Shown: positions 1 to 64,000 of the stretch, piece after piece
Position numbering within the stretch: the first letter of the stretch is position 1
How the letters are laid out: every line of letters begins with the position of its first letter
Assembly: GCA_029866125.1 (NCBI GenBank)
Contig: JARWZZ010000015.1
Coordinates: 1 to 64,000 of the forward strand
Length of the DNA stretch: 64,000 bases
Reading direction: 5' to 3'
Source of the DNA: Limnobacter sp.
GTDB lineage: Bacteria; Pseudomonadota; Gammaproteobacteria; Burkholderiales; Burkholderiaceae_B
Translations under genes and position numbers: made by a program
Notes under the pieces: model-generated
What the model was told of the DNA's origin: nothing
What the model saw: the letters and a program-made list of their open reading frames with translations, nothing else
Database searches by the model: none

Positions 1-1
1 T

Positions 2-208
2 GCTGGTATCAACCGCTTGGATGCGGCTGTGTCTAACCTGTCTACTACGATTACGAATTTGTCTGCTGCCCGCGGTCGGATCATGGATGCGGACTTCGCT
101 TCCGAGACTGCCAGCTTGACTCGAAGCCAGATTTTGCAACAGGCAGGCACTGCGATGTTGGCCCAGGCCAACCAGCTGCCCAACAATGTGTTGAGCCTGT
201 TGAAATAA
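2..208 (+). CDS. Flagellin, C-terminal fragment (5' end outside window)
   Basis: Open at window edge; translation ...[43 protein letters not shown] is the canonical flagellin C-terminus. Confidence 0.95.
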
Positions 209-372
209 ATTGAATTGAATGCCGGGCAGGATGCTCTGCTGGTCGATCCTCTGAAAACATGGGCCCCTCCAGACGGAGACAATGCCTGAAACTCAGTTAG
301 ATTGACCTGCAAAGCACCTTGCCCGGTGAAGTCCAAGCAGCGACTGGCTCAAGATCATTTACCAGTTGTTTT

Positions 373-407
373 AAGCACACCCACTCTTGCAGTTGGTGTG
401 CTTTTTT
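373..407. terminator. Rho-independent terminator between convergent flagellin and SDR genes
   Basis: AGCACACC..GGTGTGCT stem followed by T run. Confidence 0.75.
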
Positions 408-418
408 ACGTTTTACCG

Positions 419-1252
419 CTATTTCTTGAGTGCTTCGTTTACTTTTTTGTACTGCTCCTGAGGCATGGTGTACCCCATTTGCTTCCACAAAATATGGCGC
501 ATAAACTTAAAAGGCACAAACCGAGATGCATTCCACACACGGGCAGCGTTGTTGCCGTACACAATGCGAGGCTCGTTCTTCTTGATGCAAGTCAGTACAA
601 ATTCGCAGATCTCATCCGGTGGAGTGGTCAAAAACTTCTTAGCAAACTCCTCCCCACCTTCTTTGGATGCAATGTTGGTGTTGATGCCACCGGGATGCAC
701 CAAATGCACTTGAATCTTGGTGCTGGCCAACTCCACCATCAGTGATTCCGTAAAGCCACGCACCGCAAACTTACTGGCGCAATAATCTGAGTTACTGGGT
801 GTGCCCACCAAACCAAAAATGCTGGACACATTCACTACCGCGCCCTCTTTGTTTGCAATCAGCTGAGGAAGAAATGCACGCGTACCATGAAGGACTCCCC
901 AAAAATTAATCGCCATAACGCGCTCGTACTCTGAGTCTTCAATCGCCCACACGGGCTGACCACCACCCGCAACGCCCGCATTGTTAATAATCACATGGGC
1001 ATTGCCCAAGGTGGATTTAACTTGTTCAGCGAATGCGTAAATAGCCGCTTTGCTGGACACATCGACTTTGACTGCCAGCACCGCTGGGGCACCTGCCTGT
1101 TGAGTCAAAACCTCGGTCTCTTTGAGGCCTTTTTCATCGTAATCGCAGATGGCCACTTTACTGCCCAGTTTTGCAAACAGGGTGGCATATGACCGTCCCA
1201 TGCCCGAGGCCGCACCTGTAATCACAACTACTTTATTTTTGAAATTTTTCAT
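419..1252 (-). CDS. SDR family NAD(P)-dependent oxidoreductase
   Basis: TGAASGMG, NNAG, SDYCASK motifs; ATG at 1252 preceded by GGGAG. Confidence 0.9.
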   Translation of the reverse strand: MKNFKNKVVVITGAASGMGRSYATLFAKLGSKVAICDYDEKGLKETEVLTQQAGAPAVLAVKVDVSSKAAIYAFAEQVKSTLGNAHVIINNAGVAGGGQPVWAIEDSEYERVMAINFWGVLHGTRAFLPQLIANKEGAVVNVSSIFGLVGTPSNSDYCASKFAVRGFTESLMVELASTKIQVHLVHPGGINTNIASKEGGEEFAKKFLTTPPDEICEFVLTCIKKNEPRIVYGNNAARVWNASRFVPFKFMRHILWKQMGYTMPQEQYKKVNEALKK

Positions 1253-1314
1253 AGGTCTCCCACACTGCAATTGGGCTCAACACATGAGCCCTTCTCATTG
1301 TTATCCACGCCAAA

Positions 1315-2823
1315 TCAAACAGTCTCCACCACAGCTGCCTTGCGCTTTTGTTTTTTTGCCACTGCTGCAATCAACTGGTGATCATTCGGTTTAAAGGCTT
1401 TGGCCATGCGCAAATAGGTGTATGAAAAGCCGGGGAACATGGCAACCACATGGCCGCTTTTGCTTTTGTACCAGCTACTGCATCCGCCTTTCTTCCACAC
1501 TGTTTTATTCATTTCACTGTGAATGTGGGTGGTGTATTTGTCCTCAGCCTCTGGCAGTACTTCAATCGCGCCCAAGCCTTTGTTTTTGACTTCCTGAATG
1601 GCCCGCATGATGTAGTGCATCTGCGCTTCAATCACAAAAATAGCCGAGGTGTGGCCAATGCCGGTGTTCGGTCCAGTCACGATAAACAAGTTTGGAAACT
1701 TGGGCACTGTGGTACCCAAATAAGCCCGTGGGTACTCGCTCCACACCTCTGCCAACTTCGTGTTGTCTTTGCCCACCACGGGGTAGGAAATTACACCGTC
1801 CGTGGCATCGTAACCTGTGGAATACACAATGCAATCCAAATCAATTTGCTCACCGCTCAGGGTTTTGATGCCGTTCTCATTGATTTCAGCAATGCCATCG
1901 GCCTTGTCATGCAGGCTTACATTGTCGCGGCAATAGGTGGGGTAAAGGGTATTACTCAAAATAATACGCTTGCAGCCGATGGTGAAGTCGGGGGTTACCT
2001 TGCGGCGCAATTCAGGGTCTTTGATTTGCTTGTGAATGTGGTGCACCGCTTCGCGCTGGGCAATTTGTTTGAGCGCAAATTCTGAATACTTAAAACCCAC
2101 CACCCGGCTTTCCAATCCCCAATAAATAGCAGACCGGGCCAGCTTGCGAATGGGGTTGATGCTAAGCGCCTTGCGCTCCCAAGGCTTAAATACTCGGTCA
2201 GGGCGCGGCAGCACCCAGTGGGGTGATCGCTGGAATACATGCAAATGTTTTACATCGGGGGCAATTGCGGGAATAACCTGCGCGGCACTTGCGCCACTGC
2301 CAATAATGGCGACGCGCTTGCCAGCATGGGCATAGCTTTGGTCCCAATTGTTGGTGTGGAAAGTTTTACCTTTGAAGCTGTCACGGCCTTTGAAGTTGGG
2401 AATGACAGGGGTGCTCAAGGGCCCGGAAGCATTGATCACAAACTTGGCTTGCAAAGCTTGAGCACCGGTTACATGCACCGACCAAAGTTGCGTTTCATCA
2501 TTCCACTCAATCCGTTCCACATTGCTGTTGACGCGGGTTTTTTCGCGCAAACCATGCTTTTTAATCACGTGTTGAGTGTATTCCTGAAGCTCAGCGCCTT
2601 CGGCAAACATCTGGCTCCAATCGTAGGGCTCGGCTTCAATGGAGTACAGCAGGGACTGAACATCCACCGCAGCACCGGGGTAGGAGTTTTGGCACCAAGT
2701 ACCGCCCATGAAATCACGGCGTTCAAGGATCAGAAAATCTTCGATGCCGTTCTTTTTCAAATTGATGGCAGCACACTGACCGCCAAAGCCACTACCGATG
2801 ATGATTGCTGTGTAAATGCTCAT
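1315..2823 (-). CDS. Flavin-containing monooxygenase (Baeyer-Villiger type)
   Basis: GSGFGG N-terminal motif, second GSGASA motif, FKGKTFHTNNWD BVMO-like fingerprint. Confidence 0.88.
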   Translation of the reverse strand: MSIYTAIIIGSGFGGQCAAINLKKNGIEDFLILERRDFMGGTWCQNSYPGAAVDVQSLLYSIEAEPYDWSQMFAEGAELQEYTQHVIKKHGLREKTRVNSNVERIEWNDETQLWSVHVTGAQALQAKFVINASGPLSTPVIPNFKGRDSFKGKTFHTNNWDQSYAHAGKRVAIIGSGASAAQVIPAIAPDVKHLHVFQRSPHWVLPRPDRVFKPWERKALSINPIRKLARSAIYWGLESRVVGFKYSEFALKQIAQREAVHHIHKQIKDPELRRKVTPDFTIGCKRIILSNTLYPTYCRDNVSLHDKADGIAEINENGIKTLSGEQIDLDCIVYSTGYDATDGVISYPVVGKDNTKLAEVWSEYPRAYLGTTVPKFPNLFIVTGPNTGIGHTSAIFVIEAQMHYIMRAIQEVKNKGLGAIEVLPEAEDKYTTHIHSEMNKTVWKKGGCSSWYKSKSGHVVAMFPGFSYTYLRMAKAFKPNDHQLIAAVAKKQKRKAAVVETV

Positions 2824-2828
2824 GAAAC

Positions 2829-2880
2829 TGTCCCTGTATCCTGAATTGAAATTGATCTTTCTGCTTTGGATTCAGGGACA
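2829..2880 (-). promoter_or_regulatory. Inverted repeat in FMO leader covering the Shine-Dalgarno region
   Basis: TGTCCCTGTATCC (2829-2841) vs GGATTCAGGGACA (2868-2880), 12/13 complementary. Confidence 0.6.
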
Positions 2881-2881
2881 A

Positions 2882-2908
2882 TTTATATCTGACTACACAC
2901 GTTGTCAA
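2882..2908 (-). promoter_or_regulatory. Putative sigma70-type promoter for the FMO gene
   Basis: TTGACA (2903-2908, minus) with TATAAA (2882-2887), 15-nt spacer. Confidence 0.4.
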
Positions 2909-2987
2909 TTTAAATCGGATTGAAAATACCGAAGGTTCCCTCCAATCAATCAAACTGGGGATGCTTTGGAGCGAACGTTGATTGGTC

Positions 2988-3686
2988 TTAGGTTTTTGGC
3001 GACCCCACCAGCATGTTCTGCGCGGCTTTTACAACGGCATCCTTGGCCACATTTTTATCGTCCACATACTCTTTGGCCACTGGCACAGCCAAGCCCCGTT
3101 TGACGGCTGGGCGGTCAGCAATCTGCGCCAACCAGCGGGTTAAATGGTTCAAACCCGACACATCCACCCCGCTCCAAGAGTAAATTCGTACCCAAGAAAA
3201 ATGGGCAATGTCGGCAATTGAATAGTCGCCCGCCAAAAACTCGTGGTCTGCCAAACGGGCATTCAACACTTCAAACAGGCGGCGGGACTCTTTCTGGTAA
3301 CGGTCAATCGCATACTGAATTTTTTCGGGCGCATAGCGATAAAACACATTGGCCTGACCCATCATGGGGCCAACACCACCCATTTGAAACATCAACCACT
3401 GCATAACCTCAGACTCTTGCTCCAGCGAGCTACCCATTAACTTTCCAGTCCGCTTGGCCAAGTAATGCAAAATTGCACCCGACTCAAACACCGCGAAATC
3501 GTTGTTGCCGTGGTCCACAATGGCGGGGATTCGCCCGTTGGGATTGATTTTAAGGTACCAATCCTGCTTTTGCTCCAAGCTGCCCAAGTCGATTGCGTGC
3601 ACTTTGTAGTCCATCTGCAATTCTTCCAAGGCGATGGAAACTTTGACACCATTGGGTGTTGGGGATGTGTAAAGCGTGATTGACAT
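2988..3686 (-). CDS. Glutathione S-transferase family protein
   Basis: [39 protein letters not shown] thioredoxin-like GST N-domain. Confidence 0.9.
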
Positions 3687-3707
3687 GGGTAAAACTCCCT
3701 TTAAAAA

Positions 3708-4343
3708 CTACCAGCGGATGAATCGTGGGGCCAGCAAAGCGCCAAGCGCCGTGACCAAACTGATTCCCAAGGTATACCACAAAGCCACAAAGGGGGCAGC
3801 CACCTCACTGCAAGCAAAGGCGTAACCAGTAGCACCCAAGGCACCTGCAAAAAAACCGCAAGCGGCACCTGTTACACGAATGCGGGTGGGTGCCATTTGG
3901 GAGGCAGCCCAAAAAGCAGCCATGAGGCCCGGAACGGACAAAGCCGTAATCGTCCATGGGCAGCTTAGGTAGGAATGGCCCCACAAAGCAGTGGCCTTTT
4001 GGTCTTCAGGGGTGAGTAGGTAGCCAATTGCACCATAAATCATCATTCCAAGCGGCAGCACAAACACCGCCCACTGCTGAGCACGGGTGGACAAACCCGG
4101 CCTACCCAACCTAAACAGCAGCAAACCCCCTGCAAAGGCCAAAATGGCAACATAAGCCAGTTTTAATTGCATACCCGCCATAGAAAGCAGGCCCACCGGT
4201 ACCCAGCCAAACACCAGCCAAGTCATTAATGCTGAAAAACCCAAAGCCAAGGCGGCAGCTGGCAGCACAGAACGGGTAAACAAACCCTTCGGCACTGGCC
4301 CAGCTTGGGTGGCAAGCATGTGTATGAGGTCATCGGTTTTCAT
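3708..4343 (-). CDS. nrsF: NrsF-like (DUF1109) membrane anti-sigma factor
   Basis: Multi-TM protein immediately downstream of ECF sigma gene; conserved-looking Cys in SYLSCPW and FACSEVAAPF. Confidence 0.85.
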   Translation of the reverse strand: MKTDDLIHMLATQAGPVPKGLFTRSVLPAAALALGFSALMTWLVFGWVPVGLLSMAGMQLKLAYVAILAFAGGLLLFRLGRPGLSTRAQQWAVFVLPLGMMIYGAIGYLLTPEDQKATALWGHSYLSCPWTITALSVPGLMAAFWAASQMAPTRIRVTGAACGFFAGALGATGYAFACSEVAAPFVALWYTLGISLVTALGALLAPRFIRW

Positions 4344-4364
4344 CGTTTTTCCTTATTGCCCAAC

Positions 4365-4922
4365 TTATTGCTTAGCAACCAACACCGCCAATTGCTTCAA
4401 ACCCCGGTGTACTTGCACCTTCAAGGCTGCAACTGAGATGCCTGTTTTATCCGAGGCTTCTTGCAAAGAAAGGCCCTCCACCTTGGTCAACCAAATCGCC
4501 GATTTTTGGGCCACAGGCAAACCATCCAGAAGGGTTTCTAAATCTTGACCTGCCCCTTCATCCCGCGCTTGGGCCAAAGGCATTTGGCTTTCATCCAATT
4601 CATCAATCGAATCATGCAGGGCGTCCTGCCTTCCATGTTTACGCCACATGTCCACCAATTTGTAACGGGCAATGGCAAACACCCACGCAGAAAGCGGGCT
4701 ACCCGGGTCGTATGTGTCGCGCTTCAAATGCAGGGCAAGCAAGGTTTCTTGCACCAAATCTTCAACTTCTGACGGTTTGCCCTGCAAACGGCGGGCATAA
4801 AACTGGCGCAATCGCTTTGCAATCAAAGCCAACACCTGAGCGTAAGCACGCTCGTCGCCCAAATTGGCTTTCAGCCACAGCGGGTGAATTGCGGACTCAA
4901 AATCATCTATCACTTGATTCAT
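4365..4922 (-). CDS. ECF RNA polymerase sigma factor (SigF-like)
   Basis: Region 2 (VEDLVQETLLALHLKRDTYDPGSPLSAWVFAIARYKLVDMWRKHGR) and region 4 (GLSLQEASDKTGISVAALKVQVHRGLKQL). Confidence 0.92.
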   Translation of the reverse strand: MNQVIDDFESAIHPLWLKANLGDERAYAQVLALIAKRLRQFYARRLQGKPSEVEDLVQETLLALHLKRDTYDPGSPLSAWVFAIARYKLVDMWRKHGRQDALHDSIDELDESQMPLAQARDEGAGQDLETLLDGLPVAQKSAIWLTKVEGLSLQEASDKTGISVAALKVQVHRGLKQLAVLVAKQ

Positions 4923-4933
4923 CTAGCCACTCA

Positions 4934-4959
4934 TTCGCTGCAGCGATTCAAAAAGTTAC
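4934..4959 (-). promoter_or_regulatory. Putative SigF-type autoregulatory promoter
   Basis: Minus strand GTAACT - 16 nt - CGAA ending 12 nt before the sigma start codon. Confidence 0.55.
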
Positions 4960-5119
4960 ACATATTTGTCAAACCCAAAGCCGAAAAATGTTAACAATCG
5001 ACAATTTCAAAATTCTTTACATTTGATTTCTTGAGTAATTTACGTTTAGGACGAATAATATGCTTACGGTATTTTATGCAGTTAATTTCATTTTTTGGAT
5101 TAGTCCAAAAGGAGCAGTC

Positions 5120-5749
5120 GTGAGCGAATCCCCTTTCCGGTCATTCCGCGAAACTCAACTTCCTCATCGCTTTCAAAAAGCCTATACATTTGCCCGTGAC
5201 GCCCATCAGTTACGCACAGCCGCACAATGTGAAACCCTACAGCCTTACGTTTTTCACCCTGTGGCCATGGCTGAAGGTGCGCTCAAAGCAGGGTTGAGCG
5301 ACGATGCAGTGATTGCCGCATTGATTCACGATGTTGTCGACCTTACGCCAGTTACTTTCGACCATATTCACAGCCTATTTGAGGCCAAGGTGCATGATTT
5401 AACTTATGACATGACCTGCCCCGTGCGTGCAGGCAACACCACTGAAGAAGAATACATTGAAGTGTATTCGCGCCACCTCGGGCAAGCACAAGGTGAAGCA
5501 AAAGCATTGAAGCTGATGGACCTTGCTCAAACGGTGGTGGAGCTGGGTGTAAATCACCCTCGACTTTGTACGCTGTTTGTGGAACGCAACCAGCAATTGT
5601 TGGTACCACTCAAACCCACATTTGACGCCAGCCGGTCACATTCTGCCTTGTACTTGCGTGCCGAATATGCATTCAAATGGGGCACACGCAGAGTGTATGA
5701 AAAGCAGGTGGAAGCCTACAACAACCGATTGACTGCCGAATACACCTGA
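5120..5749 (+). CDS. HD-domain protein resembling SpoT/MESH1-type (p)ppGpp hydrolase domain
   Basis: HPVAMAEGAL..DDAVIAALIHDVVD..LKLMDLAQ; GTG start with AAGGAG at 5109-5114. Confidence 0.6.
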   Translation: MSESPFRSFRETQLPHRFQKAYTFARDAHQLRTAAQCETLQPYVFHPVAMAEGALKAGLSDDAVIAALIHDVVDLTPVTFDHIHSLFEAKVHDLTYDMTCPVRAGNTTEEEYIEVYSRHLGQAQGEAKALKLMDLAQTVVELGVNHPRLCTLFVERNQQLLVPLKPTFDASRSHSALYLRAEYAFKWGTRRVYEKQVEAYNNRLTAEYT

Positions 5750-5860
5750 ATCGTCTAGAAACCCAGCATAAAGCGCGCATGTAGCCAGCTGGAATTGCTT
5801 TTGTTTTAAAAGCCAAACGGGCATACTCTCGGAACTATACCCCAAGAGAGTTACCCCGCG

Positions 5861-6580
5861 ATGGCCGTCAAAATTCACCTGCAAGCTTTGCAACAAGCAA
5901 TAGACTCGCTTTGCTTCCGGTTGCTTAGCTTCGGGTTGGGCCTTACCTTGGGCCTTGCTGCCTTTACGACGCCAATTGAAGCACGGGCCGCAAATGGTTT
6001 CGAATCTTTTGAAGATGCAGAACTACTCGACAAGCTGGCTTTCAAGGTGGCACGAGAGTACGCGAATCAATACAAGTTTCGGTTTCAATTCAAATTTGTT
6101 GAAAAAGAATCTGCCCGATTATCCCCATTGTTAGTCCAGTATCAATCCAGCAGCAAAAACTGCATTTTTTGGATTAGCCCCAAAGAAGAATCTTGGCACA
6201 GCTTCGAAAACTACCTCCGCTTTTTTGATGGTTTGCCCAAGCAGGTGGTTTACGAGGCATTTTTCGCGCACGAGGCCGGACACTGCGTGCAGTTCCGTGA
6301 GGAAATATATTTTGGTTCAGAAGAAAACGGCACCCGCCAAGAATTGTTTTCTGACGTTTTTGCACTCTCGCATGTCGAGAGACATTTCCCCACATGGCGT
6401 GTTGCTTTTCAAAATTCATTGTTGAACATGCGTAGAGTCGAACGAGGAATGGGTTCAAGCTACGACTTTGCTCAAGACCTACAACGTTTTACTCGGAGCC
6501 GGGATTTTGTCTCTGTACTTCGCCTCAAGGAACCTGGAGAACGAGCATTTATGATGGCGAAAGTTATTGATTTACTGTAA
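5861..6580 (+). CDS. Predicted exported metalloprotease-like protein (HEAGH motif)
   Basis: Hydrophobic N-terminal segment; FFAHEAGHCVQF and downstream QELFSDVFAL. Confidence 0.6.
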   Translation: MAVKIHLQALQQAIDSLCFRLLSFGLGLTLGLAAFTTPIEARAANGFESFEDAELLDKLAFKVAREYANQYKFRFQFKFVEKESARLSPLLVQYQSSSKNCIFWISPKEESWHSFENYLRFFDGLPKQVVYEAFFAHEAGHCVQFREEIYFGSEENGTRQELFSDVFALSHVERHFPTWRVAFQNSLLNMRRVERGMGSSYDFAQDLQRFTRSRDFVSVLRLKEPGERAFMMAKVIDLL

Positions 6581-6602
6581 ATAAAAACCAAATCTTTTCG
6601 AA
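6577..6602 (+). promoter_or_regulatory. Possible SigF-type promoter upstream of small Cys-rich ORF
   Basis: GTAAAT - 16 nt - CGAA, same spacing as the motif upstream of the sigma gene. Confidence 0.3.
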
Positions 6603-6632
6603 GTTTTGAAGACCAAATTCAGGAGAATTAGA

Positions 6633-6785
6633 ATGACAGTGTGCCCAATCGCAATTGCAGTCACCTGCAAAAAATGCCCCGCTTACAGCTTTTGCCCCGC
6701 CAAAAGCATACTGGGGGACGAAAAGCCTGGTAACGATAAAACACAAGACAACAAGTCCAGCGCTGGCACCAACAAAAAATCCTGA
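6633..6785 (+). CDS. Small Cys-rich protein (50 aa), absent from ORF track
   Basis: MTVCPIAIAVTCKKCPAYSFCPAKSILGDEKPGNDKTQDNKSSAGTNKKS; AGGAG 7 nt upstream of ATG; terminator follows. Confidence 0.7.
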   Translation: MTVCPIAIAVTCKKCPAYSFCPAKSILGDEKPGNDKTQDNKSSAGTNKKS

Positions 6786-6807
6786 TCTGCCGCGCAGCCA
6801 AAACAAA

Positions 6808-6835
6808 AAGCCAACCCAAAGGTTGGCTTTTTTTA
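6808..6835. terminator. Rho-independent terminator
   Basis: AAGCCAACC-CAAA-GGTTGGCTT plus T run. Confidence 0.85.
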
Positions 6836-6844
6836 TTTCAACAT

Positions 6845-7447
6845 TTAAAACGTGTTGTCAATTACCACGTCGCTTAAACTCAACTGTCCGCCCTTGGGTT
6901 GAGCAGGCTTCACACCTCGACCAATGGCAACCAATGGGCCCATCACATGGTCGGCAGGTAATTTAACCAGTTCAGCCACCTTTTCGATGTCAAAACCAAT
7001 CATTGGGCAACTGTCATAACCCATGGCTTTGGCAGCCAGCATCAAAGTTTGCATGGCCATGCCAATGGAGCGTTGGGCTTCATCCCTTTGCAACCACTCG
7101 CGGCCCTCATGGAAGGGGCCCATCCAACCGACCAACAAATCAGACACTTCCTTGGGTGCATCTTTCCAATAACGCTGAGGCTCTTTGGCCCAAGCTTTGG
7201 AGTCCGCAGTCATCAACACCAACAATGATGAATCAGTAATTTGCGACTGGTTGTTACCCAAGGCGCGCACCTGTTGACGCAATTGCGGGTCACGAATAAC
7301 CACAAAACGCCAGTGCTGAATGTTAAAACTGGTGGGCGCCTGAATGGCTGCAGAAAACAGTTTTTGCTCTTCCTCTTTGCTCAAAAGGTGCTCGGGGTCA
7401 AACGCCTTAACCGCACGGCGCTGATAAATTGCATCAAATGTATCCAT
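6845..7447 (-). CDS. Nitroreductase family protein
   Basis: IYQRRAVKAFDPEH..APTSFNIQHWRFVVIRD..GYDSCPMIGFD. Confidence 0.9.
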   Translation of the reverse strand: MDTFDAIYQRRAVKAFDPEHLLSKEEEQKLFSAAIQAPTSFNIQHWRFVVIRDPQLRQQVRALGNNQSQITDSSLLVLMTADSKAWAKEPQRYWKDAPKEVSDLLVGWMGPFHEGREWLQRDEAQRSIGMAMQTLMLAAKAMGYDSCPMIGFDIEKVAELVKLPADHVMGPLVAIGRGVKPAQPKGGQLSLSDVVIDNTF

Positions 7448-7652
7448 CTTTTTTAACTCCTTGGAATAACTTAGGTGCCCATGGTAACAAGGTATCGCTC
7501 GCTTTTCAGTCGATAGACTCGGATCACTTGTTCAAATATTTTGAACATCGAAAGTCGCTCGTTATGCCCTGCTTAAGGTGGACGTCAGTTTCAGCGCATT
7601 ACACTAACCATCTAAAAATCAATACTGAAGAAACACCTACAGGAGCCAGATC

Positions 7653-8090
7653 TTGAGCGATGAGTTATTGGAAAGTGAACTTTCAAACAAAAAGTCAGAA
7701 ATTGCAGAGTTTCTAAAAAAGGAATTTCCGCAAGCCCCTATCGAAATACTGGCCGTGGGGGACAAGACAGCCACCGTGCGCTATGCAGTCAGTTTTGACT
7801 CCCTCAGGCCCGGTGGGTCGGTGTCCGGCCCGGTGTTGATGACTTTGTCCGACACGGCATTGTATGTAGCCATATTGGCCACCATTGGCATCGTACCCAT
7901 GGCAGTGACCACCAGCCTGAACATCAACTTTTTGCGTATGCCCAAGGCCGACCGGCACCTGATTGCAGAGTGTAAAATGCTTAAAGTGGGCAAAGCATTG
8001 GCCATTGGCGAGGTATTCATTTACTCCGAAGGCTTAGACGACCCCGTTGCCCATGCAACAGGCACCTACTCCATACCCCCCAAACGCTAA
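7653..8090 (+). CDS. PaaI-like hotdog thioesterase
   Basis: RPGGSVSGPVLMTLSDTALYVAILATIG..NFLRMP; TTG start. Confidence 0.8.
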   Translation: MSDELLESELSNKKSEIAEFLKKEFPQAPIEILAVGDKTATVRYAVSFDSLRPGGSVSGPVLMTLSDTALYVAILATIGIVPMAVTTSLNINFLRMPKADRHLIAECKMLKVGKALAIGEVFIYSEGLDDPVAHATGTYSIPPKR

Positions 8091-8191
8091 GCAAGTTTGC
8101 ACATTGATATTTGCTTTCTCTTCGTGATGCGTTACATTGTGAATAGCGAAGGGCTCAAAATGTGAGCCTGAAATATGCGGAGGCAAGGAAT

Positions 8192-9175
8192 ATGAGCAAC
8201 ACAGGCAGAGTTTATCAGATTGACCAAATTTTGGCGGCGCGCCAGTTTGTAACACGGGATGAGCTTTTGGAGCGCCTTGAGGTGTCATGGGCAACCCTTA
8301 AACGTGACCTGGCCTACATGCGCGACCGCTTGAATGCACCCATCATTTTTGACCGCGAGCTGGGTGGCTATCGGTTTGAAGACAATGACGGCCAGGTGGG
8401 CCCTCAGTATGAACTGCCCGGTCTGTGGTTTGATGCCAACGAAATCCACGCCCTGCTGACCATGCAACACCTGCTGTCTAACTTGGACTCCGGCGGGCTT
8501 TTGGGCCCCCATGTGCAGCCTTTGTTGGCAAGGTTAACAGGCATATTGGGCACCACGGATGACGCGATTGATGAAATCGAAAAGCGGATCAAAATTGACA
8601 CTGCAGGCGCACGCCATTTTGAGCTGGATCAATTCCAAGCCATTGGCGCAGCTTTGCTGCAGCGCAAACGCATGAATATTCAATACCACGCGCGTGGTAC
8701 TGACGAAGTGACTGAGCGGGAAATTTCCCCCCAACGCCTGATTTTCTACAAAAACAATTGGTACTTGGATGCTTGGTGCCACCTGCGCAATGCTTTGCGC
8801 TCATTCTCAGTGGATGCGGTGCTGCAAGCCGAAATTCTGGAAAGCAACGCCAGAAACGTGTCTGAGAAAAACCTCAACGAAACTTTGGGCGCAGGTTACG
8901 GAATATTCTCAGGCAAACATGCGCAGTGGGCCACCCTGCACTTCAGCGCAGAACGTGCACGCTGGGTAGCCACTGAACAATGGCACCCCAAGCAAAAAGC
9001 GGCTTACTTGGACAACGGTAAATTTGAGCTGCAAATACCCTATGCCGACGACCGAGAATTGGTCATGGATATTTTGCGCCACGGCGGCGATTGCGAAGTG
9101 ATCAGCCCACCAGAATTGCGGCAGCGAGTTAAAGCAGAGTTAAAACGCATATCCAAGTTTTACACCAAGGACTAA
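8192..9175 (+). CDS. HTH/WYL-domain transcriptional regulator (YafY-like)
   Basis: N-terminal HTH (TRDELLERLEVSWATLKRDLAYMRDRL), WYL-like ISPQRLIFYKNNWYLDAWC; start 8192 fits the SD better than 8162. Confidence 0.88.
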   Translation: MSNTGRVYQIDQILAARQFVTRDELLERLEVSWATLKRDLAYMRDRLNAPIIFDRELGGYRFEDNDGQVGPQYELPGLWFDANEIHALLTMQHLLSNLDSGGLLGPHVQPLLARLTGILGTTDDAIDEIEKRIKIDTAGARHFELDQFQAIGAALLQRKRMNIQYHARGTDEVTEREISPQRLIFYKNNWYLDAWCHLRNALRSFSVDAVLQAEILESNARNVSEKNLNETLGAGYGIFSGKHAQWATLHFSAERARWVATEQWHPKQKAAYLDNGKFELQIPYADDRELVMDILRHGGDCEVISPPELRQRVKAELKRISKFYTKD

Positions 9176-9178
9176 GCC

Positions 9179-9769
9179 ATGGGTCACACCGCCGAAGCCA
9201 CGTTTACCTCCCTACAAAACAGCACAGCTGAAGACTGGGCGACAATCGCCAAAGAATTTGGCGCATTTGCTCAAAACCTGCCCGAGCGGATTTTGAAACA
9301 CCTGCAGCTACTGGACGGGGATTTTGGCGGATTTCCCGTGGATCGGCTTACCCACTGTTTGCAAACTGCCACGCTGGCCCACAAGGCGGGTAAAGATGCA
9401 GAGTATGTGGTGTGCGCCCTGCTTCACGACATTGGTGACACCTTGGGCAGCTACAACCATGCAGACGTGGCTGCAGTGTTGTTGGAACCCTTTGTCAGCG
9501 AAGAAAATCATTGGATGATCAAGCACCACGCCATATTCCAAGGGTATTACTTCTTCCACCATTTGGGCATGGACAGAAACATGCACAAAAGCTTTGAAGG
9601 GCACCCCCACTACGCTCACACCAAAGAGTTTGTGGAACAATTTGACTCCCCAGCCTTCGACCCCAAAGCCGAAACCTACCCCTTAAGTTTTTTTGAACCC
9701 ATGGTGCGCCAAGTGATGGCTGCGCCCAAAAAGTCCCTGTACAAAGCAGTGATGGACAAAAGCCCCTAG
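9179..9769 (+). CDS. HD-domain phosphohydrolase-like protein
   Basis: DRLTHCLQTATLAHKAGKDAEYVVCALLHDIGDTLGSYNHADVAA..HHAIFQGYYFFHH. Confidence 0.8.
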   Translation: MGHTAEATFTSLQNSTAEDWATIAKEFGAFAQNLPERILKHLQLLDGDFGGFPVDRLTHCLQTATLAHKAGKDAEYVVCALLHDIGDTLGSYNHADVAAVLLEPFVSEENHWMIKHHAIFQGYYFFHHLGMDRNMHKSFEGHPHYAHTKEFVEQFDSPAFDPKAETYPLSFFEPMVRQVMAAPKKSLYKAVMDKSP

Positions 9770-9782
9770 CACTTCCAATCAG

Positions 9783-9810
9783 TCAAATTAGGCCTTTTTT
9801 CAGTCGATAA
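9783..9810 (+). promoter_or_regulatory. Possible FliA (sigma28)-type promoter for hybrid kinase
   Basis: TCAAATTA-N12-GTCGATAA. Confidence 0.3.
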
Positions 9811-9896
9811 CTGAAAGGTTAAAAACCGTAAATAGACCATAAAATGCTGTGATACCCTAAGCCAGTAGGTTTAGCCCTGCCCGCACGTGCCAGCAT

Positions 9897-12800
9897 TTGA
9901 GCAAGACTATGCAAAAGCCCAAGAAATCGCGAAGTTTCATCAGCCAGATGATTTTTATTAGCATGCTGGGCTTGATTTTGCTGGCAGCACCGTTGGCTCT
10001 GTTTGGCCATTATTATTTGGGTAAGCAAGCGCTTAGTAATGCCGAGAAAGACTTAAACGGCCGTGGCAAACGGTTTGCCATCATGCTGAGCACTCAATTT
10101 CGAGAAACCCTACGCTTGCTTGAAGTGTCTTCCCAAACACTCCAAGGCATCGACGGGGACACTGAAGTCCAACTCAAAGCCAAACAGATGATTACCGCCT
10201 TGGCCAAGGTCAATCCCGGCATGTTGTGGATCGGGTTAACGAATCCCCAGGGCGAGGTTATCGTCTCAAGGCAAAACTTTCTTGAAGGCCGCGATGTCAG
10301 CAAACGGCCTTGGTTTCAAAAGGGGTTAAACGGCTCCACCATCATGGACGTACACGAGGCAGTGCTGCTTGCCAAGTTGTTGCCCCCCAAAGCCGATGGG
10401 CCATACCGGTTTATTGATTTTGCAGTGCCGTTTGAATTCAAAGATCAAGCCAAAGGTGTTTTAGGTGTGCACATCGACTGGGACTGGTTGTTAAAGGAAG
10501 TGATTTACCGCTATGCCAGCAACTCCAATGGTGTGGAATACCTTGTGGTGACCCAAGGCGGCGACCTACGCGTGTCCACCACGCCTGAATGGTACAAGCC
10601 CGCCAACATAGCCCAACTGAAAGACCAAATTGGAAAAGTGGGCGATCAAGCTAAAAGCCCGGCCAAACTGACCCTGGTCACAGACGGCGGCACCACACGA
10701 GAATTCATTTACAAACGCATCCCCACCACTGAAACGCCAGAATTGGAATCAGTTGGCTGGGAGGTTATAGCGATTATTGACCATGCCACACTGGGCCGCC
10801 CCATCACAGACTCACTGCTGTTCGGCCTATTGGCCATGGTGCTGGGCGCTGTGGTTACCTTGGCACTGGTGGCTCAATCAGGCAAAAAATTATCCAAAGC
10901 CGCCGAACGCAAACTCCATGAGCTGGGTCAGTCTGAAAACCTGTCAGACCTTCTGGATGTGTCCACCATGCCCAGTGAAATGGTACCCATTGCCACCAAA
11001 GCCCACGCCTTGCTGGCAGACCTTAAAAGCAAGAGTGACAAATTGGCCAACACTTTGGCATTCACTCAGGAGCAATACTGGATCATCGGCGCACTGGTAA
11101 GGCAAGCTCCGGTACCCATTGCCATGATGGACCAAGAGCGCAGGTACATTGCCTCCTCCACACGCTGGAATGAGGAAATTTTAGACGGCTTACCCCATAC
11201 AGAGGGTTTGGCCCACACCGCCGTATTGCGCAACCTGCCCGAACGTTGGAGGCTGGCCGAAACACGTGGCCTACGGGGCGAAAGTGCCCATGGCACGGAC
11301 GAGCCTTGGGAAACTGCCGACGGCAAAGTCCGCTATGTAAACTGGGCCATCGAGCCTTGGCGCAAACCCGACGGGGCACAGGGTGGCCTTATTATCATGG
11401 CAGAGGATGTTACCTTTCAGCACCAAATTCAAAAGCAATTGGTTGAAAGTGAGGAGCGATTCAAACTGGCCGTGGAAGGTTTGGACGATGGGCTATGGGA
11501 TTGGGAAATAGACAAGCGCGAAATTTACTTCTCGCCCAATTGGAAAAAAATGCTGGGCTATGAAGACCATGAGCTACGCAACAGTGTAAAAACATGGCGA
11601 AACCTGATTCACCCCGAGGACATTGATCGGGTGGAGTCTGAGTTCAAACTGTGCCTTTCAACCCACCGGCAAATGCAATTTTCAACCGAGTTTAGGATGC
11701 AACATCAAGGTGGCGCTTGGCTGTCCATCTTGTCCCGAGCCCGCGTGTTGCGCCATGACAATGGCCACGCCTACCGTATGGTGGGCAGCCACGTGGACCG
11801 AACCACAGCCATTGAGTTGGAAGAGGAGCTACGAGAAGCCTTGGTAAGCGCCCGCGCAGAGCAAGAGGCCAATCAAGCGAAAAGCCAGTTTGTAGCCACC
11901 GTCAGCCATGAAATACGCAACCCATTGAACGGCGTGGTCGGCTTTGCCCACCTTTTGCATCAAGACTTGCCGGAAGGCGAATCCAAAACCAATGCCCGTT
12001 ATTTGATGCAAACCGCAGAGTCACTGTCACTCATTCTGACTGACCTGCTGGACCATGCCAAAATGGAAGCAGGCCACCTCAGCCTTCAGAAAGTACCCAC
12101 CAACGTGGCGGACTTGGTACAAAGCGTATCAGCAATGTCTCGAATTGCCTGCGAGTCCAAAGGCATACATTTCCGTGTTGAATGCGACCTGCCTTTTAAC
12201 CATTTGTTGGTAGACCCAGTCAGGCTGCGTCAGGTCATCCAAAACCTGCTGTCCAATGCAGTGAAATTCACCGCCAGTGGTGGCATTGAGCTGCTGGCAA
12301 AAATGGAGTCCCCCAGTGAAAGCGCTGGCACCAACAAACTGGTTGTCCGCGTCACCGACACCGGCGCAGGTATACCTGAGCACAAGCGGTCCGATTTGTT
12401 CAAACCCTTTAGCCAACTGCACACAGACCCTCAAAACAAACTAGGTGGCACAGGTTTGGGGCTGTCCATTGTCAACAATTTAGTGGATTTGATGGACGGC
12501 ACCCTCAGCTACATGCCCAACACGCCGCGTGGGTCAGTATTCGAAATTCGTATGCCTGTCCGCGCTGAGGACAAGGCCACAGTCAATCCAGGTGCTTCGA
12601 TGGAACAGCCAAGCGCGAAAACCAGACAAAATATTTTGATCGTTGATGACTCCGGATTCAACCTGCGAATTTTAAATGCGGTGCTTGAAAAAGCGGGCCA
12701 CCAAGTCACACAGGCCCAGTCCGGCATTGATGCCTTGAAGCTTGCCAAGGAGCGGGCTTTTGATTTCATGATGATAGACCTGGAAATGCCAGACCTGTCA

Positions 12801-13013
12801 GGCATCGAAGTCGTTAAAACCATACGGGCAGAACGCGGGCCCAACCAACAAGTCAGGATTGCATGCCTCAGCGGGCGTGAAGACCCCAAAGACATTCAAA
12901 ACGCCTTAAATTCTGGCTTTGACTGCTATTTCACCAAACCCCTGAAATTTGATCATTTGCTGCAAGCCGTGCTTACAATTAGAGACAAAAGCCTAGAAAA
13001 AATTACACCTTAG
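9897..13013 (+). CDS. Hybrid sensor histidine kinase (Cache-like sensor, PAS, HisKA, HATPase, REC)
   Basis: VSHEIRNPLNGVVGFAHLL H-box, GTGLGLSIV G-box, C-terminal receiver ILIVDDSGFNL..MIDLEMPDLSG. Confidence 0.93.
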   Translation: MSKTMQKPKKSRSFISQMIFISMLGLILLAAPLALFGHYYLGKQALSNAEKDLNGRGKRFAIMLSTQFRETLRLLEVSSQTLQGIDGDTEVQLKAKQMITALAKVNPGMLWIGLTNPQGEVIVSRQNFLEGRDVSKRPWFQKGLNGSTIMDVHEAVLLAKLLPPKADGPYRFIDFAVPFEFKDQAKGVLGVHIDWDWLLKEVIYRYASNSNGVEYLVVTQGGDLRVSTTPEWYKPANIAQLKDQIGKVGDQAKSPAKLTLVTDGGTTREFIYKRIPTTETPELESVGWEVIAIIDHATLGRPITDSLLFGLLAMVLGAVVTLALVAQSGKKLSKAAERKLHELGQSENLSDLLDVSTMPSEMVPIATKAHALLADLKSKSDKLANTLAFTQEQYWIIGALVRQAPVPIAMMDQERRYIASSTRWNEEILDGLPHTEGLAHTAVLRNLPERWRLAETRGLRGESAHGTDEPWETADGKVRYVNWAIEPWRKPDGAQGGLIIMAEDVTFQHQIQKQLVESEERFKLAVEGLDDGLWDWEIDKREIYFSPNWKKMLGYEDHELRNSVKTWRNLIHPEDIDRVESEFKLCLSTHRQMQFSTEFRMQHQGGAWLSILSRARVLRHDNGHAYRMVGSHVDRTTAIELEEELREALVSARAEQEANQAKSQFVATVSHEIRNPLNGVVGFAHLLHQDLPEGESKTNARYLMQTAESLSLILTDLLDHAKMEAGHLSLQKVPTNVADLVQSVSAMSRIACESKGIHFRVECDLPFNHLLVDPVRLRQVIQNLLSNAVKFTASGGIELLAKMESPSESAGTNKLVVRVTDTGAGIPEHKRSDLFKPFSQLHTDPQNKLGGTGLGLSIVNNLVDLMDGTLSYMPNTPRGSVFEIRMPVRAEDKATVNPGASMEQPSAKTRQNILIVDDSGFNLRILNAVLEKAGHQVTQAQSGIDALKLAKERAFDFMMIDLEMPDLSGIEVVKTIRAERGPNQQVRIACLSGREDPKDIQNALNSGFDCYFTKPLKFDHLLQAVLTIRDKSLEKITP

Positions 13014-13154
13014 AGTCGCATTCCAACAAAATGGTAATAAATAGTTTTAGTCTGAGCTTGCTTAGATATTTACAGCCGAGGATGTAAAGGTTTAAGATAA
13101 ATCGAAATTAGACTAGAAAAATCAATTCACCATTGATCATGGGAGACACCCAAC

Positions 13155-14132
13155 ATGGCCTTCACTCGCACACGCGCGGCCTCACGCCCTGCTTCATTGA
13201 CCGACACTGAGCTCAAACAGCGCAAGGTTAAGTTCCATTGGGAGGATACCCCACTGGACTGGATTCCAAACCAGCCCTATGCAAGCCATTTCATCAACGA
13301 AATCAATATGATTCTGCCAGCCGGGGAATTTTGGTTTTGCCGCCTTTACAACAAAGCGCTACCGTTGATTACCGATGAAAAGCTGAAAGAGGATGTGAAA
13401 GGCTTTATCAAGCAAGAAGCCATGCACGCACGCGGGCATTCCGCCGCCATGGACGAATACCTTGAACAGCGCGGCATCAGCACCGCCCGCAACCAAGCCA
13501 TCATGAAATACCTGTTTGAAACCGTATTGGCCGACGAACCCTTTGGTAAAAAAATGCCCAAGTGGATGGAGCGCCGCTGGCTGCTGCTGCGCTTGGGTTT
13601 GATTGCCGCAATCGAGCACCAAACCTGCGTGCTGGGCACCTATGCCTTGACCAATAAAAATTGGGACGATGCACAAGCAGACCCGGTGTTTTTGGACTTG
13701 ATCCGCTGGCATGGCGCTGAAGAAATTGAGCACCGAAGCGTCGCTTTTGACTTGTACCAGCATTTGGGTGGGGACTACATTTCCCGCTACTACCTCACTG
13801 CTGTGGCTTTGCCTATGATTATCGGTCTGTGGGTGGACGGCGCGGCCCATGTGATGAAACAAGATGTGCGTTTTGCCGACAAAAAGCCAAGCGTGTTCCG
13901 CCCATGGATGTGGTTAGAGTGGCAACGCACTGCCAAAAAGGGCATGTTACCTAGCCCTTTCAAATTGGTATGGGACAGCATGCCCTTCTTTAGCCCTTGG
14001 TATGACCCAGCAAAAGAAGGCTCAACCGAGATGGCGCAGGAATACCTGAAAAAATCACCGGCTGCATCCACAGCAGAATCCATCGAGACTGCAATCCGCC
14101 GCACCCATGCCAAAGAGTCTGTGGCTGTTTGA
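13155..14132 (+). CDS. Predicted metal-dependent hydrolase (PF10118-like)
   Basis: FIKQEAMHARGHSAAMDEYL and HGAEEIEHRSVAFDLYQHL. Confidence 0.8.
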   Translation: MAFTRTRAASRPASLTDTELKQRKVKFHWEDTPLDWIPNQPYASHFINEINMILPAGEFWFCRLYNKALPLITDEKLKEDVKGFIKQEAMHARGHSAAMDEYLEQRGISTARNQAIMKYLFETVLADEPFGKKMPKWMERRWLLLRLGLIAAIEHQTCVLGTYALTNKNWDDAQADPVFLDLIRWHGAEEIEHRSVAFDLYQHLGGDYISRYYLTAVALPMIIGLWVDGAAHVMKQDVRFADKKPSVFRPWMWLEWQRTAKKGMLPSPFKLVWDSMPFFSPWYDPAKEGSTEMAQEYLKKSPAASTAESIETAIRRTHAKESVAV

Positions 14133-14165
14133 TTTTCAAAGTAATCTGAAATACTGAAGACCCAT

Positions 14166-14207
14166 AAAAAAACCCCGAGGCACATTCAAAGTGCTTCGGG
14201 GTTTTTG
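14166..14207. terminator. Bidirectional terminator between convergent genes
   Basis: AAACCCCGAgGCAC-loop-GTGCtTCGGGGTTTTT. Confidence 0.9.
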
Positions 14208-14224
14208 TTTGTTGCCAGTGCTTG

Positions 14225-15337
14225 TTATGCAGTCACAGCCTGAGTTTGTGTTTCTTCTTTTCTAGTCCAGCGGTTGGCACGTCCAAAGGCGCCCAAGTCG
14301 TTAAACCGAACCCCATTCTCACGCATCACCACATGTGCGCGCTTGGCGGTCATCTGGCGAATGTAAAACGGGTCACGGACTACGAAATGGTGAATACCGT
14401 GGGTGGAGCCGAAGTTGAAGCAAAACAGGTGGGGTATAAAAAACCACTTACTGTTCAAAACCATACATTGCTGCACGAAATTGCCATCTTCAATATCACC
14501 GTAATAGTGCATATTGGAGCTGATGAAATTCAAGCAGAATGAACGCAGGATGTTTGGCGCGACCCAAGCAATCACTGCCATGTTGAAAATTTCGATGTTG
14601 TTGCTGATCCAAGCAGGGTAAGCCACCTCGTAACCGATCAGGCTGGAGCCAATTTCCACTGACCAGTAAATCAGGAACGCATGCCACGCAGCCCAGAAAG
14701 CGGTGGCAATTGGGAAGTTAACCGCAGAGCCCAATGCAACAATTTTTAACAAAATTTTGGGTGGAATTCGGTGAGCACGGAACACAACGCCCAAATTGGT
14801 GTCTACCGTCATGATGAGGCGCAAAATGCTCCACTTTTCGCCATTGGTAATGCCGCGCTCTTCCAAGTCGGTTTCAGTACCAGAGTGTTTGTGGTGGTGC
14901 AAATGCAAAGCGCGGCGGGCCCACGGGCTAATGGTGTTGGGCCTGCATAGCCAAACCCAAGCCATCATTAGATGATGCATGAATTTGTTTTTTCGGAAGT
15001 ACATGTAATGAATTAGGTCGTGTTCCAATTCATGCGTGAAGGACGCAAAGATGGCCGTGAGCGGGATGGACACATACCAAGGCATGTAACCTTGCCAAAA
15101 TGCCCAAGCACAGGCCACCATGCCAGCAAAACTTGCAATCAAGATCGTAAGACCAATTAAATCTTGATGCTTAAGAATGGGGTACTGGGCCCGGATGCGG
15201 TCGCCTTCGGCCATAATTTCGGCCTTGATTACAGCGATTCGCTTTTGGTCCTGTGCGTTGATACTGTTTTGTTTGATGCGTGAGCCACCCTGTGCGGCAG
15301 GCGCATCGCCAAAAAATTTGTTAAGTAAGTCAGACAT
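14225..15337 (-). CDS. Membrane fatty acid desaturase family protein
   Basis: His boxes HELEHDLIH, LHLHHHKHSGT, GIHHFV; start taken at MSDLLNKFFGDA. Confidence 0.85.
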   Translation of the reverse strand: MSDLLNKFFGDAPAAQGGSRIKQNSINAQDQKRIAVIKAEIMAEGDRIRAQYPILKHQDLIGLTILIASFAGMVACAWAFWQGYMPWYVSIPLTAIFASFTHELEHDLIHYMYFRKNKFMHHLMMAWVWLCRPNTISPWARRALHLHHHKHSGTETDLEERGITNGEKWSILRLIMTVDTNLGVVFRAHRIPPKILLKIVALGSAVNFPIATAFWAAWHAFLIYWSVEIGSSLIGYEVAYPAWISNNIEIFNMAVIAWVAPNILRSFCLNFISSNMHYYGDIEDGNFVQQCMVLNSKWFFIPHLFCFNFGSTHGIHHFVVRDPFYIRQMTAKRAHVVMRENGVRFNDLGAFGRANRWTRKEETQTQAVTA

Positions 15338-15488
15338 GTTCTGTCTCCGATCATTATTATTAGGCAGTGTATTAAGAGTACGTTTGTTCACATTACCAAT
15401 CTTGACTTTGACCGCCAAAGGCGTGACATTTCCCGCCATTATTCAATGTCAAGGTTAGGTAGATATCAATCTAGAATTAAAACAAATC

Positions 15489-16307
15489 ATGAGCACACAT
15501 TTTTCGAAAATTGAAGTCTTGGGCTGCAGCGGTGGCATTGGGGTAATAGGCGAAGGCACTACCTGTTTTTTGGTGGATGAGGATGTACTCATCGACGCGG
15601 GCACAGGCATGTTGCGCCTACCACTGGAAAGGCTGGAAAAAATCCGCCATGTGATTGTGACCCACAGCCATTTGGATCATATTTGCGGAATCCCGTTGAT
15701 GATTGACAGCGTATCCCGCGCAAACAGTGAGCCGCTTCAAATCCACGCCTTGCCGGAAACCATTCAAGCCCTACGCGACCACATGTTCAATGGCGTGATT
15801 TGGCCCGATTTCAGCCGCATACCCAGCATTGAAAAACCAGCCATTCAATATGTGGAGCTTGATTGTCAGGACGAACAACCTCATGCATTCAAAATCGGGG
15901 AACGGCTGTTCACCGCAATCCCCGTGCACCACAGCGTACCCAGCATTGGTTTGACGGTTGAAACCCCAACCGGGGCTTGGGCATTCAGCGGTGACACCCA
16001 CAAAACAGAAGAGTTTTATAAAATCATCAACCTGATGAAAGGCATGAGGCATGTGTTGGTGGAGGCCGCATTCCCCGACCATGAACTTTGGCTGGCCGAT
16101 TTGTCATTGCATTTGTGCCCAAGCCTGCTTGCCATTGAATTGGAAAAGCTGATTCCACAGGCCGAGGTGTGGATTACCCACCTCAAACCCAATGAAAAAG
16201 CGTTGATCGAGAAAGAAATCAAATCCTATTGCGACCCGGATGGGTTAAAACCCACCATTCAACAAGCCTTGGGGTTTCTCAAAACCGGGCAAGTATTTGA
16301 AGTGTAG
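15489..16307 (+). CDS. MBL-fold metallohydrolase
   Basis: LIDAGTG, THSHLDHICG, SGDTHKTEEF. Confidence 0.88.
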   Translation: MSTHFSKIEVLGCSGGIGVIGEGTTCFLVDEDVLIDAGTGMLRLPLERLEKIRHVIVTHSHLDHICGIPLMIDSVSRANSEPLQIHALPETIQALRDHMFNGVIWPDFSRIPSIEKPAIQYVELDCQDEQPHAFKIGERLFTAIPVHHSVPSIGLTVETPTGAWAFSGDTHKTEEFYKIINLMKGMRHVLVEAAFPDHELWLADLSLHLCPSLLAIELEKLIPQAEVWITHLKPNEKALIEKEIKSYCDPDGLKPTIQQALGFLKTGQVFEV

Positions 16308-16360
16308 TCAGTGAGGGGAACTCACTGAGGGGAAACTCACTGAGGGGAAACTCACTGAGG
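16307..16360. repeat. 15-bp tandem repeat (about 3.5 copies of CTCACTGAGGGGAAA)
   Basis: Copies at 16321-16335 and 16336-16350, with partial copies on both sides. Confidence 0.9.
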
Positions 16361-17974
16361 CGCAATTCGGCACAAGGCCTCAAACCCGTATTTTCTGGCA
16401 AAGGGGCAATCCAACACGGGCAGCGCTGATGGAATGTTGTAGTACTTTTGCGCTGCCTCTTTAAGCACCACATCCCTAAACAAACTGTAGTTAAAGTCTT
16501 TGCCATCCAGCACATAAAAAGGCACGCCCCCCACCGTCTTTTGCGTCACCACGATGTCGCTCAAGTATGGGGTGTATTTCTCCATCTCAAATGGCTTTTC
16601 TTTACTGACCACTCGAATGGGCTTGCCCGCCATTTGGCGCCAATCTACAAACACATCGTCATTGCGTGCATGGTATTTACCTGGGCCAAACACGGGCACC
16701 ACTTTGCCATAGTGGTAAGAAAGCAAAGCCGCGGGTGAATAGGCAATGGTAGTCAACACTGCACCGGCAGGCATGTCTGCAGTCAAGCCTTGAATAATGA
16801 CCGGCGTGTTGCGGTGGAAATTGACGTCCTCAGGAAAGCCTTTTTTGGACCAAATATTCGCATCCCCATGGCTTAAAAGCGCAAACACAATCAAATGGGG
16901 AAGCGACAAAGCGGCGTTGGCCCACACAAACTTCTTCAGTGTGCTGGCCTTGGCAGTGAACGCCAACATAACAAACGCCACCGGCAGAAAGCCCAATACC
17001 CAATGCAGGCCCACGGTTTTTTTCAAAGAAATAATGAAGAACAACAACAAAGGCAGCAGTAAAAGTGCCAGCAAAGCCCCTCTGGACTGGTAGGCGGCAG
17101 TCAAGTTCCTGCCGTTTTTGAGCAAGCTCCAAGCCGCCCAAGGGGTAATCAGGTAAATCATCATGCCCACATAAGTGGCCACGGTTGTAAAACCCAGGTG
17201 CGCGTCCTCGTGCCGGTTCACCAAGTTAAACATGATGTTGTTCCAGCAGTTGTAAGCGTTGTACATCACATTGACTGCCGCAAAAGGCAACACACCTGCC
17301 ATCAATGCGGCGGCATAAGCCCAGCGTTTGCGTTGCCACAGAATATGCCAACCCATGGCAAAACCCAGCAACACTGCGAAGTACTTGGACAGGAATGCAA
17401 GGCCTAAAAACGCACCGGCCAGAAACACACCAGCCACCGACTCCCTGCGCAAAGCCCTTACATAAGTGTAAATGGCCAAGCCCATGAAAAACACCAAAGG
17501 CGTGTCCGTGGTTACAAACACAAAATACCAAGACACGGGCAAACTGAGGTAAACAGCGCCCGCCAACCAGGCTTTGTCCTCCTGCTCGGCAGGCAACATT
17601 TGCCGTGCCAGCATCACAATACCGAAGCCCAAAATGGAAGTCAGGCAGATGGTAAAAGACCGGATGACCCAAGGCTCGTGGCTAATTTGGGTTAATACCC
17701 ACAGCAACCAACCCACCATGGGCGGGTGGTCGTAATAGCCCCAGTTGGGGAAATTGGCCCATTCGTGGAAAAAGGCCTCATCACCCGTCATTGGAAAATA
17801 CACACCCAACCAAATTTTGATGGCGAAGGTGATGAGCAAAGTCCAGCCAAAAAGTGATTTGCCTTGAGTCAAGGTTGAGTCCTCAGCCCAGTCAACAGAA
17901 GTTGTTTCATACCAAACTCGCAGCAACAACCAACACAGCCACCAAGGCAAAGCACAGCCAACTTTGCTTGTCAT
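16352..17974 (-). CDS. ArnT-like lipid-linked glycosyltransferase (GT39/GT83 type); 5' end uncertain
   Basis: FPMTGDEAFFHEWANFPNWGYYDHPPMVGWLLW; many TM segments. Confidence 0.8.
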   Translation of the reverse strand: MTSKVGCALPWWLCWLLLRVWYETTSVDWAEDSTLTQGKSLFGWTLLITFAIKIWLGVYFPMTGDEAFFHEWANFPNWGYYDHPPMVGWLLWVLTQISHEPWVIRSFTICLTSILGFGIVMLARQMLPAEQEDKAWLAGAVYLSLPVSWYFVFVTTDTPLVFFMGLAIYTYVRALRRESVAGVFLAGAFLGLAFLSKYFAVLLGFAMGWHILWQRKRWAYAAALMAGVLPFAAVNVMYNAYNCWNNIMFNLVNRHEDAHLGFTTVATYVGMMIYLITPWAAWSLLKNGRNLTAAYQSRGALLALLLLPLLLFFIISLKKTVGLHWVLGFLPVAFVMLAFTAKASTLKKFVWANAALSLPHLIVFALLSHGDANIWSKKGFPEDVNFHRNTPVIIQGLTADMPAGAVLTTIAYSPAALLSYHYGKVVPVFGPGKYHARNDDVFVDWRQMAGKPIRVVSKEKPFEMEKYTPYLSDIVVTQKTVGGVPFYVLDGKDFNYSLFRDVVLKEAAQKYYNIPSALPVLDCPFARKYGFEALCRIAPQ

Positions 17975-19337
17975 TCAAGGCAAAATGCACAGGATCATCA
18001 ATCATTTCGCGGCGCGAGGTCAAAATCCAAATGCGCATCAGCCAAAACAAAAACACAGGGCAAATGCCCCACAAGATGCGCGGTTCAGAATACAAAATAG
18101 AGCCATTTTGACTGTCCACATACAGGGCCAAAACCATCACCGCCATAAAGCCGCTGGAAATACCCATCGACACCAAATAGCTTAAATCGCTCATCTGGTA
18201 ACCGCGGCCCGGCGGGGTGTCGCCTCCTTCTTGTTGAAGAAACTCCAACTCCGCACAGCGTTTAACCAAAGCCAGACTCAAAAACACAAACAGCGAAATG
18301 GCCAGCAACCAGCTGGAAACCGCAATACCTGTGGCCACACCACCCGCCAACACCCTCAAGGTGTACAACATGCCCAGCATCAACACGTCCACAAATGCAA
18401 CGCGCTTTAGCACAAAGGTGTAAAGCAAGGTGCAAACGGTGTAAATCAGCAATATGGAGGTAAATTCCCAGCCCACTGCAACATAGGCCACAGCAAAACC
18501 CGCAACGCCCAGTATCGCCATCCAAATTACTGCTTGGAAAATAGGCAACTCGCCACTGGCCATGGGTCGCAATTTTTTGCGTGGGTGCTTACGGTCGGAT
18601 GGCAAGTCCATCAAATCATTCCAGATGTAGGTGGCCGAAGCCACCAACCCCAAAGCCAAAAAGGCCCACAAAGCCAAGACCCACAATTCGCCCACCGCCT
18701 GGTGTGCAGCCAGCAAGGGTAAAAACAACAGCGCATTTTTCGCCCATTGCTGCAGGCGCATGGACTTTCTAGCAGCTTTGAAAGGTATGCGAGACGGAAC
18801 AATCACATCCAGCTTGACGCCCGCAGCCACGGCTTTGAACCGCGTGGCACGGCTGGGTGCAACCGCATAGGCGGTTTGGCATTTCTGCCAAATCACCACA
18901 TCCACCGAGGCATCACCCATGTAACTGAAGGGGCGGCCAGCTGCATCAGCCTCTATGGCTGCAAGCTTTTTGGCACCTTTTAAATTGGAAGTTCGGCTGG
19001 CAATTACCCGGTCAAAAAGACCAACCGACTGGGCCACCACCAACACATCCCTTTCTAAGGAGGCGCTGGCTAAAACCAACTCATGCCCATCGGCTTTGAG
19101 CACGCGTAAACGCTCAAGCACTTCAGGCCGCAATGGCAACCCGGCCAAGTCGGGCACAAGGCGTGCCGCAATCTCCTGCTTAAGCCGCCAGCCACCCTTC
19201 AAAGCCCAAACCAACAAAGAGAATAAAAATACAAACCGTTTGCGTAACAACTGCAAACAGGATTCCATCAAAATATCGGAGGGCGTTAAGGTTCCATCTA
19301 GATCAACATAGATGATGTCCTTCAAAGAAGTGGTCAT
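17907..19337 (-). CDS. HAD-UbiA fusion: N-terminal HAD phosphatase plus UbiA prenyltransferase (decaprenyl-P phosphoribosyltransferase-like)
   Basis: YVDLDGTLTPSDIL (HAD), NDLMDLPSDRKHPRKKLRPMASG (UbiA); start taken at MTTSLKD. Confidence 0.85.
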   Translation of the reverse strand: MTTSLKDIIYVDLDGTLTPSDILMESCLQLLRKRFVFLFSLLVWALKGGWRLKQEIAARLVPDLAGLPLRPEVLERLRVLKADGHELVLASASLERDVLVVAQSVGLFDRVIASRTSNLKGAKKLAAIEADAAGRPFSYMGDASVDVVIWQKCQTAYAVAPSRATRFKAVAAGVKLDVIVPSRIPFKAARKSMRLQQWAKNALLFLPLLAAHQAVGELWVLALWAFLALGLVASATYIWNDLMDLPSDRKHPRKKLRPMASGELPIFQAVIWMAILGVAGFAVAYVAVGWEFTSILLIYTVCTLLYTFVLKRVAFVDVLMLGMLYTLRVLAGGVATGIAVSSWLLAISLFVFLSLALVKRCAELEFLQQEGGDTPPGRGYQMSDLSYLVSMGISSGFMAVMVLALYVDSQNGSILYSEPRILWGICPVFLFWLMRIWILTSRREMIDDPVHFALNDKQSWLCFALVAVLVVAASLV

Positions 19338-19350
19338 GCGGGCGGCCCGT

Positions 19351-20052
19351 TCAGCTCTTATTGGACAATTCGTCAGACAGAGAAACAGATGGCTCTTCTT
19401 CCCAATTGGCACCACCCAAAAACACCATCACAATCTGTTTGACGAAGTTGTCGATCATCTCTTCCTCAAGTTTGGGATGGTCGGGCGTCAAATCCAAAAA
19501 GTCGGTGGTGGCGTACATCATTAAAGTGACGACCAATGCACAAATACGCTGCAAACTTTGAGTCGATAGCTTTGGAAAAATATTGAGTGCCCGCAGGTCA
19601 GACGCCATTTCGTTGGTGAAGTGACTAACCTCATTGCGAATGGCCATGCGCAGAATTTTTGACCCACCCGAGCGCTCAGTGGTTACAAACCGCCACTCCA
19701 AGTGATGCTGCTGCAAATAGCTGACGAACACGTTGACCGAGTGGCGAATCATGTCCTCACCGGGCAGGCTGGTTTGCCTGGCTTCACGAAGCAAACGGCG
19801 AAGCGTCATGCCCCCCTCTTCCACCAAGGCCAAACCCAACTCGTCGGTGTTGCGGAAATGTCGATAAAAAGCGGTGGGTACGACGCCGGCTTCCCGAGTA
19901 ATTTCCCGAATACCCAAGGCTGTAAAGCTGCTTCCGCCGCTCACCAAATTGAGCGCAGCTTGAATCAGCTTTTGACGGGTTTGCTCCTTTTTGCGAGCGC
20001 GGGCTTGTGGCTCCTCCACCACCTTACTGGGTCTGGCGGTTGACTTTAGCAT
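19351..20052 (-). CDS. TetR family regulator (FabR-like)
   Basis: HTH GIREITREAGVVPTAFYRHFRNTDELGLALVEEGG; ATG at 20052, alternative TTG at 20076. Confidence 0.8.
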   Translation of the reverse strand: MLKSTARPSKVVEEPQARARKKEQTRQKLIQAALNLVSGGSSFTALGIREITREAGVVPTAFYRHFRNTDELGLALVEEGGMTLRRLLREARQTSLPGEDMIRHSVNVFVSYLQQHHLEWRFVTTERSGGSKILRMAIRNEVSHFTNEMASDLRALNIFPKLSTQSLQRICALVVTLMMYATTDFLDLTPDHPKLEEEMIDNFVKQIVMVFLGGANWEEEPSVSLSDELSNKS

Positions 20053-20082
20053 GGGCTTGATCAGAATGGACTCCAAGTACTT

Positions 20083-20096
20083 CTAGTTATAACTAG
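20083..20096. promoter_or_regulatory. Perfect 14-bp palindrome, candidate TetR operator
   Basis: CTAGTTATAACTAG, upstream of the TetR gene. Confidence 0.55.
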
Positions 20097-20466
20097 CGGT
20101 TGTTTAAGCCTCTCAGTTTATCAATTAAGCACGAGTCGTGCACCTCATGATCACCCGCGATGGACTTGGGTAAAGCATATTCAAATGATTTTGTCCTAGA
20201 CAAAATTCACGAGTTCAGCGAGCCTACCCACCTCCCCCAAAATTACCCCCATAAATGAGGGGAATTCTTGAAATTGATTCACCAAATCAATCCGTGTTAT
20301 CCCCCATACGTAAAGCACCGTTTCTACTTGAATAATTAAGACTAGGAACGTAGACTCACCCTATCGAGGGTTAACCTTTTTTATAAATTGTACGAATATA
20401 GAACTAACCCGATCCGTTTGAGTGAGATCGACTTGGTTAACTTGTCCTCGTGAGGAGTAGTACATT

Positions 20467-21144
20467 ATGTCTAACACAATATTGGTTATTGAAGACCATC
20501 CGCTTTTTGCAACTGGCATCAAAGAGCTGATTGAATTCGTCGCAACCAATCCAGAAATCATCTGCGCAAACAGTGTAAGAACAGCACTCATGCATTGCCG
20601 GGAAACCCCGCCAGCACTGATTATTACTGATTTGCGATTGCCCGATATGTCTGGCCAGTCAGTCATCGACCAGCTGTCCAAAAACTGGCCACAAACGCCA
20701 GTGGTGATCATGAGCGGCGATAACGCCTTGCTTTCCTCCATTCAGTCCAACCAACACTCACCTTCTTGGAACTTGTCGAAGGACGAAGGGTTTGAACAAA
20801 CCTCAGCAATTTTGCTGGAAGCCTTGTCACGCGCGGGCATCTCTGTCCAGTGGCGCCCCAATGCACTGTCTAACCGTCACCAAAGCCCCGACCACATTGC
20901 TGGACGCGCTGGCTTGGCCACTGGTATTCAGCTCACACAGAAGCAACAGCAGGTCATGCAGTTTTTGGCATCTGGCATGTCCAACAAAGAAATCGCAAGA
21001 AAACTGGATTTGTCGCCCGAAACCATCAAGACCCACCTGCGCGAAATTTTCACCCGCATGAACGTCAAAAACCGCACTCAAGCCGTCAGTCTTTACCGGA
21101 AAATTCCACGACTGAACAGCCCCAGCCAAATCGGAATCAATTGA
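20467..21144 (+). CDS. NarL/LuxR-type response regulator
   Basis: VIEDHPLFATGIKEL..IITDLRLPDMSG; C-terminal LTQKQQQVMQFLASGMSNKEIARKLDLSPETIKTHL. Confidence 0.92.
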   Translation: MSNTILVIEDHPLFATGIKELIEFVATNPEIICANSVRTALMHCRETPPALIITDLRLPDMSGQSVIDQLSKNWPQTPVVIMSGDNALLSSIQSNQHSPSWNLSKDEGFEQTSAILLEALSRAGISVQWRPNALSNRHQSPDHIAGRAGLATGIQLTQKQQQVMQFLASGMSNKEIARKLDLSPETIKTHLREIFTRMNVKNRTQAVSLYRKIPRLNSPSQIGIN

Positions 21145-21247
21145 TTGGGTTGAAACGTGACTGAAAACAATGAACCTAAAAGGTGGAGCAGATTGAATTT
21201 TTTAATTCAGTCCTCCACTGGTGTGACAAAGTGGCCTTGATAACAAT

Positions 21248-23077
21248 ATGTTCCACAATATTTTAATGGTTCTAATGGGGCTGGCAGTATTTCCCCTGAT
21301 GTCAGCTCAGCTGCACGACCGCAGGCACAAAGCTTGCGCCTTGATTGCTGCCATCTTGCTGATTGAAATGATCCACTCCAGGTCGGTAGTCAGCGAGCAC
21401 TCCTACCTTTTTCCTGATGCGCACAATTTCGAATGGATTGGCAGACTCAGTATTGAGGCAATTGGCCTGGGATTGGTTTCCTACACACTTTTCTTCGCCT
21501 ATGGGGTGGCACGTCAACTGGGCGACAGTTCAAAAAGCGGAATGGCCTTGGCACTGGTCATTGGCGTGGTGGGTACGGTTGTTACCTTGACCGGGCAAAA
21601 CTGGGTTGTATCAGTTGTTGGCAGCGCCTTGCAAGTTTTCAGCTTCCACATGATTTTTTCAGCTGCTAAAAATCCATTCAGGCTTGAGCGCGGCTTGTCC
21701 TACATCACTGCGGTGCTGTATTCCATCAGTTTTATGGCAGCTTCCGGCACCATTCATTTGGCTGACGATGCTGTGCTTGAAGGCGTCTTTATGGCCACGG
21801 GTGGGGTTCTCATCGTTGTTTTGCTGTTTAACTTGTTTTTGCAAGACATGATTCACACCTTACTGGGGTCAGACCCGAAGCCCGAGTTTTCGCTTCAGTC
21901 TGCAATCATCAAGCTGGCACACGACTTAAAATCCAACATCAAAAACTTCAGCCACGATGTGCGGCAGCCTTTGAGCACCATCAACATTGTATCCAGCGTG
22001 GGTAAAGCACTGGCCAGCTCTCCAGACCAAAGCCAAAGATTTGAACACCTCCAAAGCTCACAACGGGCTTTGGGTAAATTGATTGATCAGTTTTTGGCCT
22101 CCGTAGACGGTGCGGTGATTCAATCCCTCAAAGGCAAGGTACCGAATTTTACCGAGTTTAGGGTGGACCAAATTCTTCAGCCATTGGTCGAAGAGTACCG
22201 GCACTTGGCGGTGAGCAAGGGTTTAGAGCTTCGGTACTTCCCCAGCGAACTTCAAATCACTTCTGACTTTGAAAGCTTGGAAAAAATCATTCGAAACGGA
22301 CTGGACAACGCCATTAAATACACCAAAGAAGGCGGGGTTTTGGTTGGTGTAAGAATGTGCTCAAACGGCGGCGCAAGGATTACAGTGACAGACACAGGCA
22401 GCGGCGTAGACAACGACAAAGTGGCCAACAAAGACAAAGGCTGGGGTTACGGCAGCACGATTGTTAAGGAACTGAGCAAAAAAATTGGCGTTCAAACCCA
22501 AGTGAAGAACCGCACGGGTTCAGCCCAAGGCAGCGTATTTGAAGTGCTGCTGCAGGCCAGCGCCTTAACAGTGAGAGAATCCAAGTCGCACGCCAGCAAA
22601 GACATGCGATTTATTTTGGCCAGTTGCCCCAAGCACAAGGCGGACATTCAGCAGTTAAGCCTGAACGTCAGCGAGCACCAGGTTATTCACACCCCAATCA
22701 ACACCTACCTGATGCTGTGGGAAACAATTAACCTGAATAAAGTGTCCAGCTACTTCTTCTACCTAGGCCATCAAGAGGATGTTGATAAAACGGCAAAGGT
22801 TATTTCTGAGTTGGAAATATTAACCAGCAAACAGTGCTGCGTGATGCTGGTGTTCGCACCCCAGTTTGACCCTGAAATATTGCCACCCAACCTACTCGGC
22901 TACGCCACACTGAAAACCACCCGAAGCCCAGATGGCAACCTGTTGGTCAATGGCTTGAAAGAGTTGTTGGAGTTGATACCTTGCACCGAAGAGGTAAAAA
23001 ACAGGTCCAAATTTCAAGCGCGCAATGACAAGAAGCTACAGAACCGGAATCAACGCAATTCAATTGCAGTGAATTAA
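21248..23077 (+). CDS. Membrane sensor histidine kinase with C-terminal extension
   Basis: Multi-TM N-terminus, NFSHDVRQPLSTINIV H-box, NGLDNAIKYT, TDTGSGVD. Confidence 0.88.
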   Translation: MFHNILMVLMGLAVFPLMSAQLHDRRHKACALIAAILLIEMIHSRSVVSEHSYLFPDAHNFEWIGRLSIEAIGLGLVSYTLFFAYGVARQLGDSSKSGMALALVIGVVGTVVTLTGQNWVVSVVGSALQVFSFHMIFSAAKNPFRLERGLSYITAVLYSISFMAASGTIHLADDAVLEGVFMATGGVLIVVLLFNLFLQDMIHTLLGSDPKPEFSLQSAIIKLAHDLKSNIKNFSHDVRQPLSTINIVSSVGKALASSPDQSQRFEHLQSSQRALGKLIDQFLASVDGAVIQSLKGKVPNFTEFRVDQILQPLVEEYRHLAVSKGLELRYFPSELQITSDFESLEKIIRNGLDNAIKYTKEGGVLVGVRMCSNGGARITVTDTGSGVDNDKVANKDKGWGYGSTIVKELSKKIGVQTQVKNRTGSAQGSVFEVLLQASALTVRESKSHASKDMRFILASCPKHKADIQQLSLNVSEHQVIHTPINTYLMLWETINLNKVSSYFFYLGHQEDVDKTAKVISELEILTSKQCCVMLVFAPQFDPEILPPNLLGYATLKTTRSPDGNLLVNGLKELLELIPCTEEVKNRSKFQARNDKKLQNRNQRNSIAVN

Positions 23078-24264
23078 TTGGAATAAGTCAGCGAACCCAA
23101 CACCGCGGGCCGGGAGGCCCCGGTAACGCCCACAGAATTGCCTGCTGAACGATTTAAAAACTGGGCCGCCAACCAAGCAAAGGCAGCAGCCTCCACCGCC
23201 ATAACAGGTAGGCCCAAGTCATCCATACGCGCAACCACGGTTTTTTGGACACCCGTGGGTTGCGTGTTGGCCTGTAGCAGCGCTTGAATGCGTTCCAACA
23301 GAAAACTGTTGTAAGCCCCGCCTCCACACACCCAAAGCGAACCCATTGAGTAGGGCTTTAAACAATCCACCACAGTTTGTGCACACAGCTCAAGTAAAGT
23401 CCGCATCACATCCTGTGGACTGCATACACCACCGTTTGTAGAGCTTGCTGCGGCCTGAATTGCCTCATCCAGTCGCTGGAGGGTGAAGTCATCCCTCCCC
23501 GTGCTTTTAGGCCATGCTTTGCCAAAAAAGGGATGGGACATCAGTTCGCCCAACAATGAAACATTCACCTGACCTGAGCGTGCACATTGGCCGTTCTCGT
23601 CAAAAGGCTGTCCAAAATGTTGGCGCATCACATAGTCCATCCACACATTGGCGGGGCCGCAGTCGCCACCCACTATGTGGCTTATGGAATCCACAGTGGT
23701 CAACACCGTCAGGTTGGAAAAACCGCCCAGGTTCAACACCGCAGCATCACCCTGAATTCCGTGAGAACGCAACCATGCCTGATGGAAGGCAGGCACCAAG
23801 GGCGCGCCCTGCCCGCCCAAAGCAACATCCTTGGAGCGAAAGTCTGACACCACATCAACGCCTAGCTGAGAGGCCACCCATGCGGGGTCAATCATTTGAT
23901 AGGTAAAACCCAAATCGGGCCTGTGGCGCAGCGTTTGACCATGCACCCCCACTGCAGCCACCTTTGATCTATCGAGCGACAAGCCGTTCAATAGCCCTTC
24001 ACAGGCCGACACATAAGCCTCACTGAGGGCTTTGCGGGTTAGCAGCAGGTTCGTCAAGCCATCTTCGGGCTTCACAGTGTTGGATATGGATTGCCCACAA
24101 GGCAGCCAAGGCAATTCCTGAAGCTTCAGCAATGCGGCTTGAAGCTGGGGGTTAAAACCCTCGCTGTACATGCCTAGGTAACGAAAACGGCCCTCGATCA
24201 GTTCGAGAGCCGCTACATCAATTCCGTCAGTACTGGTGCCAGACATGGCCCCCAATATAATCAT
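23074..24264 (-). CDS. anmK: Anhydro-N-acetylmuramic acid kinase
   Basis: MIILGAMSGTSTDGIDVA..GVHGQTLRHRP..NLGGFSNLT. Confidence 0.95.
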   Translation of the reverse strand: MIILGAMSGTSTDGIDVAALELIEGRFRYLGMYSEGFNPQLQAALLKLQELPWLPCGQSISNTVKPEDGLTNLLLTRKALSEAYVSACEGLLNGLSLDRSKVAAVGVHGQTLRHRPDLGFTYQMIDPAWVASQLGVDVVSDFRSKDVALGGQGAPLVPAFHQAWLRSHGIQGDAAVLNLGGFSNLTVLTTVDSISHIVGGDCGPANVWMDYVMRQHFGQPFDENGQCARSGQVNVSLLGELMSHPFFGKAWPKSTGRDDFTLQRLDEAIQAAASSTNGGVCSPQDVMRTLLELCAQTVVDCLKPYSMGSLWVCGGGAYNSFLLERIQALLQANTQPTGVQKTVVARMDDLGLPVMAVEAAAFAWLAAQFLNRSAGNSVGVTGASRPAVLGSLTYSN

Positions 24265-25667
24265 CTAGCCATCGCCAAACGTTCAGTGGCTGACAGGTCA
24301 AGCCTACGGTCCAAAGCAGCTTGCACTTCTTTAAACTTGCGGAATGAAACCCGGTCCAATGGCTCGGCACGTGCGACATTCACCAATTGGGGATCCACCG
24401 CTGTGTTGTTCACACGGAATTCGTAATGCAGGTGCGGGCCAGTCGCCCAACCTGTTGCACCCACGTAACCAATCAAATCGCCTTGGGTCACTTTGGAACC
24501 GTTACGCAAGCCGGGGGCAAAGTTACTTAAATGGGCATAAGCAGTGCTGTAGTTGCTGTGGTGTTTGATTTCAACATAACGACCGTAGCCGCCTTTTCCA
24601 CCCACGAAAGTGACTGTACCGTTTGCCGTGGCGCGGATTGGGGTACCAGTGGGCGCAGCGTAATCCACACCCTTGTGGGCACGCCATTCATTCATGATGG
24701 GGTGGAAACGACGAAGTGTAAAACCAGAAGAAATTCGTGAAAAAGCCAAAGGTGACTTCAGGAAGGACTTTTGAAGGGTTTCGCCTTCGTCATTGTAATA
24801 AGCGCCGCGGCTACCGCTGGGTGCAAACCAGTAGGCTTTGTAAGATTTACCCGAGTTAATAAACTCTGCAGCCAACACTTGGCCCGCACTCACTTCGCGG
24901 CCGTCCAAAGTTTTTTGCTCGTAAACCACGCGGAATTCATCGCCTTTTTGCAATTCACGGTGGAAGTCAATTTCACTGGAGAAAATCTCTGCCATTTGCA
25001 CAGCCACTGAGTCGGGCAGTTGCACCGCATCGGCTGCAGCAAACAGGGAAGATTGAATACGTCCGGACTTGAAAGTGGTGTTTGTTTCGTAGGTCAGCTT
25101 TTCTTGTTGGGCAACCAAGTTACCGTTTGCATCGCGCTTCACCAGAATTGCTTCCTGATGGTCTTCTTCGAGTGAGGTTTTGTAACGCATCCACTGAAAA
25201 TCGCCTTTTGCATCCACTTGAATCGACACCATGCGGCCCGCCTTCAGTTGGAACATTTTGGATGCGAGTGGGTCTTTGGACAGGAAGGGGATCACGTCAT
25301 TCGACTTCAGACCTGCCCTTTGAAGCAGTGAGGCAATCGAATCGCCTCGCTTTACTTTTTCTTCACGAACCAAAGGCTCAGATGAAAAAACCAATTGTTC
25401 AGGTATGTTCAGCTGTATGGCCTCGGTGACCACATCATCAAACTGAACAGAGGGTGTGCCTGAGAGGTCGCCCTTGGCGCCCGCAATGGCAACCACTGCG
25501 CCTAGCACCGGCATCGAAAAAAAGCCTACAATGAGCGCCTTTTTGTGCTTCTTGTTTGAGGGAAGAAATTGCCCCGAGAATTCGAACAACTGGCGGAAAC
25601 TGCGTGAACCTAGGCCCTTGGCCTTCATAAACGTCAGTAAAAATCGTTCTAAAAATTGTTGAAGCAT
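24261..25667 (-). CDS. M23 family murein endopeptidase
   Basis: GFTLRRFHPIMNEWRAHKGVDYAAPTGTPIRATANGTV..GPHLHYEFRVN. Confidence 0.93.
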   Translation of the reverse strand: MLQQFLERFLLTFMKAKGLGSRSFRQLFEFSGQFLPSNKKHKKALIVGFFSMPVLGAVVAIAGAKGDLSGTPSVQFDDVVTEAIQLNIPEQLVFSSEPLVREEKVKRGDSIASLLQRAGLKSNDVIPFLSKDPLASKMFQLKAGRMVSIQVDAKGDFQWMRYKTSLEEDHQEAILVKRDANGNLVAQQEKLTYETNTTFKSGRIQSSLFAAADAVQLPDSVAVQMAEIFSSEIDFHRELQKGDEFRVVYEQKTLDGREVSAGQVLAAEFINSGKSYKAYWFAPSGSRGAYYNDEGETLQKSFLKSPLAFSRISSGFTLRRFHPIMNEWRAHKGVDYAAPTGTPIRATANGTVTFVGGKGGYGRYVEIKHHSNYSTAYAHLSNFAPGLRNGSKVTQGDLIGYVGATGWATGPHLHYEFRVNNTAVDPQLVNVARAEPLDRVSFRKFKEVQAALDRRLDLSATERLAMAR

Positions 25668-25823
25668 GTTGGTTTGTTTTTATTTATCAGAAGGTTACTG
25701 CTTAGCAAAACACCTGAAGTCCATCAAATTTTTTGACATATTACAGGTCGATCGTCTTTTGTGGAAACACTTTCTTGCAAATAAAGCGATAAACTTTCGC
25801 CTAGTCTAACAAAGGGAATACCT

Positions 25824-27095
25824 ATGAAACACCCGCAAACGGGCGTGTCCGATGATAGTAATATCTCTACAAACCCCATTTCGGATTCAACTCGACACGC
25901 GTTGGAAGTAACAAAACGCGGCTGTGAAGAACTTTTAATCGAAACCGAATGGATTAAAAAGCTCCAACACAGCGAAAGTACAGGAAAACCCCTGCGCATC
26001 AAATTGGGGTTAGACCCTACCGCGCCGGACATCCACTTGGGGCACACCGTAGTGCTGAACAAGTTGCGCCAGTTGCAAGACTTGGGGCATCAAGTGATTT
26101 TCTTGATTGGTGACTTCACCTCCATGATTGGGGACCCCTCCGGCCGCAACAACACGCGCCCCCCACTGACGCGTGAACAAATTCAAGAAAACGCCAAAAC
26201 CTACCACCAACAAGCCATCAAAATTCTAGATGCAGAGCGCACCGAAATTCGGTTCAATTCCGAGTGGTGCACCCCTTTGGGGGCGGAAGGCATTATCCGT
26301 TTGGCCTCCAAGTACACAGTGGCACGCATGCTGGAGCGGGATGACTTCACCAAGCGCTACCAAACGGGCGTGCCCATTGCCGTGCATGAATTTCTTTACC
26401 CATTGATGCAAGGCTATGACTCGGTTGCCCTGACCTCTGACTTAGAAATTGGGGGTACAGACCAAAAATTCAACCTGCTGGTTGGGCGTGAATTGCAAAA
26501 ACAAGAGGGCATGGCCCCGCAATGTATTTTGACGATGCCACTTCTGGTCGGTTTGGATGGCGTGGACAAAATGTCCAAGTCCAAAAACAACTACATTGGA
26601 GTGACCGAAGCGCCAGGTGAGATGTTTGGGAAAGTAATGTCCATTTCCGACGAGTTGATGTGGAACTGGTACACCCTGCTGAGCTTCCGAAGCCTTGCGG
26701 ACATTGCAGCACTGAAACAAGCCTGCGCCAACGGCGAAAACCCTCGCAATGCCAAAGTGGCTTTGGCGCAGGAAATTGTGGCAAGGTTCCACAGCCAGCA
26801 AGCAGCCGACCAAGCCTTGGCAGATTTTGAGTCGCGTTTTAAGAAAGGCGTGCTACCCGATGACATGCCTGAAATCACGCTGACCATTGAAAACGGTGAC
26901 GCTGATGCAGGCATTGCTTGGGTCATCAAAACCGCTGGGCTGTGCGCCTCCGGTGGTGAGGCCAACCGCAATATCGAGCAAGGCGGGGTCAAAGTGGATG
27001 GCGAGAAAGTTGCAAGCAAAGCTGTCCGATTGCCCAAAGGCAGTTATGTGATTCAAGTCGGTAAACTACGTTTTGCACGAATCACATTGGCCTAA
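25824..27095 (+). CDS. tyrS: Tyrosyl-tRNA synthetase
   Basis: [20 protein letters not shown] class I signature, KMSKSKNN, C-terminal S4 domain. Confidence 0.96.
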
Positions 27096-27104
27096 GGCCC
27101 ACCT

Positions 27105-27869
27105 ATGAAAGCATCAACCTTGTTACAACGCCACGCCCAACTTTGGGAAAGTACACCACCAAGCCACCGCAAGGTGGTTTTGGTGCGCCACGGCGAAACC
27201 GATTGGAATGCCAGCAAGCGTTTTCAGGGCCACACCGACATTCCACTGAACCCGCTGGGTGTTCAACAAGCGCTGGCTTTGGCTGGGCACTTTCGGCAGT
27301 TGGAAGAGGCAATTCAACGGCCTATCGCCCAGCGCTGCATCAGCAGTGACCTAAGCCGGGCGCGGGACACGGCCGCCATTCTGTGGGATGCACAGGCCAA
27401 GCTGCACCTGGAACCCAAACTGCGTGAAAGGGATTACGGGCATTTGTCCGGCTTAACGGGCGACGAAATGGCAGCCCAGCATCCCGAAGCATTTCAAGGA
27501 CTGAAAGCCCGAGCCCCCCACAGCCCACTGCCCGGCGGGGAAAGTTTGCACGACTTTAACCAGCGGGTGTTGACAGCCTTTGTTAAGCTGTTGAGCGACT
27601 ACCCTGACGACGATTTGCTGCTGGTGGCCCATGGTGGCGTGCTGGATTGCATCTACCGCTACTGCACGCGCGAGCCGCTTGAAAAGCACAGGGACTGGCT
27701 GCTGCCCAACGCAGCACTTAACCTACTGCAAGTCGAGAAGGCGAGGTCCCAAGCTGAGGAAACTTCAGCTACTCCACCCGCAGCTGAAATTCTGTTGTGG
27801 GCGGATCAATCCCATTTTGTGCAGCAAGAGGACCGCCCCAAAGACGAGGTGGACGGCCGTATAGCCTGA
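27105..27869 (+). CDS. Histidine phosphatase family protein
   Basis: VLVRHGETDWN..SSDLSRARDTA..VAHGG. Confidence 0.92.
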   Translation: MKASTLLQRHAQLWESTPPSHRKVVLVRHGETDWNASKRFQGHTDIPLNPLGVQQALALAGHFRQLEEAIQRPIAQRCISSDLSRARDTAAILWDAQAKLHLEPKLRERDYGHLSGLTGDEMAAQHPEAFQGLKARAPHSPLPGGESLHDFNQRVLTAFVKLLSDYPDDDLLLVAHGGVLDCIYRYCTREPLEKHRDWLLPNAALNLLQVEKARSQAEETSATPPAAEILLWADQSHFVQQEDRPKDEVDGRIA

Positions 27870-27941
27870 AATGCACTGGAATGTCTTACCCAATCGTGGT
27901 TTCTCAGAGGCCGTAAAGCACCGTAAAGCCCTCAATTAATC

Positions 27942-27947
27942 TATAAT
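27942..27947 (+). promoter_or_regulatory. Putative glyA -10 element
   Basis: TATAAT 36 nt upstream of glyA ATG; direct repeat CCGTAAAGC at 27911 and 27921. Confidence 0.4.
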
Positions 27948-27982
27948 TCGGGGTTGTTTTTGAACTTTGATTGGAATTAATC

Positions 27983-29227
27983 ATGTTTGACCGTCAGAAA
28001 GGCATAGCCCAGACCGACCCCGAACTGTGGGCAGTCATCCAGCAGGAAAATACGCGTCAGGAAGAGCACATCGAATTGATTGCTTCTGAAAACTACGCCA
28101 GCCCTGCGGTGATGGAAGCACAAGGCACGCAGCTGACCAACAAGTACGCGGAAGGCTACCCAGGCAAGCGCTACTACGGCGGTTGTGAGTATGTGGACGT
28201 GGCTGAAACTTTGGCCATTGATCGCTTGAAGACACTGTTCGGCGCTGAAGCGGCAAACGTACAGCCCAACTCGGGTTCACAAGCCAACCAAGCCGTGTTT
28301 TTTGCCTTGCTGCAGCCTGGCGACACCATCATGGGCTTGTCTTTGGCAGAAGGCGGCCATTTGACACACGGCATGCCATTGAACATGTCCGGCAAGTGGT
28401 TCAACGTGGTTTCCTACGGTTTGAACGAAAAAGAAGAAATCGATTACGACAAGATGGAAGCCTTGGCCCGCGAGAAAAAGCCAAAGCTGATTATCGCTGG
28501 CGCATCTGCATACGCCTTGCGCATCGATTTCGAGCGTTTTTCAAAAATCGCCAAAGAAATTGGTGCCTACTTCATGGTGGACATGGCCCACTACGCAGGT
28601 TTGATTGCTGCTGGCGTGTACCCCAACCCAGTGCCGTTTGCGGATGTGTGCACATCCACAACACACAAGTCACTGCGTGGCCCACGTGGCGGCATCATCT
28701 TGATGAAAGAAGAGCTGGCCAAGAAAATCAACAGCGCGGTGTTCCCCGGCATTCAGGGTGGCCCTTTGATGCACGTGATTGCAGCCAAAGCGGTGGCATT
28801 CCTTGAGGCTTCCAAGCCAGAATTCAAGTTGTACCAGCAACAAGTGGTTGCAAACGCAAAAGCCTTGGCCGAAACACTGGTTGAGCGCGGACTGCGCATT
28901 GTTTCTGGCCACACAGAAAGCCACGTGATGTTGGTTGACCTGCGTGCCAAAGGTTTGACAGGCAAGGCTGCTGAAGCGGCTTTGGGCAAAGCTCACATTA
29001 CTGTGAACAAAAACGCCATCCCCAACGACCCTGAAACACCATTCGTGACCAGCGGCATCCGTTTGGGTAGCCCAGCCATGACAACCCGCGGCTTCAAAGA
29101 AGCCCAGGCGCGTCAGGTAGGCCACTTGATTGCCGATGCATTGGAAAACCACGACAACGAGGCCGTTTTGGCTGAAGTACGTGCCAAAGTCAAAGCGTTG
29201 ACCAGCGAATTCCCGGTTTATCGCTAA
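27983..29227 (+). CDS. glyA: Serine hydroxymethyltransferase
   Basis: [53 protein letters not shown]. Confidence 0.97.
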
Positions 29228-29247
29228 GCAAGTATGGCCAACCATTC

Positions 29248-29787
29248 ATGAAATGCCCCTTCTGCGGACACACCGACACCCAAGTGGTGGATTCTAGAAC
29301 TTCCGAGGAAGGGGATTTCATACGCCGCCGCAGGCAATGCGGACAGTGCGAAAAACGGTTTACCACTTATGAGCGGGCTGAACTCTTCTTCCCTGCCATC
29401 GTCAAGAAAGACGGTTCACGCACAGAATTTTCCCACGACAAATTGCGCGGTAGCCTGCTGCTTGCTTTACGCAAGCGCCCGGTTGCGGCTGAACAAATTG
29501 ATGCAGCCATCAGCTTGATTGAGGAACGCCTGCTGACCAGTGCAGCGCGCGAGATAGGCACCAAAACACTTGGCGAATTGGTGATGGAACAGCTCAAAGC
29601 CTTGGACACCGTGGCTTACATTCGCTTTGCATCGGTTTACAAAAGCTTTGAGGATTTGCAATCCTTCTCGGAAGAAATTGCAAAACTCACCAAACCACTG
29701 CCCGCCAGCTCGGTAACCAGCAAGGCGTCTGACCCAGCCAAGGCTGCAAGCACACCCCGAAAGAAAGCCACAGGCAAGGCAGAATAA
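29248..29787 (+). CDS. nrdR: Transcriptional repressor NrdR
   Basis: [43 protein letters not shown]. Confidence 0.97.
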
Positions 29788-29789
29788 AC

Positions 29790-30983
29790 ATGCCTTCGGT
29801 GGACGAACAATTCATGCATGCCGCGCTGGAACAAGCAGAGCGCGGCTTGTACACCACCACGCCCAATCCTCGAGTCGGTTGCGTATTTGTACGCGATGGG
29901 CAAATTATTGCATCTGGCTACCACAAGGTTGCGGGTGGCCCCCATGCAGAGGTGGATGCCATCCACAATGCGGCCGCTGCGGGTGTCAGCCTACAAGGCA
30001 GCACAGCCTATGTCACGTTAGAGCCCTGCTCCCATCAAGGCCGAACGGGGTCATGCGCACAGGCGCTTATTCCCACCGGAGTTAAACGCGTGGTGGCCGC
30101 CATCACCGACCCCAATCCTTTGGTAGCCGGGAAAGGCATGGCTATTTTGCAAGCGGCAGGTATCGAAACACAGGTGGGGGTGCTTGAAGATGAGGCACGC
30201 TGGTTAAACCGTGGGTTTTTAAGCAGGATGGAACGCAAGCGGCCTTGGGTGCGCTTGAAGGTGGCGTCCAGTGCAGACGGCACTACAGCCCTGCCCAATG
30301 GAGTCAGCCAGTGGATTACTGGGCCTGAAGCTCGACAAGACGGCCACAAGTTACGCGCACAAGCCTGTGCAGTACTCACAGGCATAGGCACGGTAAAAGC
30401 CGACAACCCGCAATTGAATGTGCGGGGTGTAGAAACCACACGCCAACCCATCAAAGTGGTGGTGGACAGTCAACTTGAAATTTCGCCAGATGCGATTTTG
30501 CTTCAAACAGGGCAAATTATTATTGCGCATTGCTTGGCCAATACACCGGGGCTAGCCAGTCCACATTTAGCCGTACCTCCCACCTGGCATTTGACGCACC
30601 CCAACCGAGACAACATTCAGTTTATGGATGCTGCGCCGCCAGTAGAGCACTCTGCCGAGCAAACCAAAGCACAATCGAATAATTACACCAAACGCAAAAC
30701 CGACCTGCACCTGCTGCTGACCAAACTGGCTGAGCAAGGCATTCAGGAACTTCACTTGGAAGCTGGTTTTGGTTTGAACGGTTCATTCATGGAAGCGGGT
30801 TGGGTGGATGAAGTGGTGCAATACATCGCACCTCGTTTTTTGGGCGAAGGGCTTGGCCTTTTCCGGATGACGGGCACTGCAAAAGACAAAGAAAATTTAC
30901 CGCAAACGCTGGACTGGAAGGTTCAGCAAGTCAACACTGTTGGCACAGACATTAAAATCACTTGGATCAAATCCGCTTTATAG
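29790..30983 (+). CDS. ribD: Bifunctional riboflavin deaminase/reductase RibD
   Basis: TPNPRVGCVFV..GGPHAEVDAI..YVTLEPCSHQGRTGSCAQALI. Confidence 0.96.
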   Translation: MPSVDEQFMHAALEQAERGLYTTTPNPRVGCVFVRDGQIIASGYHKVAGGPHAEVDAIHNAAAAGVSLQGSTAYVTLEPCSHQGRTGSCAQALIPTGVKRVVAAITDPNPLVAGKGMAILQAAGIETQVGVLEDEARWLNRGFLSRMERKRPWVRLKVASSADGTTALPNGVSQWITGPEARQDGHKLRAQACAVLTGIGTVKADNPQLNVRGVETTRQPIKVVVDSQLEISPDAILLQTGQIIIAHCLANTPGLASPHLAVPPTWHLTHPNRDNIQFMDAAPPVEHSAEQTKAQSNNYTKRKTDLHLLLTKLAEQGIQELHLEAGFGLNGSFMEAGWVDEVVQYIAPRFLGEGLGLFRMTGTAKDKENLPQTLDWKVQQVNTVGTDIKITWIKSAL

Positions 30984-30990
30984 AGGCCCT

Positions 30991-31614
30991 ATGTTCACAG
31001 GCATTATCGAATCCATCGGCCAAATCAAATCCATCCAATCCTTGGGCGACGACCAGGCCGGCGTCCGCTTGGAAGTGCATGCACCCACGCTGGACTTCAG
31101 CGACGTCAAACTGGGCGACAGCATCGCCATTCAAGGCGCATGTATGACGGCAGTTGAAATGCGCGACCAAACTTTCTGGGTGGATGTTTCCCGCGAAAGT
31201 TTGAATAAAACCGCGGGCCTTACCCACACAGGCGAAGTCAATTTGGAAAAAGCCATGCGCTTGTCCGACCGAGTGGGTGGCCATTTGGTCAGCGGCCATG
31301 TGGACGGTTTGGGCAAGGTGGTGGACTTTTCGGAAATTGGCGAAAGCTGGCATTTGCAAATCCGCGCACCGCAGGCTTTGGCATGCTACTTTGCCTACAA
31401 AGGCTCAGTCACGGTCAACGGCGTGAGTTTGACAGTGAATCAGGTGGACGATTTGCCCGGTGGCGATTGCGATATTCACATCAATCTGATTCCACACACG
31501 GTACAAATGACGACTTTGAAACACCTCAAAGCAGGCAGCCCGGTCAATCTGGAAATTGATCAGATTGCAAGGTACTGCGAGCGGATTTTGAGCTATCAGA
31601 AGCTCAATACTTGA
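30991..31614 (+). CDS. ribE: Riboflavin synthase alpha subunit
   Basis: MFTGIIESIGQIKSI..GGHLVSGHVDG..SVTVNGVSLTV. Confidence 0.96.
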   Translation: MFTGIIESIGQIKSIQSLGDDQAGVRLEVHAPTLDFSDVKLGDSIAIQGACMTAVEMRDQTFWVDVSRESLNKTAGLTHTGEVNLEKAMRLSDRVGGHLVSGHVDGLGKVVDFSEIGESWHLQIRAPQALACYFAYKGSVTVNGVSLTVNQVDDLPGGDCDIHINLIPHTVQMTTLKHLKAGSPVNLEIDQIARYCERILSYQKLNT

Positions 31615-31618
31615 GCTT
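31600..31618. terminator. Hairpin overlapping ribE stop codon; terminator-like without U-tract
   Basis: AAGCTCAA-TAC-TTGAGCTT. Confidence 0.35.
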
Positions 31619-31660
31619 ATTGATCAAGCTTGGGACTAAACATTGGGGTAGATAGTCAGG

Positions 31661-32470
31661 TTACTTCACCCTAATCGACCTGACATACCCCACCGATTTG
31701 CTTTGTGTGTTGTCGGAGTCCCCGCCCACCGCCAAGCCCAAAAGCCTTACATCACCATCCGGAAGTTCGGCACCAAATGCTTTGCGGGCATCAATTTGGA
31801 TGTTGCGGGTTTCAGTGAATGAGCCGGCATTGGCCGACAAGCCAGCCTCCTGCGCACGCAAAACAATATTTTTAACTCGATTGGTGTAGGGGTTGTCAAA
31901 CACCTTCCCAACTTCTTCACCCGATGCAACCCACACATAGCACAAGGTGGCGGCAGGTAAATCTTGCCCCGACAAGGTACGCGCTGCGCCCAAAGCCATG
32001 CGTTGTGTCAGGCTAATTTTGCCCTCATCGACAGCAATAAACACACACACCTTGACCGCTGTGTCATCGCCCTGTTTGGTGCGCAAATTGGCCCCTGTCG
32101 GGTGTTGCTCCACCCGCCATTGCCAACTCAGGTTTTGAACGACTGCACCCGGCTTTCCAAACGAATAGGCCCAAGACCCATAGGCTTTATCAGCAGAAAT
32201 TTTCAACCAGGAATCACCATCAACAGCAGCTTGTAACTCAAACTGGGTGTGGGCTTTGATGTCCGGGTGGAATTGCTCTTTCCAGGGCACTGGCGGCTTG
32301 TTGTCTGACGCATTGCTCACTTTTTTACCCCAGTTAAGGTTGGCAGGTAAACGTTGTGCATAACTGGATGATGAGGACACAATTAAAATAAAAGCTGCAA
32401 GCAATACTGCAGTCAGAACATTCAGATTACTGACTGCCAGCCAACCCTTCTGTCTTAGATCAAGGCGCAT
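31661..32470 (-). CDS. DUF3047-like exported protein
   Basis: KAYGSWAYSFGKPGAVVQNLSWQWRVEQHPTGANLRTKQGDDTAVKVCVFI; signal-like N-terminus. Confidence 0.7.
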   Translation of the reverse strand: MRLDLRQKGWLAVSNLNVLTAVLLAAFILIVSSSSSYAQRLPANLNWGKKVSNASDNKPPVPWKEQFHPDIKAHTQFELQAAVDGDSWLKISADKAYGSWAYSFGKPGAVVQNLSWQWRVEQHPTGANLRTKQGDDTAVKVCVFIAVDEGKISLTQRMALGAARTLSGQDLPAATLCYVWVASGEEVGKVFDNPYTNRVKNIVLRAQEAGLSANAGSFTETRNIQIDARKAFGAELPDGDVRLLGLAVGGDSDNTQSKSVGYVRSIRVK

Positions 32471-33128
32471 ACATTTCTTTCCAATGTTGGGGAAGCAGGC
32501 CCTCGTCCATCGCACGCTTATAGTCCTCAGGCTCGTCCAAGTCGGGCTGCTTGCTTAGCCAAACGGCTTGCACGCGCTCAAGCAACAAACGTCGCTGGGT
32601 GATTTTGGCCACGGTTGAAGTGCCCCAGGGAATGTCCTCTGAAAACAGGGTGGGAATTAAGTCCCGACAGGCCACGGCCACATAGCCGCCATCTTCAGCA
32701 GGAATAAATGCGACTCGACTTTGCAGGCTTGCATCCGCCAAGTGCAAGATTTCGGAGGCTTGTAATGCAATCGCATCAGGGCCAATCAAAACTGAACACA
32801 CACCGAGACTCAACTGCTGCTGCGTGGCATGGTGCATTCGCATTCCCAAATGGCCTTGAATTTGCGGCATGCGCTGCACACACTCATGGTTGAATTTAGA
32901 ACGGCGAAGCAGCGCTTTCCAAGCCTGTTCACTGCCACCATCTGTCCAAAGAATCAAATCCGCATGCGCTGTAAAAGGCGCATCGGCGCTCAACCTGTCC
33001 AGCGTGCTTAGCAGCAAAAACTCGGCCAACCGGGCACAATCTTCAAAACCCAAAAGTGGCGCAAGTCGGGTTTTGACTCTACCCGCTTCAGGAAATTTGG
33101 CAAAGATGCCAACGCAAATCCGATCCAT
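32460..33128 (-). CDS. TIGR04282/DUF2064-like glycosyltransferase
   Basis: ICVGIFAKFPEAGRVKTRLAPLLG; IGPDAIALQ. Confidence 0.82.
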   Translation of the reverse strand: MDRICVGIFAKFPEAGRVKTRLAPLLGFEDCARLAEFLLLSTLDRLSADAPFTAHADLILWTDGGSEQAWKALLRRSKFNHECVQRMPQIQGHLGMRMHHATQQQLSLGVCSVLIGPDAIALQASEILHLADASLQSRVAFIPAEDGGYVAVACRDLIPTLFSEDIPWGTSTVAKITQRRLLLERVQAVWLSKQPDLDEPEDYKRAMDEGLLPQHWKEMYAP

Positions 33129-33130
33129 GC

Positions 33131-33994
33131 TCAAGGCAAATCCTGTTCTCGCGCAATTTGTTCCATCGGAAAACTGGCGGGTGGGCGGCTGCGTATTTCT
33201 CGATATTGCATGGCCAAATCATAGGCATTGGTGCCGCGCCAGTACAAAAACCGAAAGCGCCACATCAGCAGAATAGTGGGCCATGCACCAGCTTCGTCCC
33301 AGCGGCGGCCGGAAGTGGTTACAGGTCCGTTCAAAGGCAGAAACAAAGCGTCGGATTGGGTTTTGAGGGTTTTGCAAATTTCCACATCTTCCATCAAAGG
33401 TTGATCGGGAAACTGGCCAATCCGGTTGAACAGGGAGGTAGAAATAAAAATGGCTTGGTCACCCGTGCAAATTCGGCTGAACCGCGAGCGCCAATTCATC
33501 ATGCGAGAAACAACGGGCAACCAATAACTTTTGCCAGAAATACGCACATCAAAACGCCCCCAAAATCGGGCGGCCTGGCTGGCAGTTTTCAAGGTTTGTT
33601 TAAGCTCTGCCCAAGCCAAGGGTGCCAAGACGGTGTCCGCATGCAAAAACAACAACACCTCGCCTTTGGCTTTGCGAGCGCCTGCATTCATTTGCACCGC
33701 CCTACCCGGCCGACTGGACAACACTTGAAGACGCGCATGGCTTAGCCGCAGTGCTTTCAAAATGGACAAGCTTTGATCCGTCGACTCGCCGTCCACGACT
33801 ATTAATTCATCCTGCTCGTCCAACAGTGCCAAGGTTTGCAGAACAATCGCTTCGATGCCAGGCTCTTCATTCCGTACTGGAATCACGATGGAGATTGGCA
33901 ATGCGGAGGTGGGTGCATCAATGGGTGCATCAATGGATGCATCAATGGGCGACTTTTCAGCTTGATTTTGCATGGGGGTATTCTTCTTGTTCAC
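33131..33994 (-). CDS. TIGR04283-like family 2 glycosyltransferase
   Basis: ISIVIPVRNEEPGIEAIV..LIVVDGESTDQS..LLFLHADTVL. Confidence 0.85.
   Translation of the reverse strand: MNKKNTPMQNQAEKSPIDASIDAPIDAPTSALPISIVIPVRNEEPGIEAIVLQTLALLDEQDELIVVDGESTDQSLSILKALRLSHARLQVLSSRPGRAVQMNAGARKAKGEVLLFLHADTVLAPLAWAELKQTLKTASQAARFWGRFDVRISGKSYWLPVVSRMMNWRSRFSRICTGDQAIFISTSLFNRIGQFPDQPLMEDVEICKTLKTQSDALFLPLNGPVTTSGRRWDEAGAWPTILLMWRFRFLYWRGTNAYDLAMQYREIRSRPPASFPMEQIAREQDLP
33912..33947. repeat. 12-bp tandem repeat x3 in the N-terminal coding region of the GT2
   Basis: GGTGCATCAATG x2 then GATGCATCAATG; encodes IDA(P/S) units. Confidence 0.9.
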
Positions 33995-34018
33995 TTCAGC
34001 GAAACCTTATGCAAAAAT

Positions 34019-35515
34019 TCAAGCAAAAAACAATGAAGCCAAGCCCAGGAAAATAAAGAAACCCATGCTGTCTGTGGTGAAAGTAAGCAGCACAGAGGAG
34101 CCCATGGCTGGGTCACGCCCCAATTTTTGCAATCCAATTGGCACACCGATACCAATCACGGCGCCCACCAGCAAATTCAACACAATAGCCAGCGTCATCA
34201 CCAAGCCCAAGCCCACCGCATTGGGCGAGCCCAAGTACAACAGCCAAGCAGCAAGCCCCGCCACCGTACCCCAAAAAATGCCATTCACACCCGCAATGGC
34301 CAATTCCTTTTTGAGTAACACGCGAATGTTGCTGCTGTTGACCTGCCCCAAAGCAATCGAGCGAATCATCAAGGTCATGGTTTGGTTGCCTGAGTTACCA
34401 GCCAAGCCGGCCACAATTGGCATCAGGGTTGCCAATGCAACCACCTTGGAAATTGTGCCTTCAAAACTGCCAATCACACGGCTTGCAAAAAACGCGGTAC
34501 ACAAGTTCAGCGCCAACCACAGCCAGCGGTTTTTGGCGGATTCCCACACCGAGGCAAACAGGTCTTCCTCTTCGCGCAAACCGGCCGTGGTCAAAATTTC
34601 AGACTCGGTTTGGTCACGAATAACGTCCAGCACCTCATCCACCGTGATACGGCCAATCAATTTGCCTGAAGGGTCCAACACCGGCGCGGACACCAAGTCA
34701 TAACGCTCAAACGCTTGGGCCGCCTCGTACATGTCATCCAGGGCGGAAAGGGTCAACACCTCACGGTTAATTACCTCCGACACCAAGGTTTCAGGTTCAT
34801 TGATCAACAGCCGGTCCAAAGGCAAACTGCCCTTGAACAAATCAAGGCGGTCGATCACAAACACTTGGTCGGTTTGCTCTGGCAGCTCATCAAAACGGCG
34901 CAGGTAACGCAACACCACTTCCAGCGTCACGTCGTCTCGAATGGTCACCATCTCGAAGTCCATGTGCGCACCCACGCTGTCTTCGGGGTAGGACATGGCT
35001 GCGCGCAATTGCTCGCGCTCTTCGAGCGACAAACTGGACGCCAGCTTTTCAACCACCTCGCGGGGGAGGTCAGGCGCCAAGTCGGCAATCTCGTCGGCAT
35101 CCAGCGATTCCGTCGCCGCATACAGCTCATCGCTGTCCATCGAGCGGATCAGCGTTTCACGTACCGAGTCAGACAACTCCAGCAGAATCTCGCCGTCTCG
35201 ATCGGAGTGAATGTTGTCCCAGACGATTAAACGATCATCTTGAGGCAAACTTTCCAGCACGTAAGCCACATCAGCCGGGTGGAGCTGATGCAGCTTGACA
35301 TTCAATTCACTTAAATGTTGCCGGTGCACCAGCCCTTCCACCAAGCTTTGGCGCTCTGGGTTGGCGTAGTTTTGCTGCTTGTGAAGCACACTTTCAATCA
35401 CCTGCTGCTTGCGCAACAAAGCCTGCACATCGGCCAAAGCACGATGGGCATCATCCAGTTCTTTGGGCAAAGAGACTTGCTCTTGCTCCTCAATCTCGAT
35501 GTGATTTTCTGACAC
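34019..35515 (-). CDS. mgtE: Magnesium transporter MgtE
   Basis: HPADVAYVLESLP, CBS domains, PIVAGLAGNSGNQTMTLMIR. Confidence 0.95.
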   Translation of the reverse strand: MSENHIEIEEQEQVSLPKELDDAHRALADVQALLRKQQVIESVLHKQQNYANPERQSLVEGLVHRQHLSELNVKLHQLHPADVAYVLESLPQDDRLIVWDNIHSDRDGEILLELSDSVRETLIRSMDSDELYAATESLDADEIADLAPDLPREVVEKLASSLSLEEREQLRAAMSYPEDSVGAHMDFEMVTIRDDVTLEVVLRYLRRFDELPEQTDQVFVIDRLDLFKGSLPLDRLLINEPETLVSEVINREVLTLSALDDMYEAAQAFERYDLVSAPVLDPSGKLIGRITVDEVLDVIRDQTESEILTTAGLREEEDLFASVWESAKNRWLWLALNLCTAFFASRVIGSFEGTISKVVALATLMPIVAGLAGNSGNQTMTLMIRSIALGQVNSSNIRVLLKKELAIAGVNGIFWGTVAGLAAWLLYLGSPNAVGLGLVMTLAIVLNLLVGAVIGIGVPIGLQKLGRDPAMGSSVLLTFTTDSMGFFIFLGLASLFFA

Positions 35516-35542
35516 TATGCGCTCAACCTCAAGGAAACAAAC

Positions 35543-36802
35543 TTACAACGCTTGAAACGCCAGAATGGCTACAACTGTAGGGCCCGATGCCGCAATAAAC
35601 AAACCGCCCGCACTGATGGACTCGTCCTTGAAAAAACCTTTCAGGATGGAATAACCCGCTGGGTTGGGTGCGTTTGCAATCACAGTTAAACCACCACCCG
35701 TTACCGCACCGGCCACCAAGGCATATTTAAACTCGTCATTCACACCTTCAACCAGCGAGCCCAAATAGGTCAACGCAGCGTTGTCGGTAATGGCGGTCAA
35801 GGCTGTGGCACCATAATACAAAGCAGTTGGGCTTAGTTTGGTCAGCACGTCTTGCAGCCACCAAGACTGCATGCCGCCCAGCACTACCAAACCTGCCAAG
35901 AAGAACGCAACCATCAAGCCCTCACGCAAAATCAAGCGGTCTTGAAAGCGACTGTAAGCAGTTGTGTAACCCAAGAAAAACAAAAACAAACCCATAAACA
36001 CGGCGGGATGGTGAGCAAACACAACCACACCCAGCAAAAACAGCAAATGCACCAAAATCACAAAGCTGGGCATGCCGTCAGACGCACCAGTTTCTGCGGG
36101 TTTCTTCATGGCACTCAGTTCCTTGGCAAACATAAAGGTAATAGCAGTCGCATTCACAAACACGGCAACAGCCGCCTTCCAACCAAATGTAGCCAACATG
36201 AATTGCATGTCAAACCCCCACTTGGCGGCCACCATCAACACGGGTGGCGCGGCAAACGGGGTCAACGTTCCGCCAATTGAAATATTGACAAACAAAACGC
36301 CCAAGGCTGCGTATTTGAGTCGCTCACTGATGCCCTGGGCATAAAAGCGATCACGAAGCAGCAAGGCCGCCAGCGTCATGGCTGCAGGCTCGGTAATAAA
36401 TGAGCCCAGCAAAGGCACGATGGAAAGGCACACAAAAAAGTAAGCCACCTGCCTGTCCACGGGAGCCACTGCAGCTAAAAATCGAACCAACCTACCCGCC
36501 AAAACCAAAATCGGTTTGCTGGCGGCAATCACCATAATTGCGAAGACAAACATGGGCTCGGTGTAATTCCGGGTGTCCGCGTACTTCACGGCCTCGTCAA
36601 AACCCAAAAAGTAAAACATGAACAAAATCAGTATCAAGGCCCAAAAGCCAAACACTGCTTCCACCTCACCCAGCAAATGCCACAAGCCTGAGTGGTTGGG
36701 TTGAGAGTGGGCTAGCTTTTCAAAAAACTTGACTGAGAAGGTGTGCAGCACCGCGATGGCAAACAGACTTGCCCCGATGATCTGAATGGTTGTTGGATTC
36801 AC
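35543..36802 (-). CDS. Putative Na+/H+ antiporter (PF07399-like)
   Basis: SGLWHLLGEVEAVFGFWALIL; ALTAITDNAALTYLGS; multi-TM. Confidence 0.8.
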   Translation of the reverse strand: MNPTTIQIIGASLFAIAVLHTFSVKFFEKLAHSQPNHSGLWHLLGEVEAVFGFWALILILFMFYFLGFDEAVKYADTRNYTEPMFVFAIMVIAASKPILVLAGRLVRFLAAVAPVDRQVAYFFVCLSIVPLLGSFITEPAAMTLAALLLRDRFYAQGISERLKYAALGVLFVNISIGGTLTPFAAPPVLMVAAKWGFDMQFMLATFGWKAAVAVFVNATAITFMFAKELSAMKKPAETGASDGMPSFVILVHLLFLLGVVVFAHHPAVFMGLFLFFLGYTTAYSRFQDRLILREGLMVAFFLAGLVVLGGMQSWWLQDVLTKLSPTALYYGATALTAITDNAALTYLGSLVEGVNDEFKYALVAGAVTGGGLTVIANAPNPAGYSILKGFFKDESISAGGLFIAASGPTVVAILAFQAL

Positions 36803-36843
36803 TTGAGTTCCCGCGTTCTAGTTTGTAGTTAATGACGGTTTGA

Positions 36844-38934
36844 TCAGGAATGTCTTTGTGGAAAAATCACGGCCCCTTTTTGATTGAAACTCTGGCTGAC
36901 GATCTCATCGACCCTCACCCAACCCCTCAGGCTGTTGATTAACCAGACTTCGTCCGCCTGCGCCAAGTCTCCGATGTGCAGGGGATATTCCTTGATTCTA
37001 TTTTCACTCAAAAGCCGCTGGCGAAGCACCCCATTCAGTAAATTGACTCCATTGTTGACCCCATTTTCTTCTGAAATCCTTGGGGTTAAATAAACCGCCC
37101 CCATCTTCAGTACCAAGTTGAATCGACAAGTCTCGGTCAAGTACCCTTCTTCGTTGTACAGCAAAGTATCGAATGCGGCTTGGTTTTGGGCATCAATTTG
37201 GGGGGCAAAAGCATCATAGTGGGGTCGGTATGTGGTTTTGTGCTGAATAAAAGTGTTGAAATCTTCAAGCTCATGCGCAGGCCCCATCGGGCGGTCTGCC
37301 AACACCAAGCGTACTTTGCCTGATGGCGGCGCATCCAAAGGGAAAAGCTGTACCTCAAAATTTCCTTCAGCCGACAGCAACCAACGGCCCCGATATGCAA
37401 GTTTGGCAGGATCCACAGTGCTTTTTTCAGCCGAAACACCTTTTAGCAAAGGGTCAGAGTTAGACTCCGGCAGCGCGACCCCAGCCAACTGCTGCAACTT
37501 GGCTCGAATGTGGGTCTCATTCCACACATAAGAGAAATGCGCAGCGGAGTTTTTCATCCGCTTTAAATGAAGCTCCATGTTCTGCCACTCGTGATTCTCC
37601 AGCCTGACGGTCTCCAGAATGTCAAAATCAACAGTCTTGTCCCGCAAAAACACGGTTTTTTGCCACCACTCTTTGTGTTCATCCTGTTTGTTGGAATACC
37701 AAGTCAAGCCACTGCCTACGCCGTATTCAAAGTTGAGTTTACGAGTTTCCGAATTGCTTGAATGAGTGGCGACCAAGGTACGAATGGGCACCGAAAACCG
37801 CATCGACCCATCTGGCCGAAACAAACCCAAAGCACCGCAGTAGATGCCCCTTGGCGTGGTTTCCAGCTCAGCAATTCGTTTCATGGATTGAGCTTTGGGC
37901 GCGCCGGTCACACTGCCGCAGGGAAACAAGGCCCGAAACAAGTCCGATACAATGATGCCCGGCCGCGTCAGCCCCGAAATTGTGGAGGTCATTTGCTCCA
38001 CACTGGGTAAAGTCATGACATCAAAAAGCGACTCGGCCTGCACCGTCCGTGGCAAACACACACGGGCAAGGTCGTTGCGCAGCAGGTCCACAATCATGAG
38101 GTTTTCAGCGCGGTCTTTGCTGCTGTCGGCCAGTCGGGGGCTTTGGTCATTCGGTTTGCGGGTGCCCTTCATTGGGGAAGTTACAATTCGGCCTTGGCCG
38201 CCCTGCCCGCCCTGCCCACTTTCCCAAGTGAAAAACAGCTCAGGCGACAAACTCAAAATGGTTTGCTCAGTAAGGCCATCAATAGGCCCTTCAGGCAAAC
38301 GCAAAAACATGCTAAAAGCAGCGGGTTGGGCCGCAAAAAGCGTTAAAAACAACTTAAATAAGGCCAAGTTTGCTGCTTCTGTATCCTGCCCTTTCATGTT
38401 GGCAGTGGCCCGCAAGCGCGTAGTCAAATTGATTTGATAAAAATCACCGGAGGCAATCCATTCACGGACTTGGTCAAACGATGCGTCAAACCAAGACTGG
38501 CTATGCTCATTCAACCAAGGGGTCCAATCCAAAGCTGAAGCTGGGTCTAAACTTGTAGGGTCAAATGCGTTGTTGCAACGCTGATTCAACTCAGTCCAAG
38601 ACAAAACCTGCTCGGGTTGAAAGGCCATTGCAGTGGCAGCAGCATGGCCACCTTCAGGCACTGGCTGTACAATGTGAAGGGCGGAATCAAAAGCCGGAGC
38701 CGCCTCATAAGGCACACAGGCAAGCACCACCAGGCCCGCGCAGCTTTGCTGATGGGCTTCATCCAACAGGGCGGGTATAGCCGCAAGGCAGTTGCTTGTT
38801 TTGCACCATACGGGCTGGCCAACAGCAACATTCAGGTTATGTAAGGACTGGGCTGCGCCATGTTGACCCTCACACCACGCGGCAAAAACAGACTGCGTCA
38901 ACATCCTTTCGGCCAACCGGGTTGGCCCCAACAA
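36844..38934 (-). CDS. pabB: Aminodeoxychorismate synthase component I fused to class IV aminotransferase/lyase-like domain (PabBC)
   Basis: SGDFYQINLTTRL, GTRKPN, LRNDLARV, FPCGSVTGAPK; C-terminal LYNEEGYLTETCRFNLVL. Confidence 0.9.
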   Translation of the reverse strand: MLGPTRLAERMLTQSVFAAWCEGQHGAAQSLHNLNVAVGQPVWCKTSNCLAAIPALLDEAHQQSCAGLVVLACVPYEAAPAFDSALHIVQPVPEGGHAAATAMAFQPEQVLSWTELNQRCNNAFDPTSLDPASALDWTPWLNEHSQSWFDASFDQVREWIASGDFYQINLTTRLRATANMKGQDTEAANLALFKLFLTLFAAQPAAFSMFLRLPEGPIDGLTEQTILSLSPELFFTWESGQGGQGGQGRIVTSPMKGTRKPNDQSPRLADSSKDRAENLMIVDLLRNDLARVCLPRTVQAESLFDVMTLPSVEQMTSTISGLTRPGIIVSDLFRALFPCGSVTGAPKAQSMKRIAELETTPRGIYCGALGLFRPDGSMRFSVPIRTLVATHSSNSETRKLNFEYGVGSGLTWYSNKQDEHKEWWQKTVFLRDKTVDFDILETVRLENHEWQNMELHLKRMKNSAAHFSYVWNETHIRAKLQQLAGVALPESNSDPLLKGVSAEKSTVDPAKLAYRGRWLLSAEGNFEVQLFPLDAPPSGKVRLVLADRPMGPAHELEDFNTFIQHKTTYRPHYDAFAPQIDAQNQAAFDTLLYNEEGYLTETCRFNLVLKMGAVYLTPRISEENGVNNGVNLLNGVLRQRLLSENRIKEYPLHIGDLAQADEVWLINSLRGWVRVDEIVSQSFNQKGAVIFPQRHS

Positions 38935-38993
38935 TACAAAGGATTATTGTAACCCGGTACCTGCGCTGCGCTTAGTGCTTAGTTGAAGCTTAG

Positions 38994-40184
38994 CTATGGC
39001 TTCGTCAGCGCGAAGAAGTCATAGACTTCCTCTTTCATCGCCAAAGTGTCTGCAATGCCCATTCGAATCAATTCGCGGGTGTAATTGGCTTCAAACAACA
39101 GGTAACTCATCAGTGATGACCCACTGGCCTCCGTTGCGCCAAGGGCTGACAGCAAGGTTCTAACACTTCGAGGCAAATCACGTGCGTGCTGGGCAGCCAG
39201 TTCATCAATCCGCTGTGAAGGGGAAATCACCAACAATTTAATTGGCTTTAAGGGCGTGCGGTTGGCCACGTCGGTAGGCAACAGGCCCAAGGTTTTGTTC
39301 ACACGGGTTAAGCGCTCAATGTCAGTGGACAAGCTGTCCAAAAATATGGACGCCATCGCATGGCCCGCCACCCTTGCCAAACTGGGGTACGCCCGGTCAA
39401 CCTCAGTGGCCTCGGTGTGGCGCTCGTTGATTTGGCTTGCACCAATCACCATCACACGCGAAGCCCCCAAGTGGATCGCAGGGCTAATCGGCGCAAGCTG
39501 ACGCATGGAACCGTCCCCGAAGTATTCCATCTGTCCTTCAATCTCCAACTTGGTCGCTGGAAATACAAAGGGAATCGCTGCAGAAGCCAACAAATGCTCG
39601 ACTGTGATTCTGTCCTTGATTGCCACCCGCTGGCTTCGAATCCAAGGGTCTATGTGCTCATGCGACTGGAAAAAAGTCACGCTGCGGCCCGATGAATAAC
39701 TGGACGCGCTCACTGCCAAGGCTTTGATTTTGCCCTTCTCCATCGCCTCATCCATGCGGCGGAAATGCAAAGTTTGGTGAAGCAACTCACCCAAGGGCGA
39801 ATTGTCCAGCAAGGACTTCGGGCGCTTGCGCAGCATCCAGCCAATCGACAGGGCAGACAACCAACGCGCACCAGTCCGAATCATGCCAATGGAGTCAGCC
39901 CGAAAAACCTGCTCGGAATGGAAGTTTTCCCAAACCTTCAAAATACGGTCTGTGGATTGGTAGTAGTTGCGGCCCGCACAAGCCAGTGCAGCCGCATTGA
40001 TGGCGCCAGCTGAGGTGCCACATAAAATTTTGAACGGAAAATCCAAATCACGCCGGTTTTGTTGAATAAACCATTTGGACAATTGGTGCAGCACACCCAC
40101 TTGGTAGGCAGCACGCGCGCCACCACCGGTCAGGACCAAGCCTGCCATGTCTTCTTGATTGGTGTGTGGGTGATTTTTTTCCAT
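38994..40184 (-). CDS. Patatin-like phospholipase
   Basis: GLVLTGGGARAAYQVGVL, GTSAGAINA, DGSMRQ. Confidence 0.92.
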   Translation of the reverse strand: MEKNHPHTNQEDMAGLVLTGGGARAAYQVGVLHQLSKWFIQQNRRDLDFPFKILCGTSAGAINAAALACAGRNYYQSTDRILKVWENFHSEQVFRADSIGMIRTGARWLSALSIGWMLRKRPKSLLDNSPLGELLHQTLHFRRMDEAMEKGKIKALAVSASSYSSGRSVTFFQSHEHIDPWIRSQRVAIKDRITVEHLLASAAIPFVFPATKLEIEGQMEYFGDGSMRQLAPISPAIHLGASRVMVIGASQINERHTEATEVDRAYPSLARVAGHAMASIFLDSLSTDIERLTRVNKTLGLLPTDVANRTPLKPIKLLVISPSQRIDELAAQHARDLPRSVRTLLSALGATEASGSSLMSYLLFEANYTRELIRMGIADTLAMKEEVYDFFALTKP

Positions 40185-40223
40185 GAATTCATTGTGCTCT
40201 GGAAACCCACTATCCCACAATGT

Positions 40224-40247
40224 AAAAAGGCGCCCAAAAGGCGCCTA
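40224..40247 (-). terminator. Rho-independent terminator downstream of maeB
   Basis: Minus strand AGGCGCC-TTTTG-GGCGCCT followed by TTTT. Confidence 0.85.
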
Positions 40248-40276
40248 CTTCACACATTTATGAACTTTTTACAACA

Positions 40277-42589
40277 TCAAGGATTAACCCTTTCGGAGTT
40301 TGCGTCCAAAACCGCCAGCGAAGCCATATTAACAATGCGGCGAACAGTGGCTGATGAAGTCAAAATATGCACAGGTTTGTCTGCACCCAAAAGCACAGGC
40401 CCAACCGCAATGCCGTTACCCGCCGCAGACTTTAACAAGTTGTATGAAATATTGGCTGCATCAATATTGGGGCAGACCAACAGGTTGGCCTCGCCGGTTA
40501 AAGCAGAGTCCGGCATGATGCTGCTGCGCACTGCAGCGTCAATTGCGCAATCTCCGTGCATCTCACCTTCCACTTGCAACCAAGGCGCTTGTTGGCGGAT
40601 CAGGTGCAAGGCCTCACGCATTTTCACTGCGGAAGGCTGGTTGCTTGAGCCAAAGTTAGAATGCGACAAAAGCGCAGCCTTGGGCTCGATGCCCAAGCGC
40701 ATCATTTCCTCAGCCGCCATGATTGTAATTTCAGCGATTTGCTCTGCGGTGGGGTCGTAATTGACATGCGTGTCCACCAAAAACACCTGGCGATTGGGCA
40801 ACATCAACCCGTTCATCGCGGCATAGGTGTTACATCCACTGCGGCGGCCAATCACTTGATCAACATAATGCAAATGCAGCGAATGGGTGCCAAATGTGCC
40901 GCAAATCATACCGTCGGCATGGCCTTTGGCAATCATCATAGAACCAATCAAGGTGTGGCGACGGCGCATTTCGATTTTGGCATACGCGGGGGTAACGCCC
41001 TTGCGCTTTGTCATGTCGTAATAGGCATTCCAGTACTCTTTGTAACGCGCATCGTATTCTGGATTAACCAATTCAAAATCAACACCGGCTTTGATACGCA
41101 AGCCAAAACGCTCAATACGGCGCTCAAGTACGGCGGGGCGACCAATCAAAATTGGCTTTGCCACGCCCTCGTCCACCACCACTTGAACGGCACGCAGCAC
41201 ACGCTCATCTTCCGCTTCAGCAAACACAATGCGTGATGTATTCGGGCTTTCTTCCACGCAGCGCTTGGCCACAGAGAAGATGGGCTTCATGAAAGTACCG
41301 GAGTGGTAAACAAAACGCTGAAGTTGGTCGCGGTAAGCATCCAAGTCCGCGATTGGGCGAGTGGCAACGCCGCTGTCCATTGCTGCTTGGGCTACTGCAG
41401 GTGCAATGTGCACAATCAAACGGGGGTCGAATGGTTTGGGAATCAAATACTCAGGACCAAAACTGAGGTTGTGCGAGCTGTAGGCCGATGCAACCACGTC
41501 CGATTGCTCTTTACGGGCCAGTTCAGCCACTGCGCGAACCGCCGCAATTTCCATTTCCTTGGTAATGGTGGTTGCACCCACATCCAAGGCACCACGGAAA
41601 ATGAAGGGGAAGCACAACACATTGTTGACTTGGTTCGGGTAGTCGGTGCGCCCGGTACACATCACCACGTCATCACGCACTTCTTTAACTTTCTCGGGCG
41701 TAATTTCAGGCGTGGGGTTGGCCAGCGCTAAAATCAAAGGCTTCGGGGCCATTGCCTTTACCATGTCTTGCTTTAGCACACCACCGGCGGACAGCCCCAA
41801 AAACACATCCGCATCCTTGATAATGTCAGCCAAAGTACGCCCTTCTGTTTCCTGCTCGTACTGGGCTTTGTCGGGGTCCATATTGTGGGTGCGGCCTTTG
41901 TAAACCACGCCATCAATGTCGGTCACCCAAATGTTTTTGCGGGGCAAGCCCAGCTCAACCAGCAAATCCAAACACGCCAAAGCAGCGGCCCCAGCACCCG
42001 AGGTTACAAACTTCACTTCTTTGATGCTTTTGCCAATGACTTCCAAGCCGTTCAAAATGGCTGCGCCCACCACAATTGCGGTGCCGTGCTGGTCGTCATG
42101 GAATACCGGAATCTTCATGCGGTCGCGCAATGCACGTTCGACTTTGAAGCAATCGGGCGCTTTGATGTCTTCTAGATTAATGCCACCAAAAGTGGGCTCA
42201 AGCGACTGAATAATTTCGATCAGCTTGTCAGGGTCAGATTCATTGATTTCAATGTCAAATACATCAATGCCCGCAAATTTTTTGAACAATACAGCTTTGC
42301 CTTCCATCACTGGCTTGGCGGCCAAAGGGCCAATGTTACCCAAACCCAACACAGCGGTGCCGTTGGTAATCACGCCCACCAAATTGGCGCGGGCGGTGTA
42401 GCGCATCGCAGTGCTTGGGTCTTTTTCAATTTCTTCACAGGCAGCGGCCACGCCCGGCGAATACGCCAGGGCCAAATCCCTTTGATTGATCAAACTTTTC
42501 GTGGCACTGATCTCCAACTTTCCCGGCTTGGGAAACTCGTGATATTCAAGTGCAGCTTGACGAAAGCGGGGGTCCATTGGAGTCGACAT
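40277..42589 (-). CDS. maeB: NADP-dependent malic enzyme with C-terminal phosphotransacetylase-like domain
   Basis: [27 protein letters not shown]-terminal PTA-like domain. Confidence 0.95.
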
Positions 42590-42736
42590 GGCGGTTTCTC
42601 TGGTTAAAATAGTCGGCGAAGCCCTAAATTATAGGCGCAGACCGGGACAAGCCTCATAGGGATTTCCACAAATGACCTTAAGGATTTCAGTCGCCCCCCA
42701 ATCGGCAACCCCACTTTTCACCCAAAGTAGTAAAAA

Positions 42737-43915
42737 ATGCTGAAACTTTCACACCTTAGCCAGCAGGTTCAACCCTTCCATGTGATGGAACTTGTCAAGA
42801 AGGCCGAGGGAATCACCCAAGCGGGTCACGACGTGATTCACCTGTCAATTGGTGAGCCCGATTTTCCCATTCCCAGTTTGGTCAGCAGTGCCTTTCAGGA
42901 GGCAATTTCAAACACCAACACCCGGTACACCAACGCCTTGGGGCTTTGGCCTTTGCGTGAGGCAATTGCACAACACTATTGGGATACATTTCAAGTGAAG
43001 GTGGATGCAAGCCAAGTGGTGGTTACCGCAGGGTCTTCAGCCGCATTGAATTACGCCTGCTTGGCCTTGGTCAACCCGGGTCAAGAAGTGCTGCTGCCCG
43101 ACCCTGGCTACCCCTGTAACAAAACTTTTGTCCAAATTGCTGGGGGCGTTCCGCGCCCAATTGAGACATCCAGCGCGCAAAACTTTCAGCCCACCAGCCA
43201 GCAAGTGGAAGCTTTGTGGTCCGACAACACCGCCGGGCTTTTGCTGGCCTCCCCATCGAATCCAACCGGAACCCGAATTCAGACCGCCGCACTGGCCCAA
43301 ATTGCAGAGCTAACGGCACGCAAAAATGGCTTTTTAATCATGGATGAGATTTATCAATCCCTGTGCTACGGCAGCCCTGCACACAGCATTATGCAAATTA
43401 TAGGTGCACCCAGCGACAAAAACGGGGTTGTGGTGGTCAACAGTTTTTCGAAGTATTTTGGTATGACAGGGCTGCGCTTGGGCTGGATGGTTGTGCCGCC
43501 GCACCTGCTTAGCAGCATCGAAAAGCTGGCGCAAAACCTGGCCATATGCCCCAGCACCCCAGCCCAATGGGCTGCATTGGCCTGCTTTAAACCAAACACT
43601 TTGGATGAATGTGAACGCAGGCGGCTGGTGTTTTCTGAAAGGCGGGACTTCCTGCTGAAAGCCCTTCCGCAAGTCGGCCTGCACCTAAGCTCCAACCCCG
43701 AAGGCGCTTTTTACCTTTATCTGCCATCACCCTACGACAGTGACCCCTTTTGCACCGACCTACTGGAAAAAGCCCATGTGTGTGCAGTCCCAGGGAAAGA
43801 CTTCTCTGAAGTTGACGGCAACAAGATGTTTAGAATTTCTTACGCCAATTCCATGGACAATTTGGTGCGGGCAGTGGAACGAATCGAGAAATTCATGAAT
43901 GGTTTGCCCAACTAA
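42737..43915 (+). CDS. PLP-dependent class I/II aminotransferase
   Basis: HLSIGEPDFPIPSLV..ASPSNPTGT..NSFSKYFGMTGLRLGW. Confidence 0.93.
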   Translation: MLKLSHLSQQVQPFHVMELVKKAEGITQAGHDVIHLSIGEPDFPIPSLVSSAFQEAISNTNTRYTNALGLWPLREAIAQHYWDTFQVKVDASQVVVTAGSSAALNYACLALVNPGQEVLLPDPGYPCNKTFVQIAGGVPRPIETSSAQNFQPTSQQVEALWSDNTAGLLLASPSNPTGTRIQTAALAQIAELTARKNGFLIMDEIYQSLCYGSPAHSIMQIIGAPSDKNGVVVVNSFSKYFGMTGLRLGWMVVPPHLLSSIEKLAQNLAICPSTPAQWAALACFKPNTLDECERRRLVFSERRDFLLKALPQVGLHLSSNPEGAFYLYLPSPYDSDPFCTDLLEKAHVCAVPGKDFSEVDGNKMFRISYANSMDNLVRAVERIEKFMNGLPN

Positions 43916-43936
43916 AAGCCGTACACCACAATGCAA

Positions 43937-43970
43937 AAAAGCCCACCGTCTCCGACACGGCGGGCTTTCT
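43937..43970. terminator. Bidirectional terminator between convergent genes
   Basis: AAAGCCCaCCGT-loop-ACGGcGGGCTTT. Confidence 0.85.
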
Positions 43971-43985
43971 TGAGCACAACTTAAA

Positions 43986-44822
43986 TTAAGACATTTCTGG
44001 GTGTTTGGCTGTGTCCGCAACCACCAAGCCACTTCGGTACACTTGGTCGATTTTCGCTTTCAAGCCCAAAACTTTTTGCGGGTAACCGCGGTCATTGCCT
44101 GACACTGCGGCACCAACGTACCAACGCAAACCTGCTTGCACAGACCCTGCGCGCTTGGTGTACTCACGAATAATTTGCGCGCCAACACGCATATTCATTT
44201 CAGGATTCAGTGCCGACCAATCTTCACCATCAGACAGTTCTTCAAACTTGTCTTTGTGAATGTGCGCCATGATTTGCATCAAACCTTTGGCGCCCACTGG
44301 GCTGGCTGCAAATGGGTTGTACGACGATTCAACACCCATCACTGCAAGTATCAAAGTGGGGTCAACACCCTCTTCTTTACCCACTACAAACGCAAGCCTA
44401 ACCAAAGATTCAACTGCTTCATTTGACACGCGGAAGCGGCCCGACAAGTACTTCACCACATCGCGTTGACCGCGAGACAGTGGCTTGGCATCATCCGACA
44501 AGCTGTACGACACGGGCACAGCAGAGCCACCTGATCTTTCTTTGTTCGCTAACTTGGCAGCCTCAATGCGCTGCAACCATTCGGAGCCACCAATGGCCAA
44601 ACCTGTATTCAGCAGGTCCAACTCAGAAGCAAAAACCCGTTGAACAGGTTCCGAAAAAAACACTTTGGAACGTAGATCCTCATTGACGCCCACAGCAACA
44701 GTGAATGTTGTAATGGCTGCCAGAGTCACTACTCCGGTGATTGAAAGTGCTTTTCCAAGCTTGCGGGCAATTGAAGATGTCCCATCAAGCGAGAGCGTGC
44801 TTTCGTTCTGACGATCACTCAT
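43986..44822 (-). CDS. Lytic transglycosylase (SLT domain)
   Basis: [31 protein letters not shown] at 44822 preceded by TTGGAGG. Confidence 0.92.
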
Positions 44823-45110
44823 GCGACCTCCAATGCTACGCAAACGTAAAACTTAGAACGTTGTTTGACTTAGCGGTGCTTCCGTCACACTGTCAGAGTT
44901 GTGCCGGAGAGTTCTGCAAGTGGCGTTGTCTCCACTACACTTGCACTCGTTTGATTGATCCCGACCAATTCGGTCTGGGTCAACCTCGATAGTTCTGATT
45001 CGAGAGTTCCTCGTCTTCAGGCAAAACGGATGTTATGGAAGCTACGGCCTTAGGTCAATCCGAAATCTGGTAGAGTCTTTCTAATGATTTCAGGTAATTA
45101 GGCGAAAACC

Positions 45111-45126
45111 ACGCTATAGCTAGCGT
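45111..45126. promoter_or_regulatory. Inverted repeat upstream of ubiD
   Basis: ACGCTA-TAGC-TAGCGT. Confidence 0.4.
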
Positions 45127-45213
45127 TCCGCAGACCTTAATCTCCTTCTAAAAATTGTAAACAATGTTTAAATTTGTGACTCATTTTTACAACTCACACC
45201 AATTACTATAAAA

Positions 45214-46797
45214 ATGCAGTACAAAAGCCTACGCGACTTCATAGATTTACTTTATAAATCAGGCGAATTGGTCCGAGTGCCCGAATCCGTCAGTCCAGTG
45301 CTGGAAATGACCCACCTGTGCGACCGAGTTTTACGAGCAGAAGGTCCGGCCCTGCTCTTCGACGCGCCCAACGGATACAAGTTCCGTGTCCTTGGTAACC
45401 TGTTTGGAACGCCCAAGCGCGTGGCCATGGGCATGGGTGCATCCAACACCCAAGCCCTTCGGGAAATTGGCAAAACGCTGGCCTACCTCAAGGAGCCCGA
45501 GCCCCCCAAAGGCCTGCGCGACGCCTTGGACAAGTTACCGCTGGTCAAGCAAGTGCTTTCCATGGCCCCCAAGGAGCTATCCAGCGGACCCTGCCAAGAA
45601 ATTCGCATCGAAGGCGACGATGTTGACCTTAACAGCATTCCAATTTGGACCTGTTGGCCGGACGATGCAGCACCACTCTTAACTTGGGGACTTGTCGTCA
45701 CACGTGGCCCCAACCGCAAACGCCAAAACCTAGGCATCTACCGCCAACAGCAAGTCGGCAAAAACCGGCTGATTATGCGTTGGCTGGCACACCGCGGCGG
45801 CGCTTTGGATTTTCGGGAATTTGCGCTGAAAAACCCTGGCCAGCCCTTCCCAATGTCCGTGGTACTGGGCTGCGACCCGGCCACCATTCTGGGCGCGGTA
45901 ACCCCAGTGCCAGACACCCTGTCGGAATACCAATTTGCTGGTTTGCTGCGCGGCAGCCGCACTGAACTGGTGAAATGCCTCGGCAACGACTTGCAGGTAC
46001 CCGCCCAAGCCGAAATGGTTTTGGAGGGTCATATTTACCCAGCAGACCACCCCAAAGTCAGAGGGGCACGCGGCAACCGAGCCATGGGCCAAGTGCCCAC
46101 TTTGCGTGAAGGGGTTACGATTTTGCGCGACCCGCCCCCAATTCCCAAAGCACTTGAAGGCTGGGACTGCGCTTTGGAAGGCCCATACGGCGACCACACC
46201 GGTTACTACAACGAGCAAGACTGGTTCCCGGTATTCACGGTGGACCGCATCACCATGCGGCCCGATGCCATTTATCACTCCACCTACACTGGCAAACCGC
46301 CGGACGAACCTGCCGTGTTGGGCGTGGCCTTGAATGAAGTGTTTGTGCCTATCCTGCAAAAGCAGTTTCCAGAAATCGTAGACTTTTACCTTCCACCCGA
46401 AGGTTGCAGCTACCGCATGGCCGTCATTTCCATGAAGAAGGCCTACGCTGGCCACGCCAAGCGGGTCATGATGGGCACTTGGAGTTTTTTGCGGCAGTTT
46501 ATGTACACCAAGTACATCGTGGTGGTGGATGACGATGTAAACGCACGCGACTGGAAAGAAGTGATTTGGGCCATCACCACCCGCATGGACCCGGTACGGG
46601 ACACCGTGCTGATTGAAAACACACCCATCGACTACTTGGATTTTGCTAGCCCAGTCAGTGGTTTGGGTGGGAAAATGGGCTTGGATGCCACCAACAAATG
46701 GCCAGGTGAAACCAATCGGGAATGGGGCCGAAACATTGTTCCCGCGCCTGAATTGAACGCGCGGGTTGAAGAACTGCTGAGTCGCTTGGGGATGTAG
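45214..46797 (+). CDS. ubiD: UbiD family decarboxylase
   Basis: [46 protein letters not shown]. Confidence 0.95.
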
Positions 46798-46807
46798 CTT
46801 AAGCAGT

Positions 46808-46840
46808 CGCTTGGGCAGCTAAGCCCAAGCGTTGGTTTTT
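46808..46840. terminator. Rho-independent terminator downstream of ubiD
   Basis: CGCTTGGGC-AGCTAA-GCCCAAGCG then TTGGTTTTT. Confidence 0.9.
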
Positions 46841-46860
46841 AAACCATCGACTTTTTTTGG

Positions 46861-47247
46861 TCAGTCCTGCTTGGTACCGCGTGTTTTGTACCAATAGGTT
46901 GCAGCAGCCAGCACCAGCGCTGCAATTGCTGCCTTTCCGCCCGCGCTTGCAAGGTTCGGTCTGTAACGCAGCAAGGCCGTGGACGCCAAACCACTTAGGA
47001 TTGGATATGCACCCAAAAATTTGCTGAAAAACGGCGAAATGGCAAAGCCAATCGGCCCGAGTGATTTCACATTGCGCCGACCTAGCCACGCGCCCACCCT
47101 CTGAAGCAACGGCAACCAAGTCATACTTTGGCGGGCTTGCCCCACATGCATGCCCAATTCCATACGCTCCATTTGGGCCTTCATCATCAGCAATTCTTTT
47201 TTGGCTTCCCATTGATCAAAGGGTTGACTCATTGTGGGTTGACTCAT
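46861..47247 (-). CDS. Small membrane-associated hypothetical protein (YqjK-like position)
   Basis: Intact ORF directly downstream of and overlapping the YqjE-like gene. Confidence 0.65.
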   Translation of the reverse strand: MSQPTMSQPFDQWEAKKELLMMKAQMERMELGMHVGQARQSMTWLPLLQRVGAWLGRRNVKSLGPIGFAISPFFSKFLGAYPILSGLASTALLRYRPNLASAGGKAAIAALVLAAATYWYKTRGTKQD

Positions 47248-47750
47248 GATGCTTCACCTTCAGACTTGGCTTGGGATTGAGATTGCGAAGTGAACGACAT
47301 CACCGCTTCTTGTACAGCCAACTTGTCTCGGCCCAACTCAGCAACAGTGGCTTCAAACAAAGGTGGGAATGTACTCATAATGTCTTTAACTCGCCTGAGG
47401 CAATACAGGCCAGCAATCAAATAACAAACGGCTACGACAGCAAATCCCAGTAAAGGGTGCACATCCCACAGCACATACACCAAAGCTGCACTGGCAAACA
47501 CTGAAGCAACCACCAGCAGCAATGTACACAAAATAGCCAACACCACCACACGAATGGAGGACTGGCGGGCTTGTGCCAACTCAACACCGGCCAACTCCAG
47601 CCGGGTTTGGCCCATGCCCAGCACTGTGGCCAACACCCTCAACAGTGCGGGCCCTGACTCTGGCTTAGCCACCGCTTGGCGAATCAACGGCGACCCACAA
47701 TCATGCCGAATACAAATCCGACTGCAGCGGCAATGCCTACAGCCTTCCAA
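47244..47750 (-). CDS. YqjE-like membrane protein ('phage holin family' PF07332); 5' end probably over-extended
   Basis: GQTRLELAGVELAQARQSS plus two hydrophobic segments. Confidence 0.75.
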   Translation of the reverse strand: MEGCRHCRCSRICIRHDCGSPLIRQAVAKPESGPALLRVLATVLGMGQTRLELAGVELAQARQSSIRVVVLAILCTLLLVVASVFASAALVYVLWDVHPLLGFAVVAVCYLIAGLYCLRRVKDIMSTFPPLFEATVAELGRDKLAVQEAVMSFTSQSQSQAKSEGEAS

Positions 47751-47980
47751 GGGTGGTCATGCACATAGTCATCAGTCACTTTGGCGGCGGCTTTGCTTTT
47801 TTCCATCACAGCAGATTGTGCGTCCTGCATGGCTTCCTTGGCGCGTCGCAAACTGACAACCGCACGTTCACGCAGCTCTACCGCTTTTTCACCTGACGAG
47901 GAAGCAGCAGCTTTCAACAAGTCCTCTGCGTCGCTCAGTACAATTTTCATGTCGCTAAAGAGTTTTTCGTTCTTTTCCAT
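47684..47980 (-). CDS. DUF883/ElaB-YqjD family protein
   Basis: DAEDLLKAAASSSGEKAVELRERA..DDYVHDHPWKAVGIAAAVGFVFGMIVGRR. Confidence 0.92.
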   Translation of the reverse strand: MEKNEKLFSDMKIVLSDAEDLLKAAASSSGEKAVELRERAVVSLRRAKEAMQDAQSAVMEKSKAAAKVTDDYVHDHPWKAVGIAAAVGFVFGMIVGRR

Positions 47981-48067
47981 ATTTGTCCTTTTTAGTGTGT
48001 TGTCGAGCGGTTTATGGATTGAATTTCGAGTTTATCAAACTAAACCTTTAATCCCAGCTTCGGAAGT

Positions 48068-49543
48068 TCAATCCTCTGACCCTTTGTTGTAAAGCATTTT
48101 GACCAAGTTTTCCATGGGAGTCCAAGCGTTGCCTGCATTGGCTCCTCGAACCATCACACCGATTGCCCACAGCTGCCCGTTTCTTGAGCGCACATAGCCA
48201 CCAATCGTTCTTACCCCATTCAAACTGCCCGTCTTCAAATAAGCAAATTCATCCACATTTTTCATGCGGCGAGCCATGGTGCCATCCGCCCCAGCGCGGG
48301 GCAAACTGGCAAAAAAGTCGGGAAAATCCGCGCGCCGGGCCATGTAGGCCAAATATTCTGACAAGCCCTTGGCATCAATTCGGGTCGATCTGGACAAACC
48401 CGATCCGTTTTCGAGCACCCAGCCCGGCGTGCTTACACCTTTTGAATTGAGCCAAGCCCGTACTTTTTGGTCAAACTCGCCCGGCGTGGTGGTCATCGTC
48501 AATTCCAAATGACGGGCCATGACATTGTTAGACCATTTATTAACTGTGCGAATCACCTCCGTCAGCGGCTTGCCTACATGCGTGTACAAAGCAATGGTGG
48601 TGTTGGGCGTGGCACCTGCAATCACTTCACCATTGAATTCACCACCCAATTGCTTCCAAATTTCGCGTATCCAGCTTTCCCATAACCAATCTTGCTGCGC
48701 AATACGAATGGGTAGGCGGTTCGAGCCACACCGGGTGGCGTAAGCTCCAGACACATTCACCACCACCTCGTCCTTCTGTTTTTTAAACTGAATATTAAGG
48801 CCATTTTTCCAAGCACCACATTCCCCTTTGGCAGGCGTCAAATTGGAAACAAATGCCCAATTGCTAGGCGCGTCTAGCGAGGAAACCCGCACACGCCCCT
48901 CAACCACCGAAATATCCAAACCCATTGCCCCGTGGTTCAGCAACAATGCGTCTGGCACTGCGTTGTAGGCTCGGTAGGCAGTTTCGTCGAAATCCTCCGC
49001 ATCAGCGGTGGCCTCTGTTTGGCCAGCAGCAAGAAATGCAGTGCGGTCCAACACAATAGAGCCTGATATTTTGCGCACGCCCCTGGCCCTTAGCCTTCGA
49101 AGCGATTCCCACAAATCAGAAGACAGAAAAACAGGGTCACCGCTGCCTTTGATGTACAAATTGCCGCGTAGTACGCCATTCTCGGGCTCCGCGTCTGCCA
49201 TAAAGCCGGTTTTGTAGGCAAACCCAGTGCCCAACATGTCCATAGCATAGCCCGTTGTGAACAATTTGGTGACTGAGGCTGGGTTCTGCAGATCCCTCTC
49301 GCCTTGTGCAAACGCAATTGTTCTGCGTTGGACTGTTGGCTCCACAGGCAAGGCGTATGCACTCCATTCACCTTTGGCGATGCCTTCCTTGGTGAAGCTT
49401 TGGATCAGTTCTGCCGGGAATTTGATTTCGCTCATGGCCCAAGCGGGACTTGAGAATGCCCAAGGCGCGGCTAAAACCACGGCGGGCAGCAAAGCGCGCA
49501 AAATGTGTACACGGGGGGTCAAAGCTAGAAAAAACAGAGGCAT
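48068..49543 (-). CDS. dacB: D-alanyl-D-alanine carboxypeptidase/endopeptidase (PBP4 family)
   Basis: NPASVTKLFTT (SxxK), WSNNVMARHL (SxN), LKTGSLNGV (KTG). Confidence 0.94.
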   Translation of the reverse strand: MPLFFLALTPRVHILRALLPAVVLAAPWAFSSPAWAMSEIKFPAELIQSFTKEGIAKGEWSAYALPVEPTVQRRTIAFAQGERDLQNPASVTKLFTTGYAMDMLGTGFAYKTGFMADAEPENGVLRGNLYIKGSGDPVFLSSDLWESLRRLRARGVRKISGSIVLDRTAFLAAGQTEATADAEDFDETAYRAYNAVPDALLLNHGAMGLDISVVEGRVRVSSLDAPSNWAFVSNLTPAKGECGAWKNGLNIQFKKQKDEVVVNVSGAYATRCGSNRLPIRIAQQDWLWESWIREIWKQLGGEFNGEVIAGATPNTTIALYTHVGKPLTEVIRTVNKWSNNVMARHLELTMTTTPGEFDQKVRAWLNSKGVSTPGWVLENGSGLSRSTRIDAKGLSEYLAYMARRADFPDFFASLPRAGADGTMARRMKNVDEFAYLKTGSLNGVRTIGGYVRSRNGQLWAIGVMVRGANAGNAWTPMENLVKMLYNKGSED

Positions 49544-49637
49544 TGTGTTGAAGTCTAAAAAGTAGGTGTGTTGAAGTACTTTCTAGCTTAACAGCAATGC
49601 CTCTGGTGTTTGAGCTGAGGTGTCGCTCAGGTCGCGC

Positions 49638-50327
49638 TCAGGTTGTGTTCTTAGCGCCTGCCTTGCGCTCCCAAGGCCTAGCCGGTGAATCCGACTTGGG
49701 TGTGGGCGCAGCGGCAGAACCCTCAGACGCTGCGGGTGGGCTGCCTGCTTGCGCAGGTGGCGCTAGCCCGGCGCTGGGTGCACCAGGGGCCATAGGTGCG
49801 GCAGGCGCTGCGGCCGCTGCACCTGAACCGGCTTGCCCCGGCTGCCAACGTGGACGCCCTTGACCGGCAGCAGCCTCCCCTGCGGGGGGCTGAGCCCCAC
49901 CGGGGGACCATGCCCTTGCCGAACCACCGCCTGAAGCGCCGCCAACCCCACCAGGAGCAACACCGGCAGCAACACCGGGTACCACTCCAGCCTTCGCTGC
50001 CTCGGGGGGCCCGTGGTCACCAGCGGACTCCTCTTTGGCGCCCGGTTTGTAATGGGTGCTTTGAATCACGGGCTCTACAGTTTCAATTTTATTGGCCACC
50101 ATGTAATCGTTCATGTCTCGCCAACCCTCAAACACGCCTGACTGCAAAGCCAAGGGGTTCAAGGTAAAGCAGTCCTCTAACGCCCGCCCAGAATGGCGAC
50201 AAGCAGCGCCAATGGCTTTGCTGTCTTCAATGTTCAAGCGTTTGTCCAAACCCGGGATTTGAGACAAATCGCACGAGCTGAGGATGCCGGTGGTGCCCAA
50301 CAGCATCAGGATTTTAAGTTTTCTCAT
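49638..50327 (-). CDS. Predicted lipoprotein with Ala/Gly/Pro-rich C-terminal half
   Basis: MRKLKILMLLGTTGILSSCDLSQ lipobox; low-complexity tail. Confidence 0.6.
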   Translation of the reverse strand: MRKLKILMLLGTTGILSSCDLSQIPGLDKRLNIEDSKAIGAACRHSGRALEDCFTLNPLALQSGVFEGWRDMNDYMVANKIETVEPVIQSTHYKPGAKEESAGDHGPPEAAKAGVVPGVAAGVAPGGVGGASGGGSARAWSPGGAQPPAGEAAAGQGRPRWQPGQAGSGAAAAAPAAPMAPGAPSAGLAPPAQAGSPPAASEGSAAAPTPKSDSPARPWERKAGAKNTT

Positions 50328-50447
50328 TGTGGTCTCCGACCCGGCCCAGTCGATGACATGGCCGAATCAAACAGTGTTCTCTACATAGGGAATAACGACC
50401 ACATTTGGGGAAACCTGAATCCCAATGCTAAAAATAAATCAGCAACC

Positions 50448-50996
50448 CTACTTCCATTTGATGGAGCAACCCATGCTGGGTGTTTGTTCCTCTGGCCCAC
50501 GGCCCGTTTCAGCAATCAATCGCATGGCCTCAAACAACTCCCGCCGAACATCGGCCGCGGCGGCTTGTCTGCCTGAAGCATCCAGGCGCCCCCTGTATTG
50601 CAACTGCAAATCCGCGTTGAATCCAAAAAAGTCTGGGGTGCACACTGCATCATAGGCTTTGGCCACTTCTTGACTTTCGTCATAGGCATAAGGGAAGCTA
50701 AAACAGTGCTGGTCAGCCAACAGTTTCATCTTCTCGAATGAGTCCTCCGGGTAAGTGATCACATCATTACTACTGATGGCAATCACCCCAATTCCGAGTG
50801 CCTGTATCTGCTTTGCGTCCCTTACCAAGCGGTCAATAATGGCCATTACATAAGGGCAGTGGTTGCAGATAAACATGACCAAAAGCCCCTTGGGGCCTCG
50901 GGCTTGGTCGCGGGTTATTACACCAGCATCCACGGCGGGGAGTACAAAATCAGGGGCTGTAAAAGTCCTGTCTATTTGGGGGGTGGTGACTGCCAT
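50448..50996 (-). CDS. Thioredoxin-like/AhpC-TSA family protein
   Basis: DFVLPAVDAG..GLLVMFICNHCPYVMAIIDRLV..YAYDESQEVAKAYDAVCTPDFFGF. Confidence 0.88.
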   Translation of the reverse strand: MAVTTPQIDRTFTAPDFVLPAVDAGVITRDQARGPKGLLVMFICNHCPYVMAIIDRLVRDAKQIQALGIGVIAISSNDVITYPEDSFEKMKLLADQHCFSFPYAYDESQEVAKAYDAVCTPDFFGFNADLQLQYRGRLDASGRQAAAADVRRELFEAMRLIAETGRGPEEQTPSMGCSIKWK

Positions 50997-51199
50997 TTTT
51001 GATGATTTCCTCTATCTTTGACTAATCGGTCATTTATTTCTTGTGCATTGCACCGTTTGCCAGTACACTGCGCCCAGATCGCAAATCAACGGGCCTATTT
51101 TTTTACCTTTAAGCTTGAGTCGCGTTGGGTTGCTTTTTTGTGTGCGCATCCTTTGATCCATACATTGCCCATCGTCGCCAGTGCTGAAGCAGGCCCCGT

Positions 51200-51219
51200 C
51201 AAACCTATTTCTAGGTTTG
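51200..51219 (+). promoter_or_regulatory. Hairpin in helicase 5' leader region
   Basis: CAAACCTA-TTTC-TAGGTTTG. Confidence 0.45.
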
Positions 51220-51283
51220 TTCTCGCTTGAACTCATTCTGTTCGTCGATGACATATCAATTACGAATGAAGTGAGTTATCTCC

Positions 51284-53173
51284 ATGTCAGTTACATTTTC
51301 CGAAATGGGCCTTGCAGCCCCTTTGTTGCAAGCTCTCGAACAACTTAATATTCTTTCCCCTACCCCAGTCCAAGCCAACATTGTGCCACGTGCAATGGCC
51401 GGCGGCGATTACATGGTAAGCAGCCAGACAGGTAGTGGTAAAACATTTGGTTTCCTGTTGCCAGTCATGCACCGCATGATGCAAGAGCCAGTCAGCCTGA
51501 CTGAGCGCCCTTACAACCCAGACACACTGGTATTGTGCCCAACACGTGAATTGGCTCAGCAAGTTAGCCAAGACGCCATCAATTTGGTGCGTTGCTTCAA
51601 GGGCATGCGTGTAGCCACAGTAGTGGGCGGTATGCCTTACGGCAAACAGATGGCTGGCCTGCGTGGTGCCCGTCTGGTTGTAGGTACACCTGGCCGTCTG
51701 CTGGATTTGGCAGACCAAGGCAAGCTGGACTTGTCTGATGTGTCTACTTTGATTGTTGACGAAGCCGACCGCATGTTGGACCTGGGCTTTGCTGATGATT
51801 TGAAAGCACTGAGCGACATGTGCGGCAGCCGTTCACAAACATTGATGTTCTCTGCCACTTTCGCGCCCCGCGTGACAGGTTTGGCCACCGCCATCATGAA
51901 CAAGCCCGAGCGTGTTGAATTGGCACCCTCCAACGAAACCAATGCTGACATTGCACAAACACTGCACTGGGCTGACAGCTATGGCCACAAGCGCAAGCTG
52001 CTCAACCACTGGTTGAATGACGCGTCAATTGACCAAGCTGTTGTGTTTACAAGCACACAGGGTGATGCCGAAACTTTGGCCCGTGAATTGGGCGATGACG
52101 GCCTGATCGCTTGTGCATTGCACGGCGGTATGCCACAAGTTGTACGTAACCGCCGCTTGGCCGGTGTACGTCGTGGCGACATCAAAATTCTAGTTGCAAC
52201 TGACGTTGCAGCCCGTGGTCTTGACGTTCCAGCCATCACCCACGTGTTTAACTTCGGCATGCCAATGAAAGCCGAAGACTACGTACACCGTATTGGTCGT
52301 ACAGGTCGTGCTGGCCGTTCAGGCGTTGCAGTCACAATTGCACAGGCAGATGACCGCATTAAGCTGCGCGCCATCGAGCGTTACATCAACGCACAGATTC
52401 CAATTGGCGTGATTGAAGGCCTTGAGCCACGCATGCCCCTGAAAGAATCAGGCGGCGGCGCTGGCCGTGGTGGTCGCAGTGGTGGCGGCGGTTTCGGTGG
52501 TGGCCGTGGTGGTGACCGCAGCGGTAGCGGCGGTCGCGGCAAGCCTTCAGGTGGCTTTGGTGGTTCGCGCGATGGTGGTTCACGTGAAGGCCGTTCATTC
52601 GGTGACCGCGCTCCTTCAGAAGGGCGTTCTTTCGCACCTCGTGGTGAAGGCCGTCCAGAAGGTGGTCGCCCATTCGGTGACCGCGCTCCTTCAGAAGGTC
52701 GTTCATTTGCACCTCGCGGTGAAGGCCGTCCAGAAGGTGGTCGCCCATTCGGTGACCGTGCTCCTTCAGAAGGTCGTTTTGCTGACCGTCGCCCAAGGGA
52801 AGGCGGTTTTGGTGACAAGCCACGTACATATGGCGACCGTGCTCCTTCAGAAGGCCGTTCTTTCGCCCCCCGTGGTGAAGGTCGTCCAGAAGGTGGCCGC
52901 CCATTCGGTGATCGCGCCCCTTCAGAAGGTCGTTTCGCTGACCGTCGTCCAAAGGAAGGTGGTTTTGGTGACAAGCCACGCTCTTTCGAAGGCCGTCCAT
53001 TTGAAGCCCGCAAGCCAGTAGAAGCCAAGTTTGGTGATCGCCGCACAGCGTCAACGGGTGCGCCTCGCAAACCAGAAGGTGCTGCTGGTGAACCTGCCAA
53101 GCGCGGCCCGCTGCGCCCAGGTGCGCAAGGTGACTACGCACGTGGTGGCTTTAGCCGCAAACGCGCAGCTTAA
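51284..53173 (+). CDS. DEAD-box RNA helicase (RhlE-like) with Arg/Gly-rich repeat tail
   Basis: SQTGSGKT, VDEADRML, SATFA, HRIGRTGRAGRSG. Confidence 0.95.
   Translation: MSVTFSEMGLAAPLLQALEQLNILSPTPVQANIVPRAMAGGDYMVSSQTGSGKTFGFLLPVMHRMMQEPVSLTERPYNPDTLVLCPTRELAQQVSQDAINLVRCFKGMRVATVVGGMPYGKQMAGLRGARLVVGTPGRLLDLADQGKLDLSDVSTLIVDEADRMLDLGFADDLKALSDMCGSRSQTLMFSATFAPRVTGLATAIMNKPERVELAPSNETNADIAQTLHWADSYGHKRKLLNHWLNDASIDQAVVFTSTQGDAETLARELGDDGLIACALHGGMPQVVRNRRLAGVRRGDIKILVATDVAARGLDVPAITHVFNFGMPMKAEDYVHRIGRTGRAGRSGVAVTIAQADDRIKLRAIERYINAQIPIGVIEGLEPRMPLKESGGGAGRGGRSGGGGFGGGRGGDRSGSGGRGKPSGGFGGSRDGGSREGRSFGDRAPSEGRSFAPRGEGRPEGGRPFGDRAPSEGRSFAPRGEGRPEGGRPFGDRAPSEGRFADRRPREGGFGDKPRTYGDRAPSEGRSFAPRGEGRPEGGRPFGDRAPSEGRFADRRPKEGGFGDKPRSFEGRPFEARKPVEAKFGDRRTASTGAPRKPEGAAGEPAKRGPLRPGAQGDYARGGFSRKRAA
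52601..52990 (+). repeat. 75-bp coding repeats (25-aa GDRAPSEGRSFAPRGEGRPEGGRPF) in helicase tail
   Basis: GDRAPSEGR units start at 52601, 52676, 52751, 52832, 52907. Confidence 0.95.
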
Positions 53174-53279
53174 ATTGTTTTAAAAACTGTCAAGTTCACG
53201 AGAGGTCTGCATCAGTTGCTGACCTCTTGATGAAAGCAGATCAAAGTCTGCAGATCAAAATTAACACAGTGTACATTTT

Positions 53280-53322
53280 CAAAACCCTTGTGGCTTCCCA
53301 GCCTGAGGGTTTTGTTTTTTGT
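53280..53322 (+). terminator. Terminator downstream of helicase
   Basis: CAAAACCCT..AGGGTTTTG followed by TTTTTTG. Confidence 0.75.
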
Positions 53323-53368
53323 GCGACAATAAAGCCCATCCAAACACCGGCACAGCGGAAAATTCAAA

Positions 53369-54778
53369 TTGGCCCCCACCCCACCCAAGCGATGGTTTAA
53401 ACAAAGCGCTCGTTTCTCGCGCTTCTTGGCAGATCGCGGAATGATTGTCATGCAGCTCTATGTGGTTGCCATTCTGGTCGGGTTTATTGCGGTGGCGTTT
53501 GCAATCATGTCAGACCATGCCATTAAATGGCAGAAAGACTTGTATTTTGAAAACCCGCTGATTGCCTACCTGCTACCCCCCATCGTGCTACCAGCTTGCC
53601 TTTGGCTGGTGAACAAATTTTTCTGGGGTGCTGGCGGCAGTGGCATCCCACAAGCAGTCAAAGTCATCAACCATCCCGATCCCCGCTTGATTTCACGCCT
53701 TATTGGTCCAAGGGCGTTTCTGGGCAAGTTTTTACTCACTCCACTGGTGATTGCATCCGGCGCAGCTTCCGGACGCGAAGGACCCACGGTGCAACTGGGT
53801 GCGGCTTTGATGATGATGTCGCGCAAACTACCGGGTATTGCCAGGGTGTTTGACACGCAGTCGCTCATTATTGCAGGTGGGGCTGCAGGCGTAGCCGCCG
53901 CATTCAACACGCCATTGGGTGGGTTGATGTTCGCTTTCGAAGAACTTGGACGCCGTCGAACCCTAAGACACACCTCCAATTTATTGATGGCAGTGGTGTT
54001 GGCGGGCTTGGTGTCCTTGATGATTCAGGGCAACTATTCATACTTTGGTTATTCCAACGCCACCATTGATTGGCAGGACCACTGGATGATTTTGCTGCTA
54101 CTTGCCGTGTGCACAGGCATTGTGGGCGGGTTGTATGGGCGTGCGCTGCTTTTAATCGTTTCCCCAAAAACCCGGCTGGGTGCGTATCGCGCAAAACGGC
54201 CTTACTTTTTTGCGATGCTGTGTGGATTGTTGATCTCTGCAATGGCCATTGTTTTGGGCCCACAAGTTTTTGGTGCAGGGTATGAAGAAACCAAGCTTGC
54301 ACTGGAAGAAAGCCAAGACCTCTCACTTTCCTTTTGGTTTGTCAAAATGGTGTCCACCGTCACTTCGTTTGCAAGCGGTGCGCCGGGTGGTGTGTTTGCA
54401 CCTACCCTTTCCATCGGGGCAGGGTTTGGGCATTTCTTTGCCACACTGAATTCACAAGAAACAGCACCTTTTATGATTTTGGCGATGGTAGGCGTGTTGT
54501 CTGCAGTGACTCACGCGCCGATTACCGCCTTTGTGATTGTATTGGAGATGGTGGACAATCACGGGCTGGTGATGCCCATGATTATGACTGCCGCAATATC
54601 AACCCAGGTAAGCCGCCGCATACTGCCGACCTCCATTTACGTGCTGCTGGCTATGAATATTCGCATCCAATTTGCACCCAAAGAAGTCAACCCGCAAGCC
54701 AATAAGGAAACCAGTGCTGAAACCAGCGCTGAAACCACTGCTGAAACCAGTACGGAAGCACCCAACACCAAGGTATAA
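53369..54778 (+). CDS. ClC family chloride channel/transporter
   Basis: GAGGSGIPQ, ASGREGPTVQLGA, GAPGGVFAPTLSIGAGFG; C-terminal ETSAETSAETTAETSTEA repeats; probable TTG start. Confidence 0.93.
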   Translation: MAPTPPKRWFKQSARFSRFLADRGMIVMQLYVVAILVGFIAVAFAIMSDHAIKWQKDLYFENPLIAYLLPPIVLPACLWLVNKFFWGAGGSGIPQAVKVINHPDPRLISRLIGPRAFLGKFLLTPLVIASGAASGREGPTVQLGAALMMMSRKLPGIARVFDTQSLIIAGGAAGVAAAFNTPLGGLMFAFEELGRRRTLRHTSNLLMAVVLAGLVSLMIQGNYSYFGYSNATIDWQDHWMILLLLAVCTGIVGGLYGRALLLIVSPKTRLGAYRAKRPYFFAMLCGLLISAMAIVLGPQVFGAGYEETKLALEESQDLSLSFWFVKMVSTVTSFASGAPGGVFAPTLSIGAGFGHFFATLNSQETAPFMILAMVGVLSAVTHAPITAFVIVLEMVDNHGLVMPMIMTAAISTQVSRRILPTSIYVLLAMNIRIQFAPKEVNPQANKETSAETSAETTAETSTEAPNTKV

Positions 54779-54807
54779 ACAAGCCTAAGCCAAAGTGCTT
54801 GGGGGTT

Positions 54808-55515
54808 TTAGTCCAGCCCGGTCAGTTGATCAAAACCCAGTAGACCACTCAGCTGAGACAACAACGCAGCCAACTCAGCTGCCGAACGTACCTTAAGTTT
54901 TTCAAACACATTCGACCTGTGAACCTCTACGGTTCGCATTGAAATATCCAAATCTGATGCGATGATTTTATTCAGACGCCCCTTCGCCACCAGCCACATC
55001 ACTTCGCGTTCGCGGGGGGACAAAGTTTCAATTCGCTCAGCCCACTTTTTCAGCACTTGCTGTTGATTTAGGTACTCACCCGACTTGATCAATGCTTGCT
55101 TGACGCGTTCTATCAAACTTTGATCGGTTGCGGGTTTCTCATAAAAATCAAAAGCACCATTTTTCACGGTTTCCACAGCAGTGGAAATGTCTCCATGCCC
55201 CGTCAGAAAAATCACCGGCAAGCGGTCAAGGCTTACACCCGACTTCTTCAACCACTGGAACACTTCCAAACCCGATTTGTCGGGCATGCGCAAATCCAAC
55301 AGCAAGCAAAGGTGCTTGGTGCTCGAGCAATGTTCGTGAATTTCGGCCTCAAAGTCGTTGAATTTGCCATAGGACACCAAAGGCAAATCCGCAGATTCAA
55401 ACAGCCATGACAAACCTTCACGAAGGTCGTCGTCGTCATCCAGCAATAACACCAAGGATGGGCTCACAGGCTGAACCACGGCCTGACTTACAGCTTGATT
55501 GTTACTGTCCCGCAT
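54808..55515 (-). CDS. FixJ/TodT-type response regulator
   Basis: LVLLLDDDDDLREGLSWLF..LLLDLRMPDKSGLE; HTH LSPREREVMWLVAKGRLNKIIASDLDISMRTVEVHR. Confidence 0.93.
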   Translation of the reverse strand: MRDSNNQAVSQAVVQPVSPSLVLLLDDDDDLREGLSWLFESADLPLVSYGKFNDFEAEIHEHCSSTKHLCLLLDLRMPDKSGLEVFQWLKKSGVSLDRLPVIFLTGHGDISTAVETVKNGAFDFYEKPATDQSLIERVKQALIKSGEYLNQQQVLKKWAERIETLSPREREVMWLVAKGRLNKIIASDLDISMRTVEVHRSNVFEKLKVRSAAELAALLSQLSGLLGFDQLTGLD

Positions 55516-57484
55516 ATTCTTCCTTTGAATCTTGTACCGCCATCGGTAAATCAATAATGAACAGAGTTCCACCCGTTGGCAAGGATTCTGCCCTCAACCT
55601 ACCACCGTGGGCCTCCGCCACACTCCTGCACAAACTCAAGCCCAAGCCCAAACCATCCGCCTTGGTTGAGACAAGTGCCTCAAACATTTTCTCGGTGTTG
55701 TCCAAACTTACCCCCGGCCCATCATCCCGCACTTCAAACTGATAGTTGTCTTGGGTTGACCGGGTTCGCAACCACACATTCCTGATTTTCTGTGATGCCC
55801 TAAACGCCTCGGCTGAATTCTTGATCAAATTCACCAAAGCCTGCTCCACCATAATTCGGTCCAAATGGAGAACCTGATCTGCGTGGTCCAGTTCAATGCG
55901 AAAGTTCACCTCATGCTTCTGGATAATTGAATCCAAGATGGGATGGATGGATGCAACCATCTCACGAGGGGTTACGCTTTCACGGTTGGCCCTGCGCTTG
56001 CGCACCAAGTTTTGGACGCTTCCAACCACCTTACTGGCTCGCTGAGCCTGATCGCGAATTTTTTCAAACATCTCGGCGTAGCGCTCCAAACTTGCGCCTT
56101 TCTTACTCAAATTAACGCCCGCCTGAGCGAAAGACACCATGGTCGCCAAAGGCTGATTCAATTCGTGGGAAATATTGGATGCAACTTCGCCCACCAACGC
56201 AAAACGGGATGCAGACTGGAGTTTTTCTCGTTGCTCGGAAATCAAGGCCTCGGACTTTTTGCGATCGGTAATGTCCAACACCGAGCTCATCCAACCCACA
56301 TGCAAACCCTTGCTGTCTTTCAGCGGCGCTTCCACAATCAGCACATCAATCAATCGACCGTCTTTGTGCTGATAAACCGACTCAAACCCCTTGGGTGAGG
56401 TGTTTCCAGCGATCACTTTGGCAACCAAGCGCCTGTATTCTTCCGTGTAATTCACTGGCCAATAAGGCATGGGCATGGGGCGCCCAACCAATTCACTGGC
56501 GTCAAACCCCACAATTTTGCAAAAAGCGGGATTCACATAACGGATGGTGCCGCTCAAATCCCAAACCCGCATGCCTAAGGCAATCGAGTCTTGCATGGAT
56601 TGGCGAAATAGCTTTTCTTCCTCCAGCTTGGCCTCAATGGTGAGACGCCTGCGAGAGTCGCGCCACAACATGCCAAAACTAAGCAGTAGCAAAAGCATCA
56701 AAAACAAAATGGAGGCTGTGACGGCATAGTTAAAAATACGGGGCCCAGCCTCCCCGCTATTCACACGAAGTTGCAAGGACGTGCCCGGCAACTCCAGCGA
56801 AGTCAGGTGGACATAAACCCCCTGCCCTTCTTTTCCCTTTTTCATGCTGGCTTGCACAGTGCCTGATGTGTCCAGAACATCCACCTCGTGGTCCCGTGCA
56901 AACCACCAAGGCAACTCGTTGTCCAGCATCAAATTGAGGTCGATTAAACCCACCACCACAGCGCGTTCTTCGGCCCCCACATTCACCAAGGCCAAAAAAT
57001 TCCTGCCGTTCCACTCCACAGGCCCCACAAAACCGTTCAAGCGGGAACGGGCACGTTGCTCAACCAGCGGCAGTATTTTTGCGGCAATGGCATTGGCCTC
57101 CACGTCATCCATACTGCCCGAAGAGTGGGAAATCAATTCCAAACTGAGGTCGCGGTAAACAGCGAGCAACTCACGGTGGGATCGAAACAATTGAGAGCTG
57201 ACCGCCCGGAATCGGTCTGAGTAGTAAATCAATGGGTCTTGCACCAGGCTGCCCATGGACTTATTCAAGCCATCCAGCTGGAACTGTATGTTTTGGCGAG
57301 CCCACAAGGTGTCGGCAATCAGCTTGTCTCGGTTTTGATCGCGCTCCTCTCGCTGCGCATAAACCACCGCCGCAATAAAAACACCCACCAGCAAAGAAAA
57401 CATGATTACAGGTAAGCCAAAGCGCAAGGCTTGGCGGCGCTGAATTTTTCTAAAATTGGTCTCGAAAGGTGCGAAATCTGACAT
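55502..57484 (-). CDS. PAS sensor histidine kinase (DctS/FixL-like)
   Basis: VGEVASNISHELNQPLATMVSFAQAG; VRDDGPGV; GLGLSLCRS; start taken at MSDFAPFE. Confidence 0.93.
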   Translation of the reverse strand: MSDFAPFETNFRKIQRRQALRFGLPVIMFSLLVGVFIAAVVYAQREERDQNRDKLIADTLWARQNIQFQLDGLNKSMGSLVQDPLIYYSDRFRAVSSQLFRSHRELLAVYRDLSLELISHSSGSMDDVEANAIAAKILPLVEQRARSRLNGFVGPVEWNGRNFLALVNVGAEERAVVVGLIDLNLMLDNELPWWFARDHEVDVLDTSGTVQASMKKGKEGQGVYVHLTSLELPGTSLQLRVNSGEAGPRIFNYAVTASILFLMLLLLLSFGMLWRDSRRRLTIEAKLEEEKLFRQSMQDSIALGMRVWDLSGTIRYVNPAFCKIVGFDASELVGRPMPMPYWPVNYTEEYRRLVAKVIAGNTSPKGFESVYQHKDGRLIDVLIVEAPLKDSKGLHVGWMSSVLDITDRKKSEALISEQREKLQSASRFALVGEVASNISHELNQPLATMVSFAQAGVNLSKKGASLERYAEMFEKIRDQAQRASKVVGSVQNLVRKRRANRESVTPREMVASIHPILDSIIQKHEVNFRIELDHADQVLHLDRIMVEQALVNLIKNSAEAFRASQKIRNVWLRTRSTQDNYQFEVRDDGPGVSLDNTEKMFEALVSTKADGLGLGLSLCRSVAEAHGGRLRAESLPTGGTLFIIDLPMAVQDSKEEYAGQ

Positions 57485-57543
57485 CCCCGAATCTTGCCAC
57501 GAATCCCACTTAAGGTATGCACTACTGTGGAAACCCACAATCC

Positions 57544-57580
57544 ACACCACATAATCCGAGTACTCGGATCAAGGTGGTGT
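57544..57580. promoter_or_regulatory. Nested palindrome between divergent kinase and dctP genes
   Basis: ACACCAC-ATA-[partial overlap]-ATCCGAGTACTCGGAT-CAAG-GTGGTGT. Confidence 0.65.
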
Positions 57581-57627
57581 AAGCTTCGGAAAGAACAATT
57601 TATCCATAAATACCTGTGGTTTTCCTC

Positions 57628-58677
57628 ATGACTTTTGTCTCAAGTCGCTTGAAGCATTCTTTGTCCCAATTTTCAACTTCCTTGGCGTGCGTGATTGCAT
57701 GCATTTCGTTTTTGGCCCCCCTGCCAGCGCTGGCATCCCCTTTGGTTTTGAAATTCAGCCATGTTGTGGCCGAGGAAACACCCAAAGGCCAAGCAGCACT
57801 GGAATTCAAACGCCTTGTTGAAAGCCGCAGCAAGGGGAAAGTCAAAGTGGAGGTGTATCCAGAATCGGTGCTTTACAAAGACAAAGAGGAGCTGGAAGCC
57901 CTTCAGCTTGGAGCCGTCCATATTCTTGCACCCTCTTTGGCAAAGTTCGGCCAGTTGGGCATTCGAGATTTCGAGGTATTCGACATTCCCTACTTGTTCA
58001 CTAACCCACAAACCTTGTCAGAAGTTGTGAATGGTGAAATCGGCAGAGGCCTACTCAACCAACTGGGCGAAAGGGGAATCAAAGGACTGGCATTCTGGGA
58101 CAACGGGCCTAAAGTCATCAGCTCCAACAACCCGGTACGCCTGCCCTCAGACCTCAAAGGCAAACGGTTCCGCATACAACCTTCACGCACACTGGAAGCA
58201 CAAGTTGAAGAATTGGGTGCTACACCGATTGCCATGCCATTTTCCGAGGTTTACGAGGCTTTGGAGTCGGGCTTTGTGGACTCCACTGAAAATCCACCTT
58301 CGAACTTCTATTCACGAAAAATGTACAAGGTGCAGCGGTATTTGACGGTCACAAACCACGGCCACCTTGGTTACGCAGTGATTGTGAATAAAAAATTCTG
58401 GGAAAATTTGCCTAGAGACACGCGCGAATTGCTGGAGGCTTGCCTGAAGGCTTCCACGGTAAAAAACAACGAAATTTCAGCAAAAATGAATCAGGATGCG
58501 ATGAATGAAATTCGCAAACGCAAACTAGCCCAAGTGATTGACCTCACACCCGAGCAATTGATGGCCTGGAAAACCAAACTACAGCCTGTGCGCAGAAAAT
58601 CCGAAACTTGGATTGATGAGGACTTGATTGAAAAGGTCCGAAGAACAGATGCCAGGCACTCACCAAGCCTCAAATAA
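57628..58677 (+). CDS. dctP: TRAP transporter solute-binding protein DctP
   Basis: LKFSHVVAEETPKGQAALEFKRLVESRSKGKVKVEVYPESVLYKDKEELEALQLGAVHI. Confidence 0.94.
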   Translation: MTFVSSRLKHSLSQFSTSLACVIACISFLAPLPALASPLVLKFSHVVAEETPKGQAALEFKRLVESRSKGKVKVEVYPESVLYKDKEELEALQLGAVHILAPSLAKFGQLGIRDFEVFDIPYLFTNPQTLSEVVNGEIGRGLLNQLGERGIKGLAFWDNGPKVISSNNPVRLPSDLKGKRFRIQPSRTLEAQVEELGATPIAMPFSEVYEALESGFVDSTENPPSNFYSRKMYKVQRYLTVTNHGHLGYAVIVNKKFWENLPRDTRELLEACLKASTVKNNEISAKMNQDAMNEIRKRKLAQVIDLTPEQLMAWKTKLQPVRRKSETWIDEDLIEKVRRTDARHSPSLK

Positions 58678-58679
58678 TT

Positions 58680-60350
58680 TCATTGAAACATTTTTTGCGC
58701 CAAACGGTCCTCATCTGCCTTTTGCTTGTACTCCCTTAGCTTGGCATCTATTTCCGCATGTAAGTAGTAATTGTCACGCGTAAACTGCTTGGCCACTTGC
58801 GACTGCTCAATCGCAGGCAAATACGCACTTCGCGCCGCATAGGACTGTGCCAAGTAAAAATGATGCTCAGCCCGTTTGCCCTGCCCCAGTGAAATCTGCG
58901 CCATCACATCAAGCAGCTGCGCATTGCTGCGGTACACCGACAGCAAATCCCGCAGGTATGCCTCTGCCTCGCCATACAAGCCCAACACACGCAAACCCTT
59001 GGCATACAAAAGCCGCACAGACATGTCGCCTTTGTAGTCTTGCTTGAGGTTTTCCAACTCACTGTAAAGTGACTTGTCAGCCGCATTAAGCTGCGCCAAA
59101 GTTTGCATTGGGGCCATAGGTGCCCCCGCATTTTGAACCTCGCGCATGGCCAGCTTCAAATTAAGTTCCTGATTTTTCAAAGCCACAGGCACTGGGGACT
59201 TTGCGGTCATGATGGACCTGCGTTTCTCGAACAAGCTTACCGCCCTGTCCAACTCCCTCAGCGCCTCCGATTTTTTACCCATAGTGTCCAAAACCAAAGA
59301 CCTGCCGTAGGCCAATGCGTAAGGCTCTGAAATGTTCAGTTGTGGAATTGGTTTTTCCAAGGTTTTTAAACGATCAGCCAATTGCTGATTGGTGCGGTCG
59401 CCATAGACCAAGGCTTTGACCCGAACCAATTCAAAGTCGACTGCCGTGGTGCTGGTTGAAAAATTACCCGCGCTGCCTGAACTGCCGAATAAAGCCGACT
59501 CCCCGGAGGAGCGCGGTGTACCGCTGATGCCGACCCGGTTGCGAATATCGGAAATGCGCTCAGTGGTGAGGGGGTGGGTGCGCAAATAGGCGGGGGCATT
59601 GTTTTCATACAAACGCGAGCTTTGCTGCAAACGTCCGAAAAAATCGACCATGCCTTGCGGGTCAAATCCAGCTTTAGTGAGCGTGGTAAAGCCAATTCGG
59701 TCGGCCTCACGCTCTGCATCACGCGAAAACCCCAGTTGCTGGTCAATGCTATAACCCGCACCTGCTGCGGCCAAACCTTGTGCAGCCTGTGGATTGGAGG
59801 CAGCCACCAAAATGGCTGCAATAAATGCGGCTGTGGACACCAGGCTGGTTTGCTTTTGCTGGCTGAACATTCGGGCAATGTGGCGTTGGGTGACGTGCCC
59901 CACCTCGTGGGACAAAACTGAGGCCAGCTCTGCCTCACTTTGCGCGTTGGCAATCAAGCCGGTATGCACACCAATAAAGCCACCAGGCATGGCAAATGCG
60001 TTGATGGATTTGTCGGCCACCAAGAAAAACTCAAAGTTGGAGGGTGACTGCCCTGCTGCGCTGGCAATACGCCCGCCCAGCTTGGTAATGTAGGAGGTAA
60101 TGTCTGGGTCTTCAGTCACAGCGCCAAATGCGCGGTAATCCCGCATGATGAGTTCACCCAATTTACGCTCGTCATTGGTGGACAGCTCTGTCCCACCCGC
60201 GTCACCCAAGCTGGGCAAATTGGCCAAGGGGTCTGATTTTTCAATGGCGAATGAATGGCTGGCAATGGATGCAAGGAAAGTCACACTGACTAGACCTGCG
60301 AGCAAATTTTTTTTCAAGCGGCTGCCTACGTTTTGGGTTCTCAACATCAT
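58680..60350 (-). CDS. M48 family metalloprotease with TPR-like C-terminus (BepA-like)
   Basis: LASVLSHEVGHVTQRHIARMF; signal peptide; helical repeats. Confidence 0.93.
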   Translation of the reverse strand: MMLRTQNVGSRLKKNLLAGLVSVTFLASIASHSFAIEKSDPLANLPSLGDAGGTELSTNDERKLGELIMRDYRAFGAVTEDPDITSYITKLGGRIASAAGQSPSNFEFFLVADKSINAFAMPGGFIGVHTGLIANAQSEAELASVLSHEVGHVTQRHIARMFSQQKQTSLVSTAAFIAAILVAASNPQAAQGLAAAGAGYSIDQQLGFSRDAEREADRIGFTTLTKAGFDPQGMVDFFGRLQQSSRLYENNAPAYLRTHPLTTERISDIRNRVGISGTPRSSGESALFGSSGSAGNFSTSTTAVDFELVRVKALVYGDRTNQQLADRLKTLEKPIPQLNISEPYALAYGRSLVLDTMGKKSEALRELDRAVSLFEKRRSIMTAKSPVPVALKNQELNLKLAMREVQNAGAPMAPMQTLAQLNAADKSLYSELENLKQDYKGDMSVRLLYAKGLRVLGLYGEAEAYLRDLLSVYRSNAQLLDVMAQISLGQGKRAEHHFYLAQSYAARSAYLPAIEQSQVAKQFTRDNYYLHAEIDAKLREYKQKADEDRLAQKMFQ

Positions 60351-60416
60351 CTCTGTATGATAACGCGTGAAGCAAAAGGTTTCACCCTTTCGGTATGTAC
60401 TAATACGGAGTAGCAG

Positions 60417-60893
60417 TTGATGAGCGGCCTAACGCACTTTGATCAAAACGGGAATGCCCACATGGTGGATGTGGGAGCAAAACTGGACACTGAACGCACT
60501 GCAGTGGCCAAAGGCCGAATTTTGCTGGGGCAAGAAGCATTTGCTGTGCTGAAGGCAGGTACTAGCAAAAAAGGGGATGTACTGGGTGTGGCCAGAATTG
60601 CAGCCATTCAGGGTGCAAAACGCACCTCGGATTTGATTCCACTTTGCCACCCTCTCCCTTTGACGCGACTGGCTGTTGAATTTGAATTGGTAGAAACTGA
60701 ACATGCTGTGGACTGCGAATGCACAGCCCAAACACTGGGTAAAACCGGGGTGGAGATGGAAGCCCTCACTGGGGTGCAGATTGGGCTCCTCACTGTTTAT
60801 GACATGCTAAAAGCCATTGACAAAGGCATGGTGATAACCGATGTGAAGCTGCTTAAAAAAACTGGTGGAAAGTCGGACTTTACTATTAAATAA
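60417..60893 (+). CDS. moaC: Cyclic pyranopterin monophosphate synthase MoaC
   Basis: [56 protein letters not shown]. Confidence 0.97.
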
Positions 60894-60920
60894 AAGCTTG
60901 ACATCCCACCTGCGTAGAGC

Positions 60921-61406
60921 TTACAACTGCGCCTGCCTGCAGATTGCAGGAACCAAGTCATATGCTGCCACGGCGCTGATCGAACAGCGCCAGCTTTGAA
61001 CAGCCGCACCAGCAGTGGCCAGAGCCCCGGTGGAGGTTGTTGGCTGTAGCCGCACAGTTGCACCCCGGGCCGCTGTTGGCAAAGGTGAATTTGCCGCGTT
61101 GTTCAGCACCATTGAAATAGAGCCGTTGGCGATAGTCACGCTGGAAACGTTTTCAGTGGTGATGCTTGGGCAGTTTGCTTCGACGTTGTTGGTAGGCATT
61201 GTTCCGCGTGTGGCCTGAAACTCCAAAATACCCGCTTTGCAACCCTGCGCATAATTGATCGCCTCAGAGATTCGCGCTCGGCCTAAGTAATTAGCAAACG
61301 CTGGCAAAGCAATGGCCGCCAACACGCCTACAATTGCTACCGCAATCATCAATTCAATCAATGTAAAGCCAGACTGTTTTGGCTGTTTTGGTTTAACGCT
61401 CATCAT
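60921..61406 (-). CDS. Type IV pilin-like protein
   Basis: Prepilin motif QSGFTLIELMIAVAIVGVLAAIALPAF. Confidence 0.92.
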   Translation of the reverse strand: MMSVKPKQPKQSGFTLIELMIAVAIVGVLAAIALPAFANYLGRARISEAINYAQGCKAGILEFQATRGTMPTNNVEANCPSITTENVSSVTIANGSISMVLNNAANSPLPTAARGATVRLQPTTSTGALATAGAAVQSWRCSISAVAAYDLVPAICRQAQL

Positions 61407-61492
61407 AAAGTCCCTTTAAAAGTGTGCAGCGAGCCTTTACTTTGATCGGGCGGGGCTTCGGTTATCACCCCCTTTTTGGTTAGTAAATAAAA

Positions 61493-61525
61493 ACCCCCTA
61501 TTCAGATTCACTCTGAATAGGGGGT
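61493..61525 (-). terminator. sucCD terminator
   Basis: Perfect 14-bp stem ACCCCCTATTCAGA/TCTGAATAGGGGGT with minus-strand U tract. Confidence 0.95.
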
Positions 61526-61548
61526 CTTTAAAGCTTCAGGCAAAGCAA

Positions 61549-62436
61549 TTACATGCCAATGGCCTTCTTCAACAAACGGCCCATTTCGGAAGGATCTTTC
61601 GTGACGGTAATACCGCACTCTTCCATGATGGCCAGTTTTTCCTGAGCCGTGCCTTTACCACCAGAAATAATCGCACCGGCGTGGCCCATGCGCTTTCCGG
61701 GTGGCGCTGTAACACCTGCGATAAAGCCCACCACAGGCTTCTTCATATTGTCCTTGACCCACAGAGCGGCTTCTTCTTCGTCGCTACCGCCGATCTCACC
61801 AATCATGACCACTGCGTCTGTTTCAGGATCGTCATTGAACATGCGCATCACTTCAAGATGCTTCAAGCCATTTACTGGGTCGCCACCAATGCCCACTGCG
61901 CTGGACTGGCCCAAGCCCAATTCAGTCAACTGACCTACAGCTTCGTAAGTCAATGTACCTGAGCGGGAAACCACGCCAATGCGGCCTTTCTTGTGAATGT
62001 GGCCAGGCATAATGCCGATCTTGATTTCATCAGGCGTAATAACGCCTGGGCAGTTGGGGCCAACCAAAATGGTTTTGCGGCCTTCTTTGCGCATACGTTC
62101 ACGCACTTCCATCATGTCGCGCACTGGAATGCCTTCGGTGATACAAATCACCAAATCCAGATCGGCTTCTACCGCTTCCCAAATTGCGGCGGCGGCAAAT
62201 GGAGGTGGTACATAAATGACGGAAGCATTTGCGCCAGTCTGCTTTTTTGCATCTGCAACGGTGCCGTAAATAGGCACGCCTTCAAAGTCCTCACCCGCCT
62301 TTTTGGGGTTTACACCCGCAACAAAGCAGTTCTTGCCGTTGGCGTATTCACGACACATGCGTGTGTGAAACTGGCCTGTTTTACCGGTAATACCTTGGGT
62401 AATCACCTTGGTGTCTTTGTTAATCAAAATAGACAT
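61549..62436 (-). CDS. sucD: Succinate-CoA ligase alpha subunit
   Basis: [37 protein letters not shown]. Confidence 0.97.
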
Positions 62437-62520
62437 GCTGTGTTCCTTTGCAATCAGACGAGGATCTAATCCACTCGCCTCGAAGTTTAGTTCGTGAAGG
62501 GTTTTTGTTAAGGCGACTTA

Positions 62521-63690
62521 TTACTTGCCAGCTGCTACTGCTGCAACTACCTTCTGGGCGGCTTCACCCATGGAGTTGGCAGCAATAATTGGCAGGCCAG
62601 AATCAGCCAAAATTTTCTTACCCAAATCTTCGTTGGTGCCTTTCATGCGCACAACCAGCGGCACTTTCAAGCCCACTGCCTTGGAGGCTGCAACTACACC
62701 ATCTGCAATCACGTCACAGCGCATAATGCCACCAAAAATGTTAACCAAAATCGCTTTCAGATTCGGGTTTTTCAACATGATCTTGAAAGCTTCAGTCACT
62801 TTCTCGGTTGTGGCACCACCGCCCACATCCAAGAAGTTGGCAGGCTCGCCGCCAAACAGCTTGATGGTGTCCATCGTGGCCATCGCCAATCCCGCGCCGT
62901 TGACCAAGCAACCAATGTTGCCGTCCAGCGAAATGTAGGAGAGGTCGAATTTACTGGCTTCGATTTCGGCCGGGTCTTCCTCAGCCAAATCACGCATTTC
63001 AACGATTTCAGGGTGACGGAACAAGGCGTTGGAGTCAAAGTTCAACTTGGCGTCCAAAGCAATGATGTCGCCGTTACCAGTCAAAATCATGGGGTTGATT
63101 TCAGCCAAGCTGGCATCTGTGTCCCAAAATGCTTTGTACAAGCCTTGGAATACTGCACGGGCCTTCACGATGGAGGCTGCGGGTACGCCAATCTTGGCGG
63201 CCAAGTCGTCAGCTTCAGCATTCGTCAAACCTGTGGCGGGGTCCACGTAAACCTTGTGAATCAATTCAGGAGTGTGCTCGGCCACTTCTTCAATGTCCAT
63301 ACCGCCTTCGCTGGAGGCCATGACGCACACGCGCTGTGTCACACGGTCAACAACCATACCCAAGTAGTATTCTTTCTTGATGTCGGCGCCTTCTTCAACC
63401 AACAGGCGGCTGACTTTTTGCCCTTCAGGACTGGTTTGGTGAGTTACAAGCTGCATGCCCATAATTTGGGATGCGTAAGTTTTTACATCAGCCAAGCTTT
63501 TGGCAACTTTCACGCCGCCACCCTTGCCACGACCACCTGCATGAATTTGGGCTTTGACCACCCACACCGGGCCGCCCAGCTTTTCAGCTGCAGCAACTGC
63601 TTCGTCTACAGAAAAGCAGGGATAACCGGTAGGTACGGCAACACCGTACTTCTTCAAAATTTCCTTGCCTTGGTACTCGTGAATTTTCAT
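62521..63690 (-). CDS. sucC: Succinate-CoA ligase beta subunit
   Basis: [46 protein letters not shown]. Confidence 0.97.
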
Positions 63691-63827
63691 GACAATTCCT
63701 TGCGGGAAAGTGAGTTATTGCAACGGAGCAATGAGAATAGCCTCACCGCCCAACAGAAATAAGGGTGAATACAATACTGCGTGATAGGAAAAGCGGTTGC
63801 CAGAGCAGGAACCGGAAGAAGGAAAGC

Positions 63828-63862
63828 GCATGCCATGCATGCCAAATCTATATATAGATTTG
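63828..63862. promoter_or_regulatory. Direct repeat plus 20-bp palindrome upstream of sucC
   Basis: GCATGCC-AT-GCATGCC followed by CAAATCTATATATAGATTTG. Confidence 0.5.
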
Positions 63863-64000
63863 TATCTTTGTCTTTGCTTCCTGTGCTGTCGAGAACCGCT
63901 TCGATTCACAACTAGACTATCACTTCTATTGAAACACAAAAGCCTTGACAGGATATTATCACTGTTCGGAATTCAACTCGACAGTTAGTCGCTTCCAAGC

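Follow-up and report, generated by a model that had tools for sequence, protein, structure and literature searches.

The open reading frame (ORF) of 50 codons at positions 6633–6785 on the plus strand of the window (the whole 64,000 nt stretch of DNA analysed here) is a real gene, and belongs to a widespread, conserved and unnamed family of four-cysteine microproteins. Hundreds of species retain the protein, and its putative metal-ligand residues are nearly invariant, yet the family lies outside Pfam, NCBIfam and the PDB: sequence searches of these three resources gave no significant match to any Fe-S or other family, a Foldseek comparison with the PDB returned no match, and a literature search on small cysteine proteins found no paper on the family. 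This gap in annotation is probably due to length cut-offs. The breadth of the family, its copies on phages, its fusion to HEAT repeats and the lack of a fixed genomic partner all go beyond the original prediction of a small cysteine-rich ORF.

Structure of the gene

The coding sequence starts with an ATG (6633–6635) and ends with a TGA stopcodon (6783–6785), and is preceded by a Shine-Dalgarno-like AGGAG sequence (6621–6625, plus strand) with a 7 nt spacer; the ATG, the AGGAG with its distance and the 50 codons had been described before. The encoded peptide (MTVCPIAIAVTCKKCPAYSFCPAKSILGDEKPGNDKTQDNKSSAGTNKKS) has cysteines at positions 4, 12, 15 and 21, in agreement with the C-x7-C-x2-C-x5-C spacing previously noted for its first 21 residues. 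Family alignments and column counts define a conserved core of residues 1–29 (MTVCPIAIAVTCKKCPAYSFCPAKSILGD, 6633–6719), in which Cys4, Cys12, Cys15 and Cys21 as well as K24, G28 and D29 are kept, followed by a variable Lys-rich tail (residues 30–50, 6720–6782), which is predicted to be disordered, with low pLDDT. The protein did not fit the class of bacterial lipoproteins: its n-region consists of MT without Lys or Arg, and Cys12 is preceded by a Thr (as in 10/99 members), where a lipobox has G, A or S before its Cys. A σ70-like match at 6606–6634 was rejected as promoter, as it overlaps the startcodon and has a chance-level score.

Downstream of the gene, a perfect 12 bp stem with a U tail (6805–6832) forms an intrinsic terminator, and the surrounding 45 nt (6796–6840) have a folding energy of -16.4 kcal/mol (z = -4.9 versus shuffled sequences). 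The strong terminator of the original prediction was thus found, but it does not serve this gene alone: a nitroreductase-family gene (6845–7447, minus strand) is convergent to the microprotein gene, and the hairpin is bidirectional and located between the two, hence common to both.

Such an ORF anatomy is by itself weak evidence for a gene. Within 846 kb of sequence (782 kb of genome stretches plus the window, approximately a quarter of the genome), four ATG-initiated ORFs of 35–65 aa, including the microprotein, combine an SD-like site with ≥4 Cys among their first 25 residues. It is conservation rather than anatomy which raises this ORF above chance.

Distribution and conservation of the family

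Using tblastn, the microprotein was detected in 14/14 sister-genus genomes (≥90% complete, the named members being Limnobacter) with 58–64% identity. At the level of the order Burkholderiales the distribution is patchy, with 23/200 genomes positive when the window's own is counted, and a sample of 399 genomes of the phylum contained a match in five besides the window's own (weakest E = 0.007). Two degenerate peptide patterns, run against 84,980 genomes of the GTDB species set, gave at least 392 confirmed loci, and the best 80 of these were inspected. The loci are from Betaproteobacteria, Gammaproteobacteria (Marinobacterium, Nevskia and Lysobacterales), Alphaproteobacteria (Zavarzinia), Acidobacteriota and metagenome-assembled genomes (MAGs) of Planctomycetaceae. 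In a further sample of 199 Acidobacteriota genomes, five carried the stand-alone form and three a fusion, while 3/147 genomes of a planctomycete order carry the microprotein; records from single MAGs may reflect binning errors, the planctomycete ones above all.

Homologues with conserved cysteines, which the original prediction had called for, were thus found in abundance: all four Cys are kept in 80/80 of the best tblastn loci among the at least 392. For statistics we used 99 distinct proteins, and since the pattern used to collect these demands the four Cys, the figure over the 80 tblastn loci is the unbiased measure of cysteine conservation. In two of these 80 loci (L093 and L131) the four Cys are kept although the collecting pattern fails at other residues. 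Coding constraint, whose lack would likewise have counted against the original prediction, was also apparent, with a core pS of 0.73 and pN of 0.19 (pN/pS 0.27) over the 99 proteins in this frame only, as the other two forward frames lack such a signal.

The consensus of the core is MT[LV]CP[IV]A-x4-C-x-KCP-x4-CP-x-K-x3-GD, and the family can be defined as M-x2-C-P-x-A-x4-C-x2-C-x5-C-x4-8-G-[DN] at the N-terminus of an ORF of 39–83 aa, the length range of the 99 proteins; the microprotein of the window has this pattern. The startcodon is aligned throughout the 99 proteins, and 90/99 of their genes have an SD-like GGAG, GAGG or AGGA at the matching place. The tails are variable and predicted to be disordered, with a mean net charge of +3 (positive in 87/99). 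Two open frames of 702 and 1074 aa were rejected as fusions, as their upstream part is frame noise in GC-rich DNA and both copies have their own startcodon.

A putative metal site and its likeness to Fe-S proteins

The earlier suggestion that the four cysteines could bind a metal or Fe-S centre, or act in redox sensing, is supported by the family data. From the sequence patterns we infer metal binding, a preference for Fe-S over Zn, and a role: the cysteine pattern can be read with fair confidence as a metal site, and Fe-S is moderately favoured over Zn as its occupant. We consider it slightly better than an even chance that the protein is a stand-alone Cys4 metal-binding module, most likely with Fe-S, which serves as redox, O2 or NO partner or as electron carrier. 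The microprotein would be cytosolic and would act on its own, with the 29-residue core forming one Cys4 metal-binding module in which Cys4 and the C12-x2-C15-x5-C21 triad may ligate a single Fe-S cluster, probably of the [4Fe-4S] type. A short helix (approximately residues 5–14) would join the first ligand to the triad, K24-x3-G28-D29 would form a cap behind the last ligand, and the disordered, mostly basic tail may function as tether or contact surface. The protein would likely serve as a small electron carrier or as a partner that responds to redox state, O2 or NO, with a target that is probably not encoded nearby. An AF2 model of weak confidence (mean pLDDT 63, pTM 0.29) has a helix at residues 5–14, then an ordered turn and then disorder, with low pLDDT past the core.

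The spacing of the last three cysteines recurs in several known systems. In a quarter of the genome, the C-x2-C-x5-C triad is present in three ORFs, encoding MutY (Fe-S), PriA (Zn) and a protein without Pfam match, and the weak, sub-threshold profile matches of family members include the Fe-S proteins RnfB, Fer4_16 and MutY. Nucleases of the Cas4/AddB type, like WhiB1 and MutY/EndoIII, use C-x2-C-x5-C and one additional Cys as ligands. WhiB1, which binds [4Fe-4S] via Cys9, 37, 40 and 46 (PMC5741622), is likewise a small protein with four Cys, the last three spaced C-x2-C-x5-C, but its first spacer is x27 rather than x7. WhiB-like (Wbl) proteins share a Gly-containing turn past the ligands followed by a basic end, but differ in their GVWGG turn and in having been described only in actinomycetes; the members of the microprotein family are 40–60 aa long. 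Membership of the Wbl family was rejected: the triad is present, but neither the consensus nor the microprotein contains GVWGG, and no Wbl chain was matched in the PDB.

The N-terminal domain of RseC has a CX2CX5C motif that forms an O2-sensitive Fe-S cluster, and the E. coli protein of this family (RseC/MucC, PF04246) has CX5CX2CX5C with the last three Cys as Fe-S ligands (PMC11729352); however, RseC resides in the membrane, with two TM helices, and its first Cys is not conserved. As PF04246 matched 0/95 members and the 50 aa microprotein lacks two TM segments, it was not assigned to RseC/MucC. The EndoIII/MutY loop (PF10576) resembles the family in its C-x6-C-x2-C-x5-C pattern, the third Cys of MutY being followed by a Pro, but is part of a glycosylase, has a first spacer of x6 instead of x7, and this spacer is hydrophilic, compared with P-[IV]-A-[IL]-[AV]-x-G in the family. 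Homology with this loop was not supported, as hhalign gave a probability of 13% over 14 columns and there was no PF10576 match or glycosylase domain.

Two phage proteins (L180 and L181) were rejected as family members, as they are DUF2800 PD-(D/E)XK nucleases; their C-x2-CPAF-x2-CPAK closely resembles the C-x2-C-P-A-F-x2-C-P-x-K of the family consensus. This likeness spans <20 residues: the microprotein has no nuclease domain, and in the iron-staple PD-(D/E)XK nucleases (Cas4, AddB and DUF2800) the fourth Cys is located approximately 200 residues away, within the nuclease domain. The type of motif found in DUF2800-like nucleases binds Fe-S in Cas4/AddB, and a related Cys4 nuclease was crystallised with Zn (PMC3466216).

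The latter structure fits with an alternative that we regard as serious but unlikely, a Zn(Cys)4 structural microprotein in which one Zn folds the 29-residue core into a docking module for protein or nucleic acid without a redox role. Four Cys with a C-x2-C knuckle suit Zn as well, the C-x2-C-x5-C of PriA from the same genome overlaps its Zn-ribbon region, and the basic, disordered tail would be in line with docking, as would the fusion to HEAT repeats, themselves docking scaffolds. Zn sites usually pair two knuckles, whereas the family has a single C-x2-C knuckle with spacers of x7 and x5, and the closest local look-alikes are Fe-S sites.

Quite improbable, in our view, is a thiol-redox or thiol-chaperone peptide lacking a structural metal site, which would cycle between dithiol and disulfide or bind Cu or heme via its CP dipeptides. 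The small size, the lack of a recognisable fold, and three conserved Cys-Pro pairs reminiscent of heme-regulatory CP motifs agree with such a peptide, but the strict C-x2-C-x5-C and the conserved K-x3-G-D exceed what these motifs need, and the protein carries no signal for export to an oxidising compartment. If the favoured Fe-S cluster is bound, the microprotein would rank with the smallest natural Fe-S proteins, and be easy to make and study.

Phage copies and HEAT-repeat fusions

Ten IMG/VR loci encode the microprotein (L170–L172, L173, L174, L175, L176 and L177–L179), with identical copies in L170–L172, while no match was found in 50,697 phage records or 72,556 plasmid records. Copies are located on contigs of tailed phages. 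Genes for a large terminase are present in L173, L174 and L176, and L173 additionally has one for a portal protein; a ParB/DNA-methylase protein is encoded in L170 and L173, and a primase/helicase in L178. In L174 the core begins a 157 aa protein with a long charged tail. The gene for the ParB/DNA-methylase protein adjoins the family copy on several viral contigs, and in L170 a Pfam match to a ParE-like toxin and a DUF3489 gene immediately precede the copy, an arrangement resembling that of moron cassettes. That the family is phage-derived or mobile, moron-like cargo with a role in phage-host interaction instead of host redox is very unlikely: such contigs, the patchy spread and a chromosomal context that shifts even inside the genus speak for it, but the phage and plasmid records gave no match, the chromosomal neighbours are ordinary genes, and the gene is retained in every near-complete genome of the genus, a pattern that resembles a core host function.

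In three Acidobacteriota genomes (L227, L228 and L229), a diverged core (LCPALAMYLSC-x2-CPFVAACPYKTRLGD) occupies the N-terminus of a protein of approximately 380 aa with HEAT repeats, and matches the family profile with E ~1e-7 per genome. The four Cys are kept, with a first spacer of x8 where the microprotein has x7, and the core is followed by HEAT_2/HEAT_PBS repeats. This fusion shows that the core of the microprotein is a transferable domain, and together with the phage copies provides two direct handles on the partners of the microprotein. A more tentative extension, possible rather than probable, is that this is a natural Fe-S family of the smallest class, its 29-residue module being a redox-responsive plug-in that modulates partner proteins, used alone in Pseudomonadota, Acidobacteriota and Planctomycetaceae, fused to HEAT repeats in some Acidobacteriota, and also carried by tailed phages.

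Genomic context and candidate links

No recurrent neighbour emerged when ORFs were clustered at 80 loci, or when the directly adjacent genes at approximately 65 loci were scanned against Pfam; the commonest neighbour families occurred twice each. The upstream gene varies even inside the genus: in the window it encodes an HExxH protein, whereas other loci have a Sel1-repeat protein, an IlvD-type dehydratase or an AraC-type regulator in this place. Unrelated neighbours at >60 loci argue for a self-contained gene, and combined with the metal-site pattern suggest a self-contained module that may act on a distant target.

No shared site for FNR, LexA, RpoH, RpoE, RpoN or CRP was found beyond shuffled controls in 88 upstream regions, nor were there k-mers or dyads enriched beyond shuffles in these regions. 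In one Limnobacter group, a block of CTGCAATACT...GGGA-N4-TCCC...ACGAGGA is located directly 5′ of the gene; it is kept in L075 despite a different upstream sequence, and with small changes in L078. Several species of this group also have a GC hairpin and T run just 3′ of the gene, and the kept 5′ block and 3′ hairpin point to an independent transcription unit. The CTGCAATACT block and the GGGA-N4-TCCC inverted repeat, which are present in L072, L075, L078 and L083 and absent from the species of the window, are a possible promoter and operator.

Three functional links were examined in the 200 genomes of the order and found no support. Cytochrome cd1, as a marker of denitrification, was present in 5/23 carriers (6.2 expected), and the PF10118 hydrolase in 3/23 (1.7 expected). 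RseC was depleted rather than enriched (1/23 carriers versus 7.1 expected, nominal P = 0.001), which is probably a lineage effect, and was not read as functional because it tracks whole bacterial families. Any PF10118 gene was present in 15/200 genomes of the order, and the genome of the window has six genes for such metal-dependent hydrolases, one at 13155–14132 of the window and five at other places.

Just upstream of the microprotein gene, the window encodes a protein (5861–6580, plus strand) with a signal-like N-terminus and an HEAGH metallopeptidase motif (HExxH), without Pfam match. Finally, as judged by eye, an apparent ECF sigma factor gene is followed by a gene for a multi-pass membrane protein, which may be an anti-sigma factor, at 3708–4343 and 4365–4922 on the minus strand.
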